64,000 nucleotides of DNA from Prosopocoilus inquinatus (taxonomy: Eukaryota; Arthropoda; Insecta; Coleoptera; Lucanidae), in NCBI GenBank assembly GCA_036172665.1, contig CM069870.1, positions 21,674,001 through 21,738,000 of the forward strand, given 5' to 3'. Shown in pieces: positions 1 to 64,000 of the stretch. The notes under the pieces are model-generated. The model searched no databases. It was given only the letters and a program-made list of their open reading frames with translations, and was not told the origin of the DNA. The position numbers were made by a program, and so were the translations under genes. How positions within the stretch are numbered: position 1 is the stretch's first letter; each line of letters opens with the position of its first letter.

Positions 1-1713
1 TAAATACTAATAATAAAAATAATACTCTTTATTTCAAAGCAGCATTGTAACAGTTAATTACAAACGGCCTGAAAACGTCAAATACCTACAAAGAAAAAAG
101 ACTACAACAAAAATTAAAATTTAAACTAAAACAAAATTAAATAAAGAAATAAAAATAATATTTACAGAGAATAAAAATTAATAAAAAGATGTCATCGTCT
201 AATTGTCGATTATTAGAATAATGTAATGAATATTTTTATTTTCTGATGAAAGGACTTTGAATTTGACAAAAATTATTTTGTCAAGGTCAAGGGTAGTTTA
301 GTCGTGGATTTAAAATTATTGTCGGAGCCTTTGTGTTATTTGCTGTTAATAGAAAGTCATTTTCCATTTCACGATCTTCCCCTTACCAAAATAATTCTCG
401 ACGTCTCAATATTAGCAGAAATAAATTAAAACAAATTCTGTAGTAAGTAATAAAACAACCATAAATAATACCATCTTAAAAATTTCTGGTTAGAAGTGTG
501 ACAATGAAAAACAAAAATGAATCATAAATTTAATCATTATTTCTCGTTTCTGCTGAAAATAGTGAAAATAGGAGAAGAAAAAAGTTTAAAAATCAAATTA
601 ACTTGTAAAAAAATCGGAAACAAAAGAGAAACAAATTGCAACAAAATACAAGGCATGAAGCGATAAGAAAACAAAAGAACGGCGTGCTGAACGAAAAGCA
701 ACAGTTTTCCGAACGAATCAAAAAGTTCGTAGAATATAAAAGCAAAAAAAAGCTATTTAAAAATGTCTGTCATCCTCGCATTTATCTGATTTTTAGAGAT
801 AGTAAAAATCAGATAAATGCAGAGATATTCTCTCTGTGAAATTGCAAGAAATAAATCTATCAGAGGCATTTCAAAAATCAACCTCGTTTGAATCCAAAAT
901 GAAAACATGATTTATTTCTTACGTATTCACATACAAGTCCGAAATTCGAATGAATTGCGTATTATACATTTTTTTCCGCAGAAAGCCATAAGTAAAAACG
1001 TTTTACAGTTTCATTTCAAGGTAAACGTTACTGTTTCGTTGTATTCCACGCGAGTTCATTGCTCTTGTAACGCAATATAGCTGTACCATTGCCCATCAAC
1101 CAATTAATATCTGAACCTTCAATACTTTTTATCTCAAAAGCTATGGATATTAGACCCCTGCGCATATACACTTTTTCTTTTCTTTCTCTGCGTACTACCT
1201 GTGGTTGACGGGTCGGAGACTTATTTTGAATCACCCTGTATTTCATTTCTATTTCTGGGAACGAGAATTTAATTTATTTTGAACGCCACAGACTTTCTCA
1301 GGCACGAATTCTCAAAGCTTCCTTTTAAATACGGCAATAAAATTTTAATTTTATGTTAATTAATAACATTGCCAAACGAATACTTGGAGCATTAAGAAGA
1401 AAAAGAAATACGAACGAGCAACCTGTTTTAATTACGTCTCCAGAACTAATTTAGTTTCAGGACAAAATTTTGTAGAGTTGTTTGGTTTGTAGTAATTACG
1501 GTTTGTAGTAATTACGAGTTAGGCTGGCACTACACGTCACGTTTATTATGTCATGTCTTTTAAAATCCCAAATTTGTGAACCTGTTTACCTTGCACTTTA
1601 CATGATTACGCGATTTGTGTTGCAACTTGTAACGCTGATTTTTTTTTAAATTAGTTTATAAGAACACGCAATTTTTTTTTACTACATACTAACTTTTCTA
1701 ATATTCGTTTTAG
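1..1713. other. Intronic/upstream AT-rich DNA, no exon found
   Basis: No convincing exon for the missing ANKRD29 N terminus. Contains a short perfect hairpin at 778-820 (arms GCATTTATCTGATTTTT) and a 230-bp repeat fragment at about 1021-1250. The 67-codon open frame at 636-839 is A-rich and looks like chance. Confidence 0.5.
1021..1250 (-). repeat. Fragment of a dispersed CAGGGTG-ended repeat
   Basis: Read on the - strand from TACAGGGTGATTCAAAATAA, this aligns along its length with 56328-56535 on the + strand, sharing blocks such as AATTGGTTG, GGTACAGCT and AACGAAAC. Both lack an obvious second end, so they are fragments of one element family. Confidence 0.6.
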
Positions 1714-1812
1714 GAAGGAACTACTCCGCTCATATTAGCCGCAGCTAATGGCCATTTGGAATGTGTACGAGAACTGTTGGAACAAGGAGCAGATCCTTGC
1801 GCAAGAAGAGTG
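1714..1812 (+). CDS. ANKRD29: ANKRD29 exon A (one ankyrin repeat)
   Basis: Ninety-nine bases open in frame, preceded by a T-rich tract ending TTTTAG and followed by GTAAGT. Reads EGTTPLILAAANGHLECVRE and onward to ADPCARRV, a canonical ankyrin repeat. The upstream coding exon was not found in 1-1713. Confidence 0.85.
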
Positions 1813-4800
1813 GTAAGTAAGTCGAACTTTTAATACTGTTAACTAATTTATTTAAAGCGACACGTAAACACTAATTTATTTAACGAGGAATATAAAACGC
1901 TTAGGGCCAGTTGTACCAAGGAGGTTTAAACTGATGTTCAACTGAACATCTTCTTCCACTTCAAAGTAAACAAATTCTCATAGGATCTTAGGAGGATGTA
2001 TGGCAATTAATGCATTTATAAACAAAATTTGATGCGATTTTGTTTTGCTTTGAACCTGCTTCAGTTGAACGTCGTTTAAACCCCCTTGGTACAGCTGGTC
2101 CTAAAAGATTATTTCAACTTAAGCCGAGCGTTCACTTTTAACAATCTATTGCGGTCCGCTCTTTTCATTCACTGGCCGCTCGTTTTTATAACTTAGGCTG
2201 ATTTATACACAATATCTTCGAAATCTGCACAGAGAAAAGAAAAATGTTAAATCAACATAATTTTCGTTTGGTTACGTTCAATACATTCATTTATTTAAAA
2301 TAAAAACCATTACGTATTCTATTCAAGTAAATAATGTTTGAGTTAACAAAAAATTGCTTGACTTAATGTAAAGTATGCATTCATTCAAATAAATAATTGC
2401 ATCGACTGTATTCAAACAAAGAGTTTTCTGTGGGTGTCAATTCAGTCAAACAGTTAATCAAGGAGGAGATTCTATAACTTATTAACGGGCAGTGTTATGA
2501 TTGGTTGTTGCCGTAGCAACAGAATTTAACAGTCCTTTAAATTTAACGCTTCTGATACAGAATAGACCCCCTTAGTACGAATATATTAGCCTAACCGATT
2601 CTCCAAATGAATTTCCGCATTACGTGGGCTGCTGGAAAAGTTTCTGGAAACGGTATGAAAAAACGCTTATGAAATTTGGTAAACGGTATCATTGTTTTTC
2701 GAAGTATTCGCCTTTGACGTCAATACACTTTTGCATACGCTCGAACCAATTTCTAAAGCACGTTTTCCACTCTAAAAATGGTACCTCAGAAACCAGTGTC
2801 CGGAATGTTTCAACCGTTGCTTCAGCCGACGAAAATCGCTCAGAACGCATTTTATTTTTGATATTTGGGAACCAAAAGAAATCATTAGGTGATAAATCAG
2901 GTGAAGATGGACAATGAGTCATTAATTCAACATTTTTGTTGGACAAGAAATCAACTGTTTGACGGGCTGAGTGAGAGCTGGCGTTGTCATGATGGAGAAT
3001 AATTCGTCGATTTCGATTGTTTCTTCTTATTTGATCGATGACTTCCGGCAAATAAATTGTAGTATACCAATCAGCATTCACGGTTTTTCGATCCTCTAAA
3101 GCCACGGTTGCTACATGTCCAGTTAAACCAAAGAAGCAAGCAATCATTTGCTTCGCAGCACTGCGTGAACGGACAACTTTTGTCGGTTTTGGTTCATTGT
3201 GAAATACCCAAACGGTAGATTGTTGTATACTTTCTGGCTCGTACGAATAGATCCACGTTTCATCACCAGTAACGATGTTATAAACTAAATTTGAACGACC
3301 TCCATTGAATTTCTTGAGCATTTCTTCGCACCATTTGACACGACCCTGCTTTTGCGCTTCTGTTAAATTGTGTGGGATCCAATGACTGCAATGCTTTCGT
3401 ACGTTCAAATGATTAAGCAAAATCTGGTGTATTGCTTTCATGTCAATGCGTAAGGATGCTTGAATCTCACGGTATGTCACATGTCGATCTCACTCAAGCA
3501 TTTCACGCACAGCATCTACATTAGTGGCAACAACAGATGTTGATGGACGACCTTCACGAAATTCGTCACTGAGAGAGGTACGTCCACGCTGGAATTCGGC
3601 AAACCAATTATAAACACTGCTCTTTGATGGTGCTTCATCTCCAAAAGCCAAATGAAGCCGATCGGGGCATTATTTCGGCATTAGACCACATTTGTAATCG
3701 TAAAAAATCATGGCATGAAAATTTTCACGCGAAATTTCCATGTTTACACAAAATTACTTTTTCTCAAATACTGTACAAACAAAAACAGTTTTTGGATAGG
3801 AACTGTCAATAGAATTATAGGGTAAAAACGTCAAATTTTTCAAATATGACCGTTGATAAACGCTAACAATTCTAGACCTACTAGATTCCAGAAAATTTTC
3901 CAGCAGCCCACGCACAAACAACAGTTTTTGACGATGGTTTTGTAAAAATTACACTTCTATGTAATTAATAACACAGGTCAACAATCAATTTATTTTTTCT
4001 GTTGTTTGTAATCTGACATTTGTTTTGGATTAATGTAGCTACGGTGGTTTCAAATGTCAAACCCATTTTTCCCTATCACGTCAGATTTTTTCTCTAGGGC
4101 ATGTCCATAAAGCAGCGTTTCCCAAACTGTGGGGCGCGCTCCCCTGGGGGGCACGTAAGTCTCCAAAGGGGAAAGCAGCAAAATAAGTATTAAAAAAAAC
4201 TGAACGCAAATTGCAACTAATTTTTCATGTTACTTTTTATAAGAGATTACATATAGTCGCGAGCAATAAATTTTTACCGTCATTAATTTTGTCAAAGGTT
4301 GGCACCGAACCGCATTTTATTAAAACTAAGGAGATTTGTGTCTCAATTTTGAATGCTTGGAATAGTATCTTAAACATTTCATTTATTTTGATTCTTTCTT
4401 GGTAAAATACATACAATGAAAATTTCTAATTTGTGGAATTTGGACGTTTTGACGTTTAGTTTGACAGCGACGACCAAAATTTAATACTCTCGACTGCACA
4501 TATGGCGTTTTTTTTTTTACTTTTTTTTACTTAGAACATACAGTGTAAATATTCCCATATTCAATTTTAGAAAAAATAGTATTAATGCATTTCAGGATAT
4601 GCAAGCAAGCTTCAATAAAACCAATGTGCTATTACTGTTAGTTATGAAATGTAAGGATGTCTGGATCATTGTTTAAGTTCAAATTCGATATTCGACAGGA
4701 AAGAGGGGGCGGGGGTGAATCATAACATCATAACACAGCTCAAAAAGGGGTCGCGAAACCTAGAAGTTTGGGAAACGCTGCCATAACGTATATATCTGTG

Positions 4801-7800
4801 TTCACGGATTGAGTTCGCTACAGGAAAAACTTTTTTTTATTTTTGAGTTTTCGAAACTAGTCATTCTTTATAAAAGTTTTTGCATGTCTTAAAGTCTCTA
4901 AAAATATTATAGGAAATGATAATAAACTCCTATTAATTATTGATCAGACTTGAAAATTTTATTTGGACTTTCGTAAAATAAGGCAAAATCCAAAAATTTT
5001 CAGTAAAAATCATGTTTGTTGATTTTATAACTTAATGAAAAATTTATAAAGAACAGCTAAAACAGCGACATCCTACGATCGCTTTTTGACCTAACATTGC
5101 ATAAGGATTGACAAACAGAGACAGCTATACAGAGGCTGCTCGACGAGGGTTTCACTGCAATCAAAAACGATTTTGCAACAAAATTTTTGAAAAATTTGTA
5201 CGTGAATAAACGATTCAAGTAAGAATATTAATTCTAAAGCATATTTACATAACTGAATGCTACGGAGTTTTGAATTCTTTGTTATAAAATCTCAGTTGAG
5301 ATATTTCTTTAAAATTTTTTGGTGTGCTGGCAAATAACAAAAATTGATTAAAAAAAATTTATCAAACAGGACCGGTGTTAAAAGGAAATTATGAAAATTT
5401 GTGTTGAGGATAAATCTACTGTTTTTCCAGTGCACCAGTGGCTTCCGTAACACTTCGCTTGCCTTTGCAATGAAGCATAAACACTTCTATTTATTTTAAG
5501 CTGTTTGTGACAGAAATATTTTTCGAAATGGAACTTAAGCATTTTTGTGTATATTCTGAGAACAAACGGTTTAATTCACAACACAGGCAATGCACGCTAA
5601 CGTAATTTTACTACGAAAAACTTGGACTCAAAATCAAAAGAGGACTTTCAATTTCTTTTTTGCTGTAATCCAGAACTTACCCGGTTCTATGAAGTTTTTG
5701 GGTGATTTAGGACGACCAAAATATTTTTTTTTTGTAAAGAATGACTTTTGCTCCAAAACTCAAAAATAAAAAAGTTTTTCCAATAGTAAACTCAATCCGT
5801 GGACACGGTGTATACAGGTTGTTCATGGGAAGCCGCTACAATAGCTAACTTTCTTATTTGTATTTTTACGAAGTAACTTAAATTAGAAAAGTTTGACGAC
5901 ATTTCCTCCTCGTTTTTATGGTACTTTCGGAAAAACAAATGCCAATCAGGTTTTCGAGATTTTCAATTGTTTTCAACTTTTTTTTAATGGAATGTTAGGA
6001 TTTTTATCATCGCATCGCATTCAGGATGTTAAATTAATTATGTCTCTAAAATATCATCTACCAAAGCCTACTATTTTAGAAATGATTTAGTAATAAAATC
6101 TTGGTGTTCACGGAAAATGGCTATAATAACTAACTTTTTTATTTGAAGTTTCACGAAATAGCCTAAATTAGAAAAGTTTCAGGACCTTCCGTGCTCGATT
6201 TTATGGTACCCTTGGAGAAACAAATGACTGTCAGATTTTCGAGATTTTCAATTGTTTTCAACTTTTTAAATGGAGAATTATATTTTTTATCAGCGTATCG
6301 TATTCAGGATGCCAAATTAAGTACTTTTTTAAAATATAAATCTACTATTTCATAAATTATTTGTTAAATAATGGTATTAGACATTTTAACATGTCGCGCT
6401 TTCAATATTTGACACAAAGTTTTTAGTTTGAACTATACTTAAACAAATTTTGAATAGTGACAGTTCACAAAGGTCTGACAGTTTGAAAACACTTCCTTTA
6501 TTCTCTTGTTTCGAAGCACACCATATTGTATTCGTGAATAAAAAGACTATCATAACGATACACTTCTTTCCGCGAATATCAAGACTGAATTATTTATAAA
6601 ATATTCTGTTTTGAGAGATATTATTTCACAGACATACTTAATTTGACATCCTGAATGCGATGCCATGACAAAAAACATAATGTTCTATTTAAAAATAAAA
6701 TAAAAATTTCAAATAAAAAAGTTAGCTATTGTAGCCATTTCTCGTGAACACCGAGATTTTGTTACTAAATCATTTATAAAAGTAGTAGGCTTTGGAAGAT
6801 CATATTTTAGAGACATAATTAATTTGACATCCTGAACGCGATACGATGATAAAAAACCTAATATTCCATTTAAAAAAGTTGAAAACAATTGAAAATCTCG
6901 AAAACCTGATTGTCATTTGTTTTGTTGGAAGTACTATAAAACCGAAGAGGAAAGGTCCTAAAACTTTCCTAATTTAAGTTATAGTCATAAAAATACAAAC
7001 AAGAAAGTTAGCTATTGTAGCGGCTTTCCATGAACATCCTGTATGTGCCACAGAGCTAACTTTTGATGTGATGGGCAAAAACCAATAGGATTTTCGGATT
7101 TGCCACACCCAAATGACTAAAAAACAAGTCTAGAAGTCAACAAAAAATGTGTTGACGTTGGTAATTTGTGCAGTATAACAGATATCTGTCAAAAATATAC
7201 AAGTGGTAATTTACGTTTAGTTCGATTAAATATTAATTAAGAAACTTAAAAGGAAAAATATGAAATATCATCTGGGGAAAAAATCTGCCCTCATGAAACG
7301 TTATGCTCTTTCGTAATCAGTCACTTTCTGAAGGTGAAATTGTGTATTAATATTTTTTTAGATAACAGTTTTTATGAAGAAAAAAACAGGAAACTCGCTT
7401 TGAAACTGGTTGGTTACGACTAACGTGAGAAAACGTAAGTGCTGCGTGTTGCACTTGATTAAATGACTTCACATTCACGCAATTGAAAACACATCATCTG
7501 GAACCAATCTCTAATGAAATCATGAGAATCGATAAGTAATGATGTTATTTTAGTTACGTGCGATTTAGTTTCTGTTCTCACGAACCGGCAAGAACAAATA
7601 ATACTTCTCTCGACTCAAATATACATACACTATAAAGAATTTCAGAATTCAGGATTTGAAAGATATAGATACATAAAAATGCGGTAAAATTAATTATGCA
7701 TGTGCATACGTATGTAAGAGCGAGTGAACAAACACTTCTTTAACAATGTGAACAAACCATTGTGAAGTCTAAAGTTATTCACCGTCCTTGTGTAAAGCAA

Positions 7801-10800
7801 CTAAAAAGAGCTCGTAAAAATAATCCGAGCGTTTAGTCTAAATTTTGCGGGGGAAAAACGCGCTAGATACAGTTCATGTAACCAAACAAAACTCGATTGG
7901 AGATTGGATATGGGATAAACAATTCATCAAATCTATGTATGTCGTCGACGATTTCTGACAGTATATGGAACCAGGTTAATGCTTTGCAGATGTTCTTTCT
8001 TAATCAACAACATCCGCACTAATTATCTCCCACTTGTTCAAAAGTGGACCTGCCTGCTAAATCTTTTCAAATTAGAATTTATACTCGATTGCCGTTCGGT
8101 TAGTTAGAGTTAGAAAATAAATGTCTGCGTTTTAGGTTTAAATTTCATCGCAATTTATCGGATGAAACTGTCACTTAACACGTTTTCCATCGGAAAACGT
8201 TTGCTACCTACTCATTTTTTACTGCAATGTTCAGTTTTATTTCTAACGTTATTGGATGGTTTGGTTTACAGCATTTGTTTTAAATTTTCAGCCCCAGTAA
8301 AACCGTAATTTTCAGCAATAATTTGAACGTTTAGCTTAGCCATTAGATTAGGGCTGTGGGCGTGTGGCTTAGCGGCTAGCCTAGCCGATAGCGTGGCACA
8401 GTTGGACATTAGGAAATAAATCGTGCCAAAAATACTTTTCATCAATTTTATAATTTGTTAACATAACATTTGTAGTCGCATACTTAATATTCCAATTTAT
8501 TTAAAAAAAATATAATGTAAGCCAATAGGAATTTGTTTTCTATGATTGTTAGCCCTTTAAAAAGACGTAACATGCCAAGGTATTAAATGGCACCTTTTAT
8601 CCTGTTTTTGTTACCTTTAAAAATCATCTGTATGAATAACTTTGACAAATTTAATAGTTCTTTTTAAAAATACTTTACTTATAGTAGATTACAGGAATGG
8701 TAAGTCGAAATTTATTTTATTCTCTTTTTAAGTACGAGCTTTACATTGAGGGTTCTTTTTTGCGTGCAGATCAATAAATATGTAGACTTTTGGTTATTAT
8801 CGGCATTTGCCGGCACCTTAAATTTTGTATTTACATAAGGAATAAATGTCTAAGAACTATTTCTCTTAAAATTTAGCTGCACCTTCTTGCACCATTTCTT
8901 GTTACTATGTATTTAAGATGCTCAAATTTAGGAAATTTTAATTACACTTCAAATTGAGTTGGGCTGGCCATGTTCTACAAACATTTTTGGCAAATATCAA
9001 AAACAGTTTTGCGGTTTGTTTAGTACATGTGAACTATCAGTTAATTGAAAAAGTTGCTAAACAATATTAATTAATAACTATTATTGTCAAAATACATGAA
9101 CTAAAAATTAAAAATGGTTGTTAATCTACTGTATTTGTTCAAAGTGGAAAAACAAATTTCCCAATTACAAAAATATGTTGTTGAAAACTTTTCACTTGAA
9201 GATGAAGAAAAACGCTTATTTAATCATTTTAAAATTTTCTAAATTTCTCTTTTCAGTTAAAACTTATTTAAATAAGTTTTACTGACATTCTCTTTACCAA
9301 CGCGCGTAATGATACCAGCATCATTTTTATTAATGTTTTAGTTTCCATTTTTAACAAATTCGCAAACAAATAAATTATAGAGGAAATAAATTTATGATTT
9401 AATTCATCCTCACATTATATGTACTTCTTAAATCAAATGGCGTATTTTGTAATTTATTTTGTTTTGAACTGTACCTCAAAATTCAGTAAATTAAAGGAAG
9501 GAAGAAAGAAGAAAGGAAAAATATTTTTAGAATGTCATATATACAGGGTGTTGAAAAAAAGGCAAATAGTGACGTATCCTACTTCCCCCTTTAAAGAGCT
9601 AAAGTTCGGATTAAAATTCCCTGTATTGTTTTGTTCTAAAAGTATAACTAATTTTTATTTATAAAATAGCTAATCTATGAATTAATAATTCGTATTCAAT
9701 TAATAGAATCTTTTATTGATGATTTATGAATGATAATGATATTTCTCCAAAACTAAAACTATGATACAGGAAAAAAATTATTTCAGAGGCAGAGAATCTG
9801 ATATATTTTAAAATTAATTATTATCAGTTTTCCTTGATCATTATCATTGAATTTATCAGAATTATATTTCTCTGCTCCTTTTTTTGTTTAAATTTTTATT
9901 TAAATTACGTAAAAGTGATATCTAAGAACTTTTATACTTGATCTAATCAAATCTAATGAAACGAATACAAAATGATTTTTTCAACGCCCTGTACATCAAC
10001 TTTATAGTATGCTTGCCCCTTAATTTTATTTTTCGTACAGCTTTTGTCATTTGTGCCAAATTTCAATTTCATGAAGCAATTTTTTTTGAAGTTATAGATT
10101 TTTGGCACGGAAAAGTGCATTTTGCTCCACTGTGCGTGGGTTCGAATCGCACAGGACCATCGATGTTTATATCGTCCTAACTTCATTTATATGTATAATT
10201 GGAAAATGCCTTGAATGGTTAAGGCCACAAGGCAAAAAAGAGCGCGGATAAGCTAAACTACACTCTGTTTCTATTTTGATTTCGGAGGAGTACTTTGAAA
10301 TTTTGGCGCTAAAAACTAGCTTTGTTATTGGTCAAACGAGCCTTGTCATTGGTCAACGAGCTTTGTCATTGGTTAAACTAACAATGACAAAGCTCGTTTC
10401 AAAGTAATCCTCCGAAATTAAAAAAAAAAACAGAGTATCGACAAGATGAGACAAGACAAAAAAATCATTAGAAATAGACAATAATTCACTAAAAATGTCA
10501 TTAGAAACAAATTCCGAATGCTGAAAAATTAAACTCTAATTGTACTTTGTGGAATATTTTAAATACCACATTATTAGTTAAATTCATGTTAGAGCAGGCC
10601 GTGATTTACAGCACACACAATTGGTCACACTTTCTGACGCACATCGAATTGTCAAAGTTTTTACAAATTGCAGGTTAGATCTAACCTCAAATTAAGGAGT
10701 TTCTTTGGCTGCCGTAAGTGAACGGTCGAAGTGGTCAGACCAAACCACGTGATTACTTTTCTCAATTGGTGATTGGTCAGACGGTCTAGTCGGACCGTTG

Positions 10801-13800
10801 ACTTGACGATTTTGTGCAACTTGACCGTTCACTTAACTCGTCCTTTATTTACTCAGTTATAATTTGGCAATACCAACCGCACGACCAGCTCCAAATATAA
10901 ATTTATTTGGTGTCGTAGTATTTCAATATTATACTTATAATCATATTATAGGATTGGGAATGCTAACTTCGACATTTCATATAAAAAAAAAACGTTAAAA
11001 TTACAAAAAAATACTTTTGCAAGAAAAACAACTAAACAAAAGACGGTGGATCGTTATGGAAAAGTTTCCTTTAAAGAAATAATGACTTTTTTCTGTTGCA
11101 TTTATCAAAATTCACATATTAAAAAAAATACAAAAGATTGTCGAAATTACAACGTTTTGATTGCAAACCCAACGAAAATTTTTTTCTTCTTCATAATCGT
11201 CGATCGTTTTTTGCATTTATTTTCTTCTTTCTCAGTAACATAAAAAATACATGTTGATTACTTTTCCCCCCTTCAACGAAAAAACTATGTTTTCTTAAGT
11301 CGCTTATCTCTTATTGCACATTGCTTTTTCTTCCACAACCACAACAAACAAGCAATAGACTATCGACTTGTTAAAAAAAAGAACAAGGTCGTCGAAACTT
11401 AAAAGTGCGATTGCATTTATTAAAAAAAAAAACTAACGCGATCTTTTTCTTCTTAAAACAAAGAGAAATAAATTAAAAAAAAAAAAACAATACAGTTGAT
11501 TATGTTACGTTCAAACAGGCGTTTTTTTTTTGTTAAAACCAAGCAAGAAACTTTGAATTGTTATGATGAAATGAGATATTTTTCGAAAGAAACAACAGCC
11601 TCCCTCCCCAACGAGATATGTATATTATTCGTGAAGAATTCAAATTATTTTTAAAAATTGGGGGTGTTTCGCAAGTAAAGTGCTTTCTTCTTTTATACTT
11701 TTATTTTTTTACAAATTTAATTTTTTTACTTTGATTTTTACTTACCCCCCCCCCTCCCCCCACCGCTCCAACGAGATGTATTATTCGAGAAGAATTCAAA
11801 TAATTTTTTAAGATTGAGGTCTCGCAGCAACGAGTGTTTCGGATAAGCAAAATGCTTCCTTTTTTATATTATTATTTTTTTATTACGTATTTAATTTTTT
11901 ACTTTGATTTTCACTTATTTCTTCTACTCCCCCGCCCCCCAATGAGATTATTATTATTCGTGAGGAATTCAAATTATTTTTTAAGGCTGGGGTTCGTGAT
12001 ATTGAGTGTTGCGTTTCAGACCTGTAAAATGCTTTTTTTTAATTTTTTTGTATTGCGAATTTAATTTTTTTCTTTGATTATCACTTGTTTCTTAAGCACC
12101 CCCCACCCCCGCCCCAACGAGATGTATTATTCGTAAGAAATTATGTGTTTTAAGATTATATGATTCGTGAAGAATTCAAATTATTTTTTAAGATTGGAGC
12201 TCTCGATAGTGAGCATTTCGGACCTGTAAAATGCTTCTTTTTTTCTATATTATTTTTTTATTACATATTTTATTTTTTTACTTTGATTTTTACTTGTTTC
12301 TCCCCGCCCCCCTCCCCCCCAAACGAGATGCATTAGTCGTGAAGAAAGGCTGGCGACAGCGAGTGTTAGGACAAGTAAAATGCTTTCTTTTTTTATACAT
12401 TTTTACATCATACTTTGATTTTCCCTTGTCTCTTGTTTGTTGGCCTTGTTTAAGTTCTACTTAATTCTAAAGATAGTTTGAATTTTAAGTTTAGAATTCT
12501 AATTTCAAAATTATTTCTTTTTGCTCGTGGCAAGCCGAGCAGTTAAGTTGAGCTTATTTGGTTTGTATTGTCTGCGATTTTTTTTTTATTTAAAAATCTC
12601 TAATTTTTTTAATCTCTTTTAAATCCTTTTAATTTTTTTAATTGACTTGGGTAGAGTTAGATTTTGAGCCTGCTCTGGTTGGGTTGGATGGAATTTCTAA
12701 TTTTGACCGGAAATTTGTGTTCCCTAATTTTTTTTCTGTTATTAATTCTTCGGTTTTAAGTTATTCAAAACATAATTTTTTCGGGTTGGAACTTGCCTAT
12801 TAAATCATTTTCAAAGTACCGGGCGATCAACAGAATTTATAATTAGAGGAGGCTGTGATTAATGCTATTTTATGGTGTGTGGTTGGATACACTGAGAAAT
12901 AAATAATAAATTGACAATTGTCATATCTGAGGTTAAATTCCTGTTTTGTACAATCTTTATTTTGTTATTTTATTTTGTATGGATGCTGGTTTAAATCCTT
13001 TCTTGGAATATTATGAGAAGTTCCATGAGACAAATCAGTTTATTATCAATCATTAAAAAAAATATGTCACTATTCTGACATTTCAAATTTTTAATTTCAA
13101 ACTGTTAGGGTACGAACATGCCGAAGATACCTCGCTGTTAACCCTTGATGTTTAGGTCGCGCTCGATACTGCGATATTACCTCGATGTAAAACAGACGTA
13201 CAGTTTAAAAAAAAATCGTGCATATCGAAGATGAATAGCAGCGCGCATCTTCGACATGCACGATTTCATTTAAACGTATGTTTTTGTTTTATTTAGATTT
13301 ATCTAGCGCGACCTGAACATCGAGAGTGAACTGTGAGGCATCTCCGGCATGTTCGTACCCTAAGCCTGTGTTACCAACTTTTTGGAAAATATCACAGCCT
13401 ACTCTAATTATAAATTCCGTTGATCACATGGTATAATTTATCCTTCATTGGTGTTCGATTTTTCATAAGTAAGTAAAGTACATAGAAGATCGGGCGTATC
13501 TTATTTCGGTATTTTCTCCATGTTAAACCTCCACATCCACATCCGCCCACTTAATAATGCGACAATCAATACTGAGCTGAGAACATGGTGCAAAGAAAAC
13601 AAAACAAAATCAGGCAGGTCTTAACGGTTTGAGGTCAACGTAATTCTGCATTGCGCTCATCAATTTAGAGGGAGATGACTCATGAGATGCATTTCACCTG
13701 ACTAATATGTATTAGTATAAAGAACGTCGTACACACTGCTTGCTTTCCAAATGCATTTGTTTATTTTGGAAAAACATTAAATTGAAATGCCCCTAAAATA

Positions 13801-16800
13801 TTTATTTTCAACCTTACCAACTTTAAAATATAGGGGAATTAAGGTTTATGTTTTTAGATAAATTTAAATTTTTAGATAAATTCAAACTTTTTTTTATCAA
13901 CGTAAAATTATTTTAACTGTTTTATTACTTACAGACAGGAACGACTGCTTTGTTTTTCGCGTCGCAGGGCGGATACCTGGAGGTGGTTAAACTTTTGCTG
14001 GACAACAAAGCCCCGGTGGACACGGCCAGCGTGGTACGTACAATAACCAGTGGCGGCTCGTCGAGGTGGGCAAGGTGGGCGGTGCCCACCCTGTCCTGTT
14101 GAAGTTGCATGCCCCGTTTCCGGTTCCCTTTTGCAGTTGTTGTTGTTGCGTCGCTTTAGAATTTTGATTGTAACTCAAGAACGCGTTCGTCGATTGTTTT
14201 TTGGTAAAAGGCGCTGGAAAGCTGAGAAAAAGCTTAATAAATCCCTCGCTTAAATTGAATTCAAAAATTACAAGCATGATCGCGAGAGGAGGGAGAAACG
14301 TTCAGTTAACTGAGCAAATAAAAAACGCGTCGCTTTAGAATTTTGATTGTAACTCAAGAACGCGTTCGTTAATTGTTTTTTGGTAAAAGGCGCTGGAAAG
14401 CTGAGAAAAAGCTTAATAAATCCCTCGCTTAAATTAATTCAAAAATTACAAGCATGATCGCAAGAGGAGGGAGAGACATTCAGTTAACTGAGCAAATAAA
14501 AAACGCGTCGCTTTAGAATTTTGATTGTAACTCAAGAACGGGTTCATCGATTGTTTTTTGGTGAACGGCATCAGAAAGCTGAGAAAAAGCTTAATAAATT
14601 CCACGCTTAAATTGAATTCAAAAATTACAAGCACGATCGCGAGAGGAGGGAGAGACGTTCAGTTAACTGAGCAAATAAACGCGTCGCTTTAGAATTTTGA
14701 TTGTAACTCAAGAACGCGTTCGTCGATTGTTTTTTGGTAAAAGGCGCTGGAAAGCTGAGAAAAAACTTAATAAATTCCACGCTTAAATTGAATTCAAAAA
14801 TTACAACCATGATCGCGAGAGGAGGGAGAGACGTTCAGTTAACTGAGCAAATAAAAAACGCGTCGCTTTAGAATTTTGATTGTAACTCAAGAACGCGTTC
14901 ATCGATTGTTTTTTGGTGAACGGCATCAAAAAGCTGAGAAAAAGCTTAATAAATTCCACGCTTAAATTGAATTCAAAAATTACAAGCATGATCGCGAGAG
15001 GAGGGAGAGACGTTCAGTTAACTGAGCAAATAAAAAACGCGTCGCTTTAGAATTTTGATTCTAACTCAAGAACGCGTTCGTCGATTGTTTTTTGGTAAAA
15101 GGCGCTGGAAAGCTGAGAAAAAGCTTAATAAATCCCTCGCTTAAATTGAATTCAAAAATTACAAGCATGATCGCGAGAGGAGGGAGAGACGTTCAGTTAA
15201 CTGAGCAAATAAAAAACGCGTCGCTTTAGAATTTTGATTGTAACTCAAGAACGCGTTCGTCGATTGTTTTGTGGTGAACGGCATCAGAAAGCTGAGAAAA
15301 AGCTTAATAAATCCCACGCTTAAATTGAATTCAAAAATTACAAGCATGATCGCGAGAGGAGGGAAAGACGTTCAGTTAACTGAGCAAATAAAAAACGCGT
15401 CGCTTTAGAATTTTGATTGTAACTCAAGAACACGTTCGTCGATTGTTTTTTGGTAAAAGGCGTTGGAAAGCTATGGAAAAGCTCTGTAAACCCCGCGCTT
15501 AAATTTTAACCAAAAATTACAAACGCGATTGCGATGGGAAGGAGAAACGTTCAGTTAATTGAACAAATAAAAAACGGGTTTGTTTTGAATTTTGATTGAA
15601 CTCAAGAACGCGTTAGTCGATCGTTTTGTTCGGTAAATGGCATTGGGAAGCTGAAAAAAAGCTCTTTAAATCCCCCGCTTAAATTTAGTTAAAAAATCTC
15701 GAGCCCCGAAAAACAAATTTATTTGAAAAATGCACCCACTTTCCCTTTTGCAGTTGTTGCCTACCCGCAGTAAATCATCACGAGCCGCCACTGACAACAA
15801 CAACAACAGAACAACGCAAACAAAACAGAACAATACCCGAACGCTATTACGCAAAGCACGGAAGAACGGTCTTCTGGTTTTCGAACCTGTTTGTTCTATT
15901 TTCAAGCGTGTGTTGCACGCAGCGTTGCGCTCCGTTGACCCACATGATTTTACGTTTTTGTTTTTTTTGTTTTTGTTTTTCTTTTTTTTTTAGGATGGCG
16001 GAAGTCCACTTTTCGTCTCCTGCCAGTGCGGCCACATGGATGTGGTGAAGGAGTTGATCACGCGAGGAGCTAAAGTCAACACTCACATGAAGGTAAAAAA
16101 AAAAGAAACAATACCTTCGCGTTCGTTCCTTTCGCTGCATCACAGCAATATTACAATGCATATACATCTGTATGTTGTCATGTAGAAAGTATTGTATTTC
16201 GCTGACGAGTATTTGCATATTCTGCACTGCTCACGCAAAGTATACGACGCCCTTCGCAGAAACACGAACAATTAATAATAGGTTTTTACACGTAGATCCA
16301 AGATCAGGGGGGGGTCCCAACGAGCTCGACACTGACCCCGAAAAGGTCGATGAACACTTAAAAGGGGTTGATGAACCTGTAAGGGTGGGTTGAGAATCGT
16401 TTGGAGGTCGAAGTTAATTAATTAGTGGGGGTCGATTTAAAAAAAATCATTTCATTCCTTTATGCATTGTAAATATATGGACACGCCCGCTTTGTTTTCT
16501 TTGAAAATATTTGGTTATTTAAAAAGAAATTTACATAATTGTTTTCAAGACGAAGTAAGAAAGAAGATGATGAGAGAGATGGCGCTGTAAAATGATTGCC
16601 GTTTAAGGCCTCTGAATCATGTTGACACAGGTACGACAATTCACGCTGTTTTTTTTTTTAAAAAAAAAACGAGTTTGTCAGTATCATACCGAGACATCAA
16701 AAATTATTTTGGTCAATGGGGGAGGGGGGTCATGAAATGGGAAGCGACTGTATGTTAACAGCAAGTAAAACTAAAATTAAAATCCATGAATATCCTTGAC

Positions 16801-19800
16801 CAAAATAATATTCGAAGTCAAAATACTGAGATTGCAAAAATTATTTTGATCAAGGGCGGTCATGAAGTAAACCCAAGAAGCTATTAACAGCAAGTAAATC
16901 CAAGAAATTAAAGAAAAAACAGCAAGTACACTTTTTCAGAACTGCTTGCAAGATTTTGACAATAATCAAAAAATGATTGATACAGTGCACGAGTTGACCA
17001 TAATAATTTTTGATGTCAAAATGTAAACCGTTAACAGACAAGGGGGCGTATTCTTATTCTACTAATTAACGGGCCGTTACAATTTAGAGGTCCTTTAAAA
17101 TTTAAAATACAGTTCCATGATTGGTTGTTACCGTAGCAACAAAATTTAACAGCCCTTTAAAATCAACGCTTTTAATACAGAATAGGCGCCACTGAGTTGA
17201 GAATTTGGATGAACTAAAAACAAAAGTGCAACTTTTCTTTCATCGAAAGTAAGTTTACAGCTTGATATTTACAAAATCACGACAGAAAAAATTATTTACA
17301 TTTGCAGTGTCCGCGTTCTGATTCTATATTTCCATGGTGGAATACATAAGATGAAACGATAAACGATTGGCGTGGGCTTTTTTGGATTAATAGATATTAT
17401 TATTAATGAAGAATCAGCCAAGTTGCGACAGTCAATCTCATTTGCTGTATCCGTTTTAACTGACATTTCATTGGTTACTAACTCTCCCCACCAGAGATAA
17501 GTTTCCTGCTCAACGTTTCACCTATGTATTTCCGCTAAGTTTTTTTTTTTTTGTGATATGCTATTACAACACTTCACCTTTGGTCAAAAGGTGGCGCCAT
17601 ATATGATTTATGTGTGTCACATTGTAATCTCATTATTTTTATGAAAGAAACTGCTACAAAAGTCCTTCGACTTCTCTCCTTTATCCAAAAAATAAAAAAA
17701 ATAAAAAAACAATGAAAGACTTGCCCGATGCGTAGGAATTTTTGGGAAACATGGTTTATTAAAATTTTCTGTCAAAAACAAAATCTTGATCAGAAGTGAT
17801 CGAATTTTGTTTCCTCGTTAAAAGCAAAAAGATGTCTTTTGCATTGTTTTTTTTTTGTCAAGAGCAATAAAAAGGGACAAATTACTGTGATTAAAACGAC
17901 AGTACCGCGACAAAGAACATCGAAAAAATACAACGATCTCATATATTTTTATTTCTCTCTCTTGTAACGCATCTTTTGTATCTGCTTTTCCTTTTTCAAA
18001 AACAAAAAAAAAATACAAATGATTGTTCAGTATGTTAAAAACGTTGAAAAGGAAAACATTTTGAAATGCTGTTGCGGCAGTTTCCCTTCGGTCAAGAGAT
18101 GGCGCTTTGAACGATTCCTGTCTCCTGTCTTGAATTTGAACTTGAAATATGGAAATTAAAAGAAAATCATTGCGAAGACAGAGTATGACTTGAAACGTCA
18201 GCGTGAATATGAAATTCAGTTACAGAAATTTCGATAAAAATCGTTTTCCCTTTTGGCCAAGAGGTGGCGCTTCATTTAAGATGCCTGTGACGCCGTGATT
18301 TTATGTTTTCTAAATCACTCTGTGTGTGAGTTAAAGTTAAATCATCTGAATATTTAAGAAACGTTGGGAATCCCTGTCCAAGAGTGGCGTAGGTTCCAAG
18401 ACGTTCTGCATTAAATTGTACATTTAGTTTTCCTTTTATTTTGAATACTTGAGTACTTCGATGAAAATAAAAAAGTGAGGCAAACGACAAAAGAGGAAGT
18501 GACAATGCTAATAAAATTGTAAAAATTGCGCCTAAATGTTCGTGCGATTGAGATCGAAGCAGCGGCAGCTGACGGGTTACGTCCCGCGCCAGCGTCGACG
18601 CCGCTTTGATTGGAAGGAGGTTTAAGGGCATCGCTGACTGTGGGCTTTTTTACATTATACGTCATGCTTCATTATGTACTACGATGCTCAACTTAAATGA
18701 TACTTCTGCACGCGAACCACACCCTTAAGAACATTCAGCGTAAGGGCTACGAAACTGTCAAATCATTATCATTTATAGTGAGAATTGCTATACATATTTA
18801 ACAGAAACAACGTCATGCGGACTTTTGTGTAACAGTTGTGGATAAATTTTATTATCATCCTGAATTCCACCTCGTCCCCCATCTATTATAATCAAGGCGC
18901 GGGAAGCTTGTGGAAGTGTAGTGCGAACGACCTAATTACTAATTAGTGCACAAAAACTGTACAAAGTATGTAAACAATCAATGGCGCACGCGCTAATTAT
19001 AAATAAAATAAGCAGTGGCGGACTTAGGGCTGGGCAACTGCCCGGGGCCTCGCGCCTTAAGGGGCCCCGCGCAATCTGCCAGATCTGTCAATTTCGTCTA
19101 ATTTTATGCTCTTTCCGGAAACTATTTTTATTACTACAGGATGTTTGAGAAAAGCTGAGTGTTTATTTTATTTTATTTTTCTAACGGTACCCTCCCAACT
19201 GGACAAAATTGACGGGTCCGACCGTATTTTTTTTTTTTTTTTTTAATTAATCGTCTGGAAAAATTAATCGAACGACCGTTGTTTCTTCTTCTGTTTGATT
19301 TAGTTTAATTTATTTTTATTTTTTAATTCAGTTTATCGTTCAATCGATAGGATTTTAGGTTTTAATTTTATCAGTTGATCATCTTTTGTTTTTGTTTCTT
19401 GTTTTAATTTCCTCGATTTGAGTTTATTTTGCATTTTAATCACTTCGATCGATTGCTACCTTTGTTTTCTACTCTTTTAATTTCGGTTAGATTTTGTTTA
19501 TTATCAACTGATCATTTTTTGTATTTTTTTTTTATTTACTCGATTTTACATTTTAATCCTTTGGATCGATCGCCATTTTTGTTTTCTGTTTTATGCGATT
19601 TCATGTTATTTATTGATTATTAATTGATCGTCTTTTGTTTTGTTTCTTGTTTTATTTACTCGATTTGAGTTTATTTTGCATTTTAATCACTTCGATCGAT
19701 GGCGATTTTTGTCTTCTCGTTATGTGATTTGATTTTATTTATTAATTATATTTTTTTAACACTTAGCGATCATTTTTTTTTAAATATTTATGTATACTAT

Positions 19801-22800
19801 TTTTATTTTCATCTATCATCTTTTGTATTTTTCTTTTTCTTTCGTTTAATTTTATTTGATATGTTTTCTTATTTTTTAATTATCAATTGATCGTCCTTTA
19901 GTTTGTTTTTTCTTATAATTTGCTGGATTTGAACGTATTTTACATTTTAATCTGTTGGATTCACCGCCATTTATATTTCCTTCCCTCGTATGCGATTTGA
20001 TTTTATTTATTGAATATCAATTGATCATCTTTTGTTTTTGTTTTTTGTTTTCTACTTACTGGATTGGAATTTGTTTAACGTTTTAATTCCTTCGATAACT
20101 TTATTTGGTATTGTGGCGAGCCAACCTGACTTAGCGCAAGGCGTCAAGAAGTCGGTCCGCTTCGATGTGTCATCGGCCGTCACGCGTTCGGGGCCTACAT
20201 CGAACAAACTAGAATCTTCCAGCATAGAGACTTCCAGACGCCAGCAAATGATATAAAATCGCCCGGAGTTGACTCACCAGGGAGTCGAATTCGAACAGCG
20301 ATCGTCGAAGTTAGATTTTAGTGTGAAAATAAATTGTTAGAAATAAATTAGTTTTTAAGCTTTATTAAATTACGGTTAAGTTTTTATCGAGTGTTTTATT
20401 CGTTTAAATAAATAAACTCAAACCCTAGAAACGTAACAGTGGTGTCGGTGTGCGGGTTTGTGAAAATAAATAAACAATTTAAAGTAAATTAAATTTAATC
20501 AGATTATTAAATTATTAAAAAAAAAACAATGGCTACGAGAAAAGTGTTGTTGAAAGACTTAAAAGTGGCCGAATTAAAAACCGAATTGGAAGAACGAGAG
20601 TTAGAAACCTGTGGTTTGAAAGGCGCACTTCAACAGCGTCTCCGATCCGATTTGTTGACAGCTGGTGAAGATCCAGAGACGTTCCTTTTCGAAATTTCGT
20701 GTGGTCCCGTCGATTTTAATAAAATCTTGAAGGATGAATTTCGAGAACAATCCAGAAATTTCAAGGACGAACTTCGAGAACAATCCAGAAATTTGGACGA
20801 GAAGTTTCTAGAACAATCTGGAAATTTCAAGGACGAACTTCGAGAACAATCCAGAAATTTGGACGAGAAGTTTCAAGAACAGTCTGGAAATTTAGAGAAG
20901 AAACTTCTAGAACAATCTGGAAATTTCAAGGACGAGCTTCGAGAACAATCCAGAAATTTAGAGGAGAAGCTTCTAGAACAATCTGGAAATTTCGATAAAT
21001 TACAGAATAAATTGTTGGAACAATCTAGAGACTTAGACGAGAAATTTCTAGAGCAATCCAGAAATTTCGACGAGAAACTTCTAGAACAGTCCGGAAATTT
21101 GAAGGGTGAATTTCTAGAACAGACGAAAGGACTCGAAGATAAACTAGTGGTAAAAATATCGGAAGAAACAAGGAACTTGCAAGAAAATGTGGAAGAAATA
21201 ATATTCCAGCAGGATAATAAAATCAAAAATCTGGAACAAATCATGGCGGGGTTGCGAGTGTTCGGGGATCAGCCACCAATAGAAGTACTAGAAAATAATG
21301 AAACCCGAATTGTGGAAGGACCAGCAGAAAATTCGAAATTAAAAATAAAACCACCGACGTTCGATGGAAAATCTTCTTGTCCCAACTACTTCAAACAGTT
21401 CGAAGCAGCAGCAAAGGCGAACAGATGGACGGCCAGCGAAAAAGCCACTTCGTTAATTGTGGCCTTGAGAGGGGACGCTATCGATGTGCTACAGACGATG
21501 CCGCCAGAGGAACAAGAAGACTTCGACAAGCTGGTGAATAGGATGGAAATGCGTTACGGACAGGCCCATCTGACCGAGGTATACCATGCGCAGTTGAGGA
21601 ATCGCTGTCAGAAATCCGGAGAAACTCTTCAGGAATTCGAAGCAGACGTTGCGCGTCTGGCCCAGTTGGCATATCCCACAGCTCCTGTTGAATTCAAGGT
21701 GGGATCTACTATAAAGGAGCGACCCAGGGAGTATACCACCGCCGAGGATGTTCGCCGCATTGTGGAACAGGTGTTCAAACAGAAGAAACCGCTGGTGCGG
21801 CCAGGAGGAAGGACATGTTCGCAGGCGATGTCCAAAGCCCAGACAGGATCCAAGGAAGCCACAGTTAAACTAAGCCGGGTCGGTGCAGAGGGGCAAACGT
21901 CGACCCGTATTCAAAGGCCCCCAAAGACGAAAGCCAACCAAGTAATATCCCTACGGCAGTTAACCAGCAGTATCTTCGTGGATGTTACCATTGATGACAT
22001 TCCTCACACCATGTTGTTGGATACGGGTGCGACGAAGACCATCCTAAGACCCGACGTCATTAAGTCATCTGGACGCACCGAGCCGACCAAGTGGAAACTG
22101 AAAACAGCAACTGGAACATCAGCAACTGTCCACGGTGAAGTAGAGGTTATCATCACCATTGGTTCAACTCCAATAAAACACCGTGCACTGGTGGCAGATA
22201 TAGAGGACGAGGCAATTTTGGGCATGGACGTCATGTGTGCCCACGGGTTCCAATTGGACTTAAAGCGTGGCGTGATGGCGGTCAATAATGAGGAGTTGGT
22301 TCTACATCAACGAGGGGACGTGGCCGCTCGAGTAGTCCTCGCTGAAGACGTTGTATTACCCAGCAGGACGGAGGTTATCGTCGACGCAAAACTGGACGGT
22401 GTTTTTCAAGATGGGCAAGTCATTATGGTTGAACCTAATACTGATGATCAAAGGATTGGAAGAGGAGTCCTCGTTGGGAAAATGTTGTTGACGGCGAAGA
22501 AGGAAGTACCTGTCCGCCTGATGAACGTCAATTGTTTCTCTGTCAATATCAAGAAAGGAACAATCTTGGGAAGCTGCACCATGGTGTCCTCCATCTCCCG
22601 GCAACTTGAAACAAACGTGCCAGAAGCGAAAGTCCCAAAGAAATTATGGGAAATGGTTATGTCAACAGCCCAGGAATTGACTCCAGACCAGAAGACAAAA
22701 GCAAAGAATCTGATCGGCCGCTATCAAGATGTATTTGAGGTAGAAAATGGATCCAAGGGAAGAACTGATGTCGTGAAACACAAAATAGAGACTGGAGAAG

Positions 22801-25800
22801 AAAGACCTATCCGTCAAGCTCCAAGGCGATTACCGTTGGCGAAGCGTGAGGAAGCGGAACGCATTATTCGCGAGATGGAAAAGGATAATGTAATAGAACC
22901 ATCAAGCAGCCCGTGGGCGTCACCAGTAGTGCTTGTGAAGAAGAAGGATGGGTCCACCAGGTTCTGTGTAGACTACCGGTTACTCAATAATGTCACCAAG
23001 AAGGACAGCTATCCCTTGCCCCGGATTGATGATACCCTGGACACCCTGGCCGGCTCAAAGATCTTCTTAACTTTGGACTTAAAGAGTGGATATTGGCAAG
23101 TGGAGCTGGCGCCCGAAGATCGAGAAAAGACGGCGTTATCCATTGGTATGGGTCTGTGGCAGTTCACAGTGATGCCATTCGGGTTATGTAATGCCCCAGC
23201 GACATTCGAGAGGTTAATGGAGACGGTTCTGAAAGGTCTGTCCTGGACAACGTGCATGGTGTACCTTGACGACATAATTGTCGTGGGAAAGACGTTCGAC
23301 GACCACCTAAGGAACCTGGAAGGAGTGTTCCAGCGGCTTCGCGGAGCTGGACTAAAGCTTAGCCTCAAGAAGTGTCACCTGTTCCAGAAGGTAGTGAATT
23401 ACCTGGGGCACATTGTTAATGGAAACGGAATCGCCGTGGACCCTGTGAAGATTCAGGTGGTGAAAGACTGGCCAACTCCCAGAAATAAACACCAAATAAG
23501 GAGTTTCCTTGGCCTGTGCACTTACTATCGGCGCTACGTTCCTGGATTTGCAGACATTGCTAAGCCGTTAACAAAACTCACTGAAGAAGGTCGTCCATTT
23601 GAATGGGACCAACAGTGTCAAATTGGCTTTGAACAACTAAAGCAGTACTTGGTTAGTGCTCCTATTCTGAGTTATCCTCTCCCGGAAGGCAAGTTCGTCG
23701 TGGACACAGATGCTAGCAACGTTGGGATTGGTGGCGTACTCTCCCAGATACAAGAGGGGCAAGAGAAGGTGATCGGCTACTTCAGTAAAGTCCTATCAAA
23801 GCCGGAACGAAACTATTGCGTCACAAGAAGGGAATTGCTAGCCGTCGTAAAAACGATAGAACACTTCTACAAGTACTTGTATGGTAGACGCTTCCTGCTG
23901 AGGACCGACCACGCCGCTCTAAAATGGCTTCTCCGTTTCAAGAACCCAGAAGGGCAAGTTGCACGATGGATCGAACGACTTCAGGAGTACGATTTTGAAA
24001 TTCAGCATCGGGCAGGAACTAGCCATCGAAATGCCGATGCTCTGTCGAGAAGGCCCTGTGCCGAAGACTGTAAGCACTGTAGTCGTTTGGACGAGAAAAT
24101 AGCCACGACTGCGAGGACAGCCATTGTTGATGACAAATGGCAAGGCGAAGAACTGCGAAGAGATCAGGAGAACGACCCGGATTTGAAATTAGTGCTAGAA
24201 TGGAAAAGCAGCAGGGACGCGAGGCCTACCTGGGAAGAGGTAGCACCATGTGCACCGTCCGTAAAATCATACTGGGCGCAGTGGGACTCCATAGTGTTGG
24301 ATCGTGGTCTTCTGAGACGAAGCATAGAGAATCAGGAAGGCATGGAACAGAAGACACAGTTACTGATCCCAAAGAATAGGGTGCCAGAAGTTCTGAGGGA
24401 ACTTCACGATGGAACTTCGGGAGGGCATCTGGGAGTTAAGAAGACCATGGAGAAGGTGCGCGAAAGATTTTACTGGGTGAACTGCAAGGAAGACGTGAAG
24501 GATTGGTGCAGAAAGTGTGCAGTCTGCGCAGCCAGTAACGGCCCCCACAGGCGGGGTAAGGCTCCCATGAGACAGTACAACGTTGGAAGTCCTTTTGAGA
24601 GAGTTGCCATCGATGTAGCCGGCCCGTTTCCAGAAACGAATGGTGGAAACAAGTACATCGTCGTGGTAATGGACTACTTTAGCAAGTGGGTTGAAGCTTA
24701 CGCCCTACCTAACCAAGAGGCAGTCACTATTGCGGAAGTCCTTGTCAGGGAATGGATCAGTCGGTATGGTGCACCTATGGAACTGCATTCAGACCAAGGA
24801 AGGAACTTTGAATCGGCCTTGTTCAAGAACGTGTGTACTCTGCTCGGCGTACGAAAAACTAGAACAACTGCACTCCACCCACAGTCGGACGGAATGGTGG
24901 AAAGGTTCAATAGAACCATCAACCGACATTTGTCCAAGGTCGTTTCCAATCATCAGAGGGACTGGGACACGTACATCCCCCTGTTTCTAATGGCATACCG
25001 CTTGTCTGTTCATGAGACAACAGGGGAGACTCCCGCGAAAGTGGTATTCGGGCGAGAGCCGAGACTGCCCTGCGACCTGAAGTTTGGTGTGAAGCCTGGC
25101 GAAGTCTCTGCCGACGAAGATTACGTGAGCAAATTACGCAGGAAAATGGATGATATCCACAACCAAGTGCGTCACAATATACAGACGGCCAGCGATCGGA
25201 TGAAGGAGCACTATGACATCAACGCTCAACACGGGGGATACCACCCTGGAGCACTGGTCTGGCTTTATAACCCCCAAAGACGTCGAGGCCTCTCCCCAAA
25301 ATTACAGACCTCTTGGGAAGGTCCTTACAAAGTGATGAAACGGATCAACGACGTCGTTTACCGCATCAGGAAGGTCCCCCATGGCAAACCCAAAGTAATC
25401 CACTTCAACCGGATAGCCCCTTACCATGGAGAAGCAGATGAAGGGACAGTACAAAGGGCGCAAGTTTCCGAAGTGAACTTCGAAACCTTCATGTCTCATC
25501 ACGCCGAAGGAAGCAAGGCACGGTTTGGAGTGACCACGGAGAAGCAACAAGATCTCTTTAAAGTGCCACTGGAGTACAGTCTGGCCCACTGCGTAGCAGA
25601 AGACCTGAAAATGTCCAAAGGAATCGCTCAGGTGTTTAAGAAGAAATTTGGCCAAATCGAGGAGCTACGAAGACAGCATCCCGTGGTAGGCAAGAGCTTG
25701 CAGATCATTGATTCGACGGCAGATCGGAGGCGCCACGTGCATTATTTAGTCACTAAGAAGACATCAAGCGGTAAACCTGACTATGTGACTATGTGGAGAG

Positions 25801-28800
25801 CCCTATATAGCCTGAGGAGACAGCTAATAGAGAACCATCAGATGAAGTTAGCCATCCCCAAATTGGGCTGCGGATTGGACGGACTAGACTGGAGAGTAAT
25901 TCGAAGCATGCTGGAAGTCATCTTCCACAGAACGGGAATTGAAGTCCTAGTCTGCAGCCACCACCCACAGGCAACAGTCAGCAACAGCAAAACCGTAGAC
26001 TGTTACTTCTTCCAGGCGGGAAGTTGCAAGAATGGGCCAGCATGTAGATTCCGACACCCTCCTTCAAGACTATCACCAGGAACATTTCGAGACGAAACGT
26101 TTCTAAGAAGGGGGCAGTGTGGCGAGCCAACCTGACTTAGCGCAAGGCGTCAAGAAGTCGGTCCGCTTCGATGTGTCATCGGCCGTCACGCGTTCGGGGC
26201 CTACATCGAACAAACTAGAATCTTCCAGCATAGAGACTTCCAGACGCCAGCAAATGATATAAAATCGCCCGGAGTTGACTCACCAGGGAGTCGAATTCGA
26301 ACAGCGATCGTCGAAGTTAGATTTTAGTGTGAAAATAAATTGTTAGAAATAAATTAGTTTTTAAGCTTTATTAAATTACGGTTAAGTTTTTATCGAGTGT
26401 TTTATTCGTTTAAATAAATAAACTCAAACCCTAGAAACGTAACAGTATGATTTTTTATTTTTTAATTAACAATTGACAGTCCTTTGGTTTGGTTTTTCTT
26501 TTAATTTGCTCTATTTCAGTATATTGTGCATTTTAATCCTTTGGATTGATCGCCTTTTTTGTCTTCTTCCCTTGTTTGCAGTTTGATTTATTTATTGATT
26601 ATTAATTTATCGTCTTGTATTTCTGTTTCTTGTTTTATTCACTTTATTGAGTTTATTTTACGTTTTAATCCGTTCGATCGATGGCCAATTTTGTTTTCTC
26701 TTTTACGCGATATTTTTTAATAATATTTTTTTAACATTTAACGATTAATTTTTTTTTCGTCTGTCATCTTTTGTTTTTTCTTTCGTTTGACTTTATTTGA
26801 TGCGATTTTTTATTTTTTAATTATTAATAGATTGACTTATTGTAGTTTTTTTTTTCTTCGTTTACTCAATTTGAGTTTATTTTGGTTTAAACTTTAATAT
26901 TTAATGATATTAACTTATTGTTAGTTTTATATATTTTAATTTACGTCCTATCTTCAACCACGATCGTCTTTTGTTTTTGTTTTATTACATTTGACGATAC
27001 TTTATTTTTATCTTGATTATCAATTAATTGTCTTTTTCTTTTTTTTATGCTATATTCTTATTTTATAATTACCTTTTTCTTGCCAAGTCATATTTTTATT
27101 TCACAAATTTTGCTCCTTTGTTTCATTTTTATTTTACACTTTTAAATAAGGACTCATTTTAAAAATTGAAACATTTCAAATGGCAGCCACTTGAATTTAT
27201 TTTATTACCTAAACCGAAACTGTCAAATGGTATCATTTAAGTACATATATATTTTAGGTATGAATCACTTAACGACGCCAATTTGTAAACAATTTGCTCT
27301 TTCATTGCCCTCGTTGAGTAAGTACGTATACATAACTCTTTTGCACAAATTGAACATTCTGGATTCAGGAATGCGAAAAATGCACGCGGTGCACTGCAGG
27401 CACAGTTACGATTTATTTTTGTGTTGCTGGTTTTTTCGAATGACACTTCTGCGATGATGATCGGCGGCCGTCGAAGTCCGTTACTTTGTTCTACTTTCTT
27501 CGCAGTTGCATTCCTGAAAATAAGAAATTACGAGTCTACCGGTATATTGGTCTTCGTCTTCCTCCTTCGCGGATTAATCAATCGGGCGTACAAAATCAAT
27601 CTGCGTTGTTAAATTGACACCGCCTGCTTTATCAGCTCTTTAAATAAAATATGATTTAAGTCTGGCTGCATTAATTAATAATGCAGTGACACAACTCGCA
27701 GTATTTTATTGTTGTTTAACGTTTCCATTAGACAATCGGCATGTTCTGCAGGTACAACGATGCTCACCATAAATGATACCATTTGACAGTTTCGAAGCCC
27801 TTACGCTGAATGTTCTTAAGGGTGTGGTCCGCGTGCAGGAGTAACATTTAAGTTGAGCGTCGTAGTACACTAATGCTTAAAAGTTTCGAAATGAAAAGCA
27901 ATAAAATCGTTCGAATTTGAACCTTATTGAAACGGGCCTAATATATTTCGAACCTTAAAGAACAGAGACACCTTCTCCGCACCCCGATAGGAGGGTTGTT
28001 TACTTAGGTCCTATTAAACCCCGGCCGGTGCAGATGTTTATGGTTTGTTGAATTTCGTTGCCAGTATTTGGTTCCGAGTATTTATTGAGGCGACGCGCGG
28101 TTGCGAACGCGGACGCGGTGGCGAATTTGTTTGTTCTCTTTTGCTTTAACTTAAAAATTGAACAAAAAATTTTTTTTTTAATTAGAATATTTTATATTGT
28201 TAAATAACAGGATTTCAGATCATATTATAAAGACATATAAATGTTAAATTGCTATAAAGGATCGACGATGTTAATTAATCTGAAAAATTATAATTATACC
28301 AAATTTCTGCCTTTATACACTTCTGGTTTGTTTGACTTCACAAAAATTTTATTCGTTTGTAGTTTGTGTATGTTTTTCTGTGGATTCTAAAATCTTCATT
28401 ACGAGAAATACATAAATAGATTTTTAGTAAATATGAAATACAGGGTGATTTATTAGCTCACCGACAAGCTTTGCCATACGGAAAGCTCACATAATTTTAA
28501 GAAAATAATAACAATTAGGACATATGTTCGATTTTATTTATTTTTAAGTAAATAGAAGACCTCACAATTTTGATTCTAGTTATTTTGTCCCGTTCCTCTG
28601 TACAGCTGTTTCAGTCCTATTTGGGGCTTCGTCAGCAGAAGTGATCGCAGGATGTCGCTATTTAAGCGGTTTCTGTTATGCTATTTAAGCATTTCCGTTA
28701 TATTTTACATTTTTTCACGTCATCTTTATTTTACAAATGTTAATATATTGATATTTTCAATTCAATTTTATCATACACGTCTTATTCACATGTCAAGAAA

Positions 28801-31800
28801 CCTATTCATGTAAAATATTTTCGACATCAAGAAAAATTATGTTTCATTTTACCGAACCTCTGTTTTATGATACCCTTTTGTTCTTTGTGATACAGAGATA
28901 TCAGGTATAAAAACCTATGACTTTTATGCTGTTATGTTTTTCTGCGGATCTTAAAATGAAGCATCTCTACATACCGTGACTTATTTTATTAACTCTAAAC
29001 ATAAAAGGTAAATATTCCCATGTTCAGTTATAAAAAAAAAACGTGTCAATGCATGGCAGAATATGCAAACAAGTTTCAATAAAACAAATATGATGTTAAT
29101 ATCAGTTATGAATGTCATGAATTATGTCTGAAATATAGTATTAAACTCCTAGAATATAGAATGATATGTGTAATACTTAAAAATTGCAATACTTGCGTTA
29201 AAAATAATATACATATTTCATTCTACGCCACAGAGGAAAAAATAATATTCTTCTTTTTAGTTTCTTCTCAAATCTGACAACAGTAAAATAAGTTGAAAAG
29301 TTCATCCACAAAGTTTGGCAAGTTTTCATTAATCTAGAAGTTAAGAGAAAATGATTAAATCGTATAACATTTATTTTGTGAAAATATGGGAATGATTTTT
29401 GAGTATTTGAAAAAATATATAGAATGAGCTAGATTATTTAAATTTGTTTTTTATCATAATAATATAAATGCTAAGAAGTTCTGCTCAACAAAGCTATTAA
29501 TTAGTTGCAAAACATATGTGTATTTAATGAAACTAGAAAGTTAAATTTAATTAACGAAAAATAACAGATTTTATTTTATTGACTTATTTAATTTTAATTG
29601 CCAAAGTTTCAGAAATTTTAATTTCATAATGCACACATTATTTACTACACATGTTATAATATTTAGAAAATAAATTTTGTTAAATTTCTTATCCATCCAA
29701 CTACAATGAAAGTCTTTGTAGCAGATTATTCAAGTTGGTTGAATAAGTTCGCATCTGTGTTAAATCGCTGTGTTTGCGATGACCGGTTTTATTATCGGGG
29801 TAGCAGGTACGGTTGTAAAAGCTCTAAGGTTCATAATTGCAAAGCATAAAATTTCTTACTGCCAGTGGCATGTCTCGTACTCCGAAAACTTTATAGCAGA
29901 AGTGTACATGTTATCAACAATTTACTTTTTAAAATGTCGAAAAACTCTTAACGCATTGATTTCTTGAATCAAAAAAGTCTTCATGTTCGAAAGTAACTTC
30001 CCAATTAAATGAGTATTCGGCCTTGATATTTTCTATTGCGTTTTTTTAATGTATGTATTAGGAATTAACATTTTAAAATATTCGTTCGGCATGTTGTTTG
30101 CAATCTAACGGAAGGTTGCATAGTTTTAAATATTTATATTTAGCGCTGGTTTTTACACATTACGTAAATATTTCCTTCTCTTTATCACGCTGGCTTCAGA
30201 GGTGTACCTACACCGTAACCGTAAAGACCGAACATTTTTTCAAACTTAAATCGGAACCCAAACCGAAATTAGTATGCCTGAAGTAATCGAAATCTAAACC
30301 TTTATTAATTTTTCGGTTAATTTCACTTCGATGTCGTTTCTTTATATCAGCGTTTCCCAAACTATGGGGCGCGCCCCCTTAGGGGGACGCGTTAAGTTTT
30401 CCAAGGGGGGCGCAGCAGAATAAGTCTAAAACAAATGAACGCAAATTGCAACTAATTTATCAAATTATCATAGATTGGCATCGAACTTGTATTTGATTAA
30501 ATCAAACTTAAATATTCATTGGCGCCATCTGTATTTTTTTTAACCTAAGACAGTTCAGTCAGACTACAGATTATCGAAAATCTGCATAAAATCTACAATC
30601 ATATAAATCCGGAAATATTTGCGTATACCTGTATAAACTGAACTTATTAGAAGCTTATTCAGTTCAGACAAAAGGAAATCAGATCTCTGAGAAACAACGT
30701 TTCAGACCTGCTCTTATTCCAAGAATAACATCTGTTGTATGAGGACTAGATTTTATAGTTTGCAATAATTCTTTTGCCTTCCTGTAGAATTTAAATAATG
30801 TGAACAACCTAATTGGCGCACCTCTTTCTAAAATTGCGTATTTATATTTCAGAGTCAGACAGTGTTGCCAACCGTGGCGATTTATCGCCGAGTTAATTTT
30901 TATTTTGCTGAGTGACAATTTTAAAGTACGGAAAAATTAGGTTTATGTCATTTAACGAATTTTTTTAGTTTTTTTATTTTTATTTTATTTTTTACTTGGG
31001 CTGAACAAAACTAGGTTCAGTTATGTTGACGTTGACATTGATTGAACTAGAACATTTTAATTGATTTTTATTTTTTAACGATTTTTATTATTTTAATTTT
31101 GTTAAATGGTGTTAGGTTGAGAGAAGTTGGATTGGATTGACCTTGACGTCAGTTAAACTTCATTTTAATTGATTTTTAATTTTTTTAAAGTCTTTACTTT
31201 TAGTTTTTCTAGTAATTTTTAATCTTTCACTTATGTTAGATAAAGTTTGGTTGATGTTAGTCGGATTGAATTGACCTTGAGATTTATTTAACTTAATTTC
31301 AATCCATGTGTAAATTTTAACATATTTTGAAGTATTTTTTTAGTTTTTTTACTTGTGTAGAACAGAATGCAAAATGATAGGCGTACAATTTTTTACTTGG
31401 ATTGGAGTTAGGTTGGATTGACGTCGAATTTTTTTTTTCATTTAATTGTTAACATCAGTTGTTGGGTCGAGTTTAGTTGACCTTGACAATACTTGAACTT
31501 CGCTTTAATCGCTTTTTTAAATTTTTACTTTTAATTTTTTACTTTTTAATTTTTTTTGCTTCAATTTAATACAGTTAGTTAATAAATTCAGTTCAGTTAA
31601 GTTAGGTTAACCTTCGGATTTGTTAAGCTTAATTTTCACATTTTTTTTTTTTTACTTATTGGGTTAAATGGAGTTAGGCAGGGCCTCCGCGAGGCCAAAA
31701 GCCGCCCGCGTGCCACTCCATATTTTGGCACCCTCTGACAGATAAGTTGGGGCAAACAAAAACGGTCAATTGTCAAAATTATTTTAAAAAAATAAGAAAA

Positions 31801-34800
31801 AAAATGGACATTTTTTAATTTTCTTTTTTAAACATTTTCCTTAAAAAATATATTGTCCTTAATTTCTAAACATTTTCCTTCATTTTTTAAGTCTAATTGC
31901 CGCGACCCCCAAAGACGATCGGCCCAAACAGTCTTCTTATCTGACTAAGGAGGCCTTTCTTCAGAGCCCCTCCCTTCCCTCCCAGAATGTAACAGGGCGA
32001 AGCCAGCTTGTTATTAATATTAGAAAAATGAAACTAAATCACAAAAACAAAAGGAACTTAAATTTCTAGAAACTTAAAAAGTAAAATGTAATTTGTTTTT
32101 TTTCCCAAACCGCAATTATTTTTTTACTTAATAAAATTATTAAGTAGGTTAAATTTTTTTATGAAAAATTTAGCACACGAAAATTACAAAACTTATACTT
32201 TTCTACTTTTAATTGTCGCAATTAACTGTTGTACAGTACAGACATTTCAGTCTCGTGGATAGTTTTTTCGAATTTTTATATGACAAGAAACTGTTTCCCA
32301 TTAATTTTCTTTTTGAAGAAGAAAGTAACAAAACATGTCCAGTGGCCAAGAAGCTAATTGTCGCCCCTTGAACATGGCGCCCGCGTGCACTGCACACTTT
32401 CCACACATGGTTACGGGGGCCCTAGAGCTAGGTAGGGTTCAGTTGGATTGGGTGAACATTGAATCTTTTAATTTTTTTTGTAAGGTTGGATTGAGTTTGG
32501 TTAACCTTGAAATTGTTCGAGTTGCGCTTTAATCGTTTTTAATCGGTGCCCTCATGCCTCATGCATTGCTTAACTTGCTTAACTCCGGCCCTGGTAATTA
32601 GAAAAATGGATATTTTGTTCTTTCGTTCGATAATCCGAACATTTCGCAAATTCGGATCAACCAATGCAATTATTGTTAAATCAAAGAGGTCCTACTGTAT
32701 TCTAGAAACTGGATTGTGGATGTGTTGCAAAAAATTATTTTACATAGTTTATTATTTTTTAATTTATTTAGTAAGAGTATCTGCTCTTTATAACATAAAG
32801 AATATAAACATCCTTTCTTATCGCAAGCGGGGGGAGGGGGGGATTTGTCAACCAACCCAACCTATAAAGAATAAAGATATAAATCAGCGTTTCCCAAACT
32901 TTTAGGTTTCGCGACCCCCTTTTGAACTGTGTTATGTTTCACGCCCCCCACCCCCTGCCATCGATACTCGAACTTGAACACTGATGCCAAATGATTGTCA
33001 AATGCAAAATTTTTAGATATTTAAGACTCATCATGTCATTTCATAACTGTCATAATATGCGGCACATGTACAATCGCGAGCATTAAATTTGGTTTGTCAC
33101 TGTCAAGCAAAACGTCAGTTTTAATTCCAGAAATTAGAATCTCCTTAGTACATTTCAAAAAGAAACTTATTATCGTATGTTTGTATTAAGTATAAATATT
33201 AGAAAAAGAAATTGCAGAAGCAGCTTTCGAATTTTGTTGGTTAGGTTTAACCGTCAAGTTGTCAAAGTTGAAATTCAAATGAAGTTAATCGCGACATGCG
33301 TTCCTGACAACAAAAGCCTGCTACAGCCTACTTGACCGTTTTTTTTATTGAACACTCGTTAGTATGCTAATGCTCTAGATGATTTCGTGATGAAAAGAAA
33401 ATATTGCAACATTGCCTAAAATTTAGTTACATACTTGAGTGCCAAATTTTCTCTAAATTCTCACACACAGTAAAAAAGCTGTAGTAAAAACGGACACAGA
33501 AATAAATTGCAGGTTAACATTCGTGCAATTGTAGGAAATGTTCGTACAATTTTGAGGCAAGACGCTATTCTTATCGCAACATTTTCTACAATATTTGCTA
33601 TAATTTGTCTTTGTCTCCATTTTTACTACTAATTGTGTTACCTTTTACTACTAATTTTCTTTCTATGCAGCATCCTGCGATGGTAAATTTCATTTCATGT
33701 CAGGTTAGGCAGGCTTAAAATTCCAGGGCAGGCTCAGCCCTCCTTGGCGTCCCCCCTAACTACGGCCCTGTGTTAATAATTATGAAAAGTTTAAGCAGCG
33801 ACTTTCTACGATCGCTTTTTGATCTGACATTGCATTAGGATTGATAAATCGAAGCCAGTTTGCTACATAATAAGTCTCTCGAGCTACGCTTCTGCCGATG
33901 AAGCCCCAAATAGGGCTGAAACAGCTGTACAGAAGCTGCTCGAGAGATTCACTGCAATTAAAAACGATTTGCAACAAAATTTCTTAATGATTATATTAAT
34001 GATTACATTCAATTATTTCTGTAACTGTATTTAAAAAAAAATCTTCAACATCAACATTTTTAATCAATAAAACATCAACTGTTTTTGTTTTAGGATAAAG
34101 CTACGCCGTTATTCATAGCCGCTCAAAACGGACATTACAAGATACTGGTGTACCTATTGGCTCAGGGCGCAGAGCCGGACTTGAAGAGGACGGACGGGGC
34201 CACTCCCCTTTGGATAGCCGCCCAAATGGGGCACGACCACATCGTGGCGCAACTGCTCAGGGCCGGGGCACGCGTCGATTCCGCAAGACACGTAACACAT
34301 AAATTTACAAAAAGAAAAACGTTACAGGCATATAATTCGGAAAAATTTCCAGGACGGTGCAACTGCGTTATTCAAAGCATCACATAAAGGTCACTCGGCA
34401 GTCGTCGGAGAGCTACTTAAATACAAGCCATATTTAGGGATCTTACCGGTAAGTTTTTTTTTTGGGTGATCTTAGCAAAGCTAGGAAATTTGAGAACCTC
34501 TTTTGCTGCATATAAAAAAAAATATTGGACCATTGTCTAATTTAAGAAAAACAGTTTTGCTTTGGTTATGATGTGATATTATAATAGCCCATGGAATTAT
34601 TTAGGGTTGTTCAATTTAGTTAATATATCTCAGGAAGGGCTTTATTTAATTAAATTGTCCATAAGTTCCACGAGTTTCTGCCGCCACACAGTGGGGCCAA
34701 ATGCCCGATTTATGGAAAAAAAATCTCATTCCCAGAATTTTTGTCTGATCAAAGTGAAACTCAGGAAATTTCAAGAAGGTACTAAATAACAATTTTTGAC

Positions 34801-37800
34801 TTTCTCAAAGTTTCAAAAAAGAATTTTTTTATAAGGTATAACCATTTTAATTTTACTCCAAGTGCAGAATGTTGTTATGTACCTATTACAAACTAACAGT
34901 AAGGAGCTCTGTTAGCATCCTTGATTCAACAAATCATGTTTGTACGGACCGCTGGTGCTGTTTTTCGCATCTCTATTCAATTTCGTATTCAATATACAGG
35001 CTGTTTCAAATTAGACCCTCACTGGGGATCTCGCTTATTTGAAGAGATAGATGGTAGGTTTAGATTTGGAAAAGTTGCTAAATTTGATGAACATTAATAA
35101 TCCGCAGAGAAAAAGTTTCTATATTAACTATTATTCGAAATAATTGTAAAAAAAGGAAAAATTGTAATTTTCTTGTTTTATCTCTATCTTCCTTATTTAA
35201 AGAGATATCAAAAAATAAAAAAAACTTCCTTAAGAAACTTCTCAATTCTCTACACAGTGGTAAGCACTATTTTTCTGTAGCACATTTCGTCAAATTGATA
35301 ATAATAATAATAATAATAATGTTTTATTGACACTTATCACAAGGACATGGACATTGTCAAAAAAAAAATAAGTGATACAGGTAAATATATCACAGATAGA
35401 CATAAGCAAAACAAATTAAAAAGACAAAATACGAGTAAAACTATTTAGCAGTACTAACTATGCATTATGATTAATACATAATGTGCGTCAAATTGGGCGA
35501 TTTTGTTTAGCATCACAGATCACAGATAAACATAGGTAAAACAAATTAAAAAGACAAAATACGAGTAAAACTATTTAGCAGTACTAACTATGCATTATGA
35601 TTATAATACATAATGTGCGTCAAATTGGGCGATTTTGTTTAGCCGAGCACATATCGCAAAAAAAAAATTATTACATTTATATCGTTATATATTATATATA
35701 TAAAAAAATTATTACATTTATATCGTTATATATTCCTTCATGTGATAGAAGTTTTTGGACCGTAAATAGGCTTTAAGCAAAGATTTGAATTGTTTTAGGT
35801 TAGCATTTTTAATGGAGGAGGGCAACGCAATAAATACTTTAATTGCTTTATAATGCGCACCACGTTCGTAGAATGTGAATCTATGCTTCGGAATACTAAA
35901 GTTATTAAAGTGTCTAGTATTCATATTGTCATATAAGTCAGAATTTCGGATGTACATGCGCTCATTCTGCTTTATGAAAGTAGCTAATTCAAAAATGTAC
36001 AAGCAGGCTAACGGCAATATTCCTAATTTTTTTGAATAGCGGTTTACATGGAGAATTCGATGGAGCTTCACAGATGATTCTTTTTTGCAGCAAAAACAAG
36101 TTAGTAAATCTACTGCATGACTCCCAGAAAGCCATATCTCAATCTCGATTCAACGTACGAAAAATAAAACGACTTTTAATGTGATACCATCATTAAGTTC
36201 ATTTTTTCTTATGGCGCCTATATTGAAATTTAGTGGCAAAAGAACCTACTTATTATGCCGATTACGGCAACATAGCACGTGTTATAAAAATTCTTTAATA
36301 CAAGGCCAGAATAAAAATGTTTAATGTGAGAAGATAGAGGCAAAATAAGAAAATGATAACTTTTCTTTTTTTTAGAATTACTTCGAATAAGAATTAACAT
36401 TTTTTCTCTCCGGATATTAATGCTCATGAAATTAAATAACTTTTCCAAATTTAAACCTACCAACTATCTTTTCAAATAAGCGAGATCCCCATGGTGAGAG
36501 TTGATTTTGAAACAGCCTGTATATCGCATACGGTTGATTGCGGCCGTGAAACTTTCAGGGTAGTTAGATAAATATTATAGCTTCTAGAAAAACGATATTA
36601 CAGACCGTAGGAAAGTGAAGCTTTTTTTGTACGCTTACTAAAAATTCGCATTACGCCCAGAAATCTAATTTCGGCTTAATTATCACGTCTAAGTTTCTTT
36701 AAAGGGTAACATATTTTTTTACAAAAAGCTGTTAGTATGTACTAACCAAATATATAATGGAGTAACTTTTAAAAATAATCCACGAAGCTGACGGAATTAT
36801 ACAAATTACTCTTCTTAAGGCTTTATGGCTTACTGAATGAGATTTAAGCCCTTATATTAGATGAAAGCTAATTTTTACCGCAAAACCATTATCACAGCCA
36901 GATTCTACGACTAAAGTAATGTAAGAAAAGTCAGTTAGATCAACGAATTAATCCTCTTGTGAAATCGTTTTTTTTTTCCATCTCGTCCCCACTGGCACCG
37001 CCTAAGTGTGTAGGCAACTCTAATATCAAGAATGTATTGGAGTAATAGCATACTTGTAAACTGTAAGCCTTCCTCGTTTTTACAAAATCAAATAAATCTT
37101 TTGCTAATTTATTTAAGAGATTTTAAAAATAACATATTGAATATATACTATCAACTGCAATGTAATTACGACTGTTAATTACAGTCGAAAGCGAAAGTAG
37201 TAGCACAGTAGTAAGACATTTACAATTTTCTGTTATTTTTGTTTTTCTTCAAGACGGTATTGTTTGAAAACGACTTCACTGGTGACACTTAAAAATTTGA
37301 CACGCTAGGTTTCCACACTTCCGGCATACGGCATGCGGCATTCGGAATCCTATTCAAATTGATTAAAATTTTCTGAACGTTGAAACATTCAAGAATTTTA
37401 AATCAACCAATCACGAATAGGATTCCGAATGTCGGAGGTGTAAAAACTCCATCATCAGATTTGACAAGCTCCAAGCTTTTGTGAAATCTGAAAAGTCGTA
37501 TTTAATCACAACGATTTTGAAGAAAGAAAAATTACAGGAAACTGTAATTGTCTACTCTTTTTTTGCTTTCGGCCGTAACTTGGCTATGGTCTTTAACTTT
37601 TTTTTGTAAATATAAAATAAATATTAAATTAAGGGGCAGATTGTTGTAGATTGTATATCAGTTATACAAAGGTTTGTAAAAGGATAGATATCACAGCTGG
37701 CAAGCGACCTACGCCACTGTGGTATTATTCAGTGACGGCTGTGCTCATTTTTAGTGTTAAACTATTAAGTGAACTTTAATTTCTTAATTGTTATCGAAAT

Positions 37801-40050
37801 GATCCTCTCTAATCTGTAAATTTGAGCGATGTTTGTTGGCTGGGATAAATTGTAAGACAATGATGATTATGACATTGCACACAGCCTTTTTATTTTTTGG
37901 CTGTGACACGTTTACAAAAAAAATAACAACAAATGGGCTGTGTACAGGGTGACCCAACGGTGCGTATTTCTTCTGTGAGGCTTATGGGGAAAAAATTTTA
38001 TACTAGACAATACGCGACATATTTTAAAATTATTTTGAACTATACAGAGTGATCAGAAAAATGGTGGTTCGTGGAAACTTATTTCTTTTTAATGTATAAT
38101 AATACATTAATCTTAAAAAAGTGTTTCCTCTTGTCAAGTCCATTCGTGGACACACTGTACAGGCTGGCCCAACGATGCATATTTCCTCTGTGAGGCTTAT
38201 GGGAAAAAAATTAGGAAAGAAATCTATAAAAAAAATTGTACTAGACAATACGCGACATATTGTAAAATTATTTTGAACTATACAGAGTGATCAGAAAAAT
38301 GTTGGTTCGTGAGAACTTATTCTTTTTTAATGGAAAACCCTGTATATTTTTAGATATTTGGATGCGCCACAGTGAGCTTATTACAACGGTATAAAGATAT
38401 ATTGATTTCATTGGATAACTTTCGTAAAATAATTTTTTTTCTTGAATTTTGCAAAAATTCAGTCAGTTTGAATATGAATTTCTGATTACTGAGGTAGCAC
38501 AGACGAACGAAAATCCAATACGATATTTTTAGGACTTTGGCCTTTATGAAAATGTGAACAAAATTAAGATATCTTTTAGCATTATACCGAGTGATCGATA
38601 CTTACGAAACATTCGGTATCTTATTTTTTTTAATGGAACGGTCTACTTTTTATTTCAGAAATGGATAGCACTTAAACGTAGCTTTCTGCTGATATAAGTT
38701 TATATACCTCTTTTTTTAATAATTTCGTCACTAGAAACTTTCTTTTTATAAGTATTTCAATGGTCGGCGTTTTAAACTATACACCCAGTATTGCTACTTT
38801 CCTACCTAAATTCAATCATTCGAAGTCATTTTTCGATCATTTTATTCTACTTCCAAAGATGGCTAATTTGAATACCCCCGCGATAGGATTTATTTTACCA
38901 AAAATAATTTAAAAACACTTCTTGAAATACTTGTAAAAAGAAAATTTTTAGTGAGGAAATTATTAAATATAAAGATATATAACCTTATATCAGCAGAAAG
39001 CTACATTTAAGTGCTATCCATTTCTGAAATAAAAAGTATGCCGTTCCATTAAAAAAAAAAGATACCGAATATTTCGTAAGTATCGATCGCTCGGTATATT
39101 GCAAAAAGATATCTTAATTTTGTTCACATTTTCATAAAGGCCAATGTCCCAAAAATATCGTGTTAGATTTTCATTCATCTGTGTTATCTCATTAATCAGA
39201 AATTCATATTAAAACTGACTGAATTTTTGCAAAATTCTTCAAGAAAAAAATTTATTTTACGAAAGTAGTTCAATGAAATCAGTGTATCTTTATACCGTTG
39301 TAATCTGCTCATTGCGGCGCATGCAAATATCTAAAAATATACAGGGTGTTCCATTTAAGAAAAAATAGTTTCCACCAACCCTCATTGTTCTGATCACTCT
39401 GTATACTTCAAAATAATTTTACAATATGCCGCTTATTGTCTAGTATAAAATTCTTTATCGATTTCTTTCCTAATTTTTTTTCCTATAGGCCTCACAGAAG
39501 GAATACGCATCGTTGGGCCACCCTGTACAACTGATTATCATTATTGTCTCTCTAATCCGGTGAAACTTAATTATTCAAATAATTACTTCTCTAGATACAT
39601 TTTATAATCGTAGGTGTCTCAAGTGATGTAAAATTAAATTTAGAACACCACAATGAAATATTATTTTTTTCATTTGTCAATCCCAAAATTTAAAAAAAAA
39701 ACACTTCATCGACTTCCTCGACTGCATAAAATAGGATCCATAAACCTGAATTTTCATATTATAGCAAAATACAGTAATTCTGCTTCACACTGTTATTAAC
39801 TTATTTCCTTTCAACGGGATAAGAAATAAAATTTTGAATAATTTTTTTTTTTTAGAATGGGGAAAGTGCAATACACGCTTCGGCATTGGTGGGTTGCCTA
39901 CCCGTATGCAAGCAACTGATAGCAGCAGGATCGGATCCTTCCTTAAAAAATCAAGAGGGCTACACACCTGCAGAAATAGCGCTTCACCACAAGCACAACA
40001 TTGTAAACGACTACTTAAAAAATTGCACCCCTCGACATCCCCCCAAATGA
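1714..40050 (+). CDS. ANKRD29: Ankyrin repeat domain protein 29 homologue, 3' part (six exons, 5' end outside window)
   Basis: Joined exons 1714-1812, 13935-14033, 15994-16092, 34094-34291, 34353-34448 and 39856-40050 give 261 residues plus stop, all in phase 0 with GT/AG borders. Nearly every exon is exactly one 33-residue ankyrin repeat (G-T-T/A-x-L-hydrophobic-A-A/S-x-x-G-H signature); the fourth exon has two. Order and wording of the repeats (CVRELL, TALFFASQGG, TPLWIAAQMGH, LGILPNG, DPSLKNQ) match vertebrate ANKRD29, which is about 300 aa, so some 40 N-terminal residues are missing to the left. Ankyrin repeats bind protein partners; the cellular role of ANKRD29 is poorly known. Introns are 12.1 kb, 2.0 kb, 18.0 kb, 61 bp and 5.4 kb, and apart from the 61-bp one are largely transposon-filled. 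Family assignment is from remembered similarity, not a search. Confidence 0.82.
1901..2104. mobile_element. MITE with 28-bp inverted ends
   Basis: Starts TTAGGGCCAGTTGTACCAAG and ends CTTGGTACAGCTGGTCCTAA. The inverted ends match over about 28 bp (including GTTTAAAC) and are flanked by TA. No coding capacity. It lies 90 bp downstream of ANKRD29 exon A. Confidence 0.7.
2463..2576. mobile_element. Short MITE, copy 1
   Basis: Shares with 17042-17190 the blocks ATTAACGGGC, ATGATTGGTTGTT, CCGTAGCAAC, AATTTAACAG and ACAGAATAG, with inverted ends around GGGG..TATTCT/AGAATA..CCCC. Non-coding. Confidence 0.55.
2623..3912 (-). mobile_element. Mariner (Tc1/mariner DD34D) element, near full length
   Basis: About 1.29 kb bounded by inverted ends CGTGGGCTGCTGGAAAA. 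The left flank is TA; the right flank reads CA, so the TA duplication has decayed or the end has mutated. The transposase lies on the - strand inside. Length and TA flank are typical of mariner. Confidence 0.85.
2689..3741 (-). pseudogene. Mariner transposase, two premature stops
   Basis: A 351-codon frame runs from an ATG at 3741-3739 to 2689 with no frameshift, but has stops at codon 24 (TAA, 3672-3670) and codon 84 (TGA, 3492-3490). The DNA-binding half shows FGDEAPSK and VYNWFAEFQ; the catalytic half shows VTGDETW, HHDNASSH and SPDLSPND, giving the D,D(34)D triad. It ends around WFERMQKCIDVKGEYFE. Family length is about 345-350 aa, so the gene is complete apart from the stops. Cut-and-paste transposition is the family role; this copy cannot make it in full. 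Confidence 0.88.
4113..4780. mobile_element. hAT-type MITE with 8-bp target duplication
   Basis: Ends CAGCGTTTCCCAAACT and its inverted partner AGTTTGGGAAACGCTG. Flanks CCATAAAG and CCATAACG match at 7 of 8 bases, the hAT target-duplication length. It contains no transposase. Related ends occur at 30348 and 32885, and an interior segment (about 4530-4660) recurs at 28990-29110. Confidence 0.75.
4789..5815. mobile_element. TIR element about 1 kb with 80-bp ends
   Basis: The left end around TTCACGGATTGAGTTCGC, an A/T tract and TTGAGTTTT is matched in inverse at 5757-5815 (AAAACTCAAAAATA...ACTCAATCCGTGGACAC). Contains a fragment of the foldback family at 5063-5190. Non-coding. Confidence 0.6.
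5813..7044. mobile_element. Large foldback element, copy 1
   Basis: The two halves are inverted copies: ACAGGTTGTTCATGGGAAGC at the left and its complement near 7044, with arms of several hundred bases. Sub-blocks (GATTTTCAATTGTTTTCAAC, TCGCATTCAGGATG) recur inside each arm. A shorter relative lies at 50731-51374. Confidence 0.7.
7045..9541. other. Intronic DNA with no recognised feature
   Basis: Low-GC sequence with no exon, transposon ORF or clear inverted ends seen. A short palindromic patch GGCTAGCCTAGCC lies near 8372. Confidence 0.4.
9542..9993. mobile_element. TIR element with CAGGGTG/CGCCCTG ends
   Basis: TACAGGGTGTTGAAAAAA at the left is matched by TTTTTTCAACGCCCTGTA at the right, 452 bp in all. 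Non-coding; part of a wider group with TACAGGG ends in this window. Confidence 0.6.
10260..10437. mobile_element. Hairpin MITE
   Basis: ACTCTGTTT and TTTCGGAGGA followed by TACTTTGAAA at the left are mirrored by TTTCAAAGTA, TCCTCCGAAA and AACAGAGTA at the right. The middle repeats a CTTTGTCATTGGTCAA-type motif three times and then inverts it. Confidence 0.6.
10706..10836. repeat. Imperfect inverted repeat
   Basis: TAAGTGAACGGTCGAAGT at the left and CTTGACCGTTCACTTAAC at the right form the outer arms; GGTCAGACCA and GGTCAGACGGTCTAG patches lie between. Probably a decayed MITE. Confidence 0.45.
11580..12440. repeat. Degenerate tandem array of 165-205 bp units with C-tracts
   Basis: About five units, each starting CAACGAGATGTATTATTCG, running through AGAATTCAAATTATTTTT and AAAATGCTT, a T-rich stretch with ACTTTGATTTT, and ending in a run of C (for example at 11747-11767 and 12302-12319). 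Unit starts are near 11609, 11771, 11941, 12117 and 12324. Confidence 0.7.
12441..12816. other. Intronic spacer, nothing recognised
   Basis: T-rich intron sequence between the C-tract array and the CCGGG-ended MITE. No coding signal. Confidence 0.4.
12817..13433. mobile_element. CCGGG-ended MITE, copy 1 (interrupted)
   Basis: Inverted ends of about 43 bp (TACCGGGCGATCAACAGAAT at the left, ATTCCGTTGATCACATGGTA at the right). It matches 58434-58795 throughout except for a 253-bp insertion at 13108-13360. Removing that insert and its TA leaves 362 bp, exactly the length of the other copy. Confidence 0.8.
13108..13360. mobile_element. Nested 253-bp MITE inside another MITE
   Basis: Inverted ends GGGTACGAACATGCCG and CGGCATGTTCGTACCC are flanked by TA on both sides (13106-13107 and 13361-13362). 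A second palindrome sits inside (AATCGTGCAT...ATGCACGATT). The uninterrupted site is visible in the copy at 58434-58795. Confidence 0.8.
13434..13934. other. Intron 1 end, nothing recognised
   Basis: Ordinary intron sequence up to the exon B acceptor. No repeat ends or coding signal seen. Confidence 0.4.
13935..14033 (+). CDS. ANKRD29: ANKRD29 exon B (one ankyrin repeat)
   Basis: Acceptor TTACTTACAG and donor GTACGT bound 33 codons reading TGTTALFFASQGGYLEVV and onward to PVDTASV. A hAT-type element begins only 14 bp past this exon's donor site. Confidence 0.85.
14048..15793. mobile_element. hAT-type non-autonomous element filling intron 2
   Basis: Ends CAGTGGCGGCTCGT and ACGAGCCGCCACTG are inverted. 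Flanks ACAATAAC (14040-14047) and ACAACAAC (15794-15801) match at 7 of 8 bases, as expected for hAT. The interior is mostly a 178-bp tandem array. No transposase. The segment TTCCCTTTTGCAGTTGTTG occurs near both ends. Confidence 0.78.
14147..15690. repeat. 178-bp tandem repeat array, about eight copies
   Basis: Unit starts marked by CGCGTCGCTTTAGAATTTTG at 14326, 14504, 14680, 14859, 15038, 15217 and 15396, with a diverged first copy near 14148 and a last one at 15574. Spacing is 176-179 bp. Middle copies are nearly identical, with a shared subtype difference (GGTAAAAGGCGCTGG versus GGTGAACGGCATCAG) that alternates, hinting at higher-order duplication. The repeated 62-codon minus-strand frames are by-products of the repeat. 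Confidence 0.9.
15994..16092 (+). CDS. ANKRD29: ANKRD29 exon C (one ankyrin repeat)
   Basis: Long T tract then TTTAG acceptor and GGTAAA donor. Thirty-three codons read DGGSPLFVSCQCGHMDVVKE and onward to VNTHMK, an ankyrin repeat. Confidence 0.85.
16093..17041. other. Intron 3 start, mostly unremarkable
   Basis: No exon recognised. It has a G-run region at 16307-16420 rich in GGTCGA-type words and one AGATGGCGC motif at 16577-16585. Confidence 0.35.
17042..17190. mobile_element. Short MITE, copy 2
   Basis: Same family as 2463-2576: AGGGGGCGTATTCTTATTCT at the left, ATACAGAATAGGCGCC at the right, and the shared core ATGATTGGTTGTTACCGTAG. Confidence 0.6.
17191..18660. repeat. Intron DNA with three spaced GGTCAAGAGRTGGCGC motifs
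   Basis: Blocks CTTTGGTCAAAAGGTGGCGC (about 17578), CTTCGGTCAAGAGATGGCGC (about 18086) and TTTTGGCCAAGAGGTGGCGC (about 18251) recur with similar A-rich surroundings. This suggests a very decayed tandem repeat. No gene seen. Confidence 0.4.
18675..18785 (+). mobile_element. Palindromic MITE, copy 1
   Basis: TACTACGATGCTCAACTTAA then CACACCCTTAAGAACATTCA and onward to TCATTTATAGTGAG. It is the reverse complement of 27752-27872 with few changes. Confidence 0.7.
19016..19240 (+). mobile_element. Single hAT-like element end
   Basis: CAGTGGCGGACTTAGGGCTG followed by CCCGGGGCCTCGCGCC resembles a hAT (Tip100-like) terminus from general knowledge. No partner end was found, so the element is truncated or its other end has decayed. 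Confidence 0.35.
19290..20111. repeat. T-rich degenerate tandem array, left part
   Basis: Units of about 120-135 bp marked by TTTTAATCxxTTCGATCGAT then GCxATTTTTGTTTTCT, with anchors near 19445, 19564, 19692 and 19951. The array resumes after the gypsy element at 26445, so it was one array before that insertion. Confidence 0.65.
20112..20438 (+). repeat. 5' LTR of gypsy element
   Basis: 327 bp. Contains TATAAAA at 20252-20258 as a likely promoter, with a start expected about 30 bp on, and AATAAA at 20328-20333 as a likely poly(A) signal. Confidence 0.93.
20252..20258 (+). promoter_or_regulatory. LTR TATA box
   Basis: TATAAAA inside the 5' LTR, 68 to 75 bp upstream of the AATAAA signal. The same box is in the 3' LTR at about 26258-26264, where it could drive transcription into the ankyrin gene intron. 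Confidence 0.55.
20440..20457 (+). other. Primer-binding site of gypsy element
   Basis: TGGTGTCGGTGTGCGGG starts two bases past the 5' LTR. TGG matches the tRNA CCA end. The TGGTGTC start recalls tRNA-Leu-primed elements, but the exact tRNA is a guess. Confidence 0.5.
20529..26135 (+). CDS. Gypsy gag-pol polyprotein with SAP, macrodomain and CCCH modules
   Basis: An 1868-residue single ORF. N terminus (about 8-42): SAP-like helix-extended-helix (LKVAELKTEL...GLKGALQQRL). Residues about 70-205: twelve 11-residue coiled-coil repeats (EQSRNFKDELR type). Gag core about 275-430; no CCHC knuckle seen. Protease DTG at 498-500. Reverse transcriptase about 765-955 with FCVDY at 812 and YLDD at 912-915. 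RNase H about 1050-1165 (D1059, D1127). Integrase zinc motif H1293, H1300, C1327/C1330 and catalytic D1362, D1422, E1458 (D,D35E). GPY/F module near 1598. Then an OARD1/TARG1-like macrodomain about 1670-1805 (SLAHCVAEDLKM, K1743, GCGLD with D1784) and a C-x7-C-x5-C-x3-H finger at 1825-1843. The stop codon lies inside the 3' LTR. It copies and integrates the element; the macrodomain role is inferred to be removal of ADP-ribose from proteins. Confidence 0.93.
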   Translation: MATRKVLLKDLKVAELKTELEERELETCGLKGALQQRLRSDLLTAGEDPETFLFEISCGPVDFNKILKDEFREQSRNFKDELREQSRNLDEKFLEQSGNFKDELREQSRNLDEKFQEQSGNLEKKLLEQSGNFKDELREQSRNLEEKLLEQSGNFDKLQNKLLEQSRDLDEKFLEQSRNFDEKLLEQSGNLKGEFLEQTKGLEDKLVVKISEETRNLQENVEEIIFQQDNKIKNLEQIMAGLRVFGDQPPIEVLENNETRIVEGPAENSKLKIKPPTFDGKSSCPNYFKQFEAAAKANRWTASEKATSLIVALRGDAIDVLQTMPPEEQEDFDKLVNRMEMRYGQAHLTEVYHAQLRNRCQKSGETLQEFEADVARLAQLAYPTAPVEFKVGSTIKERPREYTTAEDVRRIVEQVFKQKKPLVRPGGRTCSQAMSKAQTGSKEATVKLSRVGAEGQTSTRIQRPPKTKANQVISLRQLTSSIFVDVTIDDIPHTMLLDTGATKTILRPDVIKSSGRTEPTKWKLKTATGTSATVHGEVEVIITIGSTPIKHRALVADIEDEAILGMDVMCAHGFQLDLKRGVMAVNNEELVLHQRGDVAARVVLAEDVVLPSRTEVIVDAKLDGVFQDGQVIMVEPNTDDQRIGRGVLVGKMLLTAKKEVPVRLMNVNCFSVNIKKGTILGSCTMVSSISRQLETNVPEAKVPKKLWEMVMSTAQELTPDQKTKAKNLIGRYQDVFEVENGSKGRTDVVKHKIETGEERPIRQAPRRLPLAKREEAERIIREMEKDNVIEPSSSPWASPVVLVKKKDGSTRFCVDYRLLNNVTKKDSYPLPRIDDTLDTLAGSKIFLTLDLKSGYWQVELAPEDREKTALSIGMGLWQFTVMPFGLCNAPATFERLMETVLKGLSWTTCMVYLDDIIVVGKTFDDHLRNLEGVFQRLRGAGLKLSLKKCHLFQKVVNYLGHIVNGNGIAVDPVKIQVVKDWPTPRNKHQIRSFLGLCTYYRRYVPGFADIAKPLTKLTEEGRPFEWDQQCQIGFEQLKQYLVSAPILSYPLPEGKFVVDTDASNVGIGGVLSQIQEGQEKVIGYFSKVLSKPERNYCVTRRELLAVVKTIEHFYKYLYGRRFLLRTDHAALKWLLRFKNPEGQVARWIERLQEYDFEIQHRAGTSHRNADALSRRPCAEDCKHCSRLDEKIATTARTAIVDDKWQGEELRRDQENDPDLKLVLEWKSSRDARPTWEEVAPCAPSVKSYWAQWDSIVLDRGLLRRSIENQEGMEQKTQLLIPKNRVPEVLRELHDGTSGGHLGVKKTMEKVRERFYWVNCKEDVKDWCRKCAVCAASNGPHRRGKAPMRQYNVGSPFERVAIDVAGPFPETNGGNKYIVVVMDYFSKWVEAYALPNQEAVTIAEVLVREWISRYGAPMELHSDQGRNFESALFKNVCTLLGVRKTRTTALHPQSDGMVERFNRTINRHLSKVVSNHQRDWDTYIPLFLMAYRLSVHETTGETPAKVVFGREPRLPCDLKFGVKPGEVSADEDYVSKLRRKMDDIHNQVRHNIQTASDRMKEHYDINAQHGGYHPGALVWLYNPQRRRGLSPKLQTSWEGPYKVMKRINDVVYRIRKVPHGKPKVIHFNRIAPYHGEADEGTVQRAQVSEVNFETFMSHHAEGSKARFGVTTEKQQDLFKVPLEYSLAHCVAEDLKMSKGIAQVFKKKFGQIEELRRQHPVVGKSLQIIDSTADRRRHVHYLVTKKTSSGKPDYVTMWRALYSLRRQLIENHQMKLAIPKLGCGLDGLDWRVIRSMLEVIFHRTGIEVLVCSHHPQATVSNSKTVDCYFFQAGSCKNGPACRFRHPPSRLSPGTFRDETFLRRGQCGEPT
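20736..21150 (+). repeat. 33-bp tandem repeats encoding hendecads in gag
   Basis: About twelve 33-bp units, each encoding an 11-residue stretch of the form EQSRNFKDELR or EQSGNLDEKFL. Units are nearly identical at DNA level in places (CGAGAACAATCCAGAAATTT repeats). An 11-residue period fits a right-handed coiled coil. Copy number is likely to vary between element copies. Confidence 0.88.
25551..25944 (+). other. OARD1/TARG1-like macrodomain segment of gypsy polyprotein
   Basis: From DLFKVPLEYSLAHCVAEDLK through FKKKFG, YLVTKKTSSGKPDY and LAIPKLGCGLDGLDWRVI to EVLVCSHH. The human enzyme OARD1 (TARG1) has catalytic Lys84 and Asp125, 41 residues apart; here K1743 of TKK and D1784 of GCGLD are also 41 apart. 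OARD1 hydrolyses ADP-ribose esters on Glu/Asp and O-acetyl-ADP-ribose. Conservation of both residues suggests an active enzyme, but activity is inferred. Confidence 0.88.
26001..26057 (+). other. CCCH zinc finger at the polyprotein C terminus
   Basis: C1825-x7-C1833-x5-C1839-x3-H1843 with aromatic CYFF and CRFRH context, the classic CCCH (RNA-binding) pattern. It follows the macrodomain by about 20 residues. Confidence 0.85.
26104..26117 (+). other. Polypurine tract
   Basis: AAGAAGGGGGCAG lies directly before the 3' LTR, as required for plus-strand priming in LTR elements. Confidence 0.7.
26118..26444 (+). repeat. 3' LTR of gypsy element
   Basis: 327 bp, same ends and, by eye, same sequence as the 5' LTR. 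Its first bases supply the last codons and TGA stop of the gag-pol ORF. Confidence 0.93.
26445..27100. repeat. T-rich degenerate tandem array, right part
   Basis: Continuation of the array at 19290-20111 with anchors TTGGATTGATCGCC (about 26543) and TTCGATCGATGGCC (about 26674), decaying to the right. Confidence 0.6.
27101..28440. other. Intron 3 DNA with a small GC-rich single-copy patch
   Basis: Apart from the MITE at 27752-27872, no gene was recognised. The stretch 27960-28135 is GC-rich against its surroundings (GAGGCGACGCGCGGTTGCGA, then ACGCGGACGCGG) and not repeated elsewhere here. It could be a regulatory island or a non-coding exon; there is no long ORF. Confidence 0.35.
27752..27872 (-). 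mobile_element. Palindromic MITE, copy 2
   Basis: Reverse complement of 18675-18785: ends GTACAACGATGCTCA and TGAGCGTCGTAGTAC are inverted, with a core TGAATGTTCTTAAGGGTGTG. About 120 bp. Confidence 0.7.
28590..28672 (-). repeat. Foldback-family fragment with hammerhead-like core
   Basis: On the - strand: TTCTGCTGACGAAGCCCCAA then ATAGGACTGAAACAGCTGTA. Same family as 33785-33985, 48035-48365 and 56640-57615. Confidence 0.65.
28990..29110 (+). repeat. Interior fragment of the CAGCGTTTCCC hAT MITE family
   Basis: Shares GTAAATATTCCCAT, AATGCAT, GGATATGCAA/GAATATGCAA, TTCAATAAAAC and CAGTTATGAA with 4530-4660 inside the 4113-4780 element. No ends are present here. Confidence 0.55.
29111..30347. 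other. Intron 3 DNA, nothing recognised
   Basis: AT-rich sequence without exon or repeat ends that I can support. Short ORFs at 29770 and 30098 show no family features. Confidence 0.4.
30348..30560 (+). mobile_element. Truncated CAGCGTTTCCC hAT MITE
   Basis: CAGCGTTTCCCAAACTATGG and the following GGGGCGCGCCCCCTTAGGGG match the left end of 4113-4780, including TGAACGCAAATTGCAACTAA. The right end is missing. Confidence 0.65.
30960..31670. repeat. T-rich array with GGTTGACCTTGAC words
   Basis: Repeats of roughly 100-120 bp: a GTTAGGTTGG/GGATTGACCTTGAC block then AACTTCATTTTAATTGATTT and a T-run. It continues at 32433-32540 after an insertion. It resembles, in inverse orientation, the A-rich array at 46200-47490. 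Confidence 0.55.
31679..32424. mobile_element. hAT-type MITE inserted in T-rich array
   Basis: Starts CAGGGCCTCCG and ends CGGGGGCCCTA. Flanks GAGTTAGG (31671-31678) and GAGCTAGG (32425-32432) match at 7 of 8, the hAT duplication size. The surrounding array resumes after it. Non-coding, 746 bp. Confidence 0.6.
32885..33170 (-). mobile_element. Truncated CAGCGTTTCCC hAT MITE, inverted
   Basis: CAGCGTTTCCCAAACTTTTA then GGTTTCGCGACCCCCTTTTG is the reverse complement of the right end of 4113-4780. The other end is not seen. Confidence 0.65.
33465..33661. mobile_element. MITE of the ACACAGxxAAAAA family, copy 1
   Basis: Inverted halves with GTAGTAAAAA, GACACAGAAATAAATTG and CAATTGTAG at the left; ATAATTTGTCTTTGTC, TTTTTACTACTAATTGTG at the right. 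Homologous to 51831-52046. Confidence 0.6.
33785..33985 (+). repeat. Foldback-family fragment with hammerhead-like core
   Basis: Contains TACGATCGCTTTTTGATCTG, GATGAAGCCCCAAATAGGGC and GAAACAGCTGTACAGAAGCT, then ATTCACTGCAATTAAAAACG. One arm only. Confidence 0.7.
34094..34291 (+). CDS. ANKRD29: ANKRD29 exon D (two ankyrin repeats)
   Basis: Sixty-six codons: DKATPLFIAAQNGHYKILVY followed by a second repeat beginning DGATPLWIAAQMGHDHIVAQ. The TPLWIAAQMGH stretch is one of the most recognisable ANKRD29 segments. Donor GTAACA opens a 61-bp intron, typical of insect minimal introns. Confidence 0.87.
34353..34448 (+). CDS. ANKRD29: ANKRD29 exon E (one ankyrin repeat)
   Basis: Acceptor TTTCCAG, donor GTAAGT, 32 codons beginning DGATALFKASHKGHSAVVGE and ending YLGILP, which joins in phase 0 to NG of the last exon as in the family. 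Confidence 0.85.
35300..36190 (-). mobile_element. 5'-truncated Jockey/CR1-like non-LTR retrotransposon
   Basis: On the - strand the end of a reverse-transcriptase ORF is followed by a 3' UTR and an (ATT)n tail at 35301-35322 after AATAAAAC, as in this superfamily. The UTR holds a 127-bp tandem duplication (about 35385-35510 and 35512-35640) and a 30-bp one at 35665/35703. Confidence 0.7.
35718..36190 (-). pseudogene. C-terminal piece of Jockey/CR1-like reverse transcriptase
   Basis: Open from 36071 to 35718: LGILPLACLYIFELATFIKQ, then NMNTRHFNNFSIPKHR, FYERGAHYKAIKVFIALPSS and KSLLKAYLRSKNFYHMKEY. This is the usual tail of CR1/Jockey-type RT proteins (thumb and beyond). Upstream similarity (LQKRIIC, CKPLFKK) continues in another frame, so there is a frameshift at the A/T run near 36026-36033. 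The catalytic RT core is absent through 5' truncation. Confidence 0.72.
36526..37942. other. Intron 5 DNA, mostly nothing recognised
   Basis: An imperfect inverted repeat near 37310-37440 (TTTCCACACTTCCGGCATAC; AATAGGATTCCGAATGTCGG) may be a decayed MITE. Otherwise no feature. Confidence 0.4.
37943..38150 (+). repeat. Partial direct copy of the adjacent palindrome arm
   Basis: ACAGGGTGACCCAACGGTGC, CTGTGAGGCTTATGGG and ATACGCGACATATT repeat the start of 38158-38400. Confidence 0.7.
38158..39531. mobile_element. 1.37-kb foldback element
   Basis: Almost the whole span is two inverted arms meeting near 38845. The left has ACAGGCTGGCCCAACGATGC, CTGTGAGGCTTATGGGA and CCTGTATATTTTTAGATATT; the right has AATATCTAAAAATATACAGG, CCTATAGGCCTCACAG and GCATCGTTGGGCCACCCTGT. 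Arms are about 85-90 percent alike by eye. Non-coding. Confidence 0.75.
39856..40050 (+). CDS. ANKRD29: ANKRD29 terminal coding exon
   Basis: A T-rich acceptor ending TTTTAG precedes 64 codons and a TGA. It reads NGESAIHASALVGCLPVCKQ, then GSDPSLKNQ and a last degenerate repeat ending TPRHPPK. The 3' UTR follows; candidate poly(A) signals are ATTAAA at 40413 and AATAAA at 40622. Confidence 0.85.
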   Translation, partial: NGESAIHASALVGCLPVCKQLIAAGSDPSLKNQEGYTPAEIALHHKHNIVNDYLKNCTPRHPPK

Positions 40051-40621
40051 CACAGGGTTAAGGAACTTAGCTCGTTCATCCGCGCTTAATTTCTTTAATT
40101 TTTTGGACGTTAACCAACCTGTGCCTTAAAACGGTTTCGTTAAACTGAAGCAGCACAAATTTAAGGGTAATTTGCACAGATTAAAAAGAAATTATGTGTA
40201 GCTCAAATTAGGCGAATAAGCAAGAAAGATACTAATTTGGTTTTGGTAAGTACCCCGTACCCCGGACACGAATTTCGTTACGATAGCGCCTTGGGTTGGT
40301 GTAGGGTTTTTTTTTGTTGCCTCGCACATCAACTATGTATTTACGTATGTACTTACTTACAGAATGTCAGTTTACTAAGAAAATTCAACAGGTTAGTTAA
40401 TTTTAAAGACGCATTAAAGTAGTGATAATCGACTTTCTGTATAAACAAATGATTAATCGTCATCGTTGGTTGGTCTGAAAAAAAAAATCCATGGAATCTC
40501 ATTGTGTATATAATTAAGATTGTTGTATTTGTTGTACTTAATTTTTGTTTGTAACTGAAATATATATTTCTATAGAGACTGAACAGCATCTTTTTGTAAG
40601 GAGGGTTTGCTTTTTCGGGAT

Positions 40622-40627
40622 AATAAA
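40622..40627 (+). terminator. Candidate poly(A) signal of ANKRD29
   Basis: AATAAA followed by an A-run, 572 bp after the stop codon and shortly before the R1-like insertion. An ATTAAA at 40413-40418 is an alternative. Neither can be confirmed without transcripts. Confidence 0.3.
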
Positions 40628-40793
40628 AAAAAACAAAATTCCACCGCGCTGCCACCAATTATATAAGGAGAATGTTGTTTCAAAATTTTTGTTTGCTTCT
40701 TGCATGCAATTGAATTTTGAGAACGCAAAATATGATTTTCTTTCCTGACATTTGATATTTAAATTCTTAACGTTCCAGTCCTAGGTCGGGACA

Positions 40794-42988
40794 TAAGTCC
40801 TGAGAATTTTACGTGCAATACCTGCCCAAAGGGCTTGATTACATGGCCACCTATGACGTCGAGATTGAGATACGCCCAATCAACGCGCCCGCATGTCTTG
40901 ATCAACATGCGGACTCCCAGAATGGATTGGGTTGCAAGCCCCGCACCCCCTCTAGTGTAGGCGAGAGATTATCCACTCTCTACTAGCTCTGCAGGCTAGT
41001 ACCCGAGCTAGAATGTAGCTCACCCGCCGGGGTGGGGAAACCACCCTTAGCCCAGCATGCGGGCTGTTAACCACTGCCACTACGAGTCCAACCAAATCGA
41101 CCGGACGGGAGCAGACCAGCAAGCCAGCCCACCCCCGGGGCTCAACCGGTCCCCATAGTACCAGCTTACGTCACTGGTGGGACGTTTCGGGCCGAAACCC
41201 TTCAGATGGGGCCCTTGCAAGCCCCGGCTTTGATCAGCCAACTCGGGTAGGTGGGGTCGTCATTCCCAAAGATCCCTTTCCTGTTTCCAACCAGGTCACG
41301 GACAAACACTCAAGCCGAGGCTTGGGGCCCGCCCGATCCCAGTCTTCCGTCAGGAGGAAACCTCCCTGCCTTCATATACAGACTCCCGAACGCGCACGGC
41401 TTACGGCTGGACGGCTTCAGATACAAAATAACCATTCACCCGTCAGTTCACTCGACGCATGTTCTCCTCAACCTCACACTCGCAGTCTTCTCCTTTCAAA
41501 CACACAACGCGCAAATTCAGACACTCTTTCAAATCTCGCTTTATCTAACACACTTCACTTACATCCATATTTCCATTCTCATTCATTCGCACACCCCATC
41601 CATCCAAATCACGTATGTCATCATACAATTTGCACTCTCCTAACACATGCTTCCAATCCTCTCTCTCTCACCACAGGCACAAAGTTCAATCATACTCAAA
41701 CCCCGTTCATACAAGAAAGCATTCAAACTTCCATGCCCAGTCAGGAGAAAGCAAACATGCAACCCAGGGTCAAACCACACATTTCTCCCCGCAAATGTGA
41801 CATCACGGACGAAGGAAAATGTCACCCTCCCTTTCACACTCTCATTCCACCTTTCTTGCCACCTTTCATTCAATCTTTCACGCAACACCCTTTTGCATTC
41901 AACTAGGCCCAACACATTCACGTCATTTTCGCTAAGCAACCCCTCACCAATCACGCCGAGTCTCACACCTCTCTTTGCTCTCCAAAGCAATCCTCTTCTC
42001 ACTGCCTCAAGATCCCAGGGAAGACCCCCGTGGAGCACCTGCATGGCGACCGTCGAAACCGTCCTACAAACACGAACACAGGGATACAACGCAACTCTCT
42101 GACATCTATTCGTACAATCTCTACCATAACCAAAACACATTAGGTCACACCATACATTCGCACCATACATAACACACGCAGTAAACAAACCATCATACAC
42201 ACATCGAGCTGCTCTCCGGTCCAGGCCCCAGTCCTTCCGCAGTACTCGCCTCATGCATCCTACAACATTGGTTAGCTTTCTCGTTAGACATTCCACATGC
42301 ACCCTGAAGTTCATTCTTTCAGTCACGGTCAGACCTAAGTACTTCACGCTCACTGCATACTTCAGCGCTCGCCCATTCACCCTGATTTGTGGAGGTCTAT
42401 TGCCCGACAGCTTCCCTTTCAACAACATGCACACAATCTTTTCATCCGACACACTTACACCCACAGACTCACCCCAAGCTGTAACGACTCTCATTCTCTC
42501 TTCCGCACATACTTTTATCTCCTTCCTGCTGTTCCCCTCTACCAAGACCAGAAGGTCATCAGCATAGGCCACCCCCTTACATCCTTCTTCAGTCAAATCA
42601 TTCAACAACACATCCATCATGGCGTTCCACACAACCGCACCACAGCTCGACCCCTGCGGGTACCCTTTTACAACTTGTCCCCATACCTCCTCATTCACAC
42701 CCCTCACACACACCGTTCTCTCGGAGAAGTAACTCTCTCACAGACGCACTTCCTTACATCCCACCGCTCGGAGCCTCTCTAACACGCTCATCCATGAGAG
42801 GTTGTCGAAGGCGCCCTTGAAGTCCACAAAAACACCCAGTATATACTTCTTGTCACATTCATTCACACGATCCTTCACCTCTCTCCACGCACCCTCAGTC
42901 GATCTGCCCCTCCGAAAATCAAACTGCCTGTCAGACATTCCGTCACCCAATATCCTCTCTAACCGATTCACCATCATTCGCTCCAGAA
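40794..42988 (-). mobile_element. 5'-truncated R1-like non-LTR retrotransposon
   Basis: Flanked by a 14-bp direct repeat CCTAGGTCGGGACA (40780-40793 and 42989-43002), a target duplication. The 5' end stops inside the RT domain; the 3' UTR is GC-rich (about 40794-41545) and has no poly(A) tail. It lies about 750 bp past the ankyrin gene stop codon, in the opposite direction. Confidence 0.85.
41545..42988 (-). pseudogene. R1-clade reverse transcriptase, C-terminal half, broken
   Basis: Reads VLERMMVNRLERIL, RQFDFRRGRSTEGAW, GVFVDFKGAFDNLSW, then GYPQGSSCGAVVWN and the catalytic YADD in VAYADDLLVLVEG. It continues through VKYLGLTVTERMNF and the R1-type linker (RRAARCVYDGLFTACVMYGA) to the terminal Cys-rich motif (CACGER...). 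Defects: an in-frame TGA at 42740-42738 and a frameshift in a GA repeat near 41665, after which the zinc-motif His and Cys continue in another frame to a stop near 41545. The endonuclease part is missing. Confidence 0.82.
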
Positions 42989-43069
42989 CCTAGGTCGGGA
43001 CAGTACCGAAATCCAAATTTCTTTGTAAAACGTACCACGTTTTTTTTTTAGGATTCTTACCTAACGTCT

Positions 43070-43093
43070 GCAATTATCTATCACGAACCGCCA
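43070..43093. repeat. Orphan hAT-like end
   Basis: TATCACGAACCGCCACTG resembles the right end of the 14048-15793 element (ATCACGAGCCGCCACTG). No matching left end nearby. Confidence 0.4.
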
Positions 43094-44335
43094 CTGATGG
43101 TAATCTGTACTAACAATGATCGAATAATGCTACAGCTCGTTACTTGTCATTAACCGATTATTAAGCAACTGTGGGCAATTATTATTATTTTTTTTAATTA
43201 ATAAGCGATTTCTTAGCAATACTTACTTCAAATCAGATCATTTACACCGAATATTTCTAATTGTGACGTCAATACGGGCGTAGTCAAGGTGAGGAAAACG
43301 GGGTACCTTGCCCCCCCCCCCCCAAGCTGTAGATATTCAAAGAGTATGCTACAACCGTGCGTCGAAAACTCTGTTTCTTAAAAGAGTTATTTTCATTTTG
43401 CCCCTCCTTAAATAAAATCCTGACTGCACGCTCATGCTCGTTAACTTTAGATACATATTTTTTCAATAACTTCTGATTTGAATTGTTTAAATAATTGCTG
43501 TGAATATTAAAAAAATATAGAATTGTATAAACTCAGTGAATCGTGAACAGTTTATCATTGCTTTTTTGAAGAAAATTGTAGGCAGCCAAACAAACGACTG
43601 TGTTCGTTGGGCTGCCTATACTAAGGCTTCTTGTGTTTTTTTTTAAATGTCTATTTTTAAACATGTACGTGATTATTTTTTTTTCCTTAATAATACACGT
43701 GAATTCTGCGCAATATTAAAATCTTTTTTGAGTTATTTTAAAAAATCGATTGAGTTTTTTTTGTTTTTTATTTGTTCGATTTTTTTATTTCGGACTCGTT
43801 CGTTTGCTCGATCGTCTTTTGTTTTCATTTTTCATTTTGTTTTTTTCTCATAGCGCTACTCTTGACGTTTTTCATTAAAGCTTTACGCAAGTTATTCGGC
43901 TTTTGTCTAATTTCTTCATAATCTAGATTTTTGTTAATTGAATTCGTCAGTTCGATCGTCTTCTGTTTTCGTTTTACATTTTGCTAATTAATTCCTTCTT
44001 CTACTTTTAATACTTATTTTGATATTTTCTTAATAGCTTTTTTTTGAATTATCCAATCAATTGATCTTTGTTGTTTTTTTGCCTTTCTGGTATTTCTTAT
44101 AGGTTTACGATTTTTTAAATTTGTTTTCGTGATTTCGCTTTTTACTTTGTTTTATTTACCGAGCCGATTGTTTTTCTTTGTTCCTTAAAGCAAAATAATT
44201 AATCAGAATTGTAAAATATTACAATTCTGATTAACTTCTGAGTGTTTAAACAATAGTTTAAACACTCAAAAATATCTCGACAAGAAAATTATTGCTTCCG
44301 CCTTTAGTGTAGGCAACCATACCGACTGCTGCCTC
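43094..44335. repeat. T-rich degenerate repeats and short hairpins
   Basis: From about 43630, GATCGTCTTTTGTTTTC-type words (43808, 43952) recall the arrays at 19-27 kb. Hairpins: AGGCAGCC/GGCTGCCT (43580-43617), CAGAATTGTAA/TTACAATTCTG (about 44203-44231) and GAGTGTTTAAAC/GTTTAAACACTC (44240-44268). No gene. Confidence 0.45.
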
Positions 44336-45629
44336 CAGTGGCGTAACTAGAAGTCAAGCCACGCCTGATTGCAAAACGTTACCAGCTCCTAACAAAGTAA
44401 AACTAAAAAAATATATATTTTATAACTTTCAAGAAAATTAAAAAAAATATCATCTTTAACTGCTTGTTTTCTATGCTAAGCAAATCAAAATTGTTTAACT
44501 GCTTCCGGATTATCCTAAATTAGCACTAAGCGGGCACACTTACAGCGTTTTCGACTGACTGCTCTAGCGCACTTTGAGAGTACCTCCATCCTTTGGTTTT
44601 ACATGAAGTTAAAACAAGATGGAGATACTCCGAGAGCACTACCGAGCAATCAGTCCAAAACGCTATTAAATTGTTTGCAGATTAATAGATGGCGCTACTA
44701 ATATTTTGTCACTTATTCCAAATTGTAAGAATCGTAACGTTGTTTTTTGCATTTGCTTAGCGTGTTGAAATTGTTTCCGTGGAGTGAAGGGGACAAAGCT
44801 ACGGTTCGCAGCAACAGATGGCGCGACCAATGTTTGTTATTTATTAAAAACACAAAACTGAAAGCTAGTACTAAGCGAAAGTACGCTTCAATTATTTTTC
44901 AAGTATTTTCTCGGAGAAAACGTATTTTCAGCTGTTTTGAAACTGATTCTCAGAAATTAAAGGTAGCGAAAAATTGATTGCGACTTCAGATTCAGAGATG
45001 GCGCTACTTATATTTGAAACTTCTTGTATTTTAGTTATTTCCGTTTCTCAATTTTATTTACTCTAAATCGTATTTCGTTATGACATTTTCTTTAATATTC
45101 TTAGCGTTTTTCCATTGCTTCGCGAAATTGCTTCCCCGCAAATAAAACGACTCTTTTGTTTTTGAACTTTCTTAATCTAACGTGCTTCAGTTTTTTTCAA
45201 ATCATTTCCTTGGCAGATTACAAATTTAAGGCGTGTGTTAATTAACAGATGACGCCACAAATATCATTCATTCGAAAGCGTTAACGTTTGAAACGTATTC
45301 CTCGAGCTTTCTTTACGTTTTTCAGTTGTTTTGAAATTGCTTTCCTGTAGTCATATTTCCAAAAATTAATCCTCCCAGTGTTTATTTAAAGACGATGTGT
45401 TTTTTTTTCATTTCTGCATTCGATTTATTACTATCAGAAATGTTTACAGTACAACAAAGTTTTCAATTTTTCCGCGCTTGTGAATCTTTTCAGTGATCAA
45501 AAAAATATGAAACTTCCTGCGTATTTGCTTGCTAATAAAAATTTTGATATTTACTTTAAGCTTCTTGCCCGTGGCGTATTACCGCCAGATTGCTTTTCAA
45601 TCCCTGCAACCCCTACAGCTACGCCACTG
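44336..45629. mobile_element. CAGTGGCGTAACT-ended hAT-like element
   Basis: Left CAGTGGCGTAACTAG, right CTACAGCTACGCCACTG, 1294 bp. I see no convincing 8-bp duplication. The interior repeats AGATGGCGC/GACGCC blocks at 44687, 44816, 44996 and 45245, and holds a small MITE at 44545-44663. Confidence 0.5.
44545..44663. mobile_element. AGCGTTTTCGACTG MITE, copy 1
   Basis: AGCGTTTTCGACTGACTGCT at the left and AGCAATCAGTCCAAAACGCT at the right; the middle has ACCTCCATC/AAGATGGAGATAC. Homologous to 54444-54556. Confidence 0.65.
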
Positions 45630-46200
45630 GTTTCCCTATACTTCTTTGAAAATAACTTTTTGTTTATGTGTTCATATGAAATGGCAATAATCTAGTAATC
45701 ATTTTTAAATGTTTAGGACGTTAAAACCCTGTTGAAGAAAGTGATCCATTAACTGCTTTCTATAATAATTTTAATTCGAAAAGACTATTAATTCAAAAAA
45801 ATATATAAAAATTGTTTATTCCTGACAAGAAATACAAATCTGAAAAAAAATTTCTTTTAGTGTCGCTTTTAAATAACGTGTTGTTTTAAAATTTATTTCA
45901 AATTGATTGTTCAAAACGGAACTAAATACTTTTCCGATTCATTCGTGCGATTGCGACTCATTTTAACGCATTAATTAAAGTAATTTATTATTAATCGTTG
46001 AAAGTTTATGCAACAAAATTGTAAATATTATTGTTAGTACAACTCACTTGACTCACCCCACATAACTTCAAGTTCTTATCATACTAAGTTGATTAGATAT
46101 GATTTTTTTTTGAAGGAACGTTTATAAAACGAAGTGTATCGTTACAATAAATTATTATTAATGCTAGTACTATGAGGGATTTGAATTAATTTGAATTAAT
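45630..46200. other. Intergenic DNA, nothing recognised
   Basis: AT-rich, no coding or repeat structure that I can support. Confidence 0.4.
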
Positions 46201-47490
46201 CAAATGAACCAAAAAAAAAAACCGGAAAATATTTATGGAATTGCCAAAAAACTAGAAAAAATGAAAGGAAAAACTTTAAGTAATAGTTTCAATGCCAACC
46301 CAGCCCAAGAAAAGTTGCCAAAAAAACGTTTAAAATTTAAATAACAGTTTCAAGGTCAACGCAGGAAAAGAATTGAAAATCGAAAGGCATCCTGAAAAAT
46401 TAGAACAAAAAAGGGTAGAAAATTAAAAATATCGAAAAATTTCCAACAAGAAACTAAAAATCTTGGAAATCTGAGTAACAGTTTCAAGGTCAACCTAACC
46501 CAACCGCAGAAAACTCAAGAAAAGAATTTAAAACAGAAAATCATGAAAAATTTAAAACAAAAAATTTTAAAAATTCAAGATGGCCGTTCTCCGAGGGAAA
46601 TTGTGACGTATCATAAGAATGCGTATCGCAAGCAAAGTAGTGGCCTGGGTTGGGTTGGGAATTGCCAAAAAACTAGAAAAAATGAAAGAAAAAACTAATA
46701 ATTGCAATGCCAATCCAGCCCAAGAAAAATTGTCAAAAACGTTTAAAATTTAAATTACAGTTTCAAGGTTAACGCAGGAAAAGAATTGAAAATCGAAAGG
46801 AATCCTGAAAAATTAGAACAAAAAAAAGGTGGAAAATTAAAAATATCAAAAAAAGTTCTAGCAAGAAAACTAAAAATCTTGAAAATCTGAGTAATACTTT
46901 CAAGGTCAACCTAACCCAACCGCAGCAAACTCAAGAAAATAATTTAAAATCGAAACGAATCCTGAAAAATTAGAATAAAAAAGGGCAGAAAATTAAAAAT
47001 ATTGAAAAATTTCCAGCTAGAAAACTAAAAATCTTGGAAATCTGAGTAATAGTTTCAAGGTTAACCTAACCCAACCTCAGCAATCTCAAGGAACGAATTT
47101 AAAATAGAAAATCATAAAAATTTAAAACAAAAAAAAATTTAAAACAAAAAAAAATTAAAAAATTCAAGATGGCCGTTCTCCGAGGGAAATTGTAACGTAT
47201 CATATGAACGGGCATCGCAAGTAGACTAGTGGGCTAAGCCAGCCCAAGAAAAATTGGAAAAATTAAAGAAACTGCAAAAAAACGTTTAAAATTTAAATAA
47301 CTTTCAAGGTCAACGCAGGAAAAGAATTTAATATCGAAAGGAATCCTGAAAAATTAAAAATATCGAAAAATTTCCAGCAATAAAACTAAAAATCTTGAAA
47401 ATCTGAGTAATGGTTTCAAGGTCAACCTAACCCAACTACAGCAAATTCAAAGAACAGAATTAAAATACAAGGAAGCCATGAAAAATTGAA
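46200..47490. repeat. A-rich degenerate tandem array
   Basis: Interleaved units: AAAACGTTTAAAATTTAAAT then TTTCAAGGTCAACGCAGGAA (46327, 46738, 47280), AATCCTGAAAAATTAGAA, AAACTAAAAATCTTGGAAAT and CAAGGTCAACCTAACCCAAC. A longer block, AGATGGCCGTTCTCCGAGGG, occurs at 46578 and 47167 (spacing 589). Confidence 0.75.
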
Positions 47491-48034
47491 ACAAAGCACC
47501 TTGAATTTTTTAATATTTTTTTTATTATCTTTCTCGATCATCAAAGTTTTTAATTTTTAATTTTTGATCCTTTCCGTTTTAGTTTAGCTTTTTCCGTACG
47601 CACCGCAGTTGTCATTTGTTTTCCTTTTTCCTTACTTTATTTGCAGATTTCATTTTGAATTTTAATTAGTTATTTTTTTTTAAAGAAAATCGATTTATTT
47701 CGACAGTCAAAATATTCTTTGTTTCTAATTGATTAGTAATTTTCAGAAATTAAATAATCAGAAGTTTATTTTCATTTTTTTGCGAATTTTGTGTATTTTG
47801 AACAAACATTACGTGATCGCCATTTGTTTTGTCTTGTTTTGTTTTTTCGAACTTTTTCGCACTAGGATTTTAATTTACATATTTAGTTTTTTTTTTCATT
47901 TCAGTTTAATTTTTTTTTGTTTTTAATTCGCCACTTGTTTTGCTTTTTTGTTCTTTCCTGGGACTTTTATTTATTTTATTTTATCGATTTCGAATATACA
48001 TTTTTTTTGCTATAAAACGCTAAATACTTCAAAA
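47491..48034. other. T-rich intergenic DNA
   Basis: Low-complexity T-rich sequence with a GATCGCCATTTGTTTTG word, similar in style to the 19-27 kb arrays. No gene. Confidence 0.35.
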
Positions 48035-48365
48035 TTTTTGTTGCAAATCGTTTTTGATTGCAGTGAACCTCGAGCAGCCTCTGTATAGTTGTTTCAGCCC
48101 TGTTTGGAGCTTCTTCATCATCATCTCTGCTGATGAAGCCCCAAACAGGGCTGAAACAGCTGTACAGAGGCTGCTCGAGGTTTTTTCACTGCAATCAAAA
48201 ACGATTTGCAACAATTTTTCTTTAAAACTTTCATTATGTTTTGACAGCAAGCATGGCTGCCTTGCATGGGGTAGCTTATTATGTAGCAAACCCGCTTCAA
48301 TTTGTTATCCTACTGTAATGTCAGGTGAAAAGGCGATCGTAGGATGTCGTTGTTTTATCTATTCA
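48035..48365. mobile_element. Foldback element with hammerhead-like core
   Basis: Centre near 48115: CCTCGAGCAGCCTCTGTATA at the left mirrors GTACAGAGGCTGCTCGAGG at the right, and AAATCGTTTTTGATTGCAGT mirrors ACTGCAATCAAAAACGATTT. One arm continues through ACAGCAAGCATGGCTGCCTT to AGGATGTCG. Confidence 0.75.
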
Positions 48366-48618
48366 CCGCTAAATATTACATAGACAAGGGAAAATAAAGC
48401 TCGGTCGAAAAATGCTAAAATAGTTATTCTGAAGAATGTCTCAATTATAATAATTCTGATTTTTTCCTTTCCTTAAAATACGGAACCAGGTCTCTCAAAC
48501 AAATTACGTTGCATTGAATAAATATTTACGACTTAGAAATTTTTGATAAGCAGAAGCAGATGGTATTAATAGACGCTCTCGAATTACCAAATGAATCCGA
48601 GATAAACGTGTTTTCTAA

Positions 48619-48624
48619 TTTATT
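48619..48624 (-). terminator. Poly(A) signal of 48.7-kb gene
   Basis: AATAAA on the - strand, 116 bp past the stop codon. Confidence 0.45.
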
Positions 48625-48739
48625 AAAACGAACAAAAAAATTAAAACAAGCTAACAGTCGTTATTATTTATAAATAGAAACCAACGTCACACATAAATAT
48701 ATCTAATAAATAAATAAAAGGCACACTTTTCGTTTCGAC

Positions 48740-49405
48740 TCAATTCCCTGCGTACTTGCAGATTCCGTCTTCGTCCCTTTTTCCGTCCGGTCCGCATTGT
48801 TCGTTTTCCGCCCCCAGCAAGAGCAATTCGCCCTTAACCAGCTTCCTATCTTGAATTTTCGTCTCGTTGTCTTTTTCATAGAATTTCTTTTCGTCTTCTT
48901 CTTCTTTGCCTACATCGTTTTCCTCGACGGGTATGCTGACCAGAAACGCCCTTGCATACCGCCCGTTGATGTTGACTTCTTTGCGATCTTCGTTTTTTGC
49001 GTTTAAGGAAATACTGGAGGGTGATCTAGCCATTAAGAGTTCCTCATTTTTCTCAACGTTTGGATGCAATTTGTCCAAATTATTTCTCGAATTCGTTATA
49101 TCGACGTGATAGGGTGCGGTTTTGGATTCGATAAAATTCTGCGCGTCCAAGGATTCCGCTGGCTTCTTTCGCTGTTTTAAAGACTTGAGCGGCACCACTG
49201 ACTTTGACAGGAAGTCCAGCAGCCCCGAGCTCGACGAAGACGTCGTCGGTATGACGAGTATGACGAAGTTCTCCAGGTCTGCCCTAATGTTAATCTCACC
49301 TTCTTGACGTTGATCGTACTGGACGCGAGCGGATGGTAACAACGGCGAAGCATAAACGCAAGCGGCAGTCAACGCAAGAAGTTGTATGATGGTGATGGTC
49401 GACAT
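48740..49405 (-). CDS. Secreted protein with DQRQ motif and C-terminal Cys pair (hypothetical)
   Basis: 221 residues from the ATG at 49405-49403. I chose this start because a signal peptide follows at once (MSTITIIQLLALTAACVYA, likely cut before SPLLP). An upstream in-frame ATG at 49507 would place 34 polar residues before it. The mature part opens with YDQRQEGEINIR, then VILVIP and a serine run, a long charged middle (KK, E and D clusters), and ends CGPDGKRDEDGICKYAGN. The DQRQ segment resembles that of 62150-62696. Function unknown; exported by inference. TATAAAA at 49676-49670 and AATAAA at 48624-48619 bracket it. Confidence 0.72.
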   Translation of the reverse strand: MSTITIIQLLALTAACVYASPLLPSARVQYDQRQEGEINIRADLENFVILVIPTTSSSSSGLLDFLSKSVVPLKSLKQRKKPAESLDAQNFIESKTAPYHVDITNSRNNLDKLHPNVEKNEELLMARSPSSISLNAKNEDRKEVNINGRYARAFLVSIPVEENDVGKEEEDEKKFYEKDNETKIQDRKLVKGELLLLGAENEQCGPDGKRDEDGICKYAGN

Positions 49406-49669
49406 AACGGCGAGATGTGCACTACTAAAATGACCGGATTCAACTGAAGACCCCAAGTTCTTGTTTACAAATCGAACACTCTCCGTAATCTCGCGTGTAC
49501 AAAACATACATAACGGGTTCTGGTTGTGCTCGTTTAATCGCCGTTCCTCTTCTTGTAGGATGGGATTAGGTAGCCTGGAGCTGCTGATGGTTTTTAGGAG
49601 GTATAATGATATTTATTTGCTGAACTCGCTTTAAATTCGCGCTGATGATGGCCTGACCTGAATGTTTCC

Positions 49670-49676
49670 TTTTTAT
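49670..49676 (-). promoter_or_regulatory. Candidate TATA box of 48.7-kb gene
   Basis: TATAAAA on the - strand about 265 bp before the chosen ATG. A transcription start would fall near 49645. An upstream intron ending at a TTTTAG near 49423 is possible but not shown. Confidence 0.4.
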
Positions 49677-49799
49677 ATTTATTATGTTTGTGTTTTTAAC
49701 GTGCCCGTTTTCGTGCCAAATCGTTCTAACTGTAAAACAACTGGCACTTTTGCAATACTTAAATTTATACATTTAAATGCAGCGACGGTTTAAAAACCG

Positions 49800-50730
49800 T
49801 GCAACCAAACTTAAAAGTACTCCACAACATGCAAAGTGCACAGTGCTACATTATCATTAATCACTTAATTAATTGATTGAATAAACAATTTTATGGCGCT
49901 TTAAATGTTGTCATTTTAAGAGTAACTTCTCGTTTGCACGCGTACGGTGGTGTCGAAAAGTTTTAAGACGAAATGAAATACTCCTGGCCGTACGAATATC
50001 CGTGCTTTGCAATTATGAACCTTAACAACATTTAGCCGGTTGATCTGCTTTTATGGTACGGCCGGCGCACATATGGGTATTTGCCCCGAAAAGCTGTGTC
50101 GAATGACAAAAATCGTAAATTTGACTACAATAACTATTACCTAAGATAGAACAATACTTAGGGATCAAGAGGGTAAACTTATTTTTTTCCTCGGGTAGAA
50201 GAACAACATACCATCAAAGGGATCAAAGCACCTTGATAGTCCGTTGTGTTAAACGTATATGCCTAACTCAAAAAATAATTAAATTCAAACTGTTTCTAAT
50301 TCTTCTTTGAAGCTATATGCTATGATTTTTGTAACGGAAGATGTTCAGCCAAGTAAGCACTGTTCATATCAACCATTATTTTTTAAATGCTATTGTCAGT
50401 ATTTAAGATATTTCAGATTAACGGTATGTCAAATTTATGTCGTTGAATTTTCGATTATTAGTGTACATCGAAAGAGTTTTCTTACATGCCAGGGCGTTTC
50501 CGGGTCGATTTTTTTCTGTTATGTTTTACAGTAAGTAAGACTTTAAATATCTGAAGACTTCGGCTGCCGAAATTTGCCTATAAATGTATGACAATTATTT
50601 TCTTGATGCTATGACTTGCAGTAGTAGGCAAAAAACTTTGCAAAAAACTAGACTATATGCAAAACGACAGAAGTTAAAAATTCTACATATCCTGAATAAC
50701 AAAAGAATGAATTCATACACAAACTGTCCT
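49800..50730. other. Intergenic DNA, nothing recognised
   Basis: No coding, RNA or repeat feature that I can support. Confidence 0.4.
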
Positions 50731-51374
50731 GTACAGGGTGTTCATGAAAATCTGCTACTACAGCTTCTTATTCGAATTTTTACGAAGTAACTTAAATTAG
50801 TAGTAAACTTTCAGGATTTTTCCTCCTAGATTTAATGGTGCTTTCGGAAAAACAAATGACTATTAAGTTTTTGAGATTTTTTATTGATTATGGTTTCTAT
50901 TTAAATGGAATGTTAGGTAGGATCATCGCATCGCGTACAGAATATTAAATTAATTATGTTCCTAAAATATCATCATCTTTGGGAATATGATTTAATTTTA
51001 TATTTAGTAACAAAATCTTAATACTCACAGAAAATGTCTGCAATAACTAACTTTTTTTATTTGAAATTTCAGTAGTTAGTAGGTAGCTTAAATTAGAGAA
51101 ATTTCAGTACTTTTCCTGCTCGAATTAATGGTACCTGAGGAGAAATAAATGAATAAATATCAGGTTTCCGAGATTTTCAATTGTTTTCAACTTTTTTAAA
51201 TGATACGATGATAAAAAATGTATGTTGTGTTTAAAGAAATTGAAAACAATGGAAAATCTCGTAAACCTGATAGTCATTTGTTTTTCTGATGGTACCCTAA
51301 ATTCGAGCAGGAAAGTCTTGAAACTTCTAATTTAAGTTACTTCATAAAAACCGCTCCCATGAACATCCTGTATA
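50731..51374. mobile_element. Foldback element, copy 2 (shorter)
   Basis: GTACAGGGTGTTCATG at the left and CATGAACATCCTGTAT at the right. Internal blocks (TTTACGAAGTAACTTAAATT, TTCGGAAAAACAAATG, GATTTTCAATTGTTTTCAAC) match 5813-7044. Confidence 0.7.
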
Positions 51375-51830
51375 AACTCGGAAATTAAAGAGACGTCTTG
51401 CGGCGAACGGATAGAACATATTCATTCATGTCGCTTTTTCAACAGTAACTTCAATGGAGGGCAGGAATTAATAGAAATTCATGTGGTGCATAATTAAAGT
51501 GTGCACCCGGTATATGGTAACAGATAAATTTCAGCCTAAAATACTTTATTGTCACCGAATAAATGCGAAAATATGAAAAAATAATTTTGGCCAACTTTTT
51601 GGGTCTAATACCCCTACGTGCGCCGGCAAGCCTAATAAATAAATATTGGTTACGGTTTCCAGTAATAATAACAGGTATCGTTGGTCCTATGACAATATAC
51701 ATACATACAATGGAATGATTATCTCTTTCGGTAGTATGTGTTCTGTGTTCCATTTCACAACGAAATTAAACGAAACTTTCCGACACAAGAAATTGTTCAA
51801 TACTAAAAGATAATTAGTTCACAGCTTCTT

Positions 51831-52046
51831 ATACACAGAGAAAAATCAATGGTAAAAAGTAACACAATTGTAGTCAGAATAAAGACAGAAACAAATTGTA
51901 ACAAATATTGACATAATTGTAGTAAATATTAGCACAATTGTAGTAAATAGTCCGACAATTGTGCGAATATTTGCTACAATTTGTTTCCGTCTTCATTCTA
52001 ACTACTATTTGTGTTACTTTTTACTAATGATTTTTCTCTGTGTACC
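51831..52046. mobile_element. ACACAGAGAAAAATCA MITE, copy 2
   Basis: Perfect outer ends ACACAGAGAAAAATCA and TGATTTTTCTCTGTGT. Inner inverted blocks GTAAAAAGTAACACAA and GACAGAAACAAATTG. Internal direct repeats of CAATTGTAGTAAATA. Related to 33465-33661. Confidence 0.75.
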
Positions 52047-53598
52047 TACACACTAAATTGGGATAATACACGGTATTACCGGAAATTTTCCAGAATACCA
52101 ACATTTTACAAATATAATGGGATGTAGAGGTATAAAATCCTTCCTGCGCAAGATAATTAAACAGGATTAAATATTAGGGACAATATCCTACTTACTATTA
52201 ATTTTCATTTTCTTATTAGATGCTTAAATTGCTCAATTTGGATTTAAATTCCCGGTTTCATGAACAGAAATTCGGATCACTTTTAAGAATATTTTTATCA
52301 TTCGTTTTCATGAATTAATTAATGTAACAGTAAGGTCCGATTTCATAATAACTTTAATTTAATTTAAAATGTTTTAACCTAAAAAAATACATTTGTTTAC
52401 CCATTCTTAAATAGACTTAACGCTTCCTTAAAGTCATATGCTTGTCACACTTGTCATTTAAGTGGTGAGTGAGTCGTTTTATGGTTGCTTTAGACCTGTC
52501 GTTACATATAAGCAGACTTTTTATTGAACAATATGAGATTTTTTACCTTGGGTAGAACTTGTTTAGTACGTGGAATCAGATATAAACCGTTTTTTCAAAT
52601 TCCAAACAATTTACGCAGGAGACAAAAATGGTTGGAATTGCTCGCTAAATTTTGTAGTAAGGTAATGTGTTAAAGAAAAGTGGCTTTAGTAAACAGAACC
52701 CTGCCTTAGAAAAGAGGAAAGAGAAAAATCTTCATGGCGTAACAACGGACGCCCGCCACCATTACTGCGTAATTGTCCATGTTCATGCCAAAATCGATTT
52801 TTTCGGCCTTTATTTACTTATGTCTTCATTTACAAACAAATTCTGATAAGCCAGGGCGTGCACATCCTACAAACAAATAAAAACAAACTGACGAAATAAG
52901 TCTTACGACATTCTTTTTTTTAACCCGCGAATGAAATTTTGACACATCTAATTATACAACAATCATTAACAAATGGCGCCATGTGATGTACCAAGTAAGA
53001 TTGATAAAACTGTTAATGCTCCAGTACCAAGCTTCCAACATCAGAGCAGTGGTCAAAGGAACAAAAGTTTGCATTGAAAATCGAAAATTGGAACGGCCAT
53101 ATAAGCGTCAAGCTTATTGATAAAGTTGGCCATGGTTTTTGTTGGGGTTGAACGCGACGAAACTTGGTGTACCGAGTACACCCCCTCACAACAATGGACT
53201 GTTCTTAAAACGCTTCGACACTAGTTGTTAAATTTCAGAAAGTAATAACTTTATTTCTCACATTTGTAACATGCAAATGCGCTTCATAACAATATTAACA
53301 TTGAATTGATTTAGCCACAAACTATTTACTACATTATTTTTTAGAAAAAGCGTCAATAAATCGTTCATTCAATACGCGTTTCATTCGCAACCCGCGACAC
53401 ACTGAAAAATGCACCTTCCTCCACTCTGCACATGCGCAACTGAGCAAACGGAGGATTACTTCCAAACGCGGGAAAAACAACTTCAAATTTTAAGCGCGAA
53501 AGAACACCAACTTATACTAAAATTGTACAGTTTTTCTTATTAAAAGCGCCATCTGTTGGTTACTGATTTTCGCAAATTGTAGAACCTTTATTGTTAAG
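52047..53598. other. Intergenic DNA, nothing recognised
   Basis: No exon or element ends supported. One inverted AGATGGCGC motif (53546-53554) lies in CCAACAGATGGCGCTT. Confidence 0.4.
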
Positions 53599-53735
53599 TG
53601 TCTAATGCCCGATTTCTTCGTCTCTTGATAAATTTATCTGCCAGGTATTAGCCTTGGAAACCATTGTATCGATAATAATTTCTGAGGATATTACCTGGTA
53701 GATAAATTTATCAAGAGGTGAAGTAATCGGACACA
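53599..53735. mobile_element. Short inverted-repeat element
   Basis: CTCTTGATAAATTTATCTGC at the left and GATAAATTTATCAAGAG at the right, with outer CCCGATTTCTTC/GAAGTAATCGGAC. Likely a MITE. Confidence 0.55.
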
Positions 53736-54443
53736 ATTCAGTGCGAGCGTCGCCAATACAATTTTCTAATTTGACAGTTGTCAAGGTGTGTTTGCTAGAA
53801 ATAGGAGCAGAAAGAAACAAAAGAAAATTTGAAAACACAAATCAGAAACAAAAGGGAGATGAAAGAAACAGCAAGAAAAGACATGACGGAAAAACAAAAA
53901 CAGAAGAAGATCGACAAGCTTAACAGTTTTCCGGACGAATCAAAAGAAAGTTCGCAGAAAATCTAAGCAAACTGTAAAAAAGTCAACAATACGATTAAAA
54001 AAACAAAAACAAAAAAGAAACGAACTACGAAATACAGTGCGCAAAACAAAAGATCACAACTGTGATGGTTACAAACCAAATGAAAACGATGAATTTAGCA
54101 ATAATTGTTGAAATAAACGTTGTTACGTGCTTGTATTTAAATTGGCATTGTACGATTGCATTACGGAAAAGCGCCAATAAAATGCGAAAAATTAATTTGA
54201 TAAGAAAAGGAAAAGAAAAATTCATAGAGAACAGAAAAAAAAACGAAAGAACATCGATGATCAAGATGAACTAAACACAAATGAATCTCCAAACGAATAA
54301 TTTAAAAAAGACTAGTAGAAAACAAAACACAACTGTAAAAAAGTGTGAGTTACCAAAATGTGAGAAAAAAATGATAAACAGAAGAGAAAAACGAGAGCAT
54401 AAAATGAATTAAAGAAAATAAACAAAAGTGCCATGACATAAAT
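53736..54443. other. A-rich intergenic DNA
   Basis: Low-complexity A-rich sequence in which short open frames are chance. Words such as GAACATCGATGATCAAGATG suggest the inverse of the T-rich repeats elsewhere. Confidence 0.35.
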
Positions 54444-54556
54444 AGCGTTTTCCACTGGCTGCACCAGTGCGCACTGAGTTTATCTCCATCTCGGTTCAGC
54501 TTTATGTAATAAAACGAGATAGAGATACACTCAGTGCACTGATTATGAAAACGGCC
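54444..54556. mobile_element. AGCGTTTTCxACTG MITE, copy 2
   Basis: AGCGTTTTCCACTGGCTGCA at the left; TCAGTGCACTGATTATGAAA at the right; the middle CTCCATCTCG and CGAGATAGAG are inverted. Homologous to 44545-44663. Confidence 0.6.
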
Positions 54557-55283
54557 ATAAGTCCAATTAAAAATTAATGTGTCATTAAAAATACTTTGTT
54601 ACTCATTCGATTTATACAGAAAAAATAGGATAATAAAATAATTTTGGTTTATTTATCACGTTTTGTTTGACTCTGTATAATAGTTTGATCTAAATTGCGA
54701 CACATGAAACATAAAAAGTATTTTCCTTTTCTGATCACTTCTTTTATTTATTATTCAACAACAATAACACGTTCAAACTTAAATTTAAATACATTCCGAA
54801 CTTATGGCAGTTTAATACATTTTGATTTAATATCTTTCAATTTTGTTAACAATTTAAATATGAAATTGAATAATAATAATTGAATAAATTGAATCATAAA
54901 AAAAACAGAATATAAAAAAACCGGGGTAGATATTATTTTTATTGACATTAAACTAAAAACAATTAACAAACTAAACATGACTTTACAAAATATAATTATA
55001 TACCTGAATTAATTTTATTAAAAATTACTGTCATAATACGTTACAAATTACGCAGTTCTCATTACCTGGAATTTCCTTATTCAATGCTTAACAGATTACC
55101 TGCTCTCGTGAATGAATTTTATGACCCTGGTCATCCCCTGGTCAAGAGAGGGAGAGAGAAACGGGGAGGCTCGAATGCAGAAGATTCTAAATTCAGACGG
55201 GCTATTTCAATAAGGCTCAAATTCCAACAGATTTACTGCTTTTTGTCTTAAAACTTTTCGACGGTGGTGTACCTAATTAAGGC

Positions 55284-55405
55284 CCGGTTTCACCATCACA
55301 GTTTAACTTTAAACTTCGCTTTATTCCCATGGTACCAATTGCAAGGATAATTGTTTCCATAGAAATAAAACGGAGCTTAAAGTTAAACTGTGATGGTGAA
55401 ACCGG
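55284..55405. mobile_element. CCGGTTTCACCATCACAG MITE, copy 1
   Basis: 122 bp with inverted ends CCGGTTTCACCATCACAGTT and AACTGTGATGGTGAAACCGG, then TTAACTTTAA/TTAAAGTTAA. Homologous to 57751-57890. Confidence 0.8.
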
Positions 55406-56327
55406 ATCTAGATGTTGTTATGACATGAAAGACGCAATATACAGGGTGTAAAAAAATTTTTGGCCGTTACTTCGGGAACGTATTCTACTCGTCAAAATAA
55501 AGAAAAAAGTTCCCATATACGTATATCCAAAAATGCATCTTTTCAAAGTTATAAACGAGTTCGTGCTGAAAATATATTATTTTTTGTTTTTGTGAAATTA
55601 GGAAAAATTATTTTGTTTGAAGCTTGAAGTAAATCTTCGAAGAATTCGCTTTATGCCTCACAAACACCCGGGGGTGTCGCGCCTTTCGTTTAAACAACGT
55701 CTTCGATGAATTGAGGAAACTAAAATAATTGTATTCTTAGTAAGCTGAGAGTTGTTGTTATTTCAAATCATTTTTAGACATACACATGTTTCTATGGTTT
55801 CTTTTTTCATTCTTTTTCATTTTGTTGAGGAGAATACGTCTTTGAAGTAGCGGCCCACGTTGTTGTTACACTTACTTTATAAATCAATGGAAAACTTACA
55901 GGGTGCGATCGGTATCCTACAGATGTCTCACAATCAATCAATAATGATCAAGGAGAAGAATTCGGCCCACTTAGTGTTGGACACTTTTTACACCGAATGT
56001 ACCATTTACTCCTTCCGCAGCTCCGTTATATTTAAATTGCTATTGAGTGGGAGGGAAGGGTTACAGTGCGAGTGTTCGGTTCGCATTCCGTAGATTATTA
56101 TCTGGACGGGGACTAATACAGTCCGAATACTAAATTTTCGTACTGCTCGCGGAGCAAGTGGGTCGATTTCTTATCCCTGATAATGATCTAAAAAAAAAAG
56201 AAACTGAACAAGCCTTATTGGCTCATGTCTCATGTCAATGTAAAATAAAGTAAGTAAGTACCTAAATGAAAATAAGTCACACTCAATGTTACTGGCTGTG
56301 ATGAATGCCTAAATGCAGCTATACAGG
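55406..56327. other. Intergenic DNA, nothing firm
   Basis: ACAGGGTGTAAAAAAATTTT at 55441 looks like one end of another CAGGGTG repeat, but no partner was found. No gene. Confidence 0.35.
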
Positions 56328-56535
56328 GCGCTTCAAAATAAGTGCCCGATCCGTTAACCGCAGATACAATACGAAACAACAAACAAAAATCCGAACTCAT
56401 AAGGGGGTTTAATCGTTTAGCTTTTAAGAAAAAACGCATCGAAGATTCATCTATAAATTGGTTGGTGGGCACTGGTACAGCTGTTTTGCGCCACAAGTAT
56501 AATGAACCCTCGCGGAATAGGACGAAACGTTAGCG
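56328..56535 (+). repeat. Fragment of a dispersed CAGGGTG-ended repeat
   Basis: Starts ACAGGGCGCTTCAAAATAAG and aligns to the reverse complement of 1021-1250. Confidence 0.6.
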
Positions 56536-56639
56536 TATATTTAAAGTCGACTCTTGTCCAATGAAAATTGTAAGAAAATAGCTTTAAACTTTGAACGGAC
56601 ACTGTTAAAATGGAAAGAACGCTCAACATTTTACTATAA

Positions 56640-57620
56640 TTTTATAAACATATAAAATAGCGACATCTTACTATCGCTTTTTGACCTAACATTGCAGTAG
56701 GATAGACAAATTGAAGCGGGATTTGCTCCTAATGAGTCCCCCATGCAAGGCGGCCATGCTTGCTGTCAAAGCATAATGAAAGATTTTAGAAAAATTTTGT
56801 GCAAATCGTTTTTGATTGCAGTGAGAACCTCGAGCAGCCTCTGGACAGCTGTTTCAGCCCTGCTTGGGGCTTCTTCAGCAGAAACGTAGCTCGACATTCC
56901 CACTGCAGACCAAAAAACGACTTGCCCAATTTATTCGCAATTGCGATGTAAGAATGATGAACATATAAAATAGCGACATCTTACTATCGCTTTTTGACCT
57001 AACATTGCAGTAGGATAGACAAATTGAAGCGGGATTTGCTCCTAATGAGTCCCCCATGCAAGGCGGCCATGCTTGCTGTCAAAGCATAATGAAAGATTTT
57101 AGAAAAATTTTGTGCAAATCGTTTTTGATTGCAGTGAGAACCTCGAGCAGCCTCTGGACAGCTGTTTCAGCCCTGCTTGGGGCTTCTTCAGCAGAAACGT
57201 TTCTGCTGAAGAAGCCCCAAGCAGGGCTGAAACAGCTGTCCAGAGGCTGCTCGAGGTTCTCACTGCAATCAAAAACGATTTGCACAAAATTTTTCTAAAA
57301 TCTTTCATTATGCTTTGACAGCAAGCATGGCCGCCTTGCATGGGGGACTCATTAGGAGCAAATCCCGCTTCAATTTGTCTATCCTACTGCAATGTTAGGT
57401 CAAAAAGCGATAGTAAGATGTCGCTATTTTATATGTTCATCATTCTTACATCGCAATTGCGAATAAATTGGGCAAGTCGTTTTTTGGTCTGCAGTGGGAA
57501 TGTCGAGCTACGTTTCTGCTGAAGAAGCCCCAAGCAGGGCTGAAACAGCTGTCCAGAGGCTGCTCGAGGTTCTCACTGCAATCAAAAACGATTTGCACAA
57601 AATTTTTCTATAATTTTATA
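56640..57620. mobile_element. Large near-perfect palindrome of the foldback family
   Basis: Centre between 57198 and 57199. Arms 56790-57198 and 57199-57607 appear to be exact reverse complements, including GGCTGCTCGAGGTTCTCACT and ACAGCAAGCATGGCCGCCTT. Left of it, 56656-56790 repeats directly the outer part of an arm. CTATAATTTTATA occurs at both outer borders (56634 and 57608), maybe a target duplication. Identical 80-codon frames on the two strands are a result of the symmetry, not genes. Confidence 0.88.
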
Positions 57621-57750
57621 GTTTGCTGACGAAGCTTTAATATCTTACTGACGGTAGTGAAACGCCGACGACCGTTCTTTCCGTTTCAACAGTATTCGTT
57701 TAAAGTTTAAAAACTATTTCCTTAGTTTACCTTAGTAAATACGCTCCTAA

Positions 57751-57890
57751 CGGCCAGTTCTTCAATTGGGGTTTAATTTTAAACTCCGTTTTATCCCTAT
57801 GGAAACAATTGTCATTACATTTCTTACCATGAGAATAAAGCGAACTTTAAAGTTAATTTAAAATTAAACTGTGATGGAGAAACCGGTCGG
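57751..57890. mobile_element. CCGGTTTC MITE, copy 2
   Basis: GGTTTAATTTTAAACTCCGT at the left; AAATTAAACTGTGATGGAGA and AACCGG at the right. Shares ATGGxAACAATTG and AATAAAxCGxA with 55284-55405. Confidence 0.65.
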
Positions 57891-57968
57891 AAATTTACTG
57901 TAAATCACATTGTACGTAAATGGATTTTCATTTCGAAAATTTTAATATTAAATCCCATATTAATATAT

Positions 57969-58079
57969 ACAGGGTGTATCATAATTACACATAATTACCC
58001 TCGTGGAATAGAACGAAACACTGGCGTTTGATATGCTCCTGACTCCTGGTCAGAGAGTTATTCTGAATCACCCTGTATG
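57969..58079. mobile_element. Tiny CAGGGTG MITE
   Basis: TACAGGGTGTATCATAATTA to GAATCACCCTGTA, 111 bp. Contains CCTCGTGGAATAGAACGAAA, shared with 56328-56535 and 1021-1250, so it is an internally deleted relative. Confidence 0.6.
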
Positions 58080-58433
58080 TAAATGTATGCTATGTAAATT
58101 AAGCTCGGAAATTTTGTTATTTATCCCGTGTTCATATATACAGGGTACGTCATAACTACCAGTAAATATTCACACCGCGCGATTCTCGTATAATGGCGTT
58201 ATTTTCGAAAACACGTAGTCTCCGAAATATGACCGAATTAAATCGTTTTAAATTTGGCAACGCTGTATAAAGAATTGAGCGTTAATTGGTTCGACTGTTC
58301 AGGTGTATGTGGAGATGCCGCGGCGCCATTTTTTAGCCTAACTTTTCAGGAGGAAGTGGAAGATATTCTTTCTCTGATTTTGCAACAAAAAATAATAGTT
58401 AAAATAAATTAATTACAGACAAGAAACCGAAAA

Positions 58434-58795
58434 TACCGGGTGATCAACGGAATTCACAATTAGAGGAGGCTGTGATTGGTGCTATTTTATGTTGTGTGGT
58501 TGGATACAAATAGAAATAAATAATAAATTGACAGTTGTCATCCCTGAGGTTACGCTCGTGCTTTGTACAATCTTTATTTTATTTTGTATGGATGCTGGTT
58601 TAAATGTTTAAATCCTTTTTTTAGGATATTAGGGGAGGTTCCGTAAGACAAATTCGTTTATCAATCATTTAAAGAAAAAAAATGTCACAATTCTGACATT
58701 TAAAATTTTAAATTTCAAACTGCAAGCCTATGTTGCCAACTTTTTGAAAAATATCACAGCCTGCTCTAATTATAAATTCCGTTGATCGCATGGTA
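58434..58795. mobile_element. CCGGG-ended MITE, copy 2 (uninterrupted)
   Basis: 362 bp with 43-bp inverted ends, same family as 12817-13433. It shows the sequence AAACTGCAAGCC where copy 1 carries the nested 253-bp element. Confidence 0.8.
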
Positions 58796-60539
58796 TTATC
58801 TAATTAACGAATCTGGTTTATGTTTTATGAATTAATTAGACATAATTTAGTCCACCATTAATAAATAAAAAATCAATTTTCAACTCTCGATAACTTCATA
58901 ACTAGGCAGTTAAGAAAAAAGTGTCATTATAATATTCTGTGCAGTTTTTAATGTAGAATCGCGTGGTGTTAATATTTAGAAGACGTTACGGTGCACCCTG
59001 TATAAAATTTTCTTAAATTTTAAATACGTATGGAGCTGTTTCACGGAAAAGAAAAATTGAATCTACTAAAAAAAAATTTTTTTAATCGACATTTCGATGC
59101 ATTATGGAAACATACACCGAAACGTTGATTAGAAAGCGTTCTAAAAGCTATCTTTTACAACTAAATCTCCGACAAATTGGAAATTACATTTACAAATTTT
59201 ATGATCATTTTCAGTGGACGTGAAAGTATCCCAGTTTTTTGCAAAGTACGTAAGTACTACACATTCAGAAATAATTGCCGAAGAAGATGTAGTACACATC
59301 ATTTAACTGTACAGTGTGATTATCGAGGACGCAGCAACAGCAGGTTATAAAAAGTTTTCGACCCAACGTAATTTGCCAGTTCAGTGAACTTGAGCTCAAT
59401 TTTGATATTAAATATCTTTTTTTTTTTCTTTAAAATGCAAAAAAGAAAAAACAGAATATGTACAAGATGCTCGGAAAAGCAATAAAAGAGAGCAATAAAA
59501 TCCCGAATCACAGATGGAATTTTGAAATCTTGTCTCAAGTTAATTTAATTAATATAAAGTTGACAGATTCAGGGATGTCTTTGAATTGGATTTTTCTTGG
59601 ACTCAAAATGTGATGTGTGTTTAATAAATAAAAGCAGTTCATATTTGTAAACCGATCAACATTCTGTGCCACCCGAATTCAATCGCCCTGTATATTTTTT
59701 TAAAATAATAATCAATCATACAATTATTGCATTTATTTATTGCTTTCCTTTCTTTATTAATTTAGAGATCGGAATGACATATTTCGACGTCATCACGTGA
59801 GCGGAGTACATACTCTATCTAAGCGATGGGGCGTACCTATTCTGAAAAACAAGCAAACTAATTTGAAGGTCAGAAGGCTCTCTGTTAACCGACGGACTAT
59901 TTCGAAAATGATTACGCGATAAAAGCGAATTAAAAATTAGTCTCTTTCATAAGTATAGACTTAATGACGCAAAATAATCCATTCCTTCTCTATACCACTT
60001 ATATTTATCAATATATCTGCCTTGTACCCCTCAAAACTTGTTTCCAAACTACTCTTTTACTTCTCGTTTATTTTTCTCAAATTGACTTTTCACATTTGTT
60101 GATTGACGCTGTCTTACAATTGTCTTGTTTTCTACTAGTTTCCTTTTTAATTTTTCGTCTGGCGATTTTTTTTTGTTCTTTATGTTTTCGTACTGGGTAT
60201 TTTCTTTTGTTTTTCTTACCTAAGTGGGTTGTCTCATTTTATTGACGCTTATTTGTAATTCTTCGTTTTCATTTGTTCCGTGTTCACCACAATCGTGATC
60301 TTCTTTTGTTTTACGCGCTGTATTTCGTCGTTCAATTTTGTTGTTTTTTTTAAATCGTATTATTGACTTTTTGCAGTTCAGAAAATCCTTTTTTTATTTA
60401 CTTCATGCCTTGTGTTTTGTTGCTGTTTCTTTCGTTTCTCTTTTAATTTTTGATACTTTTTAATATTGGATATAAATTAATATATTTATACTTCCCTTAA
60501 ATTATTCAAAATACACTCCACTTTTGAGTTTGCCGAGCG
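58796..60539. other. Intergenic DNA, nothing recognised
   Basis: Contains T-rich sequence at 60000-60450 of the style seen at 19-27 kb. A short coding-like stretch at about 59765-59920 has no supported splice sites or family. Confidence 0.35.
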
Positions 60540-61570
60540 CGTTTTTAACCTAAAAATTTTGACAGCTCATGTTACCTGTCAATTTAGCAAAAACTCAGTA
60601 CATTTGCTCATTAACAAAAACTATTTTTTTATCTTAGAAACACCATAGGGCAGGCCCATGTGGCATTTTAGAGTCGGGTTGCTTCGCAATCCTTGCAACT
60701 TCATTTAGCTGCGCCACTGGCAAACGGCATTTGCGGTACCTAATTAAAAGTCCGCCATTTTCTCTTTATTTTTCATTGAATTGAATCAAACCAAAGGTAG
60801 GTATTTTTTAAACTGAACAAAACACTGAACGTTATTAAAATATGTAAAGGCGCGGGAGATTTATTCGTTTAATTTCTAAGTCGTCATTTGTTTTAACAAT
60901 GTCGCTTTCATAACCTAAAAATTTCGACAGCTTTTGTGGCATACCAACTTAGGAAGAACCCAGTATATTTTCTCATTAACTGTATTAACCCAACCCAATC
61001 CAACTCGTTAACAGAAAACTTTATTTTTGGCTTAAAAGCACAAAAAAAAAACATAAGTGTCGAGTTGCTTTTACAACCCCCTATACAAACGTCACTGGTA
61101 AACGACATTTGTAATACTTTATTGAAATTCCATCTTTTCCTCTTTAATTTCGTATTAAACTCAAACCAAATGTAGGTATTTCTTCAAGTGAACGTAACTA
61201 AGAACATTAAAACGTGTGGGAGACCGGAGATTTATTTGTTTCATTTTTAAGTTGTCATTTGTTTTAACAATGTCGCTTTCTTAACCTAAAAATTTTGACA
61301 GCCCTTATCACTTCACATCAAATCGAAATAATACGTTGACTTTTGGCAAGCGATTTCAAAGTATAAAAGAATTGCAAATTACTGTAAATACAATGCCATC
61401 TAACGGCCTGGGAGGAAATATAATTACGTTTAAAGCCACAGTAACAGACATAAACTTCTACATTTACCTAGAAATTTGATGGTTTTTTAAGTCGTCTTTT
61501 GTTTTAACAATGTCGTTTTCTTAACCTAAAAATTTTGACGGCTCTTGCCACTTGTCAACTTAGGATGAGC
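60540..61570. repeat. Tandem repeat of about 367 bp, three to four copies
   Basis: AACCTAAAAATTTTGACAGC anchors at about 60547, 60913, 61281 and 61521. Further shared blocks: GTCATTTGTTTTAACAATGT, AAACCAAAxGTAGGTATTT and a hAT-like GCGCCACTGG/ACGTCACTGG. Confidence 0.7.
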
Positions 61571-62065
61571 CTAAAAGCTTACGCAAGAAAAATTCTTTGC
61601 AGAAATAGAAATTTCAATGCTTCAATTTAAATTGCAGAGAATTAGAGTCTGTCTAAAAAATTATGATTTCCTAATTTCGTGTTGCAGAAATAAAAATAAT
61701 AAATTTTATTATTGATTTTAATGAAGAAATGTACTTATTCTTATCACAAAAAAAAGAAAAATTACTGTTCGAGGAGCAAACGATCCAAACGCAAAATTTG
61801 TTGAGTCGAACCGTGAACACACTGTATAATGTGTATGTAAAACGTATAAAATGTGTATAATAAAACGGCAGTAAGTACTTGAGTTGGTGACCACAAGATC
61901 AATTGAATTTCATTTTTATTATGGGGTGTGGGCCACTCACCATCTGGTCGGCTATAATTTACTTAATTTACAATACAGGAAACTTTTTGTTAATTGTGTT
62001 TCCTCTTTATAAAAGACTTACAATAAGAAAAAGTTTAATTTATTTAAATATATGAAGATTACACA

Positions 62066-62071
62066 TTTATT
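62066..62071 (-). terminator. Poly(A) signal of 62-kb gene
   Basis: AATAAA on the - strand about 80 bp past the predicted stop codon. Confidence 0.45.
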
Positions 62072-62149
62072 TCATTTTTACAATAACTAAGTATAATAAA
62101 TAAATAAATAAATAAAAATGAGTTGTGTGTATGAAATATTGTTGTTAGC

Positions 62150-62696
62150 TTAAATACTTGAGTTTGGTTTTCTTTTAAAAACGGTCCTCATTAACCCCGA
62201 CACTCCGAACCTTCTGAAATAAACAAAAATGCGATGATAAAAATAGTAAAAAACAAATAAAAAAATAATTTCTATGTAGATACCTTTTGTTTTTTGCCAT
62301 AGTCGTTTGGGAAGTTGACACTACCGCCGCCGGCGCCGCGTCCGTCGTTGCACTCGGTTCATTCTGCGTGGAATTTTGCGGCGCAGGTTTCACCGTTTCG
62401 AATTCAAAATCATCGTCTATCCCCAACGTATCAAAATCGTTCAACGCCGCACTTAACAGCGATTCCAAACTTGTTATAGCAATCACCACCCCGTCCACGG
62501 TAATTCGGTAGTTTTCGGTACCATTTTGTCTTTGATCGATTAGGACGTTGAAATCGCCGCCACTCTCCGGAATTTTATCACCACCGGGCTTGTCGTCTAC
62601 TATACTATTATTTTCATCTATCGGTGCGGCGTTAATTTTTGAGGACAAAGCAAAAATCAACAACCCACTTATAATGAAGAAAAAAGTCGATGCCAT
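62150..62696 (-). CDS. Small secreted protein with DQRQ motif (hypothetical), two exons
   Basis: Exons 62696-62284 and 62213-62150 give 158 residues. Start at 62696 chosen because it begins a clear signal peptide (MASTFFFIISGLLIFALSSK, likely cut at INA/APIDE); an in-frame ATG four codons upstream is possible. Mature part: acidic stretch, then VLIDQRQNGTENYRITVDGV, SLESLLSAALNDFD, an acidic DDDFEFE patch, a Thr/Ala/Ser-rich tail and, if spliced, a basic end (AKNKRRFGVSG...VFKRKP). Two NxT/S sites (NGT, NST). The intron (62283-62214) is 70 bp, GTATCT to TTTATTTCAG. Unspliced, the frame would run into a hydrophobic tail. Function unknown; related by motif to the 48.7-kb gene. Confidence 0.7.
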
Positions 62697-62793
62697 TTTG
62701 TTTACCACCGTGTTTACACCGGAACACCTGCTCGCAAAATGATGTAAGCTATCATGCGAGCAATAATCTTATTCTGCAAACACGCGCTACTTG

Positions 62794-62800
62794 TTTTATA
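62794..62800 (-). promoter_or_regulatory. TATA box of 62-kb gene
   Basis: TATAAAA on the - strand, about 100 bp before the ATG, giving a predicted 5' UTR of about 70 bases. Short and well placed. Confidence 0.55.
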
Positions 62801-64000
62801 TGGGACTCGCATTTCTTGTTTCAGGATAAAAGTCGAACGTTTATAGTAACAGTTATTCAGCATCGTAAGGAAACTGTTAATCGGTCAGCCAGCAGCATTT
62901 CACTGCCAGGTCATTGCAAATTTATTGTTGAACTGTAAAGACATCTACGGATCATGATAGATATCGATGTTCGTGTGATAAATACAAACGAGATAACATC
63001 GTTACACGTAATACTTACAAAGTTATTTATATAGGGTGATACAAAACTGTATTATTATCAAGGTTGTCAGATTGAGAAAATTCCACCATTCGGACTACAT
63101 TTTAGAGCCGTTTTACATCTTTACTCTCATTTACATCAAAATTTGTACAAAATCTTGTAAAGAGAGACAGACTACCACAGTTAACGTTTACTGATTGAAT
63201 CGATGCTCCTTTGTTACTTTGCGTAAGAAATTGAAAAAAACTCTGGTAGATGTCTGAAAGTGTTACTCATGTTTTTCACATCACAATGTGAAGTCTTAGC
63301 AACTACTGACATGTCACATCTAATTCTTGTTAATTAGCACGTGATTAATAATAAATCAAATCAAATGTAAAAAGGCTCTTAGACTTAGTTTAAAAATTTT
63401 ATTTGGCGCCTGATTTGGGTTACTTTTATTGTTGCTTACACGTAACGACACTCAATAAAATTCTACATCTAATGTAAAACAAAAATACAAAATTTAAAAA
63501 CACAAAGAAAAAATATACATTGCGATCAATAATGACCATCTCCATATCGCTATTTTAATTTAAAGGAATTATATGCTTCCAAAAAACTCTTACAAACGCG
63601 CGAGCAAACAGCAGTTTCGTTACTATTCAACAGATGGGGCCACTAATTTTTAACCAGCACAATTTTATGCAAGCTTTTCAAATTAGTTCAGAATTCAAAA
63701 ACCACGATGGATCATTGAGTGAGAGAAACAGTATGAAAACAAAACTAATTGTAAAGAAATAATTATATTTTTGAATAGATGGCGCCACTAATTCTTCTTT
63801 GCCGACTGTTGCTGGACATTTTGTAAAAAAAAAAAAACTGAAATCCAAGCACCAACGAACGAATATATAAGCAGATGAATTTGAAAATTAATCAAAAATG
63901 AATGTTTGTTTTCTTACTCTATATCTGAATCCAAGCAGCGCATGCCACAGCGACCAATCAACAGTTTACTCTTCACTAGATGGCGCCGCTAATTCTTGAT
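62801..64000. other. Upstream intergenic DNA with AGATGGCGC repeats at the end
   Basis: Mostly featureless. From about 63595, CAACAGATGGGGCCACTAAT (63629), ATAGATGGCGCCACTAATTC (63775) and CTAGATGGCGCCGCTAATTC (63976) recur with A-rich spacers of about 150-200 bp, a repeat of the style found at 44336-45629. Confidence 0.45.

What the first reader, a model, noticed from the sequence alone, without database searches (positions are those of the whole stretch)
25551..25944. Gypsy retrotransposon encodes an OARD1/TARG1-like ADP-ribosyl hydrolase macrodomain
Seen: after integrase and the GPY/F module the same ORF continues into SLAHCVAEDLKM, FKKKFG, TKKTSSGKPDY and GCGLDGLDW, the hallmark blocks of OARD1. 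Known: OARD1 removes ADP-ribose from Glu/Asp via Lys84 and Asp125. Here K1743 and D1784 have the identical 41-residue spacing. Inference: the element captured a host enzyme and may use it to reverse host PARP marks on capsid, integrase or chromatin, as some RNA viruses do with macrodomains. A macrodomain is not a standard part of Ty3/gypsy polyproteins as far as I know; whether this family has been described needs a search.
Basis: partly seen in the sequence, partly recalled or inferred. Interest (0 to 1): 0.92.

Follow-up and report, generated by a model that had tools for sequence, protein, structure and literature searches.

The report
Retrotransposons carrying an ADP-ribose eraser
Jumping genes in an unnamed animal genome, akin to ones in beetles, carry within their own protein a copy of an animal enzyme that strips ADP-ribose tags, with its catalytic residues kept, which hints that they wipe off a mark the host puts on them.

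The parts
20108..20111 (.). target-site duplication GTAT, left copy
20112..20438 (+). 5' LTR, 327 nt, TG...CA
   Evidence: identical to 26118-26444
20439..20460 (+). start of the internal part, possible primer binding site (TGGTGTCGG...), tRNA not identified
   Evidence: reading of the sequence
20529..26135 (+). single gag-pol ORF, 1868 aa, stop inside the 3' LTR
20550..20651 (+). SAP domain at the gag N-terminus
   Evidence: Pfam PF02037 E=2e-6
20698..21154 (+). 33-nt (11-residue) repeats in gag, probably coiled coil
21978..22232 (+). aspartic protease
   Evidence: Pfam PF13650 E=2e-10
22935..23417 (+). reverse transcriptase
   Evidence: Pfam PF00078 E=6e-37
23682..23990 (+). RNase H
   Evidence: Pfam PF17917 E=5e-34
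24366..24872 (+). integrase: H2C2 zinc domain and rve core
   Evidence: Pfam PF17921 E=1e-20, PF00665 E=6e-13
25320..25421 (+). integrase C-terminal GPY/F module (Integrase_p58_C)
   Evidence: Pfam PF22938 E=2e-13
25530..25953 (+). TARG1/OARD1-type macrodomain
25755..25757 (+). K1743, counterpart of catalytic K84 of human TARG1
25878..25880 (+). D1784, counterpart of catalytic D125 of human TARG1
26001..26057 (+). CCCH zinc finger C-x7-C-x5-C-x3-H
   Evidence: Pfam PF00642 E=4e-6
26105..26114 (+). polypurine tract AAGAAGGGGG; it and the LTR start encode the conserved LRRGQC end
26118..26444 (+). 3' LTR, 327 nt
26445..26448 (.). target-site duplication GTAT, right copy

Best explanation
Several Ty3/gypsy lineages carry a TARG1/OARD1-type macrodomain taken from an animal OARD1 gene, in the window family as the C-terminal extension of the integrase followed by a CCCH finger, in others between protease and RT. 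Shown: the domain is complete, has the catalytic pair, sits in frame in gag-pol, is present in high copy number and evolves under purifying selection. Inferred: it is translated as part of gag-pol, travels in the particle and pre-integration complex, hydrolyses ADP-ribose from Glu/Asp side chains and/or DNA, and so erases marks set by host ADP-ribosyltransferases (PARP1-like, possibly SIRT6-like) on capsid, integrase, cDNA or chromatin. I put active hydrolase at about 0.88, countering host ADP-ribosylation at about 0.5, cDNA or its ends as the main substrate at about 0.25.
Against: No biochemical data. 100 of the 130 database rows fall in one 80% cluster headed by an Aromia protein, and many are gene models lacking parts of the element. 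The macrodomain changes faster than the polymerase: 51-61% identity to six relatives, against 77-84% for RT in the four that reach it and 75-82% for integrase in six; L048-L058 dN/dS is 0.14 in the macrodomain against 0.04 on the RT side. One row (P0116) has G for D. In Drosophila without PARP1, of eight significantly changed mobile elements five rose and three fell; ten more rose without reaching significance, nine of them gypsy-superfamily, and the authors say the effect may be indirect (PMC7712786 passages). This copy has a shortened gag.
Confidence: 0.62

Rival explanations
1. The macrodomain is an integration-targeting reader: placed where chromoviruses carry a chromodomain, it binds ADP-ribosylated chromatin (breaks, PARP1 sites) and steers insertion there; catalysis is secondary.
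For: In the window family and in L085/L086 it lies directly behind the GPY/F module, as recalled for the chromodomain. TARG1 binds ADP-ribose (complex 4j5s listed).
Against: A pure reader would not need both catalytic residues, yet they are kept. Other families carry the domain between protease and RT, away from the integrase tail.
Confidence: 0.15
2. An antitoxin-like guard for reverse transcription: like DarG it clears ADP-ribose from thymidine or ends of single-stranded cDNA.
Against: No insect enzyme that ADP-ribosylates retroelement cDNA is known to me. It is a special case of the best explanation.
Confidence: 0.25
3. A passenger: a host OARD1 cDNA was fused long ago and is carried without function.
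For: It changes faster than RT and integrase.
Against: dN/dS 0.14-0.25 in four diverged pairs, catalytic pair kept, constraint pattern of the host enzyme.
Confidence: 0.03
4. Chance chimera or assembly artefact in one copy.
For: None.
Against: 130 database relatives and at least 150 own-genome copies.
Confidence: 0.005

Closest known systems
TARG1/OARD1 (C6orf130) ADP-ribosyl hydrolase
   Same: Fold, sequence blocks, catalytic K and D 41 residues apart.
   Different: Part of a gag-pol polyprotein, not a free enzyme of about 150 aa; in the window family followed by a CCCH finger.
Ty3/gypsy (Metaviridae) LTR retrotransposons
   Same: LTRs, protease-RT-RNase H-integrase order, GPY/F module, 4-base target duplication.
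   Different: Macrodomain and CCCH finger behind the integrase; SAP domain at the gag start.
Fish epsilon-like retroviruses with a macro domain ORF (Basta et al. 2009)
   Same: An LTR retroelement with a captured macro domain.
   Different: An additional ORF of vertebrate retroviruses according to one sentence of the review PMC4977317 (passages seen); the original was not held, so the type of macro domain there is unknown to me.
Chromoviruses (Ty3/gypsy with an integrase chromodomain)
   Same: A chromatin-related domain fused behind the integrase (recalled).
   Different: A macrodomain enzyme, and in other families not at the integrase at all.
Macrodomains of arthropod RNA viruses (Kadipiro virus VP8, a thrips flavi-like virus)
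   Same: Ranks 1 and 4 of the viral fold search, 40% and 33% identity over 170 and 144 columns.
   Different: RNA viruses without integrase.
DarG antitoxin macrodomain
   Same: Next nearest fold family; equivalent catalytic lysine.
   Different: Bacterial antitoxin, 18-24% identity in the rows; far under the NCBIfam DarG cut-off.

Membership tests
TARG1/OARD1-type macrodomain | Fold closest to TARG1 | tested here: met
TARG1/OARD1-type macrodomain | Sequence homology to TARG1 | tested here: met
   phmmer E=4.2e-29
TARG1/OARD1-type macrodomain | Catalytic Lys and Asp 41 residues apart | tested here: met
   K1743, D1784
TARG1/OARD1-type macrodomain | Hydrolase activity | not testable with these tools
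   needs an assay
Ty3/gypsy LTR retrotransposon | LTRs, target duplication, PR-RT-RNase H-IN order | tested here: met
Ty3/gypsy LTR retrotransposon | GPY/F integrase module | tested here: met
   Integrase_p58_C E=1.6e-13
Ty3/gypsy LTR retrotransposon | RT phylogeny placing it in a named clade | not tested
   no reference RT set at hand
Envelope-bearing gypsy (errantivirus) | env ORF between integrase and 3' LTR | tested here: not met
   no other + strand ORF of 80 aa or more in 25422-26117; that stretch is macrodomain, CCCH finger and polypurine tract
Chromovirus | chromodomain behind the integrase | tested here: not met
   none in the Pfam scans

The most novel reading that the evidence does not exclude
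The TARG1-type macrodomain is a swappable counter-defence cassette of insect Ty3/gypsy elements: taken up or moved more than once, placed either behind the integrase or between protease and RT, and kept active because the host restricts retrotransposition by ADP-ribosylating element protein or cDNA. Such a restriction of retroelements in insects did not turn up in my searches.
Probability: 0.42. Interest if true: 0.9.

Novelty: new variant of a known kind. Interest (0 to 1): 0.79.

Why it matters
Macrodomain erasers are known from RNA viruses and reported from some fish retroviruses. Here several LTR retrotransposon families of one genome keep a TARG1-type enzyme under purifying selection at two places in pol. 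That suggests ADP-ribosylation is a pressure on retroelements themselves, and gives natural probes to find which element molecule the host marks.

Tried and rejected
Considered and rejected: chance chimera; passenger domain; bacterial or phage origin (viral-contig macrodomains and P0019 fall apart from the element clade; in the tree the two such rows group on a long branch with fly proteins); a captured CPSF30 zinc finger (the PDB match to CPSF4 covers 26 residues, too short to name an origin).

With the other families added all 24 element rows lie on one side of a branch but at 74/75 only; the domains placed between protease and RT are not one clade (AU p = 0.041, marginal; group named after seeing the tree; for L077, L080 and L084 the place was read from L082, a member of the L077 cluster, and not tested separately). 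So one capture with later moves, or several captures, both remain open, and an insect donor is likely but not shown. Host OARD1 of beetles was not among the 120 listed of 4855 hits, nor recognised in the own genome (whose matches look swamped by elements; its listing was cut off).

Limits: own-genome searches score 150 of 1304 to 1386 candidates, so copy numbers are lower bounds. Rows dropped: P0016 and L014 from the tree; P0007 and P0014 from the 16-cluster count (both carry the K and D). One search showed 120 of 165 hits. Only one copy lies in the window. Literature: ten searches, all used; those aimed at this combination gave no paper on a macrodomain in a Ty3/gypsy element except the fish retrovirus sentence. 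Most hits were judged by listing; passages were read in PMC4977317, PMC5982333, PMC4695847, PMC8195603, PMC8501950, PMC7712786, PMC5725667 and PMC11102865. The library lacks most subscription papers. Rfam found nothing in the window, ARAGORN no tRNA.

Full report
What is there. A complete LTR unit lies on the + strand at 20108-26448. The LTRs, 20112-20438 and 26118-26444, are 327 bases, begin TG, end CA and are identical; GTAT flanks both ends. Identical LTRs mean a recent insertion. One ORF, 20529-26135, codes 1868 aa. Pfam finds SAP, aspartic protease, RT, RNase H, H2C2 and rve integrase and the GPY/F module. The frame then runs on for more than 200 residues to a stop inside the 3' LTR.

Database relatives. 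One search found 18 proteins, 10 of the element type, among them Aromia, Molorchus, Gonioctena, Leptinotarsa and Pyrocoelia, all Coleoptera. One search found 165, of which 120 were listed: 114 from Aromia or Molorchus and six from unnamed contigs. The six have integrase and GPY/F in one protein with the domain, four of them RT too. Brassicogethes, also a beetle, appears. In the 130 element rows K is kept in 130 and D in 129; 119 of 130 show a GPY/F-tail motif. Of 131 rows with the window, the CCCH residues are kept in 129 of 129, 128 of 128, 125 of 126 and 125 of 126 that reach them.

A sign of position. 104 of 130 rows contain RRGQC. In the window this is encoded by the polypurine tract and the first LTR bases, so its conservation is that of a DNA signal and places the domain directly before the 3' LTR in relatives too. 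The own genome shows it directly: in 29 of 30 fetched copies an LTR, 94-99% identical to the window's, lies right behind the macrodomain.

The own genome. The window is part of a 649.6-Mb assembly. All 150 scored of 1386 candidates match the window macrodomain at 99% or more, 149 without a stop inside. Searching with a fly OARD1 brought other families. In ten open pieces scanned, L048, L058, L072 and L095 read protease, macrodomain, RT; L066 and L082 read protease, macrodomain (the piece ends before RT); L085 and L086 read integrase, GPY/F, macrodomain without a CCCH finger; L091 holds a window-type end and, in a second piece, a macrodomain followed by RT and RNase H. So the same enzyme domain sits at two places in Ty3/gypsy pol. 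Grouped at 85% identity, 83 own-genome domains make nine clusters, all with K and with D 41 residues on; 59 of 59 open copies tested keep both.

Constraint. Sixteen database and window clusters average 57% identity (47-74%). Of 141 columns 30 never vary, 21 of them near-invariant in 60 other OARD1-type proteins, against 7.4 expected (P = 2e-9); entropies correlate at Spearman 0.61. Of 13 lysines only K1743 never changes. Nei-Gojobori estimates between diverged own-genome domains give dN/dS 0.14 (L048-L058), 0.25 (L077-L080), 0.19 (L080-L084) and 0.18 (L077-L084) (L048-L067 and L058-L059 repeat the first comparison, the other pairs there are near-identical and say little). A domain that only binds ADP-ribose would not need both catalytic residues, so I read this as kept catalysis. 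Against it: the domain changes faster than RT and integrase, and its dN/dS exceeds that of the RT side (0.04) in L048-L058.

A sign of swapping. In the pair L048-L058 synonymous divergence is 1.34 in the macrodomain but 0.51 on the protease side and 0.36 on the RT side. One explanation is that the cassette has been exchanged between elements; one pair is not proof, and homogenised flanks would look the same.

Origin. In the first tree (91 rows; 142 columns, flagged as few) the 18 window-type domains are one clade, 100/100, in a group whose named other members are flies, mosquitoes and midges, 93/94. With the other families (66 rows), window-type rows stay together (98/95) with L066 and L091 as sisters (100/94), while L047, L058, L077, L080 and L084 form another clade (98/89); all element rows together have only 74/75. 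One capture with moves, or several captures, are both open.

How it may work. TARG1 removes ADP-ribose from Glu/Asp, thymidine and DNA ends, and PARP1-made ADP-ribose on single-stranded telomeric DNA (PMC11102865 passages). Reverse transcription makes single-stranded DNA and ends, so cDNA is plausible; integrase, capsid and chromatin are others. SIRT6 silences L1 by modifying KAP1 (PMC4695847 passages). The fly PARP1 data are mixed.

This copy. Of 102 listed relatives with the capsid motif MRYG, 98 also show the AVQAFLDGL region, which this copy lacks; ten of 120, all Molorchus, show a CCHC knuckle, absent here. Its gag is shortened, so it may depend on others to move.

Known or new. Fish epsilon-like retroviruses with macro domain ORFs are reported (review PMC4977317, passages). 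My searches found no TARG1-type macrodomain described in a Ty3/gypsy pol. I file it as a new variant of a known kind.

Noticed in passing
21351-22010: The gag of this copy lacks the AVQAFLDGL region shown by 98 of 102 listed relatives with the MRYG motif, and the CCHC knuckle of ten Molorchus rows, although its LTRs are identical.
   Followed up: partly
20698-21154: Ten registers of a 118-nt stretch spaced 33 nt (once 75) in gag: 11-residue coiled-coil-like repeats, 64-87% alike.
   Followed up: no
20550-20651: SAP DNA-binding domain at the gag N-terminus, also precomputed in many Aromia relatives.
   Followed up: no
18675-18763 and 27781-27869: Inverted arms, 94% complementary, 9 kb apart around the element, with T-rich direct repeats inside: it may have landed in another terminal-inverted-repeat unit.
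   Followed up: no
L017, L034, L035 (G000:C4 about 36.18 Mb): Several window-type macrodomains, 100% identical, in opposite orientations within 3.4 kb: nested or rearranged copies.
   Followed up: no
L048 and L058: Synonymous divergence of the macrodomain (1.34) far above that of the flanking protease (0.51) and RT (0.36): possible cassette exchange.
   Followed up: partly
2689-3480: Mariner-like transposase ORF on the minus strand (named from reading the translation, not searched).
   Followed up: no
41640-42713: Non-LTR reverse-transcriptase-like ORF on the minus strand (named from reading the translation, not searched).
   Followed up: no
L001-L016: Sixteen IMG/VR viral contigs encode TARG1/DarG-like macrodomains, 29-40% identical to the query.
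   Followed up: partly
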